64,000 nucleotides of DNA, taken from Rhizoclosmatium globosum. Lineage: Eukaryota > Chytridiomycota > Chytridiomycetes > Chytridiales > Chytriomycetaceae. This document shows positions 1 through 64,000 of the stretch, piece by piece. Both the position numbers and the translations under genes were made by a program. A model generated the notes under the pieces. It made no database searches. It was given only the letters and a program-made list of their open reading frames with translations, and was not told where the DNA came from. Each line of letters opens with the position of its first letter. Position 1 is the stretch's first letter. The stretch spans positions 57,971 through 121,970 of the forward strand of contig MCGO01000119.1 of NCBI GenBank assembly GCA_002104985.1, given 5' to 3'.

Positions 1-531
1 AACAATTATGGTTGAGATTCAATATACGAAGTTCTTTCAGCTGACCAACTTCATCTGGCAGTGACCCAGTCAGATAGTTGACGGACAGATCAAGAACTTC
101 CAAATTCGCGAGATTAAAGAGTGGTTTTGGGATTACGCCATCCAAGTTATTCTTAGCCAGTACAAGATGTGTCAACGAGGTTGCCAGGAATATACAAGAA
201 GGAATGGCTCTGTCAAACAGCCTCCTGTCTTCTTTCCAAATCAACCGAGTCTCCCTTGCAAACTTGATTCGAGCGTAGGCGCTTTGCCAGCGCAGTGGCC
301 AATGAATCCAGTAGTAATTCAGGTTTCGTATACACTTGAAGTCCTTGTTGGTTGATGCGATCCACTGTGTCGTGAAGAAGGTTGCAAAGCGGGGATCGGT
401 TAGCAGCCTGTGAAAGTGCTGTTGAGATGAAGGATGCCCATGAGTGATGTTGGATGGATCCATGCAAAGATGAGAATGATAAGCTCGAATGGAAGGTTGT
501 GAAGGCGAATGGTTTGGTTTCGGGTTCGCAT
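1..531 (-). CDS. F-box/LRR protein, 5' part (runs off window)
   Basis: Read on the minus strand, the first codons after the ATG at 531 give an F-box-like segment (LPFELIILIFAWIHP, then LHLNST), followed by a stretch resembling residues after the F-box in the neighbouring gene (FFTTQWI) and then plant-type leucine-rich repeats (LVLAKNNLDGVIP, LDLSVNYLTGSLP). F-box/LRR proteins usually act as substrate receptors of SCF ubiquitin ligases; that role is inferred from the family. The F-box and LRR parts lie in different frames: one base is missing around 412-417. An alternative ATG at 463 gives an uninterrupted LRR frame but loses the F-box. The gene starts only about 10 bp after the stop of the paralogous gene upstream. 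The 3' end is outside the window. Confidence 0.6.
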
Positions 532-540
532 TTTCTGGAT

Positions 541-1488
541 CTACTTTATTTTGGAACGATTGAATCCATTCTCTCTCAGCAGCCGCCAGAGCAAGCTTTT
601 ATGTATGACAGACGCAGGTATTTCCCTCCCTTTGAACCGATTGTTCTTGAGGTACAATAGAACCAACGAATTTAGACACGCGATATCTTGTGGTAAACCC
701 CCGCTCAACCGATTATCGTTAAGATATAACTCAACAAGGTACGTGCATCGCGTTATTTCGTTTGGGATTTCGCCAGTCAGTAAATTCGAATTCAGGCGGA
801 GAACCATGATCCGGCGCAGGTTTCCAATAGAAGATGGAATAGGTCCACTCAATTGATTCTTTGCGAGAGAGCAAAGTAACAGTGATTTGAGGGATCCGAG
901 TTCTGGAGGGATAGGACCAGTCAAGTTATTGGCATCAAGACGCAGCCTTCGAAGCAGCTTCCAGTTTTCTACCGAAGATGGAATGTGACCCGAGAAACCA
1001 TTTTCGTTGAGCAAGAGTTCGTTGAGGGAGGAAAGGTGGGTGAATGGCTCGATTGAACCCGTGAGGTTATTTGAAGCGAGCGACAGGGTTCTGAGGGATC
1101 CCGGAAGACAACTGAGTCGAACTGATCCGGCGAATGCGTTTGCGGCAAGGCGGAGTTCGGCGAGCCGTGTGAAAAGTGACAGCGATTCGGGGATCACAAG
1201 AGCGCCGGTGACTGTCGGCGGCTTTGCGTAGGCCAGGCGAGTCGACAACTTTGACGATGCGGCGAGAATGCGCTTGAAGGGCTCGGGTACGCCAAAGTAG
1301 AAGATTAATGGGAGGAACTGGGCCTGGGTGCTGCTCCTTGATGTACTGAAGGAGAACCATTGCGTGATAAAGTACTCGGTTACAAGAAGGTTGTTGAATG
1401 ATTTGCTCAGCCTGCGTAGCTTGAATACTTCAGGAAGGTCAATGTGGCAGAGAATGCGTGTTGCCAGCTCAACTGGAAGTGAATCCAT
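541..1488 (-). CDS. F-box/LRR protein
   Basis: A single uninterrupted frame of 315 codons plus stop. Residues 1-45 fit an F-box (MDSLPVELATRILCHIDLPE, then LRRLSKSFNNLL). From about residue 100 there are successive 24-residue LRRs of the plant-specific type (LxxLxLxxNxLTGxIPxxL), for example LRLDANNLTGPIPPELG and LRLNSNLLTGEIPNEI. There is no signal peptide or membrane segment, so the protein is probably intracellular, unlike plant receptor kinases with the same repeats. It is a tandem paralogue of the gene at 1-531. The 258 bp upstream are shared with the divergent regulator gene starting at 1747. Ubiquitin-ligase substrate recognition is the family role; the target cannot be told. Confidence 0.75.
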   Translation of the reverse strand: MDSLPVELATRILCHIDLPEVFKLRRLSKSFNNLLVTEYFITQWFSFSTSRSSTQAQFLPLIFYFGVPEPFKRILAASSKLSTRLAYAKPPTVTGALVIPESLSLFTRLAELRLAANAFAGSVRLSCLPGSLRTLSLASNNLTGSIEPFTHLSSLNELLLNENGFSGHIPSSVENWKLLRRLRLDANNLTGPIPPELGSLKSLLLCSLAKNQLSGPIPSSIGNLRRIMVLRLNSNLLTGEIPNEITRCTYLVELYLNDNRLSGGLPQDIACLNSLVLLYLKNNRFKGREIPASVIHKSLLWRLLRENGFNRSKIK

Positions 1489-1746
1489 TTAAATCAAATA
1501 AATCATCAGAGTTATGAAAATGTAAGAACATCGAATTACAGTTGCAGTTACCGTACAACTGGATTTATGAGACGGATATATATAGCTCGAACTGTACAGT
1601 CAGTGTCGATGCCGAGGCCACGACATGGATTGAGATTATATTGGAAACCTTAAATAAATAACCTTTTGATACATCTTGTTCTTGTAAAAGGATTCTTTGG
1701 TCAGCTGGTGAGTAAGCAATAAAAATCCATCCAAAGAGATCGAAGG

Positions 1747-3768
1747 ATGCCTCGACGACCCATACCATGCAACAAGTGCCGAGCTACCCGGCGCAAATGC
1801 AACTTAAAACGACCATCTTGTCAACGCTGTGTCGATATTGGACTTGGGGACGAATGCCACTATGAATCTGAGGATCCTGACAGCTCTCAACAACCTGAAC
1901 CTAATCCTCAGCTTCCAACACTCTATTTAAGACAATCGTCATCGATCTTAGACCAGTGTTTAAATGCCATGGACGAAAGCTTAATGAGCTTGGTTGATGA
2001 AGAGATTGGTCCGCCTGCCCGATTTAAGATCCAACCTCTGTCAACAACAACCCCGGTTTTAAGCCACATTCTCAGTGCAATGGACAGTCCGTTTTATGTC
2101 GACGATGATCCGGAACCATGTTCTATTTTGGACGCTGATCTTTATGGGAACTCTGGCGACTGGTTGCTTGTTGGGAATTTCTTGACAACCGATGAACGCA
2201 GCAGGCAGATACTCGTATGTATTGATGGAAAAGCTTTTCTGAGCGGGTTCTTTTCTGAGCCCGCACCTCTCCGGTCAGTATGAGCTATTTAACTCAGTTT
2301 TACAAAATCACCAACACCTGAAACATTTAGTCTCGTACTGTGTACAATAGCAGCTCATTATGCGAGACCACCTTTATCTGACGACACAGTGTTATCGTAC
2401 TATCGTCGAGCACGAAAGGCCGTCATGCGAGTTGCAGACAAACCGTCACTCCGAACTTGTCAGGCATTATTCTATATCTATTACTTTACAATGTGGAAAG
2501 GCCAGCCCGTTTTGGGGCGGCCTTTTCTTCGACTCGGAATGGAAATGATTCTCTCGCTTCAGCTTGATGTGGATCCAGATGATTCTCCGTGGTTGAATGT
2601 TCTTCAGCTTAGTGACGCGGAGAAGGAGGAACGTCGACGAATTGTTTACAGCTATTTCTATGCGTACAAGACTGAGCAAAGCATTGCAGGAGATACTTAC
2701 GGAATCCCCATTTCAGTCGATAAATTGAATCAATTGAGTGAGATCACAGAGCCATACCCTGCATTCACAAGTTTTTCTTTCTTTGGCTCCGTTTGTGAAG
2801 TATATCGCTTGATCTGTGATATCAAGAAACACCACTCGACAGCTCCAGAATCTATTGAAACAATCATGACTTCAGACACAAGTGTTGAACTTCAGCGCCA
2901 GCTAAATAATGTATATACCTCAATCGAATCAAAATATTTATTAGCCATGGAGAATCCGTGCCATGTTTCGTCATCAGACTATGACCGTTTTATTATTCAG
3001 TTGACAGCTATCCCCCCTATGGAAATACCATACATAACCGCTATGAACTTAAACATCTGGGCATCTAAATCCCTCTTAAATCGCCCAAAATTATATCTAT
3101 CAAGTCTAAAATCAAACTGCCCATGCTGCCTAAGTCCCGACGCCGTCAATACAATCATCACCGCCATAAACACATCTCTCGAATCTGCCCACGCCATCTC
3201 AAGCATCCTCGCTTTCCTTCTCGACGTGACTGAAGGGCCTGAAAAGGACAGAATCCCATCAACACTGAAAAAGTATTTCATTCCACAGACTATGCTCGCG
3301 TACTCGTTGTTTGAAGCTGTACTTGTGTTTTGGTTCGTTGAGTGTCGGATGGAAACCATGTGGAGAGTCACTGTTACACATCCATTGGGGAGTGATGATA
3401 ACGTGATGAAGCGGATCAAGCAGATGGTTGAATGTGTCGGCAGAATCCAGGCTCCCAATTCTGGAATGATGTCTCCGATATTAGTCTGCATGAAAGTGAT
3501 GGTTCAAGAAATGGAGACGCGTGAGGAGGGGAAGACTCCGAGAGCAGATGGTGATTCTGGATTGGATGACGTTGTGCTGCAAATGCGTGTGATGTCTATT
3601 GACGGGAATCTATCCGAAACTGATAGCTTTGAAGCCATTGGACAAGAACCGTGGGCATTCTTGGGGCTTCTTGGCATGGAACTTGCAAATGGAGTTGGAT
3701 GGCCTGGGATAAATGAGTTGACTTGGAAAGCTTTTTGGAAGTTATATGGCAAAGAACGAGTGAGTTGA
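1747..3768 (+). CDS. Zn2Cys6 transcription factor (TF1)
   Basis: Two exons, 1747-2273 and 2331-3768, joined by a 57-nt intron (GTCAGT...TTTAG) in phase 2, give 654 aa with no frame break. The N-terminus carries a fungal binuclear zinc cluster with cysteines at 8, 11, 18, 25, 28 and 37 (CX2CX6CX6CX2CX8C). The rest is a helical middle region of the kind found in fungal Zn2Cys6 regulators. Family role: sequence-specific DNA binding in the nucleus; no target can be inferred. It is the intact member of a three-gene tandem family. Blocks shared with the next two genes include YYRRARKAV, EKEERRR, SLFEA and a C-terminal LGLLG-containing motif. The splice position after the codon preceding LVLC is conserved in all three. 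Confidence 0.85.
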
Positions 3769-4079
3769 TACATAAAAAGTTGCAGTTGTTCCATTTAGAT
3801 GAAAGTTCGCGATTTATGCGCCGTTCGATAGATGCCTTTGTGGCAGTATGAAATTTTCACATTCAGTGATATGATGTGGCTGTGTCAATGTCGGCAATGA
3901 ATGTTCGGATCATTCATATTCGGCAAACCAGGCCGAAAGCACCGCTTTTGAATGAAGTCTATTTAGCCATATTTTGGATAGAGAAAGCAGGCAAATAGAG
4001 GATACTTCGTTTTATTGCGGGGAACAGTTTCTGATAGATCCTTTTTCAGGGTTTCGCCATTAATTAGCACCGATAATTT
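3769..4079 (+). other. Intergenic region between TF1 and TF2
   Basis: This 311-bp gap lies between two tandem regulator genes. No reading frame with recognisable homology, no RNA gene and no repeat was seen. It presumably holds the TF1 3' end and the TF2 promoter. Confidence 0.5.
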
Positions 4080-5957
4080 ATGTCATCAGTATCACGACCA
4101 TCACAAAGGACATCCTGCAGTAGCTGTCAGAAGTCAAAGCGAGGATGCCGCCTTCTTCCGGGAACCCTCGTGTGTGGTCAATGTGAGAAACGGGGATTGG
4201 CAGAGTCTTGTGACATACTACTTTACCCCTCACACTACCCGCGAAGCTGTAACCGGTGCTCCAAACATCACAAGAAGTGCGTAAAAAACGCATTTGGGTG
4301 TGAGAGCTGTTCCGATGCCGGCCTGGAATGCTCCGTGTCCCCAATAAGTTCCGGTTCTGGTTCTGACTTTGTTCCGCGGCACGATCGAATCGACCAGATC
4401 ATAACTGCTATGGAGAAACCGCTCTTGGATGAGTATAATACCGAGGACTGGGACATTCAGGATCCCGATCTCATGCCTACTTATGAGGACTACTATCACG
4501 TTCAAGCCTTCTTCTCATCCAACACGGTTGTGATAATGACGGCTTTCAACGTGAAAGGTTTTTTAGATACATTCTTTATTCAACCTCCGCCTTTCAGGTG
4601 AATTGGTGGTTGGGTGGTGATTTAAGCTCCAAACGATGACTGATATGACATTAACAAACCCCACAGGCTTGTAGTCTGTGCCATCGCCGCTTATTACGCC
4701 GGTCCCGCCATTTCGGAAGAAACTTCTCTGTGGTTTTTCAAACGTGCTCGGAAAGCCGTGATTCTCGCTGGCGAACGACCGTCCTTCTCCTCTGCACAAG
4801 CTTACTACTGGATTTATGTGAATGCCAAAATAATGAAAAAGACAGAACTTGGTCTGCCTTTCTTGAGAATGGCGGTGGATATGGTCAACGCTTTACAAAT
4901 GGATATTGATCCTGATGATTTGGCTTTTCCTCTTGGATTCAACTTATCGGAAACAGAGAAAGAGGAACGGAGACGATTCGTTTGGGCATTGTCTCTTTAG
5001 TCGACTGTAAGTGTAAGCGTTCAAGCGGGATGACGTTTTAATATTCTTGTAGTGGAAATGAGCTTATCTTTGAAGAGTGGTCTGCCAGAACTCTCGCTCA
5101 AACACATCAAGCCACTCAGACCGATTCCCGGACTCTTACACACATATCGAAGCTATGAACCATGTATTCAAACCAAACATTTCCTCGTGGCCGTCAAGAA
5201 GCACTATTCCAATATTCCTCACTCAATCCAAGACATCTTTCACTCAAACTCTTTCAAAACACTCCACTCAAATATCCCTTTACATAATCTCATTAATATT
5301 GAACCTCAAATGTTCCAATCGTATGACGCAGTCACAATGCGATATTTGGTGTGGATGCAATTTGACCTCTTGGCATCTATATCTATGCTTTATCGTTCCA
5401 GATTATATCTATCAGCTTTGGACGCATTCGGTCCAGCCTGGCTAGACCTGTTCACCCGCAATATGATTCAAACTGCCATTTTATCATGTCACGATTCAGC
5501 TCTGAAAATGTCATACTTGGTGAGAATTCTTCTCCAATTAGATCAAAAGGAGCGCGCCCGGATATTGACATATACTTCTTTGTGGTATCCTGTGTTTGAA
5601 GCTGCTATAGTAGCTTGGTTCCTAGTATGTCGGATGAAAGAAAGCTGGCGGCAGACCGTGAAATTGAATGTTTTAGAACTCAAAGACGCAATGGCTATTT
5701 TCCGAATATTCGTGCGCCAAACTATGAAAGAGGAGGCGGCTGGAGGACCTATTCTGACCGTAATGGAAGCAATGGCGATTGAACTTGGAGTCTCAAGTTA
5801 TCAGGATACAATCGATGTAAGCGTTCAAGAATACTCGAGTAATGAGACTGAGCCGTTAGCATATTTGGGCCTTCTTGGTTTGGATGTTGGCAACGTTCCA
5901 TGGACTGGAATGCAGGGTGAACGTTGGGGACATTTCTGGAAAGAGAACGGAATGTAA
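4080..5957 (+). CDS. Zn2Cys6 transcription factor with two zinc clusters (TF2)
   Basis: Exons 4080-4597, 4667-5006 and 5053-5957, about 587 aa. The N-terminus has two complete binuclear zinc clusters in tandem. The first has cysteines at 13, 16, 23, 32, 35 and 44; the second has CX2CX6CX6CX2CX6C at 57, 60, 67, 74, 77 and 84. Most family members have one. The second cluster's spacing matches the stand-alone mini zinc-cluster proteins near 55.5-56.6 kb, while TF1 and TF3 end in CX8C. The C-terminal region aligns with TF1 (RARKAV, EKEERRR, YLGLLGLD). Exon 2 has an in-frame TAG at 4998-5000 that disappears if one base is restored just upstream. That restoration also gives the same length as TF3 and the correct phase for exon 3, so a one-base deletion is likely. 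Confidence 0.8.
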
Positions 5958-6011
5958 AGTCAAATGTTATATTAGTAAAATAGATTGAAAAACATCTTGC
6001 AAAAGCCCCAA

Positions 6012-8007
6012 ATGGGTTTGGCGGGCAAGTTCATCCGACCCGTACCATGCCTCCGATGCCGCCACATTGACGAAAGTGCAGCTTAGCAAGGCCCTCCTGC
6101 GAAAGATGCGTCTCCTCAGGCTTCGGCGATGAATGCCGATATCCAGACCAACTGGAACCTTCTCCACCCGTTTCACCTAACGCACATCCAGAGCCATTAC
6201 ACGATATCCGCAACTGTACCCTCGACTACTTTGTGACAGCACTGGATGTCTCAGCAGAAGAGCTGTGTCTTACTGGAATTGCTGAGTCACCTTACTCCCA
6301 AGCTATCAGCATCACTACGCCACTTGAACTTATCTCTAATGTGATCGAAACACCGCTTGAGGACTTGGAGCAGAACGACTGGACTTGGAGGATCCGGATC
6401 TCCATTGCACTATGCAGGATTATTGCCTCGTGATGGAATTCATGACTGCGGATTTGAGGGCTACTGTGTTGAATCTGTGTGATGGGCAGCAGATATTGTC
6501 TTGTTTCTTTCAGCAGCCGGCTCCGATACGGTACCTGTGCTCGCCTTGTTAAGAATGACAATTCTGAACCATATTGACAGGCTCATTCTATGTGCTATTG
6601 CCGCCAATTATTCGTATCCTCCGTTACCTCAACATATAATTTTATCATATTATCAGCGAGCAAGGAAAGCTGTTCTTCGATATGGACACAAAGCTTCAGT
6701 CCGGAATATTCAAGCTCATTTGTACATTTTCTATTTTACTATGTGTGAGTAATCGCTTTAATGCGCATATACTTCCATCTGACTTAGTTCACAAAAATAG
6801 GGAAAGGACAGCCCATCATTGGACTCCCATTCTTACAATATGCCTTCTCTCTTTCAGTCCAACTCAATCTTCACATTGACCCCGACCATATACCTAGTCT
6901 CTATAATCTCTCAGTAGTCGAAAAAGAAGAGCGCCGGCGTCTATTCTGGCAGATTCTGCACACAACACGTTGGGTCCAAAGCCTAACACCTCACTTTCAT
7001 CACCAAATATTGGAACCTTCTACACACCAACTCAAATATACAAACGCCGTCCCTGGCCACTTTATCGAATTTGGTTTCGCCCCTTATTCCCTCTCACTTT
7101 ACAACCTCATTATATCCATAAAACACCACTGCACCAACCCTCCTCCAACCCTCTCCCCACTCCTCTCTCCAACCCCAACCCCCCTCGAAACAACCCTCCA
7201 AGAAATTCACACAGCAATCCCCCAAAAGTACCTCTTCATCCCACCTCCCCTTTCACCCTGACAACCTTGACACCACACTCTTCTCGAAAAACTCTCCACC
7301 ATAGAGAAATACGAAATCTCCCACCTCCTAAAAATAACATTCAACAAACACGCCTCAACCTGCCTCATAAACCGTCCCATCATGTACCTAACCCTCCTCC
7401 CCACCTGCTGCCCCTGCCACACCCCTCCCGAAACCCTCACAAAGATCACAAGGGCGATAACAGCGTGCATAGAAAGCGCGTGTCATATCTCTACTTTACT
7501 AGGGTTTCTGGTGGATGTTACGGAAGGCGCGGGGAAGGGCAGTGTGCCGGAGGATAGGCGGCGGCATTATACGCTTCACTCGCTTACGGCGTTTTCGCTG
7601 TTTGAGGCGGCGGTTTGTTTGTGGTTTGTGAAGTGTCGGATGCCGGATATGTGGTGGAGTGTTGTTCCGGATGTGAGGGAGGGGTTGTGGAGAGGGTTAA
7701 AGGGTTGGTTTTTGGGATACGGCGGTTGAGTTATGGAGAGCGGGGGATGATGGATCCGGTTTTGGAGTGTGTTGAGGCTGGGATTAGGGAGATGGAAGGG
7801 GTAAAGGGGAGGGATGGGGCTGCGGATTTGGTTTTGGGGATGAAGGTTGCATCGATTGGGGGTGGTGCTAGGAATGAAGTTGAGCCGTGGTCTTTCATGG
7901 GGCTTCTGGGGTTAGATATTGGCGGTGGAGTTCGGTGGGGCGGACAGAGTGAAGATGAGTGGAGGGAGTTTTGGATAAAGAACGGACTTGGGAATAAATC
8001 GCATTAG
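6012..8007 (+). CDS. Zn2Cys6 transcription factor, disrupted (TF3)
   Basis: Third tandem paralogue of TF1/TF2. After the ATG at 6012 the zinc cluster CLRC...CSLARPSC...C is recognisable, but one base is missing near 6090. Further frame breaks lie near 6382 (before LEDPDL) and near 7690 in a G-rich run, and two in-frame TGA codons occur at 7259 and shortly after. Introns 6531-6580 and the one starting after YFTM are at or near the positions used in TF1 and TF2, and the tail ends with the family motif MGLLGLD. At least four defects in 2 kb make this the most damaged regulator. It may be a pseudogene, but similar single-base losses affect housekeeping genes here, so sequence error cannot be excluded. 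Confidence 0.65.
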
Positions 8008-8020
8008 TGTGAGTGCGAAT

Positions 8021-9244
8021 TTATTCAGTATCGCTGTCAGTGTCACTATTACTGTCATCCGAATCCGAATCCCTCCGCCGCCTCTTTTTGAGCTACTCTT
8101 CTTTTTCTCCTTCTTCTCCTTCTTTCGCTTCTTCTTTTCTTTGCTGCTCTTTTTCTCCTTTTTTCGCTTCCTTGACGAGGAGGAAGAATCAGGCGGTGGA
8201 GCAACTGTATCTTCAACGTCATCAAAGACGAAACCATATTCCTCAGGTTTTTGAGTGATTGCTTCTGTGGAAGATCAAAGACGAAGTTGAGTAGTTTCTT
8301 TGTACGGCTGAAAGTGCGTGCGGTGGAGGAGGAGGATTCTTAGGGGGATGTGGCTCGACAGTCCCATCAGAATACATGAGCTCTTAGTCAAAAGTATTTT
8401 TCCTCTCCGATCTGGTGTTTCGTCGAGTGGCTGTCGAATTTAGTAATTAGTGACAGAGTTCAAGAAGGACGTTCAGAGAATACAAGACAATGACAGATCA
8501 ACTCCAGTTAAAACATCTCGGGCACTCACCATCAAAAAGTTACCCGTCTCCGCACTCTCTTTTCATCATCCAACTCCTTCTTCCTCACAATACATTTCTG
8601 CAAATACCGATGCGCGTTTTGATGCGTAGGTTCAATCACAAGCGCCTTTTTATGATCTGCAATAGCTTTCTCAAAAAAGCCTTGGTTCGCGTACCTGTAA
8701 ATGATTTACTTCAAGGAATATCCCTAAAAGTAACTTACGATGCACCGCGCGCAACCAAAGCATCGACGCATTCCGGATCTATTTCAAGTGCTTTCGTGTA
8801 TTTTGCTATTGCGTCAGTGTGGAGTTTGTCTTGGGACAGAGCGATTCCTTCGATAACCCTTAGTACTCCCCATTAGTCCCTTGCATCAACCACACATATG
8901 AAGGTATTGAACGCATACATCTTTCTCGCCCAGGTCTTGTTTTGCCGCTTTGACAGGGACTTGTATGTTTCTGGTTCCTCTGATCCGATCAACCTATCGT
9001 AAACTGCATTAGCTGTACCTTCCACCAAACAAATCTAAGTACAATCTTTACCCAATCAAACTCGGACGCACAGGGAAGCCTCCAAGTCAACCGCACTTTC
9101 CTTCGCCCATTCATCCAACATACAAAGGTTCCCAAATCCACGTACGGACACCACGGACACCCTTAGGTTACCCTTCACTGGTTTCGATGAAGGAGGAAGC
9201 CGTGTCCTTGTCTGAGAAATCCAAGTCTGAATCCTGTCCTCCAT
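8021..9244 (-). CDS. TPR protein, TTC14-like
   Basis: Multi-exon gene. The N-terminus (ATG at 9244, MEDRIQTW) leads into an S1-like segment (VSVVSVRGFGNL). Next comes a conserved linker (KRQNKTWARK), then two tetratricopeptide repeats (AIAKYTKALEIDPECVDALV; FEKAIADHKKALVIEPTHQN), then a lysine/serine-rich tail ending in an acidic SDSD-type repeat. This order matches TTC14: an S1 RNA-binding fold, TPRs and a basic low-complexity C-terminus. TTC14 function is poorly known; an RNA-related role is inferred. Introns are visible after MVIEG and after RGAS. Single-base losses are needed near 9062 and near 8085. The gene is convergent with TF3 (13-bp gap) and divergent from the GDPD gene, whose ATG is only about 45 bp away. 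Confidence 0.65.
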
Positions 9245-9288
9245 TTCTAGTTCTACTTTTTCTACTCGTTTCAAAAACAACAAAACAA

Positions 9289-10520
9289 ATGCTCCACCGC
9301 TTCTTTCCCTGGATCAAACAACCAGCCGCAATTGCCCCGAAACTAGGATTTACATGTGGATTGATGAGTCATCGGGGCGGGTCGCTTGAGTCGATTGAGA
9401 ACACGTTGACTGGATTTAGGAAGAGTGCGAAATTGGATGTGGATTTGTTGGAGGTTTGGCAGTAGCTTTTAAAGTGGGGTTTTTGGTGCTAATAGCTTGG
9501 GTTAGATGGATATTTACATGACGAAAGATGGGCAGTGTGTTGTGTTCCATGATTCAGATCTGGGGAGACTGTGTGGATTGCCTGGGAAGAAGATTAGCGA
9601 CTTTGAGTACAAGGATCTTCCTCTTTGCTGGTACCTTCTGCTCTGAGGAGTATCGAGTCTGAATTGAATAGTGATGCGGATGCTCGAAGGATCCCTCTGT
9701 TTGAACAAGTATTGAAGGAGTTTCCCACGTTGAGTGTCCTGGTCGCTATTAACACAGCAAAACTAACTCCATGTATTCAATAGATATCCTATGCAAGTGG
9801 ATGTGAAGGAAGGATCAGAAGAAATGGTGGTGAGTTCTGACTCTCAGATTCTCTTCTTATCCAACAACGACAATTATTTATCATGAAACCAGATTAAAGT
9901 TGGAAACCTCATCAAATCATACAAAAAGGAATCAACAACAGTTTGGGGCTCATTCCGACACCCTCAAAACCAACACTGACAAAACACCACCCATCAATTC
10001 CACTCTTCTTCTCTTTCCCACGCGCAGCACTGTCATATACACTATCATACTTGGGTGTACCACATTGGATGCGATACCGGGAATCCGCATTGATTGTCCC
10101 AGACCATCCATGGCTTTTGAAGCGATGGTGGTTTGAGGATTTGAATCGAATGGGGATTAATGTGATTGTGTGGGGGGAGGGAGGGATGGTGGTGGACCTG
10201 GTGGTGGTGTGAATACTGTTGAGAAGTTTGAGAGAATCCGGTGAGTTTCCCATTGAGTGGCCTCATGAAACTGGAGTGCGAAGACTTCATATTGGAGCGA
10301 GTCGCACTCCTAATTATGTCTATCGACTTTCGACTGATCCTCTTGATCACAATAGGCAAAGCGGTGCAAACGGGATTTGCACAGATCGACCGACTCTACT
10401 CAAGGTAATTTTTCTAAATGGAAGAAGTATTAGGTTTTAATTTGTTGCATCATGTAGGAATGGCTGAAGGACAATCCATTAGACAAAGTGGATAGATTCG
10501 TGACAAAGCGAAACAATTAA
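9289..10520 (+). CDS. Glycerophosphodiester phosphodiesterase, copy 1 (degraded)
   Basis: GDPD enzymes hydrolyse glycerophosphodiesters to sn-glycerol-3-phosphate and an alcohol on a TIM barrel. Visible here are the catalytic HRGG...ENT motif in exon 1 (9289-9453), then TKDGQCVVFHD in exon 2 (from 9506), the VDVKEGSEEM segment, HWMRYRESAL, and the C-terminal GICTDRP motif, with the stop at 10518-10520. The reading frame is broken near 9625, 9965 and in the G-rich stretch near 10175, and the exon 2/exon 3 junction is one base out of phase. It shares 68 identical bases with copy 3 (see findings). It may be a decaying paralogue, though the breaks look like the single-base deletions seen elsewhere in the window. 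Confidence 0.75.
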
Positions 10521-10647
10521 AAGAGACCTCATATTCCCTCATAATCTTTCTATATTGTGTTTGGTAAGAAGCGGATAAATAGGCGGATGATTTGAAAAGG
10601 AGAGATCCTGTGGCCAATTTACAATTTCTGTGTAAACGAGCTTTCCC

Positions 10648-11677
10648 ATGGTGTACTCATGGCTCTTCGGTCCGCCCGCCCCGGTCCCACCCAAAGTATC
10701 CTTCACAGCGACCGTCATGGCGCACCGAGGCGGATCGCTCGAGGGCATTGAGAACACCCTCCCAGCCTTTGCCCACGCCGTTTCCGCCGGGGCCAACATG
10801 CTCGAACTCGATGTGCATTCAACCAAAGACGGACACGTTGTTGTCTTCCACGACGACGATCTGGGCCGAATGTGCGGGAACGAGTTTGGCGGAAGGGGCG
10901 TGGGCGACTTTGATCTGGCCCAGTTGCCGCTTTTGATTGTGCCTGAAACTTTGGAAAAGGTGGTGAAGGAGGATGATTTGGAGGCGAGGAGGATGCCGCT
11001 GTTGGAGGACGTGTTTAGGGCGCACCCGTCGTTGAGTATAACCTTGTTCTTTAGTTGACACTTGGGAAACTGACCAAACTGTAACAGCATCCCTATCTCA
11101 ATTGATGTGAAACATGGATCAGAAGAAATGATTGTAACTGCCCTTAATACCCCTCTGTCTTCCCTAACTCACTCCCAAACCAACAACCAACACAGATCAA
11201 AGTAGGAACACTCATCAAACAATACAACCGCACAAACAACACAGTCTGGGGAACATTTGCAAAACACCAAACAGACCTCTGCTACACCCACTTCCCCGAA
11301 ATCCCTCTCCACTTTTGTAAATCAAGCGTGATCTACTCCGTCGCAATGTATTGGCTCGGCATGGGCGACTGGATCTCGTACAGAGAAAGCGTCATGGCTA
11401 TTCCAGATATACCGATTTTGATGCGGAAGGGGTATGTTGAGACGATGCAGAGACGCGGGATTCTTGTTTTGTTTTGGTGAGTTCTCTCAAAATTGATTCC
11501 CAAGATATTGAAGCGTCATTTTTAAGGGGTAATGGGAAAGAAGCTGGTGGCCCTGGAGGTGGTGTGAACACTCCTGAAAAGTTTGAATTGTTGACAAGGA
11601 TTGGTGTGGATGGGATATGTACAGACAGACCAGAGTTCTTGAAGGAATGGCTGGGTTCTCGGGAACAAAGTGCTTAA
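10648..11677 (+). CDS. Glycerophosphodiester phosphodiesterase, copy 2
   Basis: Exon 1 runs from the ATG at 10648 to about 11036 and contains MAHRGGSLEGIENTLPAF, ELDVHSTKDGHVVVFHD and IVPETL. Later exons give IPISIDVKHGSEEM, IKVGTLIKQY, WISYRESVMAIP, the glycine-rich GGPGGGVNT loop and GICTDRPEFLKEWL, with the stop at 11675. The catalytic His/Arg, Glu/Asn, Glu/Asp and second His of the GDPD family are all present. Unlike copies 1 and 3 it has no intron between the HRGG and TKDG parts, and it is the most diverged of the three. The junction before IPIS is one base out of phase, as in copy 1. No signal peptide is evident, so a cytosolic role in phospholipid turnover is most likely. Confidence 0.85.
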
Positions 11678-11895
11678 TATTTATATAAATGTTCAGAAGA
11701 GATTGCGAATCTATTAATTGTATTCCATACTCTTTTTTTTGCTTCACTTCTCTTAAGGCTGTCCTCACAATAACATCTTCAAAAGTGGACACAAATTGCA
11801 TTATGCACTGATGATATGAGTAAGACATAAATGTGTCTCCGAAACATAAAATTTTAAGCATGTACCTGTTGTGTCTGAATTCCAACAAGCCCAAA

Positions 11896-13561
11896 ATGTT
11901 TCTCCCAATTGCAGCACTCTTGCAAGCGGCACTGCTTGTCGCAGCCAGCCCTCTACCTCATGACTGTAACGGCGATATCGTTCTTCCTGTACCGTCTCGT
12001 ATCGATCTCACTTCCACAAGAGTCCAATCTGATATTAAACTGGCAAGCTTTGAGAACTGTCAGGGAAATAAGTCCTGTCACGACGTCAACTGCTACACCC
12101 GTCGCCCTTCCCACTACCAATGCTAATCTGCCAGATCCGGTTAAGGGCTCATCACAATCCTTCTTCCAGTCATCATACAACTCTGACGTTGCCGTCATAG
12201 TTACTGATATGATCAAGCACGCCCCGATTGCACTCGCTGCACTTAACGCTTCTCAAACTGATTCCGTTTTTCAAGTTTCGATTGATAACAAGGCGATTAC
12301 GTTTGCCGGCGCTGACTTTAAGAATGGGTCCAATGCTGCTGTATTGATTTTAAGCTCCTCTGTGTTCGATGTAAGTTATAATTACTCAACTATTTGAGTA
12401 ATCATCTGACTGATGTGCCAGATTTACGGCTCCCTTGCTCTCAACGATTGAAGCAGATCCTTCCGTCCTTGCTTACAACGTCAGCGTCTTTCCAGCTGCC
12501 AAGAACGGTGTTACTTTCAGCTATATTCTTGACCCCTCGGTCAAAAGCGAGTGGTTCTCGATTCAAATGTTGTCAGACGACTCCAGGCTTGAAGTCTCTG
12601 TGAAAGAGGGAATCAGACCTCTCTTCCAGGCTTCTTTACCAGTTACTTTGAAAGATAATGGAATTGGTTTGAACTTTGTTGCCTTGAATTCTGTGGGATC
12701 TTTGGCGTCTCCAAGTAATCTGGTAGTTCGAGTTACACAAACTGTGGATGTGACATCTCTGATATCCACAGACTATTCAACATCAAGCGATTCAAGTGCC
12801 TCCACTACATTTGTTTCTTCTAGTTGGTTCAACTTATCTAGTGCTCCGACTTTAGTCAGGTTAAGCAGCCCAAAACCAACAACATCTTCTTCGACGACTT
12901 CGTCATTGACAAGCAGCAGCTCGACAACATTCACTAGCATAACCAGCACGTCGACAGAGACTACCAGCTCAACCACTTCCAGGACTACAGAAACAACGAC
13001 CAGCTCTTCTACGACTTCAAGCACCTCAGAAACTACTACAACTAGCAGCAGCACAAGTACATCAGACACTACAACTACCAGCACCACGAGAACCACAACC
13101 AGTACCTCGACTACAACACTTACTACAACCACCACAACCACTACAACGACCACAGCCGCAAATCAACTCCCTCCAAACAAAGGCTACAATATTCAAGTAT
13201 CATTCCCATTTGGTCTGCCATTTAAAAAAGGGAAAAAATTCATGATTACTTGGAGTGCAATGGAAGAAACCCATGCTTTGGACGTTTATACAAATTCCGT
13301 CTGGTGATCCATTTACTAAATCCTCGCGTTTTATGTCAGGATGTCTGGTTTGTGTTCAAGGACAGTGATTGCCCACTTGGTCCAGGCTCGCTATGCACAA
13401 GTTCATTGAGTTTTCCTAGCCCACAAGCTGTAGACGATTCGAATGATGGATCTATTACAATTCAAAATCCTGGGTTTCAAGCTGGGGTTGTATTCAGAGC
13501 TGGGGTCAAGACAGCAAAGAATGTTTTACTTGCTGTGTCGAGCGCTTTCACAGCTGCGTGA
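11896..13561 (+). CDS. Secreted Thr/Ser-rich cell-surface protein
   Basis: An N-terminal signal peptide (MFLPIAALLQAALLVAAS) leads into a short cysteine-containing region, a globular part (DVAVIVTDMIKHAP...FAGADFKNGSNAAVLIL), a roughly 90-residue Thr/Ser stalk, and a C-terminal domain with the segment KKGKKFMITWSA. That ITW pattern loosely recalls the Kre9/KNH fold of fungal cell-wall proteins; this is a weak resemblance. The last residues are small and hydrophobic (VLLAVSSAFTAA), which could be a GPI signal. An intron lies at 12371-12421. Frame changes are needed near 12050, at the intron junction and near 13300. A heavily O-glycosylated wall or surface protein is inferred. It sits between GDPD copies 2 and 3. 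Confidence 0.55.
12880..13160 (+). repeat. Thr/Ser-coding low-complexity tract (mucin-like stalk)
   Basis: Dense ACN/AGC/TCN codons encode runs such as TTSSSTT and TTTTTTTTTT. The tract is inside the secreted-protein gene and reads as an O-glycosylation stalk. Such repeats expand and contract readily. Confidence 0.8.
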
Positions 13562-13741
13562 ACTTATTTCGCTCTGTTGCTTCGTATTCTTCTCTATTTT
13601 TTTCCCCTCCGTTTTGTTATTTGAGTTTTAATGTGTGAGAGTTTTTGTTTCCGTGTCTTTGAAGATATTCATTCAAGCGCTACATTGCTGACAGTCAAAT
13701 ACTAAAGCAGAGGGAAAGTAGATTGAAAATTGCTTCGACAG

Positions 13742-14971
13742 ATGTCACCCGTTGCACCCAAACTCTCTTTTCCATGCCGCCTCATGTCTCACCGCGGCGG
13801 GTCCCTCGAGCACATTGAAAACACACTCACAGCGTTTCGACACAGCGCCAGTCTGAATGTGGATCTCATTCTCGAAGTAGTACATCTCATCTTGAACGTT
13901 ACATGTAGCTTTGTCTCTGACTTGGAAACCGTAGATGGACATTTACATGACGAAAGACGGACAATGTGTAGTCTTCCATGATTCAGATCTGGGGAGACTG
14001 TGTGGATTGCCTGGGAAGAAGATTAGCGACTTTGAGTACAACGAGCTTCCTCGACTTGTGGTTCCTGATGCATTGAAGCATTTGGAACAAGATTTGAATG
14101 TGGATGCAGATGCGAAACGGATTCCGCTGTTTGAGGAAGTGTTGAAAGAGTTTGGAAGGTGGGTTTGAAAAAAAAGTGTATATTGGGTGCGTGCCTTTGG
14201 TTTGAAATGGTTTATGAACATAGTTTCCCGATGCAAGTTGACGTCAAAGAAGGGAACGAGGAAATGATTGTGAGTTTTTTTGTTATTCAAAAGATTTACG
14301 GGAGAGTAGTCTGACAACACGACATTAGATCAAGGTTGGAAATCTCATCAAACAATACAAGCGTGAGCATCTGACTGTAAGCGTTTTCAACTCTTGGAAT
14401 TTTATTCACGGTTTAAGCTGTGTCAATGTCAGGTCTGGGGATCTTTCTTGTCGTATCAAAACAACCTCTGCGTCAAACACTTTGGAACAGAGATTCCACT
14501 CTTGTTTCGAGGATTACAGTCTTGGTTCCTTTCTCTGTTTGGGCTCACGCATTGGATGGAGTACAGAGAGAGTGCGTTGATTGCACCTGATTTGTGGTGG
14601 TTGTTGAGACCGAGTTGGTTTGCAGCTTTAAATAAGGCGGGAATCAGTGTTATAATTTGGTGAGGCATGAGTATTTTTGCAGCGAGTATTAACTGGAGAA
14701 TGTAGGGGAGCATCAAAAGAAGCAGGCGGTCCTGGAGGAGGCATCAACACAATTGAGAGTATGAACCGTGTCAAGTAAGTCTCCATCATTTGAATGAATG
14801 TATATTTAAACAATATTGCAGACAGAGTGGCGCGAATGGAATCTGTTCAGACAAACCGACACTATTGAAGGTAACGAGGAAATCATAGCACTGCTGAACT
14901 AACGCCTGTAATAGACCTGGTTGGAAACCAACGCATTAGAGCGCGTTGATCGTTTTTATGATGATGCATAA
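13742..14971 (+). CDS. Glycerophosphodiester phosphodiesterase, copy 3
   Basis: The most complete copy. Exons give LMSHRGGSLEHIENTLTAF, then (after an intron ending at 13934) TKDGQCVVFHDSDLGRLCG, RLVVPDAL, FPMQVDVKEGNEEM, IKVGNLIKQYK, VWGSFLSYQNN, LTHWMEYRESALIAPD, EAGGPGGGINT and NGICSDKPTLLK, with the stop at 14969-14971. Several introns of about 50 nt interrupt the gene at positions largely shared with copies 1 and 2. Catalytic HRGG, ENT and FHD residues are intact. The enzyme should release glycerol-3-phosphate from glycerophosphodiesters such as glycerophosphocholine. No targeting signal is obvious. No frame break is needed if the introns are as read. Confidence 0.88.
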
Positions 14972-15052
14972 ATCTATTCTTTTTGTTGTTTCCAAAAAAG
15001 ACTCCAAACCAACCACTTCGCTTCTTCGACAAACACACACCACTAAAAGCGA

Positions 15053-17557
15053 ATGAGCTACAATCCCTGGTACTTTCCCTCTCTCTCTCTCTCTCTCTTC
15101 CACTGGAGACACTCTCCTAACAAACAAACAAACCTTCGAAACCAAACCAAACCAAACCAAACCAGGGCGGCCATCCCATCGACCTCGTCCACGTCCATCG
15201 CAGCAATTCCGCCTGGAGCGCCACAGGACATCAACTCGCCCGAGTACGCGCTGTGGTACCAGGCCTGGCTGGCCCAGTACCAACAAGCCATCCATCTGAA
15301 TAACCTTCAACTGAACAACCAACAATCTCAACAATCTCACTCAATTCAACCGGTTCAACCTATTCAATCTATTCAACATCCTGTGGCTACTGTACCTCCT
15401 CTCACGTACTATCCCCCCTTCCACCAGTGTCCTCCTCCCTTCTAATGGCTTTAACTCAAACCAGAAAGATGCAGAAAGCAATGGCTGAACTGGCGGCAAA
15501 GTCCTCGACAAACACACAATCTTCAGCCTCTCCTTCAAAACTGCAAAATCAGGAAATGCTCGCAAAGGCTGCCCAGTTTAAACCTCAGTCGAAGAGTACG
15601 TCTTATCGGACAGCATCACTCCATTCTGACCACGAATCCATTAAATAGAACCGTTATATATCCCCGTAAAAACTGGAACTACGTCATATGCAGATGCTGT
15701 CTCGGCGAACCTGACTGCTCCAGCCCCTGCGACACCTTCACAACTATCTCAATTGAAAATGAAGTATGCGATTTTGTTGAAATATTGCTCATCATCTGAA
15801 ATTATCGAAAAGGAACTTTGTGGACCGAGTATTTGCTGCAGCTGGAGCTTCCCGACGTGCCGAAGCTGAAGGATATCTAGGACCTTTGATTAAAAGCATT
15901 CAAACAAAAGGAGCGATAGAGACTACAGATTGGGATAAAATGGGAATACCTGCATTGTAAGTTCATTTTCGTTGGGACTCAATAGCACTCACAAATTGTA
16001 ACCAGCCTGCAAACCGATCCGGGTGATCCTAAACCAACCATTTCCACCACAACAACAGGAACAAAACGAAAAAAGTTTTCCTTAGACCTTTTGGAAGACC
16101 GCGGAAATGTTCCCGTGTCCCCAACCTCCTCTGCGTCCCTGCTAAAACCAAAACACCCCAAACTGACCTCCTCCACAGATGACTCAACAATCTCACCTTC
16201 CAGCGCAGCTTCCTCTCCAGCTCTAGATTCTCTACCCGCCCACCTCCGTGCCGCAGAAGTCGCTCGACGCGAAGAACGAGCAAAGAGGTTTCAGTCTGGA
16301 GACGCGAATTCTTCAGCAAAACAAAAACAAAAGAACGAAGCGAAGGCGGCTCGGGAACGCGCGTTGATGGCGGCGGCTATTGCACGAGGAGAAGAGAATA
16401 AGGATGTGATTGATTGGGACGAGTATACGATTGTTGGGCTTTGTCAGAAACTGGAGAAGAGTTATTTGAGGTTAACGTCTGTGAGTATTTTCGTTCCTTC
16501 ATCATTTGCTGCTGTGATTGTTTTTTGCGTTCTAACTGGTTTCTGCACGACCACAGGCTCCAGACCCAGCTACAGTCCGGCCACTCCCTGTCCTTCGGAA
16601 AACACTCGACTTGCTTGGTCAGAAATGGAAGCAAGATCAAAACTACACGTACATTTGCGATCAATTCAAGAGTTTGCGTCAGGACTTGACTGTCCAACGA
16701 ATCAAGAATGAGTTTACAGTCAAAGTGTATGAGTCGCATGCGCGTATTGCGTTAGAAAAGGTTATTATTTTGATTTATGTAAGAGGATGGAACTGCAGAA
16801 ACTGACGCCGTATTCGAAAGGGCGATGTTGGAGAATACAACCAATGCCAAGCACAACTTAAAGAACTGTATCGACTCGGCCTCCCCGGCTCAAAAGACGA
16901 ATTCCTCGGCTACAGAATCCTATACATGGTCTACACCCTCAACCGAACAGGTAACACCACCTCCTCCTCCTCCCCTAAACAAACCTTCCTAACCGAAAAA
17001 AACAACAACTAGAACAAGTAAAAATCCTCTCCGACCTAACCCCACCCGAAACCCAATCCCCACCGATCCGGCACGCCCTCGGCGTCCGCATGGCAGTCTC
17101 AACAGGCGACTACCACACCCTCTTCCAACTATACAACACGTGTCCGTACATGTCCGTATACCTCATGGACCTCTTTCTCGAGCGAGAGCGCGTGAAGGCG
17201 CTCAAGACGCTTTCGCGCGCGTTTCGACCGAGTTTACGGGTTGCGTATCTTGCGGGGGAGCTTGGGTTTGTTGTTGCCGGAGAGGAGGGGGAGGGGGAGA
17301 GGAGGAGGCGGGAGGGGGTTTTGGAGTGTTGGGAGTGGTTGAAGGGTCTGGGTGCTGTTTTTGTGCCGGGGCCTGAGGTTGAGGTTGAGGTTACGTTGGG
17401 GAAGGGGAAGAAGGCTAAAGTTGTGAAACGGGTGATGAAGAAGGAGGTTGGGTGGGAAGATGTGGCTGTGGATATGAAGGCGAGTGTGGGTGTGTTTTTG
17501 GCGAAGATGAATGAGGTTGTTGGGAAAGGTGTTGATATAAAGGGACAGATTGCTTAA
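15053..17557 (+). CDS. SAC3/GANP-domain protein, LENG8/THP3-like
   Basis: About eight exons join cleanly in phase: 15053-15069, 15166-15426 and 15465 onward, then further exons with introns near 15599, 15764, 15957, 16480, 16760 and 16951. The N-terminus is Pro/Gln-rich. The middle has a conserved [13 protein letters not shown]...TDWD block, followed by Lys/Ala-rich helices. The SAC3/GANP domain begins at about the [19 protein letters not shown] segment and continues through [10 protein letters not shown] and MVYTLNR. LENG8 and yeast Thp3 act in transcript elongation and mRNA processing with a CSN12-like partner; that role is inferred here. One intron of only 38 nt (15427-15464) is unusually short. 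No frame break is needed over the whole gene. Confidence 0.85.
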
Positions 17558-17840
17558 TGTGGGAGCTTTTGGTTTGGTGTTTTGTTGTAAGCTAAGTATG
17601 TTTCTTGTTGTTGTTTTCAACTTTTGTGTGATAAAGGTTTTTGAGCCAGTCTGGCGGGTTCTCTATACACTCTTACTTTGTACTTGGTTTTGTGATATTG
17701 TTTGGTTCATTCATTTGGCGAGATGGGAAGAGAGATCCGACGATAAATTTTCGGGGCTTTTTCGTTGGTTGTGCCATTTCACATGAAGGCACAAGTCTAA
17801 TTTTGGAATGCGTATTAATAAATACTTTTTCTCGAAGAAA
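17558..17840 (+). other. Intergenic region
   Basis: A T-rich stretch of 283 bp between the LENG8-like gene and the next gene. No conserved frame or repeat was seen. Confidence 0.5.
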
Positions 17841-20259
17841 ATGACAAAGAGCAAAGTTCTTCAGCCTGCGTTGGACTCGCAGGACCTAAAGCCAAGTAAG
17901 TGTTTTACCTCCAAAGCCTCAACACTATGTTGTTATGCTGTACGTTGCCTTCGTACGATTCCTGTAACACTAGATCCACATTCTTCTCTCTTCGTATACG
18001 TAACTAGCATTGATATGTCGTAATTCACAGAGTCCAAAGTTCTTTGCGGCATAGAATGGACCAAGAAAAGAATCATCACCACCGTCGCCACTCTTGTCGT
18101 TCTTCTCCTCACAATCATCCTCCTCGTCATATTTGTTGCGGTACCCAGAATCGCTCAATCTTCCATTGACAGTTCCACACTTACTCTAACAAACTCATCC
18201 ATCTCAATCCCAACCACGACCTCATTCCAAATCGCGTCCACGGGATCCGTGTCAGGCGCCGGCTCGTTAGCCGCGACGCTCGAGTTTCCAGATCCGATTA
18301 CGGTTTCATGGACGAACCGTGAGAACGGGACTGCGGATTTGCTTTTGGGTACTGTTTCGCTCGCGCCGATTAATGTTGGGTCTGATGGTTCTGGAAGCGT
18401 TGCGCTGAATACGGCGTTTTCTGTTACTTATGATGAAGCAATGACGCAGTTTGCTACGTACATGATGAATGGGAAAACTTTTTCTTGGAGATTGACGGGA
18501 AATGCGAAGGCGAAAGCGGGAGGGTTGACTGTGAATGGACTTACGATTAATAAGGTGGTTACGTTGAATGGGTTTGATAGGTTGAAGAGTGTTGCTGTGA
18601 CTGCTTTCGATTTGCCAGACTCTGACGCTACAAATGGGCTTCATATCAAAACTACCGCTGCAATCATGTAAGAAAAAAGTTATTGAAATTGATGAAACTT
18701 TTATTGATGTAAACCCTTTCTTTTTTTTTGTTGCAGGAATCCATCCCAGATTGGTATGAATATGGGAGACGTTTCTTTCAACTTATTTGCGCAAGACATG
18801 ACTCCAATTGGTTTCTTGAACGCCACCGGCGTTACCATAACTCCAGGAACAAATTCTATTTCCATGACTGGAGCCATGAAGGTTGCCAACTCTACCAAGC
18901 TTTCATACATGATGAACACGTTCTTACTTTCTGGCAAGGGTCTCAAAACCATCATGGTCGGACAAAAATCAAGCATCAACGCGTCTTGGTTGAATTCCGC
19001 GTTAAAGACATTGGTTCTACAAGTCCTTGTACCTTCTCCAATTCTCTCCCAACCAATCGTCTCGAACATTCATATTCCAGCGTTCTCAATCAGTATGAAT
19101 CCAGCTGATCAATCTGGAATGGCGGTTTCATTGAGCGCCCCACAGATTACAACTTCTTTCTTGCTCCCGTATGCATTTTCGGTGAATGTGAAGAGCGTTC
19201 AACAGACGTTGAAGTTCTTTGATCCTCTTACTGGAGCAGCGTTGGCCAATTTGGGCACCGATATGGCTCCTGCTAATGCAGACCAGAATTCACACGTTCT
19301 TACTACTGCTGTGAACGGCGGCTCTTTGACAGCTATTTCTGGACAGGAAGCTATTTTATTGGGTTCTTGGGGGCTTTGACGCTTTCTGATCATGTCAATG
19401 TTAATATCACTGGTTCTGCTGTTGCCATCATTGCTACTGATGCCGGAGTGGCGAGGTTGCGCTTCCATTGACGGACACGCTGTCACTCTCGGGATTCCAA
19501 GGGTTCAAAGATATTACGGTTACATCCACCAAGGTTGTCGGTGGAGACGCAAACATGGATTTGTATGTGACAACCCAAGCTGGACCACTTAAAGTTGGTT
19601 CTGCTGTCATGCCAAATATGCAGCTTGTTCCAGGACCAAATTCCATCACGGCAAGTGCAGTTATGGCATACGGTTCCGACGCTCAATCGCAAGAAGTTTT
19701 ACGTCACATCATGTCAGGATACATTGCCGGCGCCACTCTCCCCATAACCATCACAGGAACTTCGAGCTCCATCATCTACGCGTCTCTGCAACCTGTTTTC
19801 GCCAAATTGAGCATCCCAACAAAACTCGTCGGCCCTCAAAACGTTGTTCTCGTTGTCAGTTCCGTTCTTACCCCAGGCGATGCTGCCGCACAACGTCCAA
19901 CGACGAACGTGTACCGGTTCCAGAATCCTCTCGACGCTCCACTTAGTCTCGCCTCCATCAAGGCTCAAATCAGTGTGACTACACCACAGGGAACAACTGT
20001 CTTGGGTACGGTTGACTATAAGCTCAAGAAGCCGGTGACGGTTATGCCTGGAGCGTTTGCCGAAACTGAGTCGGTTCCTTTGACTCAGACTACTCAGCAG
20101 GCTACTGATGCCGGTGCTCTTATTAAAAGTCTCGCAGGTCAGGGAACGTACACTTTCAAGGTGGATGCTGATTGTACATTTGGAGCTGCAATTGGGAGGT
20201 ACCCTGTTCTTGTGGATTACCAAGCCAAAGACGTACCTGTAACTCTGTATGGTCACTAG
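17841..20259 (+). CDS. DUF3712/LEA2-like membrane protein
   Basis: Exon 1 (17841-17895), exon 2 (18031-18667) and exon 3 (from 18737) encode a short cytosolic head, one membrane segment (ATLVVLLLTIILLVIFVAV) and a roughly 680-residue extracytosolic part. That part is made of repeated beta-rich units such as TLTLTNSSISIP, PITVSW and GLTVNGLTINKVVTLNGFDRL, each echoed later (VTSTKVVGGDANMDL). Architecture and motifs resemble fungal DUF3712 proteins such as vacuolar Tag1, which consist of tandem LEA2-like domains behind one transmembrane helix. Vacuolar-membrane or cell-surface location is inference. Two single-base frame breaks are needed, near 19372 and near 19470. The 135-nt first intron is long for this window. 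Confidence 0.55.
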
Positions 20260-20491
20260 AAACAGTCGTACGAGTTTTTCGTTTTCAATCAGTTATTGTA
20301 ATTCTTTGTTTCATCCCCCTCTTGAATATAAAATTCGACTTCTTCAAGTTTAAGGTTCAAGTTTGATTCTTGCACAAGAAAGTTGAACAGTAATTTCTTA
20401 AACGTGTCTAAACGAAAATCCCAATCACTCACAATCCCAACAACAAGAAGAGGTCATGATCGGATATTTATTTACTAGGCATATGCAAAAT

Positions 20492-21836
20492 CTATTCGAA
20501 TACTTCGCTGTTATAATAAACATCCTGGCCCAAAATCCCTTTTGAATCCACGCCAAGAGCTTTACCTCCAAACGTCTGAAACAAAGTCGGACACACTAGC
20601 TGCATCACAGATCCCAAGACACTATCTTCGTGAATTCCTACTCCTTGAGTGGCCTTGTTCCAATAATGGATTCCTACACTTTCATCCACCAGTTTTGTGG
20701 CCCGCTCGCATTGAGCTTCAAGAGGATCATAAAGGAGGCCCCTATCTTGGTATTGAATAGGGAAAAAGCGGTGCTCAGGAGCAACGTTGAGGTCATCGCA
20801 TGAAGAATGATACAATGACATATTGCCTCCTGGTGGATGGCAGTTTCTATTATATGCACGCATAACCATTTCTGGTCCATTGAATCCTAGAATTGAGAGC
20901 GATTGTTAAAAAACCCAGCACTTCATGGTCTGTTAGAACCTCACCCCATTTGTATCCATTAAAGGACTCTGCAAACTCTTCCATCAACTGCCACACGAAT
21001 GCATCCGTCTTATTCATGCTGAAAAATGCGTTGTTGAACATGCCCCAATCTTGCTTTGCGAGGGTGCGTGCCATGCCACCAACAGGGTTGATTGACAGAA
21101 TGTCCAAATCCATGTACACACCGCCCGATTTGTAGAGTTGAGCTAGTCGGAATCCATTTCCGAGGTTTTGTTCAACCCATGTAGACTCTTTGTATAGGCC
21201 TTGTTGGAACCAGGATTCAAGCGGTGTGTCTTGAAATGTTTCCTCCCAATCAAGAGCACTGACTACAATCCGACTCTTCACATCTTCCGGAAGCGCTGAC
21301 GACCACTTGCTTATTGATTTGATGAAGGTCTTGTGATTTGCGGCATGTACTGTGATGGTGTGATTTGGGTTCTTGCGTGCTGCCGACTCCAATGAGCATA
21401 GATATTTTGGGTTCTTTAACCGTTCGTTGAAATGCAGAAAGAAGATTGATTTGGGGATTGCTTCGGCTTGCGGGGAAGGATGCGTAAGAGGGACAGATGA
21501 GGTTTCATCAAGGAGGTATGTTGTAAGGTGATTTGAGGCACGATCGACAAAGTGGGTGCAGTTTGTGCGGTTCCACTCTGATAATGATGAAAGCAGCAGC
21601 CTTTCTCGGAACGCAGACGCAACTGCCTCGGTTGGGTCTCCAGGTGAAGTTGCCTCCGAAGATAGTAACACGGAACAGAGAGGGACCAGCGCTCCAATCA
21701 CCGCCACTGCTAGCAGAAGCTGGAACACCTTTAAACGCCGCCTTGGAAGTCCCATTGGTGGTGGACTGAAGGTACTCATTGACTTGCTGTCCGTCCCTTT
21801 CATTGGTGAGAAGTTTTTGGATCCTCCGAATTTCAA
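20492..21836 (-). CDS. A4GALT-like GT32 glycosyltransferase, array member A
   Basis: Exon 1 (21836-20945) and exon 2 (20886-20492) join over a 58-nt intron to give 428 aa without frame breaks. It is a type II membrane protein: a basic N-terminus, then a signal anchor around residues 35-60 (VFQLLLAVAVIGALVPL). The GT32 sugar-binding core follows (IFFLHFNERLKNPKYLCSLE) and the DXD motif is in GGVYMDLDILSINPVGG near residue 240. The C-terminal alpha-1,4-glycosyltransferase region has NGPEMVMRAYN, RFFPIQYQ and VGIHYWNK. The family uses UDP-galactose or UDP-GlcNAc in the Golgi on glycolipids or glycoproteins; donor and acceptor are unknown here. It is the downstream-most of seven same-strand paralogues. 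Confidence 0.85.
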
Positions 21837-22673
21837 TTGGGCTTGTGAACTTCCAGTTGCTTGTATGCCTCCAATTCTTCAAGACACTGGAGGTTATATT
21901 TATATTATTAGAATAGTTCACAATCTCGAAATATGTGATAAACTTTAATTGATTTTATTGTATCTTGGCTAGGAGTTGTGAGGTCGCCAAGACTTTCAGG
22001 TTCAAAACATTCGAACTGTTATTAAATTGTTGTGCCTGATGAAGAACTGAAGACATTGTCTCAAGACGTCTAAGTTGAGGTTTTAAGTGAGGCGATGAGG
22101 GGCAAATCACAATCAGCCATGGCCGAATTTATGGGCAAATTCTGCTGCAAATTCTGCACCATTTTAAGGCGCAATCATTGCGTTGAGTAATAAAATGATT
22201 CTTGCCTTATGTTCTTTGCTTCGCCTTACCTTTACTCCCTTTATGAATCTATGGTTCTGCTTTGAACCTTGACTATTGGTCTATTACTAAGCGATGCAAA
22301 AGGGATAAATTTCATTTCTGAAAACGAATTCGTTTGAGGACCTGGAAAAAGAGATTACGAGACTTTTGATTCAGTTCGCCACCCCCTGTTTTGGCGTTTT
22401 GACAGGGGAAAATCGTAGGAGAATTTCTGAGGAAACAGGGATTGGGATTTCTTCTGTGGACTTGGACATCATGGTCACATAAAGCGTGTCCTGGCTGATT
22501 ATAACACACAGCAACCACAGATTAGCTACCGTTGCTTTCTCATTGAAATGATTTCGTTCTCTAACAACCTTTTGATACCTAGAACACGAAAGTGAATTGC
22601 ATGCCATACACTCATTCAGAATAAAAACAGCGACTTCCGTCAGTAAATGATACAACGCCTCACAATATTGTGG
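21837..22673 (+). other. Intergenic region upstream of GT32-A and the F-box-like gene
   Basis: This gap of more than 800 bp is AT-rich and one of the largest gene-free stretches here. I see no conserved frame, tandem repeat or RNA gene. It separates the divergently transcribed GT32-A (-) and the gene at 22729 (+), so it should hold both promoters. Confidence 0.5.
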
Positions 22674-22680
22674 TATAAAA
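22674..22680 (+). promoter_or_regulatory. TATA box
   Basis: TATAAAA lies 49 bp upstream of the ATG of the F-box-like/Cys-rich gene at 22729. The spacing is plausible for a short 5' leader. Confidence 0.5.
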
Positions 22681-22728
22681 GGGTTGAATAGGAATAGTTA
22701 CTGAAAAACACTCAACCACACAGCAAAG

Positions 22729-24135
22729 ATGGCTGTCAAGAGAACCACAACAACAGTCACAACAACAAAGTCGATTGTGAATGGTCAAGTTGTAACGACC
22801 ATCCGCACCGAGACCCGGGTTTCATTTGTTTCAGTGAGCGGACTCTTTTGATTTTAACGACACTTATTGAGTTGATCTTCTCAGGTTGCCACCGAATCCT
22901 GCACACGCACCCCCAAAGCACCTCCAACTGAACTTGATCGCCCTGTCTCGGATCAGGAAGCTTATATACCGCCTGGATCTGTCACTGATCTCATTCCACT
23001 GCCGTCTTTGACAGCTGCTTTGCCCACAGAGAGTCTCATCCAAGTCTTTCTTGAGTGCCATTCAAACGGCGAAGACGACGACAATGACGATGAAGACTAC
23101 GATGACGATGAGGACGATGAAGACGGTAATAGACCGAGGCCACTCAAGAATGCCGTCAAAAGAGCATTCCGTATGAACCTCACCCTTTTGGCCCTGGATC
23201 GCACGACTCGTGCTATACTGATTAATACTCCGATTTTATGGAGAAATCCAATTGAGACGTGGTCGTTCCCAATGTTGCGGACTGTTGCCCCGGTTCTTGT
23301 ACCAGGCTGTTTCAATAGAATCACGGACTTGTCGCCAGACGTGGACGGGCAAGTCCAGCTTCCTGAAACAGTCGCAGCTCTTTTGGCGAAATGCCATAAT
23401 TTGGAGGCCGTTTTTTTGTATTTCCTCTCACTAGATATGCGCACGTTACTCAGCCTTGTCAAAGAGGGACCACCACTGATGCTCAAGAACCTTGTTTTTG
23501 TGGACCTCGATGTCAAGGACGCGGATCACTTCTTTTACGAGATTCAAGAGCTACGTGAACTCATGTTGGCGTCTGTCGAGAATCCTACTGAAGTTGTCGT
23601 GAAACCTGTTGCGTGTGGATGTAATGGCGCGTTCCTTACGCCGTACAAGAGCAACGGGGAGTTTGTTCATGAAAGAAACTGTAGCAAATGCGAAAACCAG
23701 TTGCCGATTCTTTGTGTTGCTTGCACGAAGGATGCTGGCCTTATTGTTCAAGAATGTGCGTGTCAGCAGGACGATTGCGATGTCATTCTTTGCAGAGAAT
23801 GCGCAACGACGAATCGTCCATGTGAGGTCTGTGAGCTTTGGACCGAGAGAGAACATTCGTCTCGCAAAAAGTTTTGTTTCAAGAATTGTGGAAAGTACGT
23901 TTGTTGGGACTGTATGCCTGTTTCTGGATGGATCAAGTGCTTGTTTTGCACGTCCATCATGTGCCCGACATGTGAACTAGACACAAAGCAAGTCTGCACA
24001 AAGTGCGATCGTTGGAGTTGTAACGAAGAGCATATAGAAAAGTATCGCCGCAGAAAGAATTTCAAGTTGACGGATGCAGAGACAAGTGAACAATGTTGCG
24101 CTCTGGGTGTTGTTGATATTTTGCAGGCAAACTAG
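22729..24135 (+). CDS. F-box-like protein with C-terminal cysteine-rich domain
   Basis: Exons 22729-22833 and 22885-24135 (51-nt intron, phase 0) give 451 aa with no frame break. The N-terminus is Thr-rich. An F-box-like segment follows (PTESLIQVFLECH...LALDRTTRAILINTPILWRN), interrupted by an acidic Asp/Glu run of about 25 residues. The last 180 residues hold about 30 cysteines in CXXC pairs (CSKCENQ, CVACTKD, CRECATT, CEVCELW, CWDCMP, CPTCEL, CTKCDRW), suggesting several zinc-binding modules. A substrate-recognition or E3-related role is possible but unproven. It is the only plus-strand gene inside the GT32 array, with its stop 36 bp from the convergent GT32-B. Confidence 0.6.
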
Positions 24136-24170
24136 AATAGATACCATATACATTTACGATTCGATTTATT

Positions 24171-25447
24171 CTATAGCCAATCTTGTTTCTCGACACGGTA
24201 ATACTCAGCACTACCAACAATTCCATTTTCATTGACTCCAAGTTGATTCCCTCCAAAAGTCTCAAAAACAACGGGACAAGCCAATTGCATCATAACACCT
24301 AGCAAGGTCTTATCTCCGATTCCAGTATGTTGTGTACGTTTGTTCCAGTAGTGGACTCCGATGGCTTCATCTGCAAATTTCACAGCATTGTCGCACTGTG
24401 CGTTGAAGAGATCATATAAGTCTCCTCGTTGTTCGTATTGAATGGGAAACATTCTGGCGAGAGGCGCAACGTGTAAACCCTCGCAAGAATTATGAGGTTC
24501 TGATGCACCACAGGTTTTCGTGTAAGTCCGTGTGACCATGTCTGGACCGTTATAACCTTCAGATATAAAGTTGAGCATCGTAAATAGGTAAAATAACACA
24601 AAGACCGAAACTCACCCCATGTATATCCTTGGAATGTACCGACAAACTCTTCCATCAGCTTCCACACAAACGGGTCTCGCTTCTGCATACTAAAAAATGC
24701 ATTATTCATCCGCGTAGAATCTTGCATGACGATTGACCGTCCCATTCCACCAACTGGGTTGACCGAGAGAATATCAAGATCGAAATACACGCCACCCGAT
24801 TTGTAGAGCACAGCAAGGCGGTATGCGTTTCCGAGGTTCTGCTCAATCCATTTTGATTCCTTGTAACGTTGTTCTTTGAACCACGGCTCTAGTGGAGTAT
24901 TTGTCATCGCTTGTTCCCAATTTAGAGATACGACACGGATTCGGTTCTGCATATGACTCGGAAGCGCCGCTTTCCACGTTTCGATTGCTTTTACAAAGGT
25001 CCAGTGGTTTGCAGCGTGGATGGTGATCATGTGTGAAGGGTTTTGGCGTGCGGCAGATTCGATCGCACAGAGATACTTTGGGTTCTGCAGCTGGTCGTTG
25101 TAATGAACAAAGAAGATGTTTTTGGGTATAGAGGCGGCTTGTGATGAGGGTCGCTTGATGTTTGATGTTGATGTTGCGTTTAGGAGGAAGGTTGACGGGT
25201 GGGAGGCCCTGTCGATGTAGTGATCGCACTTCAGAACAAGATCAAACTTTGTTCTGATTGAAGTGGCGGCGGCTGCCAGTGAAGTATCAACTTGTGGCGG
25301 CAGTGACAGCAACGACACAATTGAGAAGAGCGACATCAAAGTTGCCGCTGCCAAAAGAAGGTGAAGCGCTTTGATCTTTCTTGGTGTTGGAAGCATCATC
25401 GATTGAGACGGAGCAGGGATGGTGATCTTCTTCATGCAGTGGAACAA
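24171..25447 (-). CDS. A4GALT-like GT32 glycosyltransferase, array member B
   Basis: Exon 1 (25447-24616) and exon 2 (24556-24171) join over a 60-nt intron at the same codon (TGG-G|G) as in member A, giving 405 aa without frame breaks. The signal anchor lies around residues 26-48 (LHLLLAAATLMSLFSIVSLL). The core has NIFFVHYNDQLQNPKYLCAIE, the DXD motif lies in GGVYFDLDILSVNPVGG near residue 225, and the C-terminal block has NGPDMVTRTYTKTC, FPIQYEQRG and IGVHYWNK. It is closest to member A by eye, including the shared intron, which suggests that A and B arose from a duplication later separated by the F-box-like gene. Confidence 0.87.
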
Positions 25448-25511
25448 TGTTAATGGAATTTTTGTTCACAAGCACAACGCCAAGAAAAATGGAGAAAGAT
25501 GTATTGCTGAA

Positions 25512-26768
25512 TCAGAACTTTGTCTTTTCCTGTTTCAGATACTCAAGTGCCCCAATCACGCCGCCAGCTCCAATTCCCAATTCATCTTCCGAGAACACGG
25601 AAAAGACCGCAGGACATACACGCTTCATCACAATCGCAACTGCCGTCTCATTCGAGACTTTGGCTCCTGCAGTGCGCTTATTCCACCAATGCAATCCAAT
25701 GCTCTCATCAGCAAACTTGGCCAACAAATCACACTGCTGGTACCACGGATCAAAGAGCCACGCCCGCTCTCCATACTTTACTGGAAAAAACCTCGAAGTA
25801 GGTGCGATATTCAAGCCATCGCAAATATTTCGCTGTCGGTCGTCCAGCTGATTCCCATTACAGGTCTTATTAAACACTCGAGTAACAAGCTCAGGCCCTT
25901 GATGTCCCCACCGATAACCTCTCCACCCCGACACAAACTCATGCATAGCCTCTTCTAAAAATGCATCACCGCTCGGGAAGCTCAGGTAAGCGTTGTTTAG
26001 CCTTTTAGAATCTTGCATACCCACGCTTCGGCCCATTCCTGAGACTGGATTGATGCTAACAATATCCAGGTCCAGATATACGCCTCCGTGTTTCCAGAGA
26101 TGCGCGAGACGGAAAGCGTTTCCAAGGTTCTGTTCTATCCATTTGGACTTCACGTATTCCTGCCTGTTGAACCAACTTTCGAACGGTGTGCCTCGGAAAG
26201 TGGTTCCCCAGTTAATTTCAATGACGTTGATACGGTCTGAGAGGTTGGTTGGAAGTTTGCTGCGCCAAAGCTGAAGTGAGAGTGAAAATGATGTTGTGTT
26301 CATGACGTGAATGATGACGTTATGTAAAGGATTTTTTGCCGCAGCTGATTCAATCGCACACAGGTATTTTGGGTTCTCCAGGTTTTTGTTGTAGTGAAGA
26401 AAGTGTATTGTTTTTGGTATGGACGGGTTGAACAGAGGTTCAGGGATTTGGACTTTGTGCTTTGCGTTGAGATAGTGATTGCTTGTGAGGGAAGAAGTGT
26501 GGTTCAGAAAGTGGGTGCATTTGTCCTGATAAGTCCGTTTCGATGGCATAGGTAAAGTTGGAGAAGGCTGTGCGATTACGTGGTGCGATTCAAGTCCAGA
26601 GTCCGACTTTATAGAAGGTGGCTGTAGTGAAATCCTCATGAAATAGAGGCCAGTGGCGAGTGTAACCAGAATGATGACAATGATGATTCTGTGGCGCGGC
26701 AGCCTCTTACTGTGGAACTTGGTCAGAACCCATTTCCTGAGACAAATAGAATCAGATAGAGCCTGCAT
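25512..26768 (-). CDS. A4GALT-like GT32 glycosyltransferase, array member C
   Basis: Single exon, 418 aa, intact. The signal anchor is around residues 26-45 (RIIIVIILVTLATGLYFM). The core has TIHFLHYNKNLENPKYLCAIE, the DXD in GGVYLDLDIVSINPVSGMG near residue 230, and a C-terminal region HQGPELVTRVFNKTC, FFPVKYGER and IGLHWWNKRT. The WGHQGPELVTRVF stretch is very like vertebrate A4GALT. It lacks the intron found in members A and B. An intergenic gap of 64 bp separates it from member B. Confidence 0.87.
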   Translation of the reverse strand: MQALSDSICLRKWVLTKFHSKRLPRHRIIIVIILVTLATGLYFMRISLQPPSIKSDSGLESHHVIAQPSPTLPMPSKRTYQDKCTHFLNHTSSLTSNHYLNAKHKVQIPEPLFNPSIPKTIHFLHYNKNLENPKYLCAIESAAAKNPLHNVIIHVMNTTSFSLSLQLWRSKLPTNLSDRINVIEINWGTTFRGTPFESWFNRQEYVKSKWIEQNLGNAFRLAHLWKHGGVYLDLDIVSINPVSGMGRSVGMQDSKRLNNAYLSFPSGDAFLEEAMHEFVSGWRGYRWGHQGPELVTRVFNKTCNGNQLDDRQRNICDGLNIAPTSRFFPVKYGERAWLFDPWYQQCDLLAKFADESIGLHWWNKRTAGAKVSNETAVAIVMKRVCPAVFSVFSEDELGIGAGGVIGALEYLKQEKTKF

Positions 26769-26875
26769 AAGCGGAGTATAGAAGCTAAAGTTGAGGATTG
26801 GTTTGGGGTGCGGAACTTTGACAGGTTCTGCTCAAAACAATTACAAGTGCTTTGGCGACAACAACAATTTTATTT

Positions 26876-28050
26876 TCAAACTCGATTCTTTTGTTTTGGC
26901 CTCATTAGTTCTGGATCTTCAGCTGTGAGTTTTGCTGCACCCAAAACAGCATTCGCATCAATTCCCAAATCGCCCTCAGAAAGCTCCTCAAACAACGCTG
27001 GACAATGTGCTTGCATGACTATGGCCAATACGCTTCGATTTGACATCACCTCAACCTCCTTTGCCCTGCGATTCCACCAATGTAACCCCACAGATTGCCG
27101 ACTCATCGCCTCCATATCCTCGCAAAAGCCATCCCAAGATTCAAACATTAGATGTTTTCGTTTATATCCAAATGGATACACAGCTTCCTTCGGAAGAATT
27201 TGAACCCCGTCACACTCGTCGTTCTTCTCCTTACCTGCACAATACTTTTTCCACGTCCTCGTAACTACTTCAGGTCCATTCCGGCCCCATATATCACCTC
27301 GAAACCCTGAAACAAACTCCTCCATCATCCACCACACGACAGGATCCTCTTTTTCAAACGCCAGAAACGCATTGTTCAGTGAGTTCCCGTCTTGGAAAGC
27401 AACAAGCCGTCCTGGGGGCACCGGATTGATACTTATAATATCCAGATCCATATAAACACCTCCATATCGATACAACAATGCGAGACGAAGTGCGTTTCCA
27501 AGGTTTTGCGCGATCCATTTCCCTTTCGTTCCTGCATCCGTCTGCCACGCTTCCAGCGGTGTTCCTTCGAATACTTCTGTGTATGAAGTTTCGAGAATAC
27601 GTGTGTTGGGGGTAAACAAGTTGGACGGGGTTTCGGCGATGAAGTTTGACCGGTTTGTAACGTGGACGCGGATTTCGTGCTTTGGATTCTTTGCAGCGAA
27701 AGATGATATTGCGCAGAGGTATTTTGGGTTTTGGAGGTGTTGGTTGTAGTGGATAAAGTGGGCGATTTTGGGTACTTTTGATAAAGGTTTGTTTGGCGGG
27801 AAGAGAGAGGGAGTACACTATGGTCTATGAATTTCTTGCATGTGTCAGGTATTGACGTTGATTGAAGAACGTAACGAAGGAAGGTTTCGTGTTTCGTTGG
27901 TCGCTTTGACAAGGGGGTCAGTCTACCTCTTACTTGGAGGAAGATGAGAATAGTGACAATCAAGAACACAGATGCTTGGAAGATTAGTCTTCTTCGAGGT
28001 AATTTGCGTGTTTGTGCTGGATATGCTGGGGGAAGTCGAATGGGAAACAT
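26876..28050 (-). CDS. A4GALT-like GT32 glycosyltransferase, array member D
   Basis: The N-terminus from 28050 has a basic head (RKLPRRRLIFQ) and signal anchor (ASVFLIVTILIFLQV). After a one-base loss near 27805, the core continues as KIAHFIHYNQHLQNPKYLCA, DXD in GGVYMDLDIISINPVPPGR, NGPEVVTRTWKKYC, VYPFGYKRK and VGLHWWNRR, to the stop at 26876. With one base restored the length is about 391 aa with no intron. Golgi type II topology and retaining alpha-glycosyltransferase activity are inferred from family. The catalytic DXD is intact. Confidence 0.8.
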
Positions 28051-28113
28051 CGTCTTTTGTTGTGAGAATTATTGATAAGCACAAGCTTGTAAAATGAGCA
28101 GATCCCCAAGCAT

Positions 28114-29594
28114 TTATTTCTTCATAGAGTCATCGGTTCGCATCCCCAGCTCTTTATGGGAAAACGTGTTGACGAGTACTGGGCAGTGCGATATCATTAT
28201 TATTCTTAGAATAGAGGTCTTTCGAAGGTCCTGTATATTTTTGAGACGTTTATCCCAATAGTGCACTCCTATCGACCTTTTGCAATCGATTTTAGCTGTG
28301 TAATGATGTAGAAACTCAACTCTCAACTCACTCATCAGCGATTCGGCCCATCATCTCACACGAATCGTCCCAATATGTTTGATCTATGGCGCTAGTATAG
28401 TTGAATGGGAAAAACCGCATCGGATCTGCGAGTTCAATGCTCTGACATTCTGGAATCTTGCACTTGCGGAGAGTTCTAAATGAAAAGGTTTTAGACGCCA
28501 CACAAAATGAAGTGATAATTACCTGGTAACAGCTGCAGGTCCGTTGTGTCCCCTAAAAACCATAGTCAGTTTTCGCAAGTTTTGAGCCTTGACGATACCA
28601 TTTATCGCCTCGAAACCCTCGCACGAACTCTTTCATAATCTCCCAAATAAATGGATCACGAGGCTCGACGCTGAAGAAAGCATTATTGGTATTTTTCTTG
28701 TCCTGTCTAGCCACTGTTCGCCCCAACTCCTTCACGGGATTGACGCTGATAATATCTAGATCCGAATAAACCCCTCCGAACCTGAAAGATTTGAAAATCA
28801 GTTTCCTGTTAAAGACAGGATGGTCCTTACTTCCACAGCATACCAAGTCGAAATGCGTTACCCAAATTCTGCTCAGGCCACTTTGATCGAGCCCACTTCC
28901 TTTCTTTCCACCATTCAAATAATGGCGTGTCCACCATAGCATCACCCACTTCAACTCCTTTACAACCAGTCGACGGTCTAACCCGGCGTTTTTTCGCCAT
29001 TTTTTGATTTTGGTTTCAAATGTGTTTTTCCTCTTTGCGTAAATAATGATTCGATGATCCGGGTTCTGTCGTGCGGCAGACTCTATTGAGCAAAGCCGGC
29101 GTGGTTGTTGGAGCTCGTTGTTGTAGTGGAGAAAGAATATTTGCTTTGGAATTTGAGGGGATATTAATGATGTATTTGTTGAGTTTCTGTCGTTTGGAGT
29201 CAGAAAGTACGATCCAGGTGAGGCGGCGCGATCGAGAAAGCGTTGGCAGGATGGATCGCTGGTTGTGATCTGTCAAAGTAGTGTTTGCAACTGCTTAGTG
29301 GAGCGATCATTTGAATACCTTCAGCGATAGATTTCCGAATAAGTTTGACTCAGGTTTTGAAGCTTTTTCAGAAGGAAGCGCGACTGGTTGGATTGATGTG
29401 GCCTTGATGGGAGGATTCACTTCCGCTGTTTTCACTGGCTCTGCATCATCCATACCGAACCAAAACAGAGCAATATACATAGAAGCCAGGAAAAGACTGC
29501 TGATACTCGTAAAGAGGGATGGTGACAGCTTCCAACGAGTATGTAGGAGTTTTCGGGAGAAGAGCATCAGAATCTGTTCAAACTGGAAATCCAA
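28114..29594 (-). CDS. A4GALT-like GT32 glycosyltransferase, array member E
   Basis: The most intron-rich member. Exons give a signal anchor (SLFTSISSLFLASMYIALFWF), then QIFFLHYNNELQQPRRLCSIE, EQNLGNAFRLGMLWK, the DXD as DLDIISVNPV in GGVYSDLDIISVNPV, NNAFFSVE, WGHNGPAAVTR, PMRFFPFNY and SIGVHYWDKR, with the stop at 28114. Introns are seen near 29300, 28785-28833, after KW, after VTR and after ADE. One base is missing near 28950, between KELKW and DAMVDTPL. Its start lies only about 14 bp from the stop of member F. The substrate is unknown. Confidence 0.78.
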
Positions 29595-29607
29595 ACAAAA
29601 TATTTAT

Positions 29608-31132
29608 TCAAGCGACATTTCTTGGCTTCTGTCCATCAAGAACGCCATTCTTCTTTTTATCAAAGGCCATCGAAGCATCGCCTCCCTTAACTTCTGCAGG
29701 AGCTCCGACCTTAGCTTTCTCGTCCACACCAAGTTGAGATTCCGGAAATGATTCGAACACAGCAGGACAGTGAGACTTCATAAGTACCGTGAGCATTGTT
29801 TTCGTGGAAATCGTGGACGTTTGTACGCGTTTGTTCCACTATTTAAGAGTTAATTTGATTATTCAAGGAAGAAACGCATTAGTCACCCAATGAATTCCAA
29901 CGGACCTACAAAATAAAACAAATTAAAGCAGTTTTCAAGCTGAATGAACTTACTCGCGTGATATTTGCTCCATCAAGTCACAGCTTTCGTCAAAAGCTTC
30001 AAAGAGTTTCTCTCGCTGTTCGTATTGGATTGGGAAAAATCGTTCCGTTGGCATAACGGCCAAAGTTTTGCAGACTTCTACCATAGACTCATCGATTTCG
30101 TCTTGCTCGCAATACTTTTTGTATGTTCTGGCAACAATTTAAAACATATTCCGAATCTGCAAAGTAAATCGTCTTTACCTCGTGACCATTCGTGGACCAT
30201 TTCTTGCCCAAATATGTCCCTTAAACCCGTCAACGAATTCTTCCATCTTTAAGAACAGAGTATTAGCACGATAACGTCGTTAAACGGACACAAACCATTT
30301 TCCACGCGAATTTATCTTCTTTCTCAAGGCTAAACACGGCATTGTTAAACCAATCTTTATCCTGCATTGAGATAGCTCTTCCAAGACCTCGAACAGGATT
30401 CAAACTGATTATGTCAAGATCCATATACACTCCGCCCATTTTGTAAATCAGACCCATTCTAAACGCGTTTCCAAGATTCTGGTCTACCCAGGAGCTATCT
30501 TTCCACCGGCCTTCTGTCCACCATGGCTCCAAAGGTGTACCCATCATTTGTTCAGCCCAATCCAGTTCTCTAATTTCAAGCATATCATTCATGGCGCCTC
30601 CAACACGCGAAAGCCATTTGCTGACATCTCTCCGAAAGTCCTTTGCATTTCTGGCGAACAAGTAGATTTTGTGGTCTGGGTTTTGGCGGGCTGCGGACTC
30701 AAGGGAGCACAGATAACGGGGATTCATAAGCCTCTCGTTATAGTGCAAGAAAAATATGTTTTGGGGGATATTCTCGTATTCCTGTGGCTCTGATTCGAGT
30801 GTGGGGCCAAGAAGGATTGTGTTTGGAGATGTTGCACGGGCAAAGAACTTTTGACAGCCGTCTTTGGGCGTTGCTGGCTCTGCATCTTCTGGTGATGGAA
30901 GTAGTGGGTCGTTTGGAATGGCATCCTTGTCATTGGCAAGAGGAAGTATCGCCTTGTTTCCTGATTCTGTTTGCTTTGAGTCAGATGAGGACAAGAGCTG
31001 AGGAGAAAGCCAGTTCCATGTATGGCAGAGAAATACGACGGTAGCCAAGGCAGCGACGATAAGGCGGCGATATTTCAAGTGGACTTTCATGTTTGAGCAA
31101 GGGTGTTTGACACAAAAAAAACGCTTGAACAT
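29608..31132 (-). CDS. A4GALT-like GT32 glycosyltransferase, array member F
   Basis: Exon 1 (31132-30296, phase 0) holds the signal anchor (LIVAALATVVFLCHTWNWL), NIFFLHYNERLMNPRYLCSLE, WVDQNLGNAFRMGLIYK and the DXD in GGVYMDLDIISLNPVRG. Exon 2 starts at 30246 with MEEFVDGF and ends after NGPRMVTR. Exon 3 has TYKKYCEQD, FFPIQYEQR and ends at SRE. The rest gives SVGIHW, NKRVQTS and a Lys-rich tail to the stop at 29608. No frame break is required. It sits in tandem with members E and G at very short spacing (14 and 49 bp). Confidence 0.83.
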
Positions 31133-31180
31133 AAAATCAAACCCCTTTATTATCCAAACAGTGAATAGCCGAAAACGCGA

Positions 31181-32362
31181 CTAGAATCCGTCGTCTTTTT
31201 CCCAACCCATCCATTCCTTAGCCTCCTCCGGAAAAGTGTTCTCACCAACGTCTTCAACAAATCCAAGTCCAGTTGGAGTAAAAGCTTCTACAACTGACGG
31301 ACAATGAAGCTGCATAAGAGTACCCAAGACTGAATTCTTTGGTATTCCCAGTGTTTTATAGTATTTGTTGAACCAATGAACCCCGATGGATTCGTCAGCC
31401 AGAAACTTCATTAGCTGGCAATGACTTGTCCAAGGTAATGCGATTTGGTTCCTCTTTGAGTATGGCACAGGGAAAAAGCGCGGAGGATCCGCGATTCCCA
31501 AGCCGTTGCATTCATCTACATTTTCTTCAGGATTTGAGTTCGCACAATATTTATTGTACGTCCTGTTCTCAGTCGAGTCAGTTAACGAATAAAAATGGAT
31601 TCTCACCTTTCGACCATGCGTGGACCATTATTGCCCCATTTGCTACCGTTGAACCCAAGCACAAACTCTTCCATCATATCCCAGACGAAGAGATCTTGCT
31701 CTGGGAAACTGAAATAGGCGTTGTTCATTATTCTGGGCCTCGCTGCATTGCGACTGAACGACCCATTCCACTTAGAGGATTTATAGAAATAATATCACTG
31801 TCAAGGTATATCCCTCCACGTTTCCATAAAAGCGCAAGACGATATGCATTCCCAAGGTTCTGATCAACCCATTTACTTTCTTTGTACAAGTCATCTGCCC
31901 ACCACTGTTGTAACGGAGTATCTTCGAACATCGGAGCCCAATCCAGCCGCTCAAAAGACAGACGATCTTTGATCTTGTCCCCAAGTAGTTGAATCCATTT
32001 TCGCGTTTGTGTTTCAAAGTCAGTCTCATTTTTTACATGGACAATGATCTTATATTTGGATTTTGTTTCGCGGCCGATTCAATGCCACAAAGATATCGAG
32101 GATTTCGAAAGTAGTTGTTGAAGTGCATGAAGTTAATTTGCTGTGGTATTGCCTTTTGGAGTTTCATGAGTTCTTTTCGATCAGTTATGATCTCTTTGGG
32201 TCCCAAAAAACGAACTTTGGGGTGTTTTGCGTGGTGCAGAAAGTGTCGGCAGTCCGGTCGAAGAGAGTCACTGTCAGATTCAATGAGGAACTTATCCCAA
32301 CGATTTTTGCATCGGAGCATGAGAACATAGAAGACCACCATGCAGCAGAATATAATGAACAT
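31181..32362 (-). CDS. A4GALT-like GT32 glycosyltransferase, array member G
   Basis: N-terminal hydrophobic segment from the ATG at 32362 (MFIIFCCMVVFYVLML), then INFMHFNNYFRNPRYLCGIE, WVDQNLGNAYRLALLWK, the DXD as DSD in GGIYLDSDIISINPLSG, NNAYFSF, NNGPRMVER, and after an intron RTYNKYC, RFFPVPYSKR and SIGVHWFNK, to the stop at 31181. Frame breaks lie near 32035 and near 31738. The DSD variant of DXD still has both acidic residues. It is the upstream end of the array. Confidence 0.78.
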
Positions 32363-32551
32363 ATTGACGCATCTTCTGCGGGTGTAGAAACCGCGTTTCG
32401 TGATGCTAGGTAGTTTGCAAACATTGACATTGTCAGGTCGAAGCCAAAAGTAATAAAAACGTATTTATCTATCCACAAACTAATCTCATAATATTAATCA
32501 ACAACTCTCCAACAAAAAGGCAGCAGCTTGGCGGTTAGCCTGTTTGTTTCT

Positions 32552-33857
32552 TTAGCGAATGAAATAGAAAGACCTCATTATGATTACATTCTGAAGCCGT
32601 TTTGCAAGCTCCCTTGTTGTCTCCAACGGATCTTTCATATCACTTGGACTCTTGATTACTTCCAGTGGAACCTTTCTCACGTTCATTGCCCCTACTCTCG
32701 CCATAACGCAATCTTTCCACGAACTCAATCCCTTTAACTGAGTCTCCAATACCTTTGCTCGTTTCGCGTACTCCATAATTGTTTATCGGTTTCTTCTTGC
32801 AACGCCAACACAGCTTTGAGAAGTTCTGTTATTTGAGATAATTGCGCAAGAATGCGGGCATCCATGTTTGTTGAAGCGGGGATCTTTCCTTCAGCCAATT
32901 TCGCGAGGGAACAGACTGAGAGCTTTAAATGTGAGGAAGCTGATGTGCTTTTCGATTTTTCTGTTGGATGGGCGAATGCTCCATCGGCTAGAAACTCAGT
33001 GGACTTTACGGCGCTTGTCGAATCAATTGTATTTAAAGATGCATTTGAAGCCACGAGTTTGTTGTGACTTGCATGGGGTGTCATTGCTCCTGTTGTGGCT
33101 ATCGCGGTCGCATAGAGTGTTGATAATGAGCTGCTCTGACCCAATTTGCTGCTTCCGATTTTCTTTCCCTTTCCGGTACGACTGAATCTCGGAGTGAAGT
33201 GTTGCTTCTTTTCGAGCTTCTCTTTCAACTCCAGTAAGCTTCCTTCTTCCTCTTCTTCATCTTCTTCGGTAAGAGACGGCTCATAGAGTGATTCCTCAGT
33301 TTCTTCTTCTTCCGCTTCCAATAACCGGCCTTCTTCGATTAACCAATCCAAGAGTTTCCCAGTTTCACATTCAACTGCTATAGCTGAGATCGGACAGATT
33401 CTCGGTCTTTCAACGCTGTTATCGCCTTATTCGATGCAGATTGATAATCCTTTTTCATTTCCTATATAGTCATCTTTTGAGACACCATCCTGATATCCCA
33501 AGCAAGCATACCTCAATCTCCGATTTCAGTTCATCCCGTTCCCGATTCCATTCTACTTTTTCCTTTTGTAAGAGCTCGTTCGCAGTATGAAGATCGTGCA
33601 CTTGTCGTTCCAACGCGCGTCGCTCCTGAGACTTTGTCAGTGACAACGCGGCCATCAATAAAACTCATACTCTTGCGCTTTTTTCCAGTGCTCGACAGCT
33701 GCGGTCAAGGTTTTCTCATGTTGAACTTCCATGGCGTTCATTTCCTCAAACAATGACTGGTTCTCCGCCAACAGTTCTTCTCGAGTCGGTTGATACTGAG
33801 GCCGGCGGACAGTAGTTCGAGTAGAATCTTTGGAGGGTCTGCGGGTTGTTGTGGCAT
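32552..33857 (-). CDS. Coiled-coil protein of unknown function
   Basis: The N-terminal part after the ATG at 33857 is basic and Thr-rich (TTTRRPSKDST) and leads into predicted coiled coil (REELLAENQSLFEEMNAMEV; ERQVHDLHTANELLQKEKVE), then an intron (GTATGC...TATAG) before MKKDYQSASNKAITALKD. The second half has an acidic Glu-rich segment, a Ser/Thr-rich linker and a C-terminal helical region (LSQITELLKAVLALQEETD, then YAKRAKVLETQLKGLSSW). At least three single-base losses are needed (near 33850, 33395 and 32775). I do not recognise the family. The coiled coils suggest a structural or adaptor role. It lies next to Arp1, but no functional link is shown. Confidence 0.5.
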
Positions 33858-33948
33858 GGTTCTGTGTTTAGAGTCAAGATTCCTTTGTTCCAAAAATATG
33901 TGCACTATTTCCGCCTTTTATTTCTTTCTTTGAATACACTTAGACTAT

Positions 33949-35419
<1,471 letters not shown>

Positions 35420-35532
35420 CTTTCTACTCGCCTTCCACCTTTTCCCAACTATTCTATACAATTGAAACAAAAGTAATGGTCCCTCGACTTTAGTAATACA
35501 GCGGCAAGAACAATCACAAATCAATCACAACA

Positions 35533-36429
35533 ATGGGCAACTCCACTTTCATCGACAACCGTGACGGTTTGGTGTACTTTGAATTCTCGCTGCAGGCTTG
35601 CGGGTTGCTTGCTTGTTTTTACTATAGTTTTCATACTCGTCAAGGAAATTCCTGCGCGAAGTCAAAGCTACAACATGACAACAATATTCTCCCTTTCAAA
35701 CACTCTGATTATCCTTTTGTTGATTTGCGTTCCAGGATACATTATATCCGATGCAAACTATCATTGGGACGGACGAGACGCAAGTTGGAACAAAGCCGAG
35801 ACGTTTTTTATGGCGTGTAACCAAACATTCTATGCCCATTATTCATGGCTACGTGGCAAAGAGGTGTTTAAAATGCAAACTACACCCAGAACATATCGTG
35901 CTCTCAAATATGTGTTGCAACTTCTCCCAGTTTTGAGTTTGGGTCCATTTGTCGTGCTGTTGATTCCTATGACACAGAGCAAACTTCGCTTGCATACTTA
36001 CTGACTGGAGCTTCGTCAGGACTTGCCACGATTGTATTGGACGTGTTCTACTGTTATTCGTTCTTAAGACAAATCTTCAATATGGTTGACAACACGATCT
36101 CAGTTCCTGTCTCTTATCACACGATAGCTAATTATGGACTCGGTGCATCAGTTTGTGCTCTTCTTCTTGTTCTTACTTTTGTTGGCAACGTATTACTAGT
36201 TGATGGTGAATCTCCATCACAAATGCACTCTTGGCCTACGCAATCAGAACGGATTATTTGGTACCCTTCTGGTATCGAATGGGATAATTCTTGTGATGAT
36301 GAAAGGGAAACCTGCATTCCTCCATGGAACTACAACGGCAACGATATTCGAAAGTTTCTGGACACAACCGAGAAATTAGCCGTTCCGGATGTTCAAGTAT
36401 CGAATAGAACTCTCCTTTCAACATTATAA
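35533..36429 (+). CDS. Multi-pass membrane protein, unknown
   Basis: Conceptual translation with two single-base repairs (near 35610 and 35965) gives about 300 aa with five hydrophobic segments: LAGCLLVFTIVFILV, NTLIILLLICVPGYII, YVLQLLPVLSLGPFVVLLI, LLTGASSGLATIVLDVFYCY and VCALLLVLTFVGNVLLV. The N-terminus has a potential glycosylation site (NSTF) and the C-terminus is hydrophilic with WDNSCDDERETCIPPW. No family motif is recognisable. Topology could be that of a divergent receptor-like or transport protein, but that is speculation. Its stop lies about 20 bp before the next gene. Confidence 0.45.
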
Positions 36430-36448
36430 TAATAAATCGTCATTGGAA

Positions 36449-37669
36449 ATGTCCCAGAACTCTACCCAATTTCACGATTCCGAAAAGGAAACACTTCAGC
36501 CATCAATTACACCAAAAACGATCAGGATGAAACTGAAGATGGAGAGATATCTGAGACTTCGCCAGAAACGTCTGAATGGGAACCCAAAACCTTCAGTCTC
36601 CTTCCGTTTCCTTGCCACCTTCACAAACAATCAAACATTCTCTATGATCCATCAACAAGAGTATACTGCATCTGGGACCCTCAAAGGAAGCCTGGACAAT
36701 GATGGAACCAACTGCGCAAACAATCCAGAACCAACCCCAATCATCCGCTTAACCGTAACAACCACTTCACTCAAGGACCTTTCACCTAGTCAATAATATG
36801 CATCGATACTATCAATCCAGAGACCTCGAATATATCCTTCCAACTTGGACGAGATGAGGGTCACTTGTTTCTTCGAGAACTGTCCGTCTCACGCAGTCAC
36901 GCTACAATATTCTCGCAGCGTGTTTTGTGTCCCGTTTATGGTGGTTGGACTGATTATGTGTAATTTGCGATTTGGGTTCAACGCAAGGAACTTTTGTGGA
37001 TGGAGAACGAGTGGCGGATGCGAAAGAGAAAGGGAAGCTAAAGCGACTTGTTCATGATTCTATATTAGTCATTGGATCCACGGAATTCAAAGTGCATGTT
37101 CATCGGGAATGGCCTTGCGCAGGCTGTAAAACAACTTCCTCCAATCTGGTACAAACCCACTCGAGCATCAAAACATTCTCATCGAAAGCGAAAGAGGCTC
37201 CTCAGACTGGAAATGTGTCCATTGTGAATACACACAAGGCTGAGTTGAACAATTTGAAACGGACTTTGTTGGGAACAACAAAGACTGGAGCAACTGCGTA
37301 TGACAGCGTCCAAAATGAATATCTAGATCGCAGTTCGATACGGCGAAAACTGTTTGAAAATCACAGCGAACCTTTCAACAATCAAGGTGTCGTCGAATCT
37401 CAAGGTGTGAATTCATCACGTCTTTCATCCCAACAACAGCAGCAACACGTTCTCAAACATTTGTATAACCAGCATGTTGCGAATGAGATCACATCTCTAT
37501 TATAATAGAGGAGGATACGGCATACGTGTTAGGGAGTGGGTGAAGCGATGCTCTCGAAACTTGGTTGGAAAGAGGGCCAGGTTTGGGCAAGCGAGAAGAC
37601 AGCATCAAAGAGCCCATTCAAGTGCAAAGGAAAGAGGGAAAGTTTGGATTGGGATTCGGCCCCAAATAG
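36449..37669 (+). CDS. AGGF1-like protein (OCRE, FHA, G-patch)
   Basis: After a Glu/Ser/Thr-rich N-terminus (DETEDGEISETSPETSEWEP), a tyrosine-rich OCRE-type segment (SNILYDPSTRVYCIWDP) is followed by an FHA domain (QLGRDEGHLFLRELSVSRSHA...STQGTFVDGERV...FKVHVH). A Gln-rich linker comes next, then a C-terminal G-patch (MLSKLGWKEGQGLGKRED...FGLGFGPK). This order matches AGGF1. G-patch proteins usually activate DEAH helicases in splicing, so an mRNA-processing role is likely. Frame changes are needed near 36520, around the FHA core and near 37592, where one lost base hides the G-patch glycines. The stop at 37667 is 8 bp from the convergent transporter gene. Confidence 0.72.
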
Positions 37670-37677
37670 ATATTTAT

Positions 37678-39471
37678 TTAAGCAATAGCCACAACTTCGG
37701 CTGTACCGCGAGGAATCTTTTCTCGCTTGCAAAACAAACATGCAACAATCCAAATAGCCGAGAATCCCAACGGCAGGTAAAACAGAACAGAAAGTGTGTT
37801 GAGGTAACCGGAAATCAATGCTTTTTGCAGCTCACTGCCAGGCACAAAGTAAGCGGGATTATGAATAACTGAAGGATCTTGATACACGATAGCCTCAGGG
37901 ACTCCTGCAGGCAAAATGAGGGTCACATTACGCGCTGCAAGGCTTGATGCAATGTTGGAGGCCAAGTTCCCATTGAAGATTGCAGAACAAAGAGCAATAC
38001 CAACACTCAACCCAACAGAGTTCATGAAGTTATTGGTGGACGTAGCCGAAGCGAGTTTGTCAGGTGTGACGCTGACTTGAGCAGAGACCATACACATTTG
38101 GAATCCTGTGCCGATTCCGATTCCCGCATGAACATGTACACGATTTGTTGCCAAACTGGAGCGGATTCGTTCATTGTCGTCAAGAGTCCAGAGCCGATTG
38201 CAGTACAAACAGCACCGAAGGGAAGGAATGGGAAGAAGTGACCAGTCGCAGTCGTTACTGCACCGAACCCAACGGATGATATAATGGTTCCAACCATATA
38301 CGGAATAATGTGGATTCCAGCGTTTGTGGCGATGCTAAAGTAGAACGAGTTAACAAATTATAGCAAACGTGGGTACATACATCCAAGGACGATTTGGAAC
38401 CACAGTGGCAAGTAGAAAGCAAGAATAAAGAACGAGCCACCGTCACAGAATGAGACGATAAATGTTGCCAACGTTACTGAGTTTTGAAGAGTGCTGGAGG
38501 CAAAAGTGGATATTTCGCAATATAGACTTCGACATAGACCAAAACTGCGGCGAGGACAAATCCAACAGTAAAAAGAGAAATTACTGTTGCTGAGTTCCAT
38601 GCATAAAGTGATCCTCCATTTTGAATAGGATCAAAATGCAGCAAACGCATGTGACCAAAGAAGGTTCCCAGCCAATCAATCTTTCCAAGAGCTTCCATCC
38701 GTTTTCCCTTTGGGTGTTTGGTGGGAATGGCAGGAAGACGACGACAGCAATCACCGTGAGTAATCCAATTGGTAGATTGATGTAAAACACCCAACGCCAT
38801 CCAACTGATCCACAAAGACACCGCCAATCATTGGACCAATGATGGAGGCGAATCCGTATGTCGAAGTGATGAGACCCAAGTACTTTCCCCTGTCAATGGC
38901 TTTTGTGCAATCTCCAATGATTACCATCGCCAAAGAGAAGATTCCCGACCCTCCACTTCCTGCAATAGCACGAGCCCCAATCAACATATTCATATTAGTT
39001 GCAGCACCGCAAAGGAGTGAGCCCAACTCAAAAATGGCGATGGCAAGCAAGAACGTGGCTTTTCGACCAAATACATCAGCTAATTGACCTATATGTCACA
39101 CATGAGATGATGGGACAGTCAGCATCATTTTGAGCCTTTAAGAGTACACACCATAGACAGGAATGAACGCAGTTGCGGTCATGAAGTACGCTGTTCCGAC
39201 CCAGGATATCTGATCCAAACTGTTGAACTCTCCAGCAATAGCTTGTAAAGCAACAGCAACAATGTTTGATCCAATGAGTAAATGAATACAGCCAGTGCAA
39301 GTCCGACAAATACAAGTACGAATTGGAGTCTGGACAATGGATCGATGGACCATCTGCCATATCAACTGTAGGTTCGGAAACAGTGCTTGTAGCATCTGGA
39401 GGAATGCTCTCGATTCCCTTGTCTGCAATGACAAAGGAAGCTTCGTCGTTCACGGTTGACGCAGCTGACAT
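37678..39471 (-). CDS. MFS transporter, DHA2 (14-TMS drug:H+ antiporter) type
   Basis: After an acidic cytosolic head (MSAASTVNDEASF), the segment FVGLALAVFIYSLDQT with IVAVALQAIAGEF and WVGTAYFMTATAFIPVYG is the classic start of fungal DHA2 multidrug antiporters. It is followed by QLADVFGRKATF (motif A), GARAIAGSGGSGIF, GFASIIGPMIGG (motif C-like) and WRWVFYINLPIGLLTV. Further membrane helices run to CKREKIPRGTAEVVAIA. Introns near 39090-39150 and 38330-38380 are visible, and several single-base repairs are needed (near 39300, 38795, 38530 and 38165). Efflux of toxic compounds across the plasma membrane is the family role. Confidence 0.8.
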
Positions 39472-39639
39472 GTATGGGCTTTGAAACGATTCCTGCGATC
39501 CTTTCAATCTGATGATCAAGAAAAAAACAAAAGGCAAGTATAACTAATCAACTAACCAAAACAGAGAATTAACAAGAGTATATGTATAATATCTCTTCTT
39601 GTTGTTCTGTTGTTTTCAAACCAAGCAAGAAAACCACAT

Positions 39640-41895
39640 ATGGATGCAGGCGACCTTCCATCAGTCCCACTAATACCCCCACCACCACCAGTTGAAGTAG
39701 TTGGAGGAGAAGAAGAAGTAGTCTTAACCAGTTGGTAAATAGCACCTTAACCAACCCTCAAATGATCCCCTTGAACCAAACTAACAAATACACCCTCAAA
39801 CCAGGGCCATTTTAATCCTCATAGCCCTCCTTCTTTCAACGCTCTTTGTCTCTTACTTTTTTGAGCGCCGGCGAATTCGAAAGATCTTTATGCATGAGAC
39901 GATTGTGGCATTGGGGATGGGTGCGTTTGTGGGGCTGATTGTTCGGTTTGGATCTGGAGGGAAGGACTTTGCTGAGATGGTTTCATTTGATCATCGGTGA
40001 GTTGTCTTTATGGACTCATGGGTGGGGTTCTTTTGTTAGGGGTTCTGACTTGCAGATGTGTAATAGGTACTTCTTTAACCTGATCTTGCCTCCTATTATT
40101 CTGAACTCTGGATATGACTTGAAGCGCGTACGTGAATAACATTGTTTTATTGAATTCATGCCCTGACAGCTTGATACAGAAAAGCTTCTTCAAGAACTTT
40201 GGAACGATTCTCTCGTTCGCCTTTGTGGGAACATTTATTGCCTCTATCGTCATGGGAATATTAATCTACCTCGTCGTATTACTTCACCTGACATCCGTGC
40301 GCCTCACGTTCCTGGACTGTATGATGTTCGGCGCCATTTTATCCTCAACAGATCCAGTGACAGTCGTCGCCATTTTCCAACAACTCAAAGTCGACCCGGA
40401 TTTATTCGCAATCGTGTTTGGTGAATCCGTATTGAACGATTCCGTCGCCATCGTTCTCTTCACAACCCTCTCAAAATACCAAGACCAAGAAGCAACCCTC
40501 CAATCCCTCCTCAACGGAACCCTCTCCTTCTTGACTGTATTCACCGGCTCTCTCCTGATTGGAATCCTCATCGCCCTCATCACAGCCCTATCCCTCAAAC
40601 ACACGCATCTACACCAACATCAATCCCTCGAATCCTGTATAATCACCCTCCTCGCTTACTCCTCCTACCTCCTCTCAAACTCCATCCACCTCTCAGGAAT
40701 CGTATCCCTCCTCTTCTGCGCAATCACCCTAAAACACTACGCATACGACAACATGTCCCTCCGCACGCGAAGAACAACAAAATACATGTTCAGAGTCCTT
40801 TCCCAGCTCTCAGAGAACTTTGTCTTTATATACCTTGGCGTCACGCTGTTTGCGAATCGCGAGCAGGTGTTTAGTTTCGGGTTGACGCTGTTCACGATTG
40901 TTGCGGTGTTGGTGTCGCGGTGGTGTAGTGTGTTTCCTGTGGCGAGGGTGTTGAATCGGTTGAATCCTGCTGGGGGTGGGAAGCCGCTGTTGCCGCAGAA
41001 TTATCAGACGATTTTGTGGTGGGCTGGGTTACGTGGGGCTATTGCGTTTGCGCTTAGCTTTGAAATGTCGAGTAAGAATGCGCCTGCGATGCGGACGACG
41101 ACGTTGATTGTTTGTGTGATGAGTGTGGTGGGGCTTGGAGGGACGGTTGGGATTGCGTTGGAGGAGACGAAGGTGAAGACTGGGGTTGCGGATGAAGAGG
41201 ATGGGGAGAGTAGTGAGGAGGAAGAGGATTGGGATGATGAAATTGCTTTATATGGTGGGGAAGGGGCGTTCAGAAGCCGTGGTCGCGTTGAAGGTGTTGG
41301 CGCTGGTGGTGTTCGGTCGTTGAGTGCAGGTGGGGCTCCATCGCATTCTTATAACCTCAGAAGCAAAACACGTAGAGGATCTTTGGCGGATGAAGAAGAA
41401 GACGAATTCATGGTCACCAGCCCAGATGGTACCTCACTGGAATCCCACTGGTTTATTGACTTTGATGAAAAATGGATGAAGCCTCTCTTTACCCGAAGAC
41501 GTGTTGGTACATCAAAGAAGCGTGCATCTCGGGGTCAAAGGCCTCGAGACAGTCCAACTCGTGCAGGATTATTGGAATCTGGAAGGCTAAGGTCACCACA
41601 ACGTCCTCAGTTTTCACAGAACGCGAAAGACAGGAATCCAGAAAATAAGGGAGATACACCAAACCGTCAAGTATCTTCATCCTCTGAAGTGAGGGCAGCG
41701 TCCACAACTCGACGGCTTTCCTTGGGACATACTCCTGTTCCTGGAAGAAGCACAACAATATCTCCTTTAGGAATGTCACGGAATGCTCAAAGCAGTGCCT
41801 CTGGAACATGGAGAGGCTTGGCCGTTAACGCGTCAGACCAAGGAAATGAATCGTTTATGGGAATGAATGGGGATAGGGAGAAGAGGAATGATTGA
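39640..41895 (+). CDS. Na+/H+ exchanger, NHE/Nhx1 family
   Basis: Exons 39640-39734, 39805-39996, 40067-40127 and 40180-41895 join exactly in phase to 687 aa with no frame break. Key CPA1 features: FFNLILPPIILNSGYDL (the conserved LPPI membrane segment), SSTDPVTVVAIF, and FGESVLNDSVAIVLF with the ND ion-binding pair, plus WWAGLRGAIAFALSFEM. A hydrophilic tail of about 270 residues is acidic, then Arg/Ser-rich. The eukaryotic Nhx/NHE6-9 branch exchanges luminal protons for Na+ or K+ in endosomes or vacuoles; organellar location is inferred. A Pro-rich N-terminus precedes the first helix (AILILIALLLSTLFVSYFF). Confidence 0.9.
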
Positions 41896-41989
41896 GGTAC
41901 CTCAGAACTACGTTTCAATAAAGCAGATATAATAGTCAAAGGATATTTATTTTTTTTTCGACAAGGGGGAATCAAGTAGCTGCTTTGGC

Positions 41990-43634
41990 TTAGATGGACT
42001 TGTAAGTTCCGGTGAACTGATCCTTGTATTGGCGAGCCTGTGGAGAAGAAGATTCAGCACTATATACTAACTGATTGGATGCTAGCTAAAGCCTCTTCCT
42101 GTTCTTTCGCTTACTTTCTCCACTAAGTTCACTCTATCCACGCCTTGTTTGCCCCACTCACATTTCTTTCCGACATCAGTCCATCGAGTTCGTCAGTCCT
42201 CTTGCTTCCCTACTCTCCTACACTTTTACTTTCCACCTCATTGATGTGTTTCGCTATGCTCACTATTTTTCTCTCCAACTTTGTCACACAGCCGAATTCG
42301 ATTGCTCACTGAACTCACAGTCTGCATGACGCCCAGATTTCGTTCACTCCGTTAAAATCTATGTTCGCTCCGCTCACTCTTTGCTTTTGGCACTTCTATT
42401 TTTCTCTCCTCCGACTTTGTCAATCCATTTACTCCATCGAATTCAATTGCTCGCTACACTCACTGCACTCACTGCACTCACTGTACTCACTGCACTCACT
42501 GCACTCACTGCACTCACTGTACTCACTGCACTCACTGCACTCACTGCACTCACTGTACTCACTGCACTCACTGCACTCACTGCACTCACTGCACTCACTG
42601 CACTCACTGCACTCACTGCACTCACTGTACTCACTGCACTCACTGCACTCACTGCACTCACTGTACTCACTGCACTCACTGCACTCACTGCACTCACTGC
42701 ACTCACTGCACTCACTGCACTCACTGCACTCACTGCACTCACTGCAATCACTGCGCTCATAGTCTGCGCGACACCCAAATTTCTCCTCTAAAAAGACACT
42801 CACAGTAACAGCGTTATCCTCCAAATTTTCCGGATCAGCACCCAACTCCAAGTGAAGACCGTCGTATGGGTAATCTCTTTCGGCCTGCCACAAGTGCTTT
42901 GAAGGGTCCCATGCATCAATGACATTATAAAGGGCAGCAAAGGAGGCAAGGACAACGAGAATAGCCTGAAGGAAGGGGCCCTTGTTGACACCCGGACCGT
43001 GAGACCAGTGGTTCATTTGGAGTTCCTGGTCAGCAATAATGTCACCATAGTTTCTGCGAGACTGCTGGTCCCAGTACTTGAAGGGGTCTTTGAGTTCAGT
43101 GAATTGGTGGGTGATGCGAGGGTAGGCGCCGATGGGGGCTTCCAGGGCGTTTTCAAAGTTAGAGAGGGAAGGGTCTGGGCCGGGAGGGGATTTTACGAGC
43201 GGGTTACTGTTTGATATGTTAACCAACCACCACCAAAACATCAAAAAAACAACGCACGTGCTCGCAAGCAAACCCGACTGATCAAACTCGGGCCACTTCA
43301 GCGGGCCAAGCATCTTCTCGCCAATGCCCGTGTATGGTTTCGCAGGTTGGGTCAAGAGCGGGTGAGTCACGATCGCATCCGGATCGAACGTGTCGGCGTG
43401 GCTCGGCTTCGACGGCGGCACTTGGTTGTTGCTCCAGAGCTCGCCGGACGACGGAAGCGGAAGCTCAGGCGTTGCTCGGGGTGAGCGCGCGAACGGGTCG
43501 TACGGCCTAGTTGCGTGACAGAGAGAAGACCTAGGGTTAGCTGCTACCCTAGGAACATAGCTACGAAGAACGTACTTGGTCGAGGCGTGGCGCACAGTCC
43601 GGCGGCCCAACACGGAGGTCACTCGTGAAAACAT
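41990..43634 (-). CDS. Mitochondrial complex I subunit, NDUFB8 (ASHI)-like
   Basis: Exons 43634-43576, 43506-43258, 43206-42804 and 42037-41990 join in phase to 252 aa. The N-terminus is Arg/Ser-rich (MFSRVTSVLGRRTVRHAST), a typical mitochondrial presequence. The conserved part has YWDQQSRRNYGD, ELQMNHWSHGPGVNKG, a membrane segment (FLQAILVVLASFAALYNVI) and the signature YPYDGLHLELGADPENLEDNA, matching the accessory membrane-arm subunit NDUFB8. The last intron (766 bp) contains a long 9-bp tandem repeat, so naive translation continues into a Ser-Glu-Cys repeat that is not part of the protein. The last exon encodes ARQYKDQFTGTYKSI. Confidence 0.82.
42456..42762. repeat. 9-bp minisatellite (TCACTGCAC)n with 36-bp higher-order pattern
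   Basis: About 33 head-to-tail copies of TCACTGCAC or the variant TCACTGTAC. Variant units sit at intervals of 4, 8, 4, 4 and 4 units, so the array is mostly built of a 36-bp super-unit (three C-type plus one T-type). It lies wholly inside the last intron of the NDUFB8-like gene. The flanking bases TTCGCTCCGCTCACT and GCTCGCTACACTCACTG look like degenerate versions of the unit. Confidence 0.95.
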
Positions 43635-43689
43635 TTGTTCTAACCAGAAAAGCGAAAACGACGAAAAGTAAACCAACCTTTCTACATAT

Positions 43690-44095
43690 TCCATATTTAT
43701 TACTTCAACAACTCAAAACTGCTTTATATGATATACATAATATAAAACCTATTTTGCAGACTTTCTTCACGTATATTGGTGTTGTTTTACGATAATCAAC
43801 AACAAGTCAAACGCATTCCGTCAATTCCATACCGACGAAATACATATTATCATTGTCCTCGAACAGTAACCGTAAACTTCTGTAGATTGGCTGACACACT
43901 TTTTGCTCAATTCAAATCAATCTTGAAAATTGAATGAATTAATAATTCAGACTGTTGATATTATGTGAGCGAAGAAAGAAAGCCTCGTATTTAAATAAAT
44001 CGCGTGATTTGATTTGATTTCTCACCCGGTTGTTATCACCTGAAAAGCAGATCTCCAGACCTTCTTGGCAATCCAAAACCTCTTCCGGAACTGGA
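43690..44095 (+). other. Intergenic, divergent promoter region
   Basis: A 400-bp AT-rich gap between the NDUFB8-like gene (-) and the ABCC gene (+). No conserved frame or repeat was seen. It presumably drives both genes. Confidence 0.5.
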
Positions 44096-47000
44096 ATGGC
44101 CTCTTATAAAGCACCGACCGTATCGCCGGAAACCAAAGCAAACCCTCTGTCCTTCGTGACACTGGCATGTGAGCTTCAAAAGCAGGTTGTCAACATCCTT
44201 AACTTGTGTTCAACTGTCAGGGATGGATCCTCTCTTCCGCTACGGGTACCGCAATACCCTCGGATTATCAGACCTATTTCCTCTTGCTCAGAGATATCAT
44301 TCCGCAGAGCTAGCTGACTCGTTTGAGGAGCAGTGGAAAGTCCGGCTTGAACGCTACCAACAAGAAACCAAGGAGTATGCCTCCAACACAGACCCAAAGA
44401 AGAAACCACCTAAGCAACCTTCTACTGTATCCATCCTAGTCGATATGTTTGGAAAAGGGTTCTTTCCGATTGGATTGGTTCGGAAAATTGTTGTCGGTTG
44501 ACGCCACTATTAATACCATTACTCAGCTTAAGTTCACGGCCGATCTCATCAACAGCACAGCTCCACTACTTATGCAAGTTATTCTTGCGTATATTAAATC
44601 ATCGTCTGGAATTGATCCTCCGCCGTTACATTTGGGGCTCATTTACGCCTTTTCCCTGTTCTTGTTAAACATGACAGCGTCAACTTGCATCCAATTCTTC
44701 TTTTCGCGTGCTTCAGCATACGGAATGTCAATGCGGGCTACTCTCACTGCAGCAATTTACAGAAAGTCTTTGAGACTCAGTGGGGCTGCTCGACAGCGAT
44801 TCAATCCAGGCCATATTACCAACATTATTTCCACTGGTACAAAAAAAAAAATAATCCATACTTTATGTTGCTCTAACTCGATTTGATAGATCTCACAAGA
44901 ATGGAACTCTTCATCGTCTTCTTCCACCTCCAATGGACATTCCCAACCCAAATTATCATCGTCGTTACGCTCTTAATTCATGTTATTGGGATTCCAGCAC
45001 TAGCCGGTCTCGCACTCCTCGTTTGCATGGTTCCATTCCAAATCTGGGTAATCAAAGTCCTCGTGAACCTACGAAAATCAAACGCAAAGACCACGGACGA
45101 GCGTATCCGGCTTACATCCGAAACCCTAAGTTCCATCCGCGTCATCAAGTTCTTTGCATGGGAAGACTCCTTCCTCGAACGAATCTTTGCGATCCGTGCA
45201 GAAGAACTGAAGGCTGTTATTTCGGGAAATATGATCCGGTCGATTGTGACTGCATCTGCGTTTGTCATTCCCGTTCTTGCAAGTGTGGCTACGATGATGG
45301 TGTATTCTGCAACAAGCGATGTGTTTGATCCGACTGTTATTTTCACGGTTTTGGCGCTGTTTAATCAGCTCAGGAATCCGTTGATGTGGGTTCCTCAGAT
45401 GTTGAGTTCATGGGCTGACGCGAGTGTTGCGATTTCAAGAATTCAGGCTCTCTTGTTGAGTGAAGAGAATTCATTCGAACCAATCCTGGATAAGAATTGT
45501 CCCTCCGCTGTTAAAGTCGAAAACGGCGATTTCCGTTGGGAGCTCGCTGACGTGCCTGAAACAGGTTCAACCAAATCCCTTGAAAGCAAGCCATCGTCCC
45601 CAGAAACGTCAGAAGCAGTATTACTCAAAGACCTCACAACAACAACAACCACCACTGAATCCCCACAAGACCGCCTCCACCTCAACAACATCAACCTCGC
45701 CGTCCCTCCAGGCTCCCTCGTCGCCATCATCGGCGAAGTTGGCAGCGGAAAGTCAACCCTCCTCAGTGCAATCTGCGGCCAACTCAAACCCGCACAGTCC
45801 TCCGCAAAAGTCACGTTCAACGGATCTATCGGATACGTTCCTCAACAAGCATGGATCATGAACGCAACGCTGAGAGATAACATCCTCTTCGGTCTTCCCT
45901 TCGACCAAGCGCGGTATGACCACGCGATTGAAGTCTGTGCATTGCGCAGGGACTTGGAGGTGTTGAGTGGCGGTGATTTGGCGGAGATTGGGGAACGTGG
46001 GATTAATTTGTCTGGGGGACAGAAGCAGCGGGTTTCGCTTGCGAGGTTGGTTTATTTTGATAGTGAGATTGTGTTGTTGGATGATGTGTTGTCGGCTGTG
46101 GATGCGCATGTTGGGCAGTATATTTTCACGGAGTGTATTCGAGGGGCTTTGGGAGGTAAAACGCGGTTGCTTGTCACTCATCAGGTATAATTGCTTCTGG
46201 CTTATTGGAGGTTGATTGTTGACGCTTGTTTATTAGCTCCACTTTGTTCCTCAATGCGACTTTGTGGTTACGATGAAGAATGGGTCTATCGCTGAGTTTG
46301 GAACTTATGCAGAATTGATGGAATCTGGAGGAGAGTTCTCGAAACTGATGTATAGCTATGGAGGAGTCACGGAAAATGCAGAACCAGAAGAAGTGGCTGA
46401 AAAAGTTGTCAAAAAGGAGGCTTCAGCAATTGCCCCAACAGCTAAAACCTCTGCCGGAAAAGAACTTGTTGCGGCTGAAGATCGTGAAACCGGTGCCGTC
46501 AAGACCTCCGTTGTTGTGTCTTTCGCTGTTGCGATGGGAGGTTGGCCAGTCGTATTTCTTTTGATATTCCTCCTCGTTCTTGCACAAGCTTGTCGTATTG
46601 CCACGGATCTCTGGCTAGTATACTGGTCTCAGTACAGTATCGCAAACCTCACCGCCCTCCAATATCGCTGGATATATTTCGGCCTGGGAATCACGCAAGG
46701 TGCCCTTGTCATTCTCTTCTCCATTTTGGTCGCCATTGGAGGAACCGTCGCTGCTAAAACACTCCACCAGGATGCACTTCGTCGCATCATTCATACTCCA
46801 AGTTCCTTCTTCGACACGAACCCGCTGGGTCGTGTATTGAACCGTTTCTCGCGCGACCAGGACATTATTGACAACACACTTCCAGATGCAGTCAGAATGT
46901 TCTTCATTTCGTTTGGAATGGCGATATCCACCTTCTGTTTGGTGTCATATTCTACCAGCGGATGGTTCCTTATTGCTCTCGTTCCGTTGATGGCCGCATA

Positions 47001-48408
47001 CTACTTTATCCAGGGAATGTATCGTGCGACGGCGCGTGAACTCAAGAGATTGGATGCAACGACGCGGTCGCCACTTTACTCGCACATTAATGAGAGTATG
47101 ACGGGTGTCAATACGATTCGTGCTTACCGCGAACAGACTCGATTCATCAGCAAGACCGACTTTTTGATTGATCAGACAAATGCCCCGTATTACCTTCAAC
47201 AGCTTGGTGCTCGTTGGTTGGGAATGCGTTTAGAGTATATTGGAAATGCCCTCGTGTTAGCCACTTCCATCTTTGGTGTTAGTTCTCGTGTAAGTTTGAA
47301 TTCGACAAGTCCGTCCGACACTCTTCTTAATATCGTGTTTATTTTACAGTCTTCCATCTCACCCGCATTAATGGGATTGGCCCTGTCCTACGTACTCCAA
47401 ACAACACAGCTTCTTCAACTTTGCATCCGTCAATACACAGAAGCTGAAGTTCAGCTTGTCAGTATTGAGCGTATGCATCATTATGCAACCAAAGTCGAGA
47501 CTGAAGCAGCTGGCGTTATTGAAGACCACCGTCCTCCGGCGCATTGGCCAAGTGAAGGCATTGTCGAATTCAAGAACGTTTCTATGCGTTATCAACCCGG
47601 TCTTCCACTTGTATTGAAGGATGTGGCTTTGGTGACTAAGAAGCACGAAAAGGTAATCATCCTCCTCATGTCGGGAAAGAACTGACGAAAAATGCTAGAT
47701 TGGTGTAGTTGGACGAACTGGATCTGGAAAGTCGTCTCTCATGCTTTCCCTCTTCCGCATTGTCGAGCCATCAGGTGAAATCGAGATTGATGGCATCACG
47801 ACATCGGCGATTGGTCTCAAAGACCTTCGGTCAAGGCTTTCAATCATTCCACAAGATCCACTGCTGTTTTCTGGAACGGTTCGGTTGAATTTGGATCCGT
47901 TCCATGAACATGACGACCAAGCTATTTGGTCCGCTTTGGATGCGAGTGGATTGAAGGAGGCAGTGGCTGCTATGGATGGAGGATTAGATTCTGCTGTGAA
48001 TGCTGGTGGAGACAACATGTCTGTCGGACAGCGTCAGCTGATGTGCCTTGCTCGTGCGATTTTGAGAAAGTCTGCTCTTGTTGTCTTGGACGAATGGTAA
48101 CCTGACATTACCCGCGCAATCAAACTAACGTCTTTATTTCCAGTACGGCAAACGTTGACTTGGCGACGGATCACCAAATCCAACAGACTCTTCGCACAAC
48201 CATGAAAGAAGCAACTATTTTCACAATTGCTCATCGTTTGAACACTGTTATCGATTCAGACAGGATTCTGGTGTTGGATAACGGAAATGTTGTTGAGTTT
48301 GATACACCAAGAGCTCTTTTGAATCGTGAAGGAAGCATTTTCGCAGCTATGGTGAATGAAACAGGAGCACAGAATGCTGCAGCCCTCAAGGCACTGGCAA
48401 ATGCGTAA
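44096..48408 (+). CDS. ABC transporter, ABCC (MRP/Yor1-like) full transporter
   Basis: Eight exons (44096-44168, 44221-44477, 44527-44836, 44890-46184, 46237-47289, 47350-47652, 47699-48096, 48144-48408) join in phase to 1,317 aa with no frame break. Order is TMD1-NBD1-TMD2-NBD2 without a TMD0. The pre-TMD1 motif WMDPLFRYGYR is typical of ABCC. NBD1 has Walker A GEVGSGKST, signature LSGGQKQR and Walker B IVLLDDVLSAVD. NBD2 has Walker A GRTGSGKSS, the ABCC-type signature MSVGQRQL and a D-loop DECTANVD, where Cys replaces the usual Ala. ABCC pumps export organic anions and conjugates. It lies 325 bp upstream of, and on the same strand as, the repeat-peptide precursor gene. Confidence 0.92.
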
Positions 48409-48733
48409 ACTCCAATAAATTTTATATCTTAGAAATGACTGTGATCTTGCCTTGAAGGGACCATGCGCGATTGCAGTTGTAGCAAGATGTCAACCAATCA
48501 ATGCCGACCAAGCCCAACTGAACAGGCCACCATCCCCACAAAAAAATCGAAACCGACCATCAACGGGCTTTCATCAGGAGTTCCAAACGGTCACAACGGG
48601 TATCAACGGGATCTGGCATGGATCACCAAAACATACCGCTATCTGTGATTGTGCGGCAAGTTTAGAAGAGTATAAAACCAGACTCAAGTTGTCACATCAC
48701 TAACATCAACGCACAACAATCTCAAATCAAAAC
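48409..48733 (+). promoter_or_regulatory. Promoter region of the peptide-precursor gene, with TATA box
   Basis: TATAAAA at 48671-48677 lies 57 bp upstream of the ATG at 48734. The rest of the 325-bp gap between the ABCC gene and the precursor gene has no conserved frame. Confidence 0.5.
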
Positions 48734-49520
48734 ATGAAAGTCTTTACTACTCTTTCCCTCCTTGTTCTCTCTCTTTTGGTCTCGGTGACAGTCAATGCCG
48801 CCCCAGTTTCTGTCCAAGGCGATGTAGCTGTTGTAAAGCGCGACCCGTTCTGCTGGAAGGGATACTCTCCAAACTACTGTAACTCATGGATCAAAAGCGT
48901 GATGTTCCAGCTGCTACTATTGGTGATGCACCAATGAAGCTCCAGTCCCAGCCAAGGAAGGAATTGTTGCTGCCTTGGTTAGACGCTCTCCATTCTGCTG
49001 GAAGGGATATTCCCCAAACTACTGTAACTCTTGGATTAGAAAGCGTGATGTTGAAACTGACGATGAAGTTCCTGTGTCTCGTACCCTTCCAAAGACGAAA
49101 GGATTTGCTGCTGCTTTGATCAAGCGTTCTCCATTCTGCTGGAAGGGTTACTCGCCAAACTACTGTAACTCATGGATTCGCAAGCGCGACGTTCCAGTTG
49201 CCACTATTGGTGATGCCCCAGTCGAAGCTCCAGTACCAGTCAAAGAAGGAATTGTCGCTGCCTTGGTTAGACGCTCTCCATTCTGCTGGAAGGGATATTC
49301 TCCAAACTATTGTAACTCTTGGATCCGCAAGCGCGAAGTTCCAGTTTCTACAATTTCTGATACTGCTGTTCCAGTCGAGACTCCAGCCGAGGTTGCTCAC
49401 GAAATTAGCAGCGTTTCAGTACCAGAAGCTCCAGTTAAGGCTGTCGTGCCAGTGAAGCGTTCTCCATTCTGTTGGAAGGGATACTCGCCAAACTATTGCA
49501 ACTCTTGGATTAGACGTTAA
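48734..49520 (+). CDS. Kex2-processed repeat precursor of a two-cysteine secreted peptide (pheromone-like)
   Basis: A signal peptide (MKVFTTLSLLVLSLLVSVTVNA, about 22 residues) is followed by five near-identical copies of a 17-residue peptide, [D/S]PFCWKGYSPNYCNSWI. Copies start at 48842, 48987, 49128, 49275 and 49461. Each is preceded by KR or RR, and copies 2-4 are followed by RKR, all dibasic Kex2-type sites. The two cysteines are eight residues apart and could form a loop. Spacers are acidic/Val-Ala-Pro-rich with Xaa-Ala/Xaa-Pro pairs (DVPVATIGDAPVEAP). This is the layout of fungal alpha-type pheromone precursors and of Kex2-processed repeat proteins. Between copies 1 and 2 two single bases appear lost (near 48894 and 48928); a 63-nt intron is a less likely alternative. 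The function is unproven. Confidence 0.8.
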
Positions 49521-49551
49521 AGATTCCTTTCTTCCTTCTCTTACAGTCATT

Positions 49552-49557
49552 TAATAA
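49552..49557 (+). terminator. Putative polyadenylation signal of precursor gene
   Basis: AATAAA about 32 bp after the stop codon of the precursor gene, followed by a T-rich stretch. Confidence 0.35.
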
Positions 49558-49812
49558 ACCTTTTTCTAAACTGACGAATACGTGGTCTTATGAAGGTGAA
49601 TATCTGAAACACACATGTTCAACTGCGCATGCCTTTCTGCCCGACACTTCCGAAACATAACTCCGTCTGACCAATCAGATTCTTGCTGAGTGAACATGAC
49701 TTCATTTCGAAGCCCAAGAAATAAGGGTTTCTGCTTGACGAACCATTCTTTGGGCATAAAACAGCTCTGCGCTTTTTTTCAAACTCCGTCAAAACCAAAT
49801 CCAAACAAGAAC

Positions 49813-49986
49813 ATGCCAGGAGTTATTGCATCTGCTGCCTCTAAGATTCAAGTCACAAAGCCATTGTCACCAGCATCAACAACCACATCTGCAAAAGCAA
49901 CTGCTTCGTCAAAACAAAGCAGCTCGCAAGCAACAGTAGCACTTGAACAATCTATTCAAAACTATTATGTCAATATGTACCTTTGA
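49813..49986 (+). CDS. Small hypothetical protein (57 aa)
   Basis: A short frame MPGVIASAASKIQ...ending QNYYVNMYL, rich in Ser, Thr, Ala and Lys, with no membrane segment. A weak TATA-like element (CATAAAA) lies about 50 bp upstream of the ATG, similar to the two better TATA-driven genes in this window. No family is recognised. It could be a real small protein or a chance frame in the promoter of the helicase gene. Confidence 0.3.
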   Translation: MPGVIASAASKIQVTKPLSPASTTTSAKATASSKQSSSQATVALEQSIQNYYVNMYL

Positions 49987-50150
49987 ATGACCTCGACCTC
50001 AATATCGTCTCAAAACGTTCTATAGGGATCTTGCCCTTTCCATTTGCATATACTCTACTCATAATAAATAGCATAATTATCTGCTTTGATTCATTTCATT
50101 CTGTCTCGAATTGATTTCCTTTTGCTTGATTGATTTCCAACCCAACCGGA

Positions 50151-53100
50151 ATGGCTTTGCCACCAACCTCAACGTCCTCGACATCGTCAGCTCCGCCTCA
50201 GGCGCAGCTTGTTACTCAGTTCCAAAAATTGCTGCCTGAATATGTCACAACCCACTCTGAATCATCAGTGGACGACTGGGCACTTCTTGACGACATTCGC
50301 CAACAACTCTCCGATGACGACGCGCCGCTCTTCGAACTTCTCTCCGACGTCGCAAACTTTCGCAGCGCCGAAGTTCGCGTTGAAGTGGGCATGGACGACG
50401 AGCGGCGGCGCATTGACGTGGCGTTGTTTGCGAACGAAAACGCCGTCTTTCAACTCGGCGCGGCTCTGCGGCAAACGTTAAACCAGAACAGCCAAACCGA
50501 AGAAGACGAAGAAGTTGGTGGCAATGCTGCCTCCCTGCTTGCTGCTTGCAGTCCAGTCGTATCTCTAACTGAGCAAGAAACGATGTTTGTGGACAACCTC
50601 AAACCTGCTCTACTACCGTATCAAAAACGTGCGCTCAAGTGGATGCTGCATAGAGAACAAAGACCTGGAACGGACACTCCGCTGTTAATCGAGACACTAA
50701 CAACAGTGAATGGAAGTAGACTATTCTTCAACAGAATGACTGAAATTGCTTCTTTTTCATCTGATACATCCATCTTAAAATCAGACAATGTGAATGATAT
50801 ATGTGGAGGTATTCTTGCAGGTATGAGTGCAAAATTATGTTGGCTCAAACAACTGAACTTGGGTCATAGATGAAATGGGTCTTGGCAAAACAGTCGAAAT
50901 ACTAGCACTAATTTGCGCACATCCGGGCTCAAGCACATCTATTCCACCAATTGATACGAATCAAATCTTTAAGCCTCCAACAAAACTTGAACTTGACGCA
51001 TCTTCAACGATTTACACCTGTTCATCTTGTCCTGTCTCGGAGAAGAAAAGTGTAACAATACAGTGCTTTCTCTGTTCATATCGCTACCACCTCAACTGTG
51101 TTAAATGCACCCCATCGAAACCCCCAAGAAAGAATCCACCTCCCTACCGATGCCCCACGTGTATTAGTAAAACGCCAGAATCTCTTTTACCAACTACTGC
51201 AACTTTAATAATTACTCCACCTTCAATTCTCTCTCAATGGATCTCAGAAATCCACACACACGCGCCAAACCTCTCTGTCTACCACTACCTTGGCCGCAAA
51301 AAGCAAGATTACTCAACTCCACATGAGCTATCCTCATATGATATTGTTATCACGACGTATGACGTTCTCCAGAAGGAGTTTCCTTTTGTCAATGCTGAAG
51401 ACAATCCACGATACACGCGACATGATCGAGAATATGCGCCTGCGAAATGTCCGTTGACAACAGTGAACTGGTGGCGTGTTTGTTTGGATGAAGCGCAGAT
51501 GGTTGAATCTGTGACAACACATACGGCAGCGATGGCTCGACGAATTCCACGATACATCCTGGGTTGTACGGGACTCCGATTTCAAAGCACGGGGTTCCGA
51601 TCTGTATGGGTTGGGTGTATTTCTTGGAGTGGAGTGCACTTATGGGAAGGGAATCAATTGGTTCTTGAAGCCAGAGCGTTTCAGGGACTTGAAGGAGTTG
51701 GCGAAACGTATTATGTGTCGAAACACAAGGCCAGTGTCAAAGATGAGCTCGTTTTACCTGCACAGAGGCAGTGGATTGTGGAATTAGAGTTTAGTAGGGT
51801 TGAACGGAGTTACTAGATGAACTGTATCGCTTGTGCTTGCAGGAGTAACGCATCAGGATCCTGAGACTGGGTATTCTCGAGGGAGAAACAAGAAAAAGAA
51901 GTCGGAGGACGAAGGAAAGATTAAAATGCGCCAATGGCTTTTGCAACTTAGGCAAATATGGTAATCTCTTTCACCTTTTCTCTCGCAGGTAATAATTACT
52001 CCAAAACATCAGTTGTCACCCTCAAATGGCCAGCACAACAAGAAGGCTCTGGGTGCTGGAGGCGCGGCGGAAATCAAGACAATACATCAAGTCCTTCAAG
52101 TTATGAAGCGACAAGCCATTTCGGCAGTCAACATTAGCGAACGTCATTTACTTCAACTAAGTTCACCAAAGCGCATCTTATCGAATTCAAAAAGGACTAT
52201 GAACGTGCTATCGGAATCTACGGAGCAGCGTTAATGAAATTCGAAACATATCAACAACTCACTACAGCTCTGTCTCGTCTTGAGGAAGTAACCAACCGTG
52301 ACGACGATGACGGAAGTGAAAGTGGTGAAGCTGATATTTCCACAAGCGAAAAAGAAGGACTTGGTCTTACAGCTCCATTTATACCGAGATCTCCAGCACC
52401 AAGCTGTTTTTTCACCGCGTGTTGCTACAACTCACTGGAAACGAAGAGTTGGAAAAAAGTGGTATAAAGACGCAGAACTACTTCGTCGCGAGATGCTGGG
52501 AAGTCTTGAATCGGATGTAGAAAAGTTACGAAGTGCGTTTTTCAAAAAGGGGTGGGAGAATCGTGGTGCGGATGAAGTTATTAAAAACGTTGAGCTTTGG
52601 CGACGGGATTTTGCGAAAGTTGTGGGGCGATATTGGACTCGTTGTTCGACGTGCTGTTTCAGATGCAAGAGTGTTATTGAGTACGTTAAGTAGACAGTGG
52701 GAAGAAGGAATCGCGAACTGGCGGTCCAAAATTTTGGAACTTATCAATACGGGATTAGAAGGGAATGAAATTGCCGAGGGTGAAAAGCTTACCGGAGAAG
52801 AGTACGCAGCTGGTGAGGAGAGACAGAGCGAAATGGACGATTTGATGGATCACTATCGAGAAATGCTGGAAGATAGGTGGGAGCTGTTGGACGTAAAACA
52901 TGTAGCAGAAGGAGGAACTGTAGTACAACGCAAGAAACACACTGGTTCAATAATTACAAAGAAGGACCGCGAGTGCGAGGCGCTGAGGGAAAAGTTTTTA
53001 CTAAAGAAGGGTGGTGTGCCGTTATCGCAAGTTGTAAGGGAAATCAAGCAGCTGGCTGAGACAGGATATATGCCTGAAATTGAACGTCGTATTGCAAGAA

Positions 53101-54596
53101 CATACGTTTCGGAACTGGAAAAAGGAGTAAAGCTTGAGTTGGAGTGTGTAAAGGCTTTGAAAAAGTAAGGTTATCGAGTATTAATTTTGATTAACCGAAA
53201 CTTAGGGAGTTCAAGACCTCAAGGACCTTGCGAATGCGCGTATTGAATTCTTTAAACGTTTTCAGGAAATCTCGCACAGCTTGGATCCAATGGAGAAGCC
53301 GGACGATGTTGACCATGAAATGAATGTTATTCAATCAGAAATAGGAAAGACGGAAGTTCAACTTGTTGCTCAAATTGGAAGATCAAGGTATCTCAATAGC
53401 TTGTCTTCGGACGGAGACGATCATTCCGAGGCTGAGAAAGAAAAGACCCAAGAGTGTCCCATCTGCAAAGAACCAATCGACAAAGGTTTCATAACAGAAT
53501 GTGGTCACTTTTATCATGAAGAATGCATGAATCTCTGGGTTCCACAACATCGAAAATGCGCTGTTTGCAAACAATCCATCACGAACTTGAAAACTCAACT
53601 GACGAAAATTGACTCTGCTGTCACTACTGGCCTTCCACCCGCCCCACAGTCTGATGAACCTTCAGAACCTGTTATTTATCGCCACGACCGCTTGATACCT
53701 CCCTCCATTCTCGAATCGCATCGTTGAAGCTTGATTCTCGTGACAGTTTCGGAACAAAGGCTGATTTCCTGCTGCGCCACCTCCTTCACATTTTCACCAC
53801 AGAGCCAACAGCAAAATGCATACTTTTTTCTCAGTGGGAGCAGGTTCTTTCAGTTATTGGCACTGGTTGCGACAAAAACTCGATTGGATACGTCAAAATG
53901 GACACTGGCGGAAACAAGAAGAAAGTAGACGCTGTGACAAAGTTTCGAATCGATCCAAATATCAAATTGTTCATGTTAAACTCTAAGAGTCAGAGCAGCG
54001 GATTGACCCTTGTGAATGCAACGCACGTGTTTTTAGTGGAGCCGGTTGTGAATCCTGGAGTCGAGATGCAAGGTAATAGATCCTCATGTGGTGAATGCTA
54101 ATTATTTCGGATAGCCATCAATCGAGTTCATCGAATTGGCCAAACAAAGGAAACCAACGTGTATCGATACATCATTCAGAACACGATTGAAGGACGAGTA
54201 TACACGCTATTGAATCGAGACACTCAAGCCCTGACAGAAGTGAAGAAGGAGACTAAGGATATGGGTGGTGGAGAATACGTCGTTGATGACGATGTGGCAT
54301 GGTGCCTTCTCGGCAAACGTGGAAACGATAGTGCAGAAAAAATCGAGGAAATTGAGGAACCTGAAGCTGTGGATGAAATAGCCGTGGAGTTGGAGCAAGA
54401 AGAAGCACTGGCCGTTGAGGTCGAGCAGGAGAACGCCGTTGACTTTGCAGGAGCACCTCAAGAGACTGATGAAATGGTAGGAATACTGCAAACAGAAGAT
54501 GAAAGGCTCGATCCAGTCCCAAAATCTCAGTTTGGTACGGGGCGAAGAGGGCAAAAGAGGAAAAGGGTGGATGATAGCGGTTTGCGAATACGCTGA
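50151..54596 (+). CDS. SHPRH/Irc20-like SNF2 helicase-E3 ubiquitin ligase
   Basis: Exon 1 runs to 50820, then a 49-nt intron. Order of parts: LLPYQKRALKWMLHRE, Walker A DEMGLGKTVEILALI, an inserted PHD finger (YTCSSC...CFLCSYRYHLNCV...YRCPTC), IITPPSILSQWISEI, the motif II variant CLDEAQMVES (DEAQ), then GVFLGVECTYGKG. A long coiled-coil insert follows, then a C3HC4 RING (CPICKEPIDKGFITECGHFYHEEC...CAVC) and helicase motifs V-VI (HVFLVEPVVNPGVEMQ, NRVHRIGQT). This PHD plus RING-in-SNF2 layout is that of SHPRH, an E3 for PCNA polyubiquitylation in DNA-damage tolerance. The tail is acidic, then basic. Several frame breaks lie between 51570 and 52690; other exons are clean. Confidence 0.85.
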
Positions 54597-54675
54597 CAAT
54601 TTCGAGAAAGTATCTAGTGAGGCGTATTGTTTTAAAACTTTGACACTTGGTTTGTTGATTTCGAATAATGGCTCA

Positions 54676-55519
54676 ATGAAGCAAGATGTGGTTGCTGCCA
54701 CTGAACTCTTTGTGAGGAAAGAACTCGCGAATGCCGACGCGGTAATCACGTTTTAAACTAATAATAAGCTATAAATGAAGTTCCTGTGTTTCCAGGCCCA
54801 TGACTTTGCGCACATTCAGCGAGTAAGGACAACGGCTGTGCATCTTGCCTCTGTTTCTGGTGCAGATGCTCTGATTGTGGAGCGGCATCTCTTCTGCACG
54901 ATATCGGTGACTATAAACTTACAAAGATTGATCGGAACCAGGCTGAGATTGAGGCTCTGATTGCTGGTGAGGACCTTGCTATCTCTAGTTGAGTTGAATC
55001 CTTTCTGCTAATGTCGTCGTAGCATTCCTCAAAACTACCAACTGCCCCGCAGAAACAGTGTTGCGAGTCGCGTCAGTTGCATCAAGAGTTGGTTTCAAGA
55101 AGAACGCATTTGCGAATGCAGAAGAAAGAGAGAAGTACAATCAGGAAATGTCGATTGAATTGGCGTGTGTTCAGGATGCAGATACGTTGGATGCTATGGG
55201 TGCAATAGGAATTGCTCGTGCCTTTGCCTTTGGAGGATCACGAGACCGCCCACTTTACGACGATGAATCCCTCTCTCCAACAGGCTTCTTTTCAAACCCA
55301 AGTCGAGAACTAACGGAGCAGGAATATTCTCGAAAAGACACTGGATCAACTGTTGGCCACTTTTTCGAGAAACTCCTCAAACTTAAAGATCGACTGTTGA
55401 CGGAAGAAGGAAAACGATTGGGAATCAAGAGACATGAAATTATGGTTAATTATTTACGTGAACTGGGTGCTGAATGTGTTGGCATGGATAATAGTTCGAA
55501 TACTTCAGAAACAAAGTGA
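54676..55519 (+). CDS. HD-domain metal-dependent hydrolase
   Basis: Exon 1 (54676-54741), exon 2 from 54796 and a last exon starting at about 55021 encode about 235 aa. The HD signature is visible: AHDFAHIQRVRTTAV supplies the first His/Asp pair, LLHDIGDYK the central HD, and CVQDADTLDAMGAIGIAR the distal Asp. This pattern belongs to the YedJ-like HD hydrolases, metal-dependent phosphohydrolases of unknown cellular substrate. One base is missing near 54882, just before AASLLHDIGD. The stop is 27 bp from the convergent mini zinc-cluster gene. Confidence 0.78.
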
Positions 55520-55546
55520 ATCTTCTATAATAGTTATTTATCTTAT

Positions 55547-55835
55547 TCAAAAGAGCAGCAAATTGGCGATATCGGTGACGCGCTTGTTATTTGAGTTTCC
55601 AGACTGTTGTATTGATTGAGGTGCTCGTTCAGCCACGTTTGCACTGTAGGGTAGTGCTTTAGCAATAGGATAGGATCAAGAAAACTAAAGCGACTTACTC
55701 GTTTTCCAGTATCAGATAAACACATTCAACGCCCTTGCTTTTGCAACTAACACAGCCATCCAACTCCCTCGAACAACCTTTCTTCTTGGCCCTGCATTCG
55801 CGACAACCTTTCCGGCTCCACTTGACTTCACTCAT
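55547..55835 (-). CDS. Mini Zn2Cys6 zinc-cluster protein
   Basis: Exon 1 (55835-55699) and exon 2 (55643-55547) join in phase over a 55-nt intron (GTAAGT...CTACAG) to give only 77 aa. Cysteines at 11, 14, 21, 28, 31 and 38 form a complete binuclear cluster (CX2CX6CX6CX2CX6C) with the basic loop RAKKKGC. After the cluster only about 39 polar residues follow, so there is no middle homology or activation domain. It could bind DNA without activating, for example as a competitor of a full-length regulator; that is inference. It is divergent from, and clearly related to, the next gene. Confidence 0.6.
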
Positions 55836-56211
55836 TGATATGGCAACCGCCGTTTGATGGAGTCTTGGATCAGATTGTGTTCCTGTGATACTTTTCGTGA
55901 TTGGAGATCGGAGGATGAGGAGAGACATCTCTATACAGTTATCTCCATCAAACTTGAAAACAAATTCAATAGGATAAAGCTTTTGTGATGTAGTTTATAA
56001 CCAACAACTCTAATGAAGTGAAAATCAATGCAGTAGCACTTGAACTAAAAATTGGGGCTGTAACGATTTGGTGGAAGAACACGGAATCTCCAAACTTGTG
56101 TCTCCTCAAGCGTTCAGCTGGAATTCAAGAACAGCGACTTTACCACCACTCTTGGAATATAATCGCTCATCGTTTGCGTAACTGCGCAAGGGAAAAATCT
56201 GCACACAAACT
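55836..56211. promoter_or_regulatory. Shared divergent region between the two mini zinc-cluster genes
   Basis: This 376-bp gap separates two divergently transcribed paralogous genes. It contains a weak minus-strand frame in phase with the first gene (a possible longer N-terminus from 55928). No repeat is seen. Confidence 0.35.
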
Positions 56212-56607
56212 ATGACTGTCAAACGAACATCCTGTGAGGAATGTCGCATCAAGAAGAAGGGATGCACCAAGGAACTTAATGGCTGCACAGGATGTCGAAT
56301 GAAGGGTATTACATGTTATTATTCTGATAGAAGGCAAGTTTTACCTGATGTTCAGGAATCTCGAACAGCCATCGTATCCAGGACAACCCAGGAAGAAAAC
56401 GCGAACGATATATATCTTCTTAACTGGCTCAATCAAACAGCAGTCCTGGATCAGCCACTCCAGAATCACCAGCTATCGCCGCCGCAGTTATTATGTCCAC
56501 TGCAGCCCTTGGCAAATATCCCTACGGAAAAATCAAACGTAAATTATTTGCTTACTCAATGGTTAGCAGTACCTTCAACCCGATATCCGTTATTCCCACC
56601 TTCTTGA
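56212..56607 (+). CDS. Small Zn2Cys6 zinc-cluster protein
   Basis: One frame of 131 aa. Cysteines at 8, 11, 18, 25, 28 and 35 form CX2CX6CX6CX2CX6C, with RIKKKGCTKELNGCTGC closely matching the divergent neighbour (RAKKKGCSRELDGCVSC). The remaining 95 residues are Gln/Leu/Pro-rich (LLNWLNQTAVLDQPLQNH; LSPPQLLCPLQPL) with repeated NWLNQ/LLTQWL-like motifs that could be a short interaction or activation segment. It lacks the roughly 500-residue middle region of TF1-TF3. A further exon cannot be excluded. Confidence 0.6.
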   Translation: MTVKRTSCEECRIKKKGCTKELNGCTGCRMKGITCYYSDRRQVLPDVQESRTAIVSRTTQEENANDIYLLNWLNQTAVLDQPLQNHQLSPPQLLCPLQPLANIPTEKSNVNYLLTQWLAVPSTRYPLFPPS

Positions 56608-56661
56608 GCAACATTGGTAATTTACATATATAAAAATTATGCCTCTTTAATTAATTTTTCG

Positions 56662-58486
56662 TCACAAAATGGCACCAGCTACGGCAGTTGAGATCCAAGT
56701 GGAAAAAGCTCCAGTCAACATGGCTGACAGAGCCAATTCAGCCAAATCCTTTCTACGAGAAGGAGCAATAACTCCCAGAATTGAGGTCTGAATTCCAATT
56801 GACCCAATATTCGCGAACCCACAAAGCGCAAAACTCATCAAGCGGACAGTACGAAGTGGGAAAGCTCCGTTCAATGGATAAGATCCGTCTGCTGTAGCGT
56901 TAACCTGGAAGGCATAGTCGTGCAAATTCGCGTATGCAACAAACTCGTTCACCACCAATTTGGTTGCCATAAATTCGGCAGACTTGCGCGCATCGCCAAC
57001 TGGAATACCAAGGCAAACAGCGACTGGCCAGAAAATGTATGAAAGGAGAAGCTGGATGGAAACTGGTTGGGAGGAGTCAATCCAGTTGGCAATGCCGACC
57101 ATGTTGAAGGCCCAAGCGACAATATCGTTGGCACATTGGTAGAGTGAAATAATGGCCAAAAGGGAACCAGTGATAAGAAGACAGAGTTGAACACCGATAG
57201 CGGCTCCCTTGGAAGCAGCGTCAAGCAAGTTCGCATCCTTTTCATCGGTTTCTGGGACTTTAACAGTACCCTTGGTGATTGATTCTTCTGTCTCTGGGTA
57301 AATGATCTTGGAGACAAGAAGCGAGCAGGGAACAGACATCAAGCAAGAAGCCAACAAGGTAGAAGTGGACGATGGGTTGTTACCAGTGTCTATAACATGA
57401 AAGGTTAAGCAAATATTAAAGAAAATAATTTCCTACAATTGATGTAAGCAATCAACACGGATCCAGAAATAGTCGCAAAACCGGAGACCATAGCGGAGTG
57501 GATTTCAGATCGAGTCATAAACTCAACGAAGGGCTTAACAAGAAGCGCTGACTCTCCTTGTCCAACGAAAGGAGAAGCAGCAGCCACAACAGACTCAGCC
57601 CCAGAGGTACCCATCAAGCGAACCATGATCCAAGCAAACTTTCCAACAATGTACTGCATACCTCCAATATAGTAGACGATTGAAATGAAAGAAACAAAGA
57701 ACAGAATCGCAGGAAGAACAGCCACAGCAAATGTGTATTTGAACGGGTTGTTCGCCTTGGGTCCAAGAACAAATTCAAGACCAGCTGTTGACTCCTCCAA
57801 GAAGGTAGTAATCAATTGGACAAGAACCAGAAGATGTCGACACCAATTGAGTTTTGAGAATGAAAATTGCGATGATGTATTGGATATAGAAACCAGAGAG
57901 TACAGTTCCCCAGGGATGTTCTTTCTGTCATTTGAGAACCCGTAGAGTAAAGCTGTCATGAGAATAATTCCTGCAATGGACTGGAGTCTTTGTCCGATAT
58001 TTCCAGTTTCAGTGACAGGAGATCCGCACGCAACGGCAAGGAGAATCGCCAAGTAAACAACACCAGCAATTGGAAGCTGGAATTTCTCTGGAACCGCATT
58101 AACTCCAGCTCCGATAGTGAGGTTCCAGGCTCTCCCAAGTGGCTCTAAATATCATTGGACGCTATTTTTAGTTTCCTTCTAGAACACAGATCCGAAACAA
58201 ACATACCGTAAATAAGTTGGCTCATAGAAATGTGCTGGGCCAAGAATCTCAGCGTGATTAGAACGTAGACAACAATTGCAAACACGTATCCAGGCTTGCC
58301 TTGACCTTTGATGATGACCGCGATGATGAAGGCAGTCAGTGGCAGCCAAATGGCCAAATGGTAGAGAGCAGTTTTGGCATCTCTCTTTCCAAACTTCTTC
58401 TTTTCTTTGGATTGGGCTTCGATGGTGTCGCCAAGACCGTTGGTTGGGTTCAAGTCAATGACTGCTTTGTTGTGTGGAATAGCCAT
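56662..58486 (-). CDS. Concentrative nucleoside transporter (CNT/SLC28 family)
   Basis: Exons on the minus strand from the ATG at 58486, with introns near 58145-58205 and 57390-57440. The N-terminus is hydrophilic, then membrane helices begin (YHLAIWLPLTAFIIAVII). Diagnostic CNT motifs are GQGESALLVKPFVEFMTRSE and EIHSAMVSGFATISGSVLIAYI, followed later by LVVNEFVAYANL and GFANIGSIGIQ. These residues line the nucleoside site and hairpins. The transporter imports nucleosides with Na+ or H+ at the plasma membrane. One frame break lies near 57850-57900 (before FLVQLITTFLEES). CNTs are rare in ascomycetes and support an early-diverging fungus. Confidence 0.85.
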
Positions 58487-58718
58487 TTTTCACGGTTTGG
58501 TTCAAAGAAAAACGTCGTGATGAACTATTAAAAGAACCAGTGCATCGCTGACATATTCTTCAGGAAATACTACCCGCTTTTCTTGTGGACACCGATGCCC
58601 ACGGAACAAGCCAATGCCTGCGTGTTCCACCTTCGATGCAAAACGACGATTACTCATAATTAATTATTCGAAATCAAGCCAGACAAGTTCTCGATTGGTC
58701 AACAACATCTTTCAAAAA

Positions 58719-60313
58719 ATGTCATCAGAAAAGCAGCCCAACCGTCGTCTCTGCCACCTCGTTCTCTGCTCAGCCCAGTTTCTCGACGTTTTCCTGGGAC
58801 TCACCATCATTCTTCCCATCATCTCCGAATCCCTGAATCCATCACCAAGTGAAGCTCAATGGATCCTGTCGGCTTACAACCTTACCTTTGGAGGCCTCCT
58901 CCTCCTATTTGGCAGGCTAACTGATTGTTTGGGAAGAAGAAGGGAGTTGTGTTTGGGATGGGATGGTTGACGATAACGTCAATCTACTGTGGGTATGTTT
59001 GGTTTCAAACTCTATTGGACTTTATTTGTAATCAACTGAGGCTGATTCACTCGATTCACCAGATTCGCACCGTCCGTCAAGCATTTGATCATCGGAAGAG
59101 CATTACAAGGCATTGGCGCTGCTGCCAACATCCCATCTGCCGTTGGTGCGATTACCGACCTGTTCTCTGATCCTGCTGAACGGAACATTGCGCTTTCGCA
59201 GTTTGGAGCTGCATCTCCGCTTGGATTCATTAGTGGGCTTTTCATTAGTGGAACTATTGGACAGGCGGCTGGGTGGAGAGCTGTGTTCTTTTTGTATGCG
59301 GGACTGACGTTTCTTACAATGGCTGCCGGCATTATTGTACTGCCGAAAGATAAGGCTTATGAAGGGAATCTATGGGATCAAGCTGCCAAGATTGATTACT
59401 TTGGAGCATTGGTTTCGACAACGTCATTATTATGTTTATTTACGCTATTTCTGCGGGATCTATTGCTGGATGGGCTTCTGCCGAAATTCTGTCCACGTTG
59501 ATTTTATCAATCATTGGAATGGTAGTTTTCGTTTGGTGGGAGCAAAAGGCCCCTGTTCCATTGATTCCAAAGACTTTCTTCAACCCACAAACGACGTTGA
59601 TAATTATCATGACGTTCTTGGTCTTTTTCGGGTAGGTCCCTGTATCCGTCAACCTTTGAATGATAATTTCTATTCAGATTCAACGGTTTCGCCATCTTCG
59701 CAAACCTCTCGCTACTCAATATATACAAGTCTCAACCGTCATGACAGCAGTCCATCTCATCCCCATGATGGTTGTCGGATTTTAACCGCATCAGCAACAG
59801 GGTACCTAGCGACACGTTACCCAAACCCACTCCCCTTCCTCATCTTTGGCCATTGTTCTATGATCGTAGCCGCATCCTCTTCTCCTTTGCCGCGCATCAA
59901 TTACGTACTGGGCTCTAGCCTTCCCTGCGCTCTGCACAATTGTTCTTGGGTTCGACGTTGTCTTCAACTTTTTCAATATCCTGTTGATGACGTCTGTGAG
60001 TGAGGAGCATCGATCTTTTGCGGGCGGTATGTTGAATACGGTCGTGCAGTTGGGGAGTGGAATCGGGATTGCGGTGGAGTTTACGGTTGCGGATACGATT
60101 ACCGGGTTGAGTAAGAATGTGGAAGATATTTCAGATGGATATAGAGCAACGTTTTGGATGGATATTGGGGTGTTTTTCGTTTCTTTGGTGCTTGGGGTTG
60201 CGTTTAGAAAGTTTTGGAGTTTGACAGCACCGCCTGTGTCACAGGTGAGTGAGAATTGGAGCTGGGGGATAAAACTTCATCGGAGCTATTGGTGTCGTCT
60301 TAGGTTGTTATAA
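58719..60313 (+). CDS. MFS transporter (DHA2-like)
   Basis: The frame from the ATG at 58719 gives FLDVFLGLTIILPIISESL, SEAQWILSAYNLTFGGLLLLFGRLTDCLGRR (with motif A), then after an intron IIGRALQGIGAAANIPSAVGAITDLF, GFISGLFISGTIGQAAGWRAVFFLYA, and the tail EEHRSFAGGMLNTVVQLGSGIGIAV. These are typical of fungal 12-14 TMS proton antiporters for small toxic molecules. Introns lie near 58995-59055 and 59634-59690. Frame breaks occur near 58940, 59460, 59745 and 59930. It is a different subfamily from the DHA2 gene at 37678-39471. The substrate is unknown. Confidence 0.75.
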
Positions 60314-60450
60314 TTACCTAATAAATAATGTGATACGCTTTTGAGGGTACATTTGACAACTTATCTATTCAACTCACTAATGACAAAATACAAGAGAAAC
60401 ACATGGATTCAACTCAACGTAAATAGACGTAAAAGAGGAGAAACTCGCAA

Positions 60451-62069
60451 TCACAGCATCCCCTCACTTTTGAGCATGTTTTCTCGCAAGCTTGATTTCA
60501 TTTGGAAAGTCTGTACAAAGGTGAACCGGTTCTTTGCATTTCCAGCAGCTTGACTGTCAATCTTGAAGTCCAAACCATAGGCAGCGGGCTTCCATTCGAA
60601 CTGGTCAATGTACTCAAACTATTAGGACCAGGTGTCCGCAACTTGATCTTGAGAATATCATCTGTCGCGATGGTTAGCACCAAACAACCCAAAACACCCA
60701 GAAAAGACAATAATTACCAGCCAAATCCTCAACATCCTCAATATCCAACAAATCAATAAACCGCAAAAACTTATAACTCGGTCTAATATTCCCAGCACTC
60801 CCTCCAGCACCACCTCCAAACCCCCCTCCGCCGCCGCCAACGGTCTGAAATACGCACTCCCAAATCCACCCGTCTTCTCATACGTCGTAACCATAATCAA
60901 ATCATTACACAAAAACAGCTTATTCCGAACAGCGCGGTTATCCATCGCGTCAATCGTGAGCAGGCATTTACGATTGTTGGCAATGATTGTTGCGGGACAG
61001 TCTTTTGTTTCGCGTTGTGCTTGGAAGAGGAGGACTGTTGATTTGATTTGACCCATTTTTCGTCGACGGAGTGGGCAATGTTTTCCATTGCTGTGATTGC
61101 TTGGAGGATGATTGGTTTTTCGGCGTGTGTGTCCGGGGTTTGTTTGTTGAGTTCTGTGTGAATGGGAGGATAGGTGAGTTTGTTTTTTTTTGATGGAAGT
61201 GTTGGGGGAATGGAGAATTTTACCTCGGAGGAGGAGAGGGTATCTCGTCAGACGCTGGAAAGGTTTCAAAAGCAGTTCTTTCAGTTCAGTGAACTTTGTT
61301 TCACGAGACTTTGTACATTGAGCGAGAAAGTTTTTGAAGTTTTCGTCCTTGTTTTGGCAGTCCATGATTGTCTTTTCTGAACGTTCTCTGTTGTCAATGT
61401 ATATGACGTACAATTTCTCAAGTTTGTGAGACTATCGTTTGAATTGTTAATTCCTTGGAAAGTCATGCAACTTGTTCCTCACGTTTTCGAGGAAGACTTC
61501 TGAAATTTTGGAATCTGTAGGAGACCATGATTGATCGTCACAGACTTCTTTCATACTTGCCAGAATTTTGGTATGTAATTCATGCAATTCATCTTGATTC
61601 AGTGATGGGAGTTAGTATATTTCGTCCCACCCTTCCTATACTCCAGCGTTATCGTTTCTAAATTCATTCCTTCCAACGCAATTGAGAAAGCACGTTTACA
61701 GCGCATCGCTCACTGCTTCTTAACTGATTGACCTCCTACACTAACAACTTAAGACTCACCCATCCCTTCAAAAATAGTCTTCATAGCATAATCCGAGAGA
61801 ATATTTAATTCCCTGAGTTTCCGTTGAATGACTTCCTTAACGATAGTGAGTTCATGGTAATACGTTTCTTCGGTAGTCAGAATTTCGAGGACGGCGTAAC
61901 CGCGTTTAGAGCCGGATGGGTCGTGTGTGATGTAGTAGTATGGGTCTTTGCTCTGTTTGTGTGTGTGTGGGGAGTGGAGTGGAAATGGAGTTGGTGTGTT
62001 GAGTGGAATGAGGCTGGTTTGAGTGTTCAAGTGGAAGGAACAACCAAGGGATGGCAATAGAGGATCCAA
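60451..62069 (-). CDS. Rho guanine-nucleotide exchange factor (DH-PH)
   Basis: The first visible exon (from about 62008 downward) contains DH conserved region 1 (RGYAVLEILTTEETYYHELTI). Later exons carry SHKLEKLYVIYIDNRERSE and the hallmark CR3 helix ELLLKPFQRLTRYPLLLR. A PH-like region follows (KCLLTIDAMDNRAVRNKLFLCNDLIMV; NRFTFVQTF), with the stop at 60451. DH domains activate Rho/Cdc42 GTPases for polarity and actin control. The 5' end is uncertain: the frame opens at a non-ATG codon and an acceptor (CAAACAG) lies just before SKDPYYY, so an upstream exon is expected. In-frame interruptions near 61445 and 61240 are introns or base losses. Confidence 0.78.
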
Positions 62070-62668
62070 AATGCTTTGTACGTTGCGTGTTGTTGATGCG
62101 TTCTGCGGCAGAACTCCTATCGCTAAACTTGAGGTTGTGCTGCTCCACCGCCAGTCCGCAAACCCCCATCACATCACCTCCTCCATCCTTTCACAGCCAG
62201 ACTCTTCCAGTAGAAAATTGTGGTATAGAATGCTTAAGGTAACGGAACACACCTCCGAGCCAGGAGTAATAGGAGCAATCCAGTTGATAGTGACCGAGTT
62301 CCAGTCATCGGCATCCTACAACGAGCCCCAATTCAGCTACACTACTTCAACAACACAAAACAAGACAAAGCAAGCACGTACATCCGGCAGTGTCCCCGAT
62401 ATCGCATCAATCAGAAAGGGAGTAAGCAACACCATCGCATCGGCCGAGTACAACGGCGACCGAAGAAGCGGCGGATCTAGCGCCGCTTACGTAAGCCTCT
62501 TCTCCTTCTTGCCACTGTGACTGACTACAAACCAATCATGTCATCGGGAAGCGAGCCAACGTCCATCTTTTTCAAAGTACTTTTTTCACTATCCAATTTT
62601 CTTCTTTCACCACACAAAACACACACCCAAACACACAACCCTCTTCTCAAAAACAACCTCAAAAACAA
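62070..62668 (+). other. Region between RhoGEF and PP2A, possible short exon
   Basis: On the plus strand a frame from an ATG at 62231 to 62520 gives a Ser/Thr-rich polypeptide (ASYNEPQFSYTTSTTQNK; SVPDIASIRKGVSN) ending just after a good splice donor (GTAAGC). It might be an unplaced exon or chance. The CA-rich stretch at 62600-62660 precedes the PP2A start codon. Upstream exon(s) of the minus-strand RhoGEF may also lie here. Confidence 0.25.
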
Positions 62669-64000
62669 ATGGCCGCCCGCATCGTTGAAAACGTGTCTGA
62701 AGTGATGGCTGGGTGTCGACGCTGATGGAGTGCAAACAATTGAGTGAGGCCGATGTGAAGAAACTGTGCGAGAAGGTGCGTGTCGCTTTGATTGGTTCGG
62801 CTCTCGTTGTTGGACTCGCTGGACGAGTACTCGTGGGTACTTGGTTGGAAGGGAGGGAAAGGGAGAGACGGACGAGTAAGAGGACAGAGCCTTGTCAAAT
62901 AATGGTCAATCAATGGTCACTCGAAACGCGTGGCCAGCCTTCAAATCCCGGTATCAAATATTGAAGTGAATAGAAGGGAGGGGGAGGCTGTGCTTCAGTT
63001 AGCCAATACCTCCTCAATTGAAAGCGGTGTCTCTGGTGTGCCCCCACTCAGCAACTGCAACAGCATCAAGGGCCCCTCAATACTATTGTATTATGGATTA
63101 TTTGAATAGTGATTCGCGCTCATGAGGAGGGACCCCCTTTTACCATCGCTTGGACAAACCCACCCTGTCACATTGACTAACCCCATCGTTAAAAACTAAA
63201 AAAGGCCCGCGAAATCCTTATGGAAGAATCAAACGTCCAACCAGTCCGCTGCCCCGTAACCGTCTGCGGTGACATCCACGGTCAATTCCACGACCTCATG
63301 GAACTCTTTAAAATCGGTGGAAACTGTCCAGACACAAACTACCTCTTCATGGGTGACTACGTCGACCGTGGTTACTATTCCGTCGAGACTGTCTCTCTCC
63401 TCGTCTCCCTCAAAGTCCGGTACCGTGACCGTGTCACCATCCTCAGAGGAAACCATGAATCCAGACAGATTACTCAGGTCTATGGGTTCTATGATGAGTG
63501 CTTGAGAAAGTATGGGAATGCGAATGTTTGGAAGTATTTCACCGATTTGTTTGATTACCTTCCGTTGACGGCTTTGATTGATGATAGGTGGGTAACATAT
63601 ATTATGTGGAAGTGAGCGAGCGAACAGAGAAACAAAGATAGTGAGCGCAGCGAACGGACTTTGCGAACATTGCATAGGGAGGTCACGACCGGAGCCCTTT
63701 ACCTTCAGCGGAGCCAAAAAATGAATGAGCGCAGCGAACAACCTCTCGCGAAGCGAATTGCATAGGCAAGCCTTGACCGGAGCTCGATGTGATCAGGCAA
63801 ATCCAAAGAAAATAGCGAACGAAGTGAAATTGACCAAGGAAGCAATGAGAAAGAACCAGTGTTGACCACACATATAAAAACCACACCTTAACTAATAACG
63901 AAAAAACAAAAAAGATCTTCTGTCTCCACGGAGGACTCTCCCCCTCCATCGACACACTCGACCGTCCGCTCCCTCGACCGTATCCAAGAAGTGCCCCACG
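62669..64000 (+). CDS. PP2A catalytic subunit (PPP family), 3' end outside window
   Basis: Exon 1 (62669-62775), exon 2 (63205-63587) and exon 3 (from about 63914). The match to PP2Ac is close: [86 protein letters not shown] and [13 protein letters not shown]. The PPP metal motifs GDIHG, GDYVDRG and GNHE are intact. PP2A is an essential Ser/Thr phosphatase acting with A and B subunits. One base is missing near 62711 and two near 63963 (between TLD and [11 protein letters not shown]). Introns are unusually long here (429 and about 326 bp); the second carries repeats. Such breaks in an essential gene point to sequence error. Confidence 0.9.
63643..63788. repeat. Two degenerate ~60-bp direct repeats in PP2A intron 2
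   Basis: The block GAGCGCAGCGAAC...TTGCATAGGG...GACCGGAGCCC (63643-63696) recurs as GAGCGCAGCGAAC...TTGCATAGGC...GACCGGAGCTC (63727-63788). Related words GAGCGAGCGAAC and GCGAACGAAGTGAA flank them. The same style of word (GAGCGGAGCGAAC on the minus strand) occurs at about 42364 beside the minisatellite. Confidence 0.7.

Follow-up and report, generated by a model that had tools for sequence, protein, structure and literature searches.

Among described fungal proteins, the closest to the locus reported here are the Kex2-processed repeat proteins (KEPs), in which a signal-peptide-like start is followed by repeats separated by Kex2 sites, and for some of which a STE13 signature (an XA or XP pair after the Kex2 site) has been described. 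The class occurs in Chytridiomycota, 178 KEPs having been recorded in 14 of 19 chytrid strains (PMC7329392), and the layout is therefore not special to pheromones. Ascomycete alpha-pheromone precursors have the same layout, together with the X-Pro trimming signature. KEPs that carry the STE13 signature have been put forward as good peptide-hormone candidates, since the signature is absent from the precursors of cyclic toxins and from Rep1 of Ustilago maydis, whose Kex2-released repeat peptides attach to hyphae (PMC6339444). Dikaritin RiPP precursors, such as those of ustiloxin and phomopsin, also contain Kex2-flanked repeats with Tyr, and STE13 processing is not predicted for that class (PMC6339444). 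On the receptor side, mating pheromone receptors have been described as the single GPCR family that is conserved throughout the kingdom (PMC6733946), STE2 was limited to Ascomycota in a survey of 1357 genomes (PMC12842992), and Rhizophagus is described as having a Ste3 orthologue and as lacking peptide pheromone genes (PMC3834313). Pheromone chemistry is called largely unknown in early-diverging fungi outside Mucoromycotina and Blastocladiomycota (PMC6339444), and the chytrid host of the present locus thus fits the description, given in the initial annotation, of a lineage in which peptide pheromones are not established.

The window, which is the whole stretch of 64,000 nucleotides that was analysed, is part of contig C23 of the Rhizoclosmatium globosum genome, which was searched as 56.9 Mb in 420 contigs. 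It contains five near-identical copies of a 17-residue unit, [S/D]P-FCWKGYSPNYCNSWI, spanning positions 48842-49511. The initial annotation had described a precursor with a signal peptide, five near-identical repeats bounded by dibasic residues, and a core of C-X8-C spacing. The repeats, the dibasic residues on each side of them, and the spacing of the core are borne out by the sequence, and the N terminus that follows the ATG at 48734 is signal-peptide-like when judged by eye. A precursor in one continuous reading frame, as had also been claimed, is absent from the window: the frame opened by the ATG at 48734 comprises the hydrophobic N terminus and copy 1 and then reaches a stop at 48937, and a second open frame, 48927-49520, encodes copies 2-5. 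The spacing from copy 1 to copy 2 is 145 nt, and the remaining three inter-copy spacings are multiples of 3. The features to which the text refers are as follows.

35533..36429, + strand: orphan 7TM-like gene, about 12 kb upstream of the precursor, its frame broken in the window
48671..48677, + strand: TATA box-like TATAAAA, about 56 nt 5' of the ATG
48734..48799, + strand: signal-peptide-like N terminus MKVFTTLSLLVLSLLVSVTVNA, 22 aa (from the translation, judged by eye)
48800..48841, + strand: short pro-region APVSVQGDVAVV, ending in KR (from the translation)
48842..48892, + strand: copy 1, DP followed by FCWKGYSPNYCNSWI (from sequence and translation)
48893..48936, + strand: frame-breaking stretch with two 1-base deletions relative to contig C410 (from the alignment)
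48927..49520, + strand: open frame with copies 2-5 (from the ORF listing)
48987..49037, + strand: copy 2, SP followed by FCWKGYSPNYCNSWI, with RR before and RKR after
49128..49178, + strand: copy 3, SP followed by FCWKGYSPNYCNSWI, with KR before and RKR after
49275..49325, + strand: copy 4, SP followed by FCWKGYSPNYCNSWI, with RR before and RKR after
49461..49511, + strand: copy 5, SP followed by FCWKGYSPNYCNSWI, with KR before and a terminal RR and stop after (TAA at 49518-49520)
49553..49558, + strand: AATAAA polyadenylation-like signal, identical on C410

When the genome was searched for the core pattern, it was found in five places on C23 and in five on C410. The latter contig aligns with window positions 33996-63729 as a pair of long blocks of 94.8% and 96.2% identity, with a gap at 42386-42701 located at a 9-bp repeat, and because of this collinearity we take C410 to be the other haplotype of the same genome. 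On C410, the precursor ORF (minus strand, start 314220) runs uninterrupted for 262 codons and includes the five copies in frame, and the TATAAAA is kept despite an adjoining 8-nt indel. Beyond these two haplotypes, weak matches on C121, C261, and C386 (three in all, E 0.309, 31%) were read as candidate paralogues and judged to be chance. The 9-bp repeat itself, at 42457-42759, amounts to 33.7 copies in the tail of the NDUFB8 frame, where the haplotype alignment breaks, and the C410 frame has fewer units. Upstream of the precursor lie NDUFB8 and an ABC transporter (44.9-48.1 kb), and downstream SNF2, weak PHD, and RING domains occur in frames that we take to be probably one SHPRH-like gene; no biosynthetic cluster around the precursor was apparent among the frames scanned. 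Elsewhere in the window, six frames with Gly_transf_sug and/or Gb3_synth domains at 20853-31180 on the minus strand form a glycosyltransferase array, in which 28556-29272 is borderline, and frames with Na+-dependent nucleoside transporter domains (Nucleos_tra2_C and Gate) occupy 56665-58151, also on the minus strand.

Judged by its predicted anatomy, the locus can be assigned with high confidence to the KEPs of chytrids. At least three internal repeats with Kex2 sites between them are expected of the class, and here there are five; in the intact C410 protein, 10 of 10 [KR]R sites lie at copy edges, a count of 10 that was reached in 0 of 20000 shuffles. The earlier reading of a secreted-type precursor with Kex2-flanked repeats is supported. 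Upstream, each copy is flanked by KR or RR followed by S-P or D-P (5 of 5 copies), so that the Xaa-Pro pairs noted earlier are found as a Ste13-like X-Pro behind every upstream dibasic site, and downstream by KKR, RKR, or, in the last copy, a terminal RR. Differences between copies are limited to the S or D before Pro and the trailing K or R, and these would be exactly the residues that Ste13-type (X-Pro) and Kex1-type (trailing K/R) enzymes trim, the roles of the enzymes being taken from PMC6339444 and general knowledge; with the variable residues trimmed, all five copies would become the same 15-mer, FCWKGYSPNYCNSWI. Rhizoclosmatium is not named in the main texts of the KEP papers (PMC6339444 and PMC7329392), and the precursor may already be listed in their supplementary tables.

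Candidates for these enzymes are encoded in the genome, where the initial annotation had advised looking for Kex2 and Ste13 homologues, and matches of both the kexin type and the DPPIV type are present. A kexin-like protein with Peptidase_S8 and P-domain was found, among 24 P-domain matches in all; DPPIV_N was matched on two contigs, both times with internal stops that would reflect introns or errors, and S10 peptidase matches number 43. Groups of similar-scoring kexin-like P-domain matches were also seen on C43, C420, and C390, and perhaps represent tandem arrays on more than two haplotypes. The course that we infer from the sequence, from secretion and processing through disulfide formation to signalling by way of a receptor, would begin with the signal peptide, which would bring the precursor into the secretory pathway. 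Kexin would then cut after the KR or RR on either side of every copy, a Kex1-type S10 carboxypeptidase would remove the trailing K/R, and a Ste13-type DPPIV dipeptidyl peptidase would remove the leading Ser-Pro or Asp-Pro, with five identical molecules of FCWKGYSPNYCNSWI released per precursor, each of which could close a Cys2-Cys11 ring. The calculated MH+ of the mature peptide is 1867.793 when reduced and 1865.777 when oxidised, and the corresponding values for a peptide that keeps its leading SP are 2051.878 and 2049.862.

The core of the repeats appears to be under constraint. All 10 copies, five from each haplotype, have the same 15-mer, and yet 8 of its 15 codons vary, every change being synonymous. 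At least nine changes were counted, and for all nine to be silent under a simple neutral model gives p = 1.5e-6 (transitions favoured) or 8e-8 (uniform), values that are approximate owing to shared ancestry and gene conversion; the latter could also be a source of the uniformity of the copies. Between haplotypes, the core has 0 non-synonymous and 4 synonymous differences and the rest of the protein 10 and 6, across 85 core codons (two leading residues included) and 176 others (stop included), with two indel codons set aside. This contrast is weak (Fisher two-sided p = 0.087), and it runs in the expected direction, that is, with conservation of the core rather than of the spacers; the reverse, which had been named as grounds for abandoning the proposal, was looked for and not seen. 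In comparison genes, the non-synonymous and synonymous differences were 10/34 for the Na+/H+ exchanger (NHE), 8/35 for the first ABC frame, and 16/9 for the first frame of the SNF2 gene, and in view of the last of these the rest of the precursor is not unusual.

The intact C410 protein had no homologue in the protein database at E<=10 among the best 8000 candidates by shared words, and copies 2-5 had none at E<=0.001 among 5913 candidates. As a control, the Na+/H+ exchanger of the window retrieved a protein of Rhizoclosmatium sp. JEL0117 at 97% identity and one of Obelidium mucronatum at 80% identity over 59% of the query; since chytrid proteins were found in this way, the null result bears on annotated proteins of similar length rather than on unannotated DNA. 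With no homologue to compare, the case for constraint draws on the two haplotypes and the internal repeats and not on conservation across species. The core DNA pattern had no exact match in viral contigs or in prokaryote genome contigs, two overlapping fragments of the core occurred in no paper of the literature searched, and MF_alpha was not among the Pfam matches of the precursor at E<=10. Pfam did report a Chromo match to the C410 precursor (E 2.8e-5, 24.4 bits, below the 25.1 cut-off), which we do not regard as homology but as chance plus repeat inflation, because a short WKGYSP likeness is spread over four repeats; at residues 90-109 of the C410 precursor and in other repeats, the WKGYSP of the core resembles the chromodomain core. 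The structure predicted for window copies 2-5 without an alignment was uninformative (mean pLDDT 48.2, pTM 0.17). As for the host, a match to IFT57 that passed the cut-off was split into five pieces along a single contig and points to a flagellate stage, with three prokaryote controls also matching below the cut-off. Together with the identities of the exchanger, this puts the host within or beside Rhizoclosmatium, in the Chytridiomycota. Contig C46 carries an rDNA unit in which ITS1 is, by eye, apparently unusually long.

What the released peptide would do is a question apart from the anatomy of its precursor. The reading to which we give the most weight, at about even confidence, is that it would serve as an extracellular self-signal, pheromone or hormone-like, acting through a receptor other than Ste2, and we consider this the most likely role because a short invariant peptide is present in five copies. 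We rank it, on balance of the evidence, ahead of both an outward-acting and a surface peptide. The former, in which the KEP would supply defensive or antimicrobial peptides or effectors acting on hosts, prey, or competitors, is unlikely but deserves to be taken seriously, as an effector role is raised as a non-exclusive alternative in PMC6339444 and KEPs are described as a fungal armory in PMC7329392. It would also be in keeping with the outcome of the STE2 and STE3 searches, in which no receptor was identified, but a single Lys is the only charged side chain of the core, which is identical in every copy on both haplotypes. Peptides engaged in arms races often diversify, and a greater positive charge is common among antimicrobial peptides. 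A surface or wall peptide in the manner of Rep1, and hence not a signal, is rather improbable. Repeat peptides that are aromatic-rich and contain Cys would suit it, as would the attachment of Rep1 peptides to hyphae, but each repeat peptide here is just 15 residues long, in five copies, and X-Pro follows 5 of 5 upstream dibasic sites, whereas Rep1 is described as being without the STE13 signature (PMC6339444).

A self-signal would call for a receptor, and the orphan 7TM-like gene upstream of the precursor is a possible partner of the peptide. On C410, this gene is open for 304 aa from its ATG, with seven hydrophobic segments counted by eye, and its protein matches no sequence in Pfam or the PDB at E<=10. 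The two haplotypes differ at 105 of 897 sites in the gene (11.7%) vs 147 of 5083 (2.9%) in the surrounding 6 kb, which makes it the sharpest divergence peak in the compared stretch, with a maximum of 15.6% per 200 bp; a value of 14.3% is seen in a 98-site bin next to the 9-bp repeat. The peak, at 35450-36750, is sharply bounded, with about 3% around it, and covers the 7TM-like gene and the start of its neighbour. Such deep allelic divergence might be what is expected of a mate-recognition receptor. The family has 85 matches in the genome, counting the gene itself, haplotype copies, and fragments, and with so many members, the location of one of them 12 kb from the precursor may be coincidence. 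Three other pairs from the family were compared: two show hardly any difference in either gene or flank (0.1-0.2%) and possibly reflect duplicate assembly, and the third differs by 6.5% vs 3.2%, a comparison in which the 300 nt preceding the match were included in the gene, so some of the divergence excess may be a habit of the family. That the peptide is the ligand of a Ste2-free chytrid pheromone or hormone system, with a member of this orphan 7TM family as its receptor, is accordingly a specific proposal that we hold only very tentatively.

Slightly more doubtful still is a strict alpha-type sexual pheromone with a Ste2 orthologue as its receptor. The precursor layout is the same, the STE13 signature after the Kex2 site is present in all five copies as S-P or D-P, and pheromone receptors are conserved kingdom-wide according to PMC6733946. 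The core is also loosely like the Fusarium pheromone WCTWKGQPCW (PMC7329813), both being short aromatic peptides with two Cys, W-K-G, and Pro. Among shuffles of the core, 170 of 5000 score as high against the F. graminearum peptide, 388 of 5000 against that of F. oxysporum, and 1189, 2586, and 3163 of 5000 against three other peptides; the likeness is weak, the best of five peptides tried, and suggestive at most. The oxidised F. oxysporum pheromone is reported to be inactive (PMC7289986). Set against these points, the host is a chytrid, the peptide is a 15-mer with C-X8-C, and the precursor has no MF_alpha match and no significant sequence relation to known precursors. The search for Ste2-type GPCRs that the initial annotation had called for was run and gave no STE2 match genome-wide, in a search in which no control genome matched either; the confinement of STE2 to Ascomycota (PMC12842992) points the same way. 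For STE3, two candidates were scored genome-wide, none at E<=0.001, and again no control genome matched.

We return, then, to the broken frame of the window. Relative to C410, the A-run of the window at 48893-48896 is one A short, and a T is missing near 48935. An intron between copies 1 and 2 in place of a frameshift was rejected because the stretch aligns with the coding spacer of C410 with two single-base gaps only. One-base deletions in the window outnumber one-base insertions by 145 to 42 over the aligned 33996-63729 (p = 1.8e-14), 73 of the 145 deleted bases are equal to a neighbouring base, and one-base deletions crowd the downstream SNF2/RING gene. Given this excess on the window contig, with several deletions in the SNF2/RING gene, the frame break is likely an assembly error, a true null allele on this haplotype being the less likely cause. 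A decaying pseudogene, in which both frameshifts would be real in the window haplotype and the gene would be on its way to being lost, seems to us very improbable. It would account for the two 1-base deletions that disrupt the frame, and the deletion excess is uneven, the 2-kb bin with the precursor gene having 3 deletions and 7 insertions and thus no excess of its own, but the C410 copy is intact, the core is under apparent constraint, and the contig as a whole is rich in deletions. Least credible of all is a dikaritin-type cyclic RiPP made by UstYa/DUF3328 oxidases, for which the Kex2 repeats and two Tyr in the core might speak, but a genome search gave no UstYa match (no control genome matched), in line with the earlier statement that no DUF3328-type tailoring gene lies nearby, Pfam scans of 26 window frames (24 of 64 frames >=150 aa and 2 shorter, some in part) gave no UstYa/DUF3328 domain at E<=0.001, and DUF3328 proteins are reported in PMC7329392 as absent from the six phyla besides Ascomycota and Basidiomycota.

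The implications of the locus depend on whether the self-signal reading is correct. Should the peptide not be a signal, the precursor would be one more among many chytrid KEPs. If it is a signal, it would provide a genetically encoded and synthesizable pheromone or hormone candidate for chytrids, along with a defined set of 7TM genes among which its receptor could be sought, and the age of fungal peptide signalling, with or without Ste2, would become testable.
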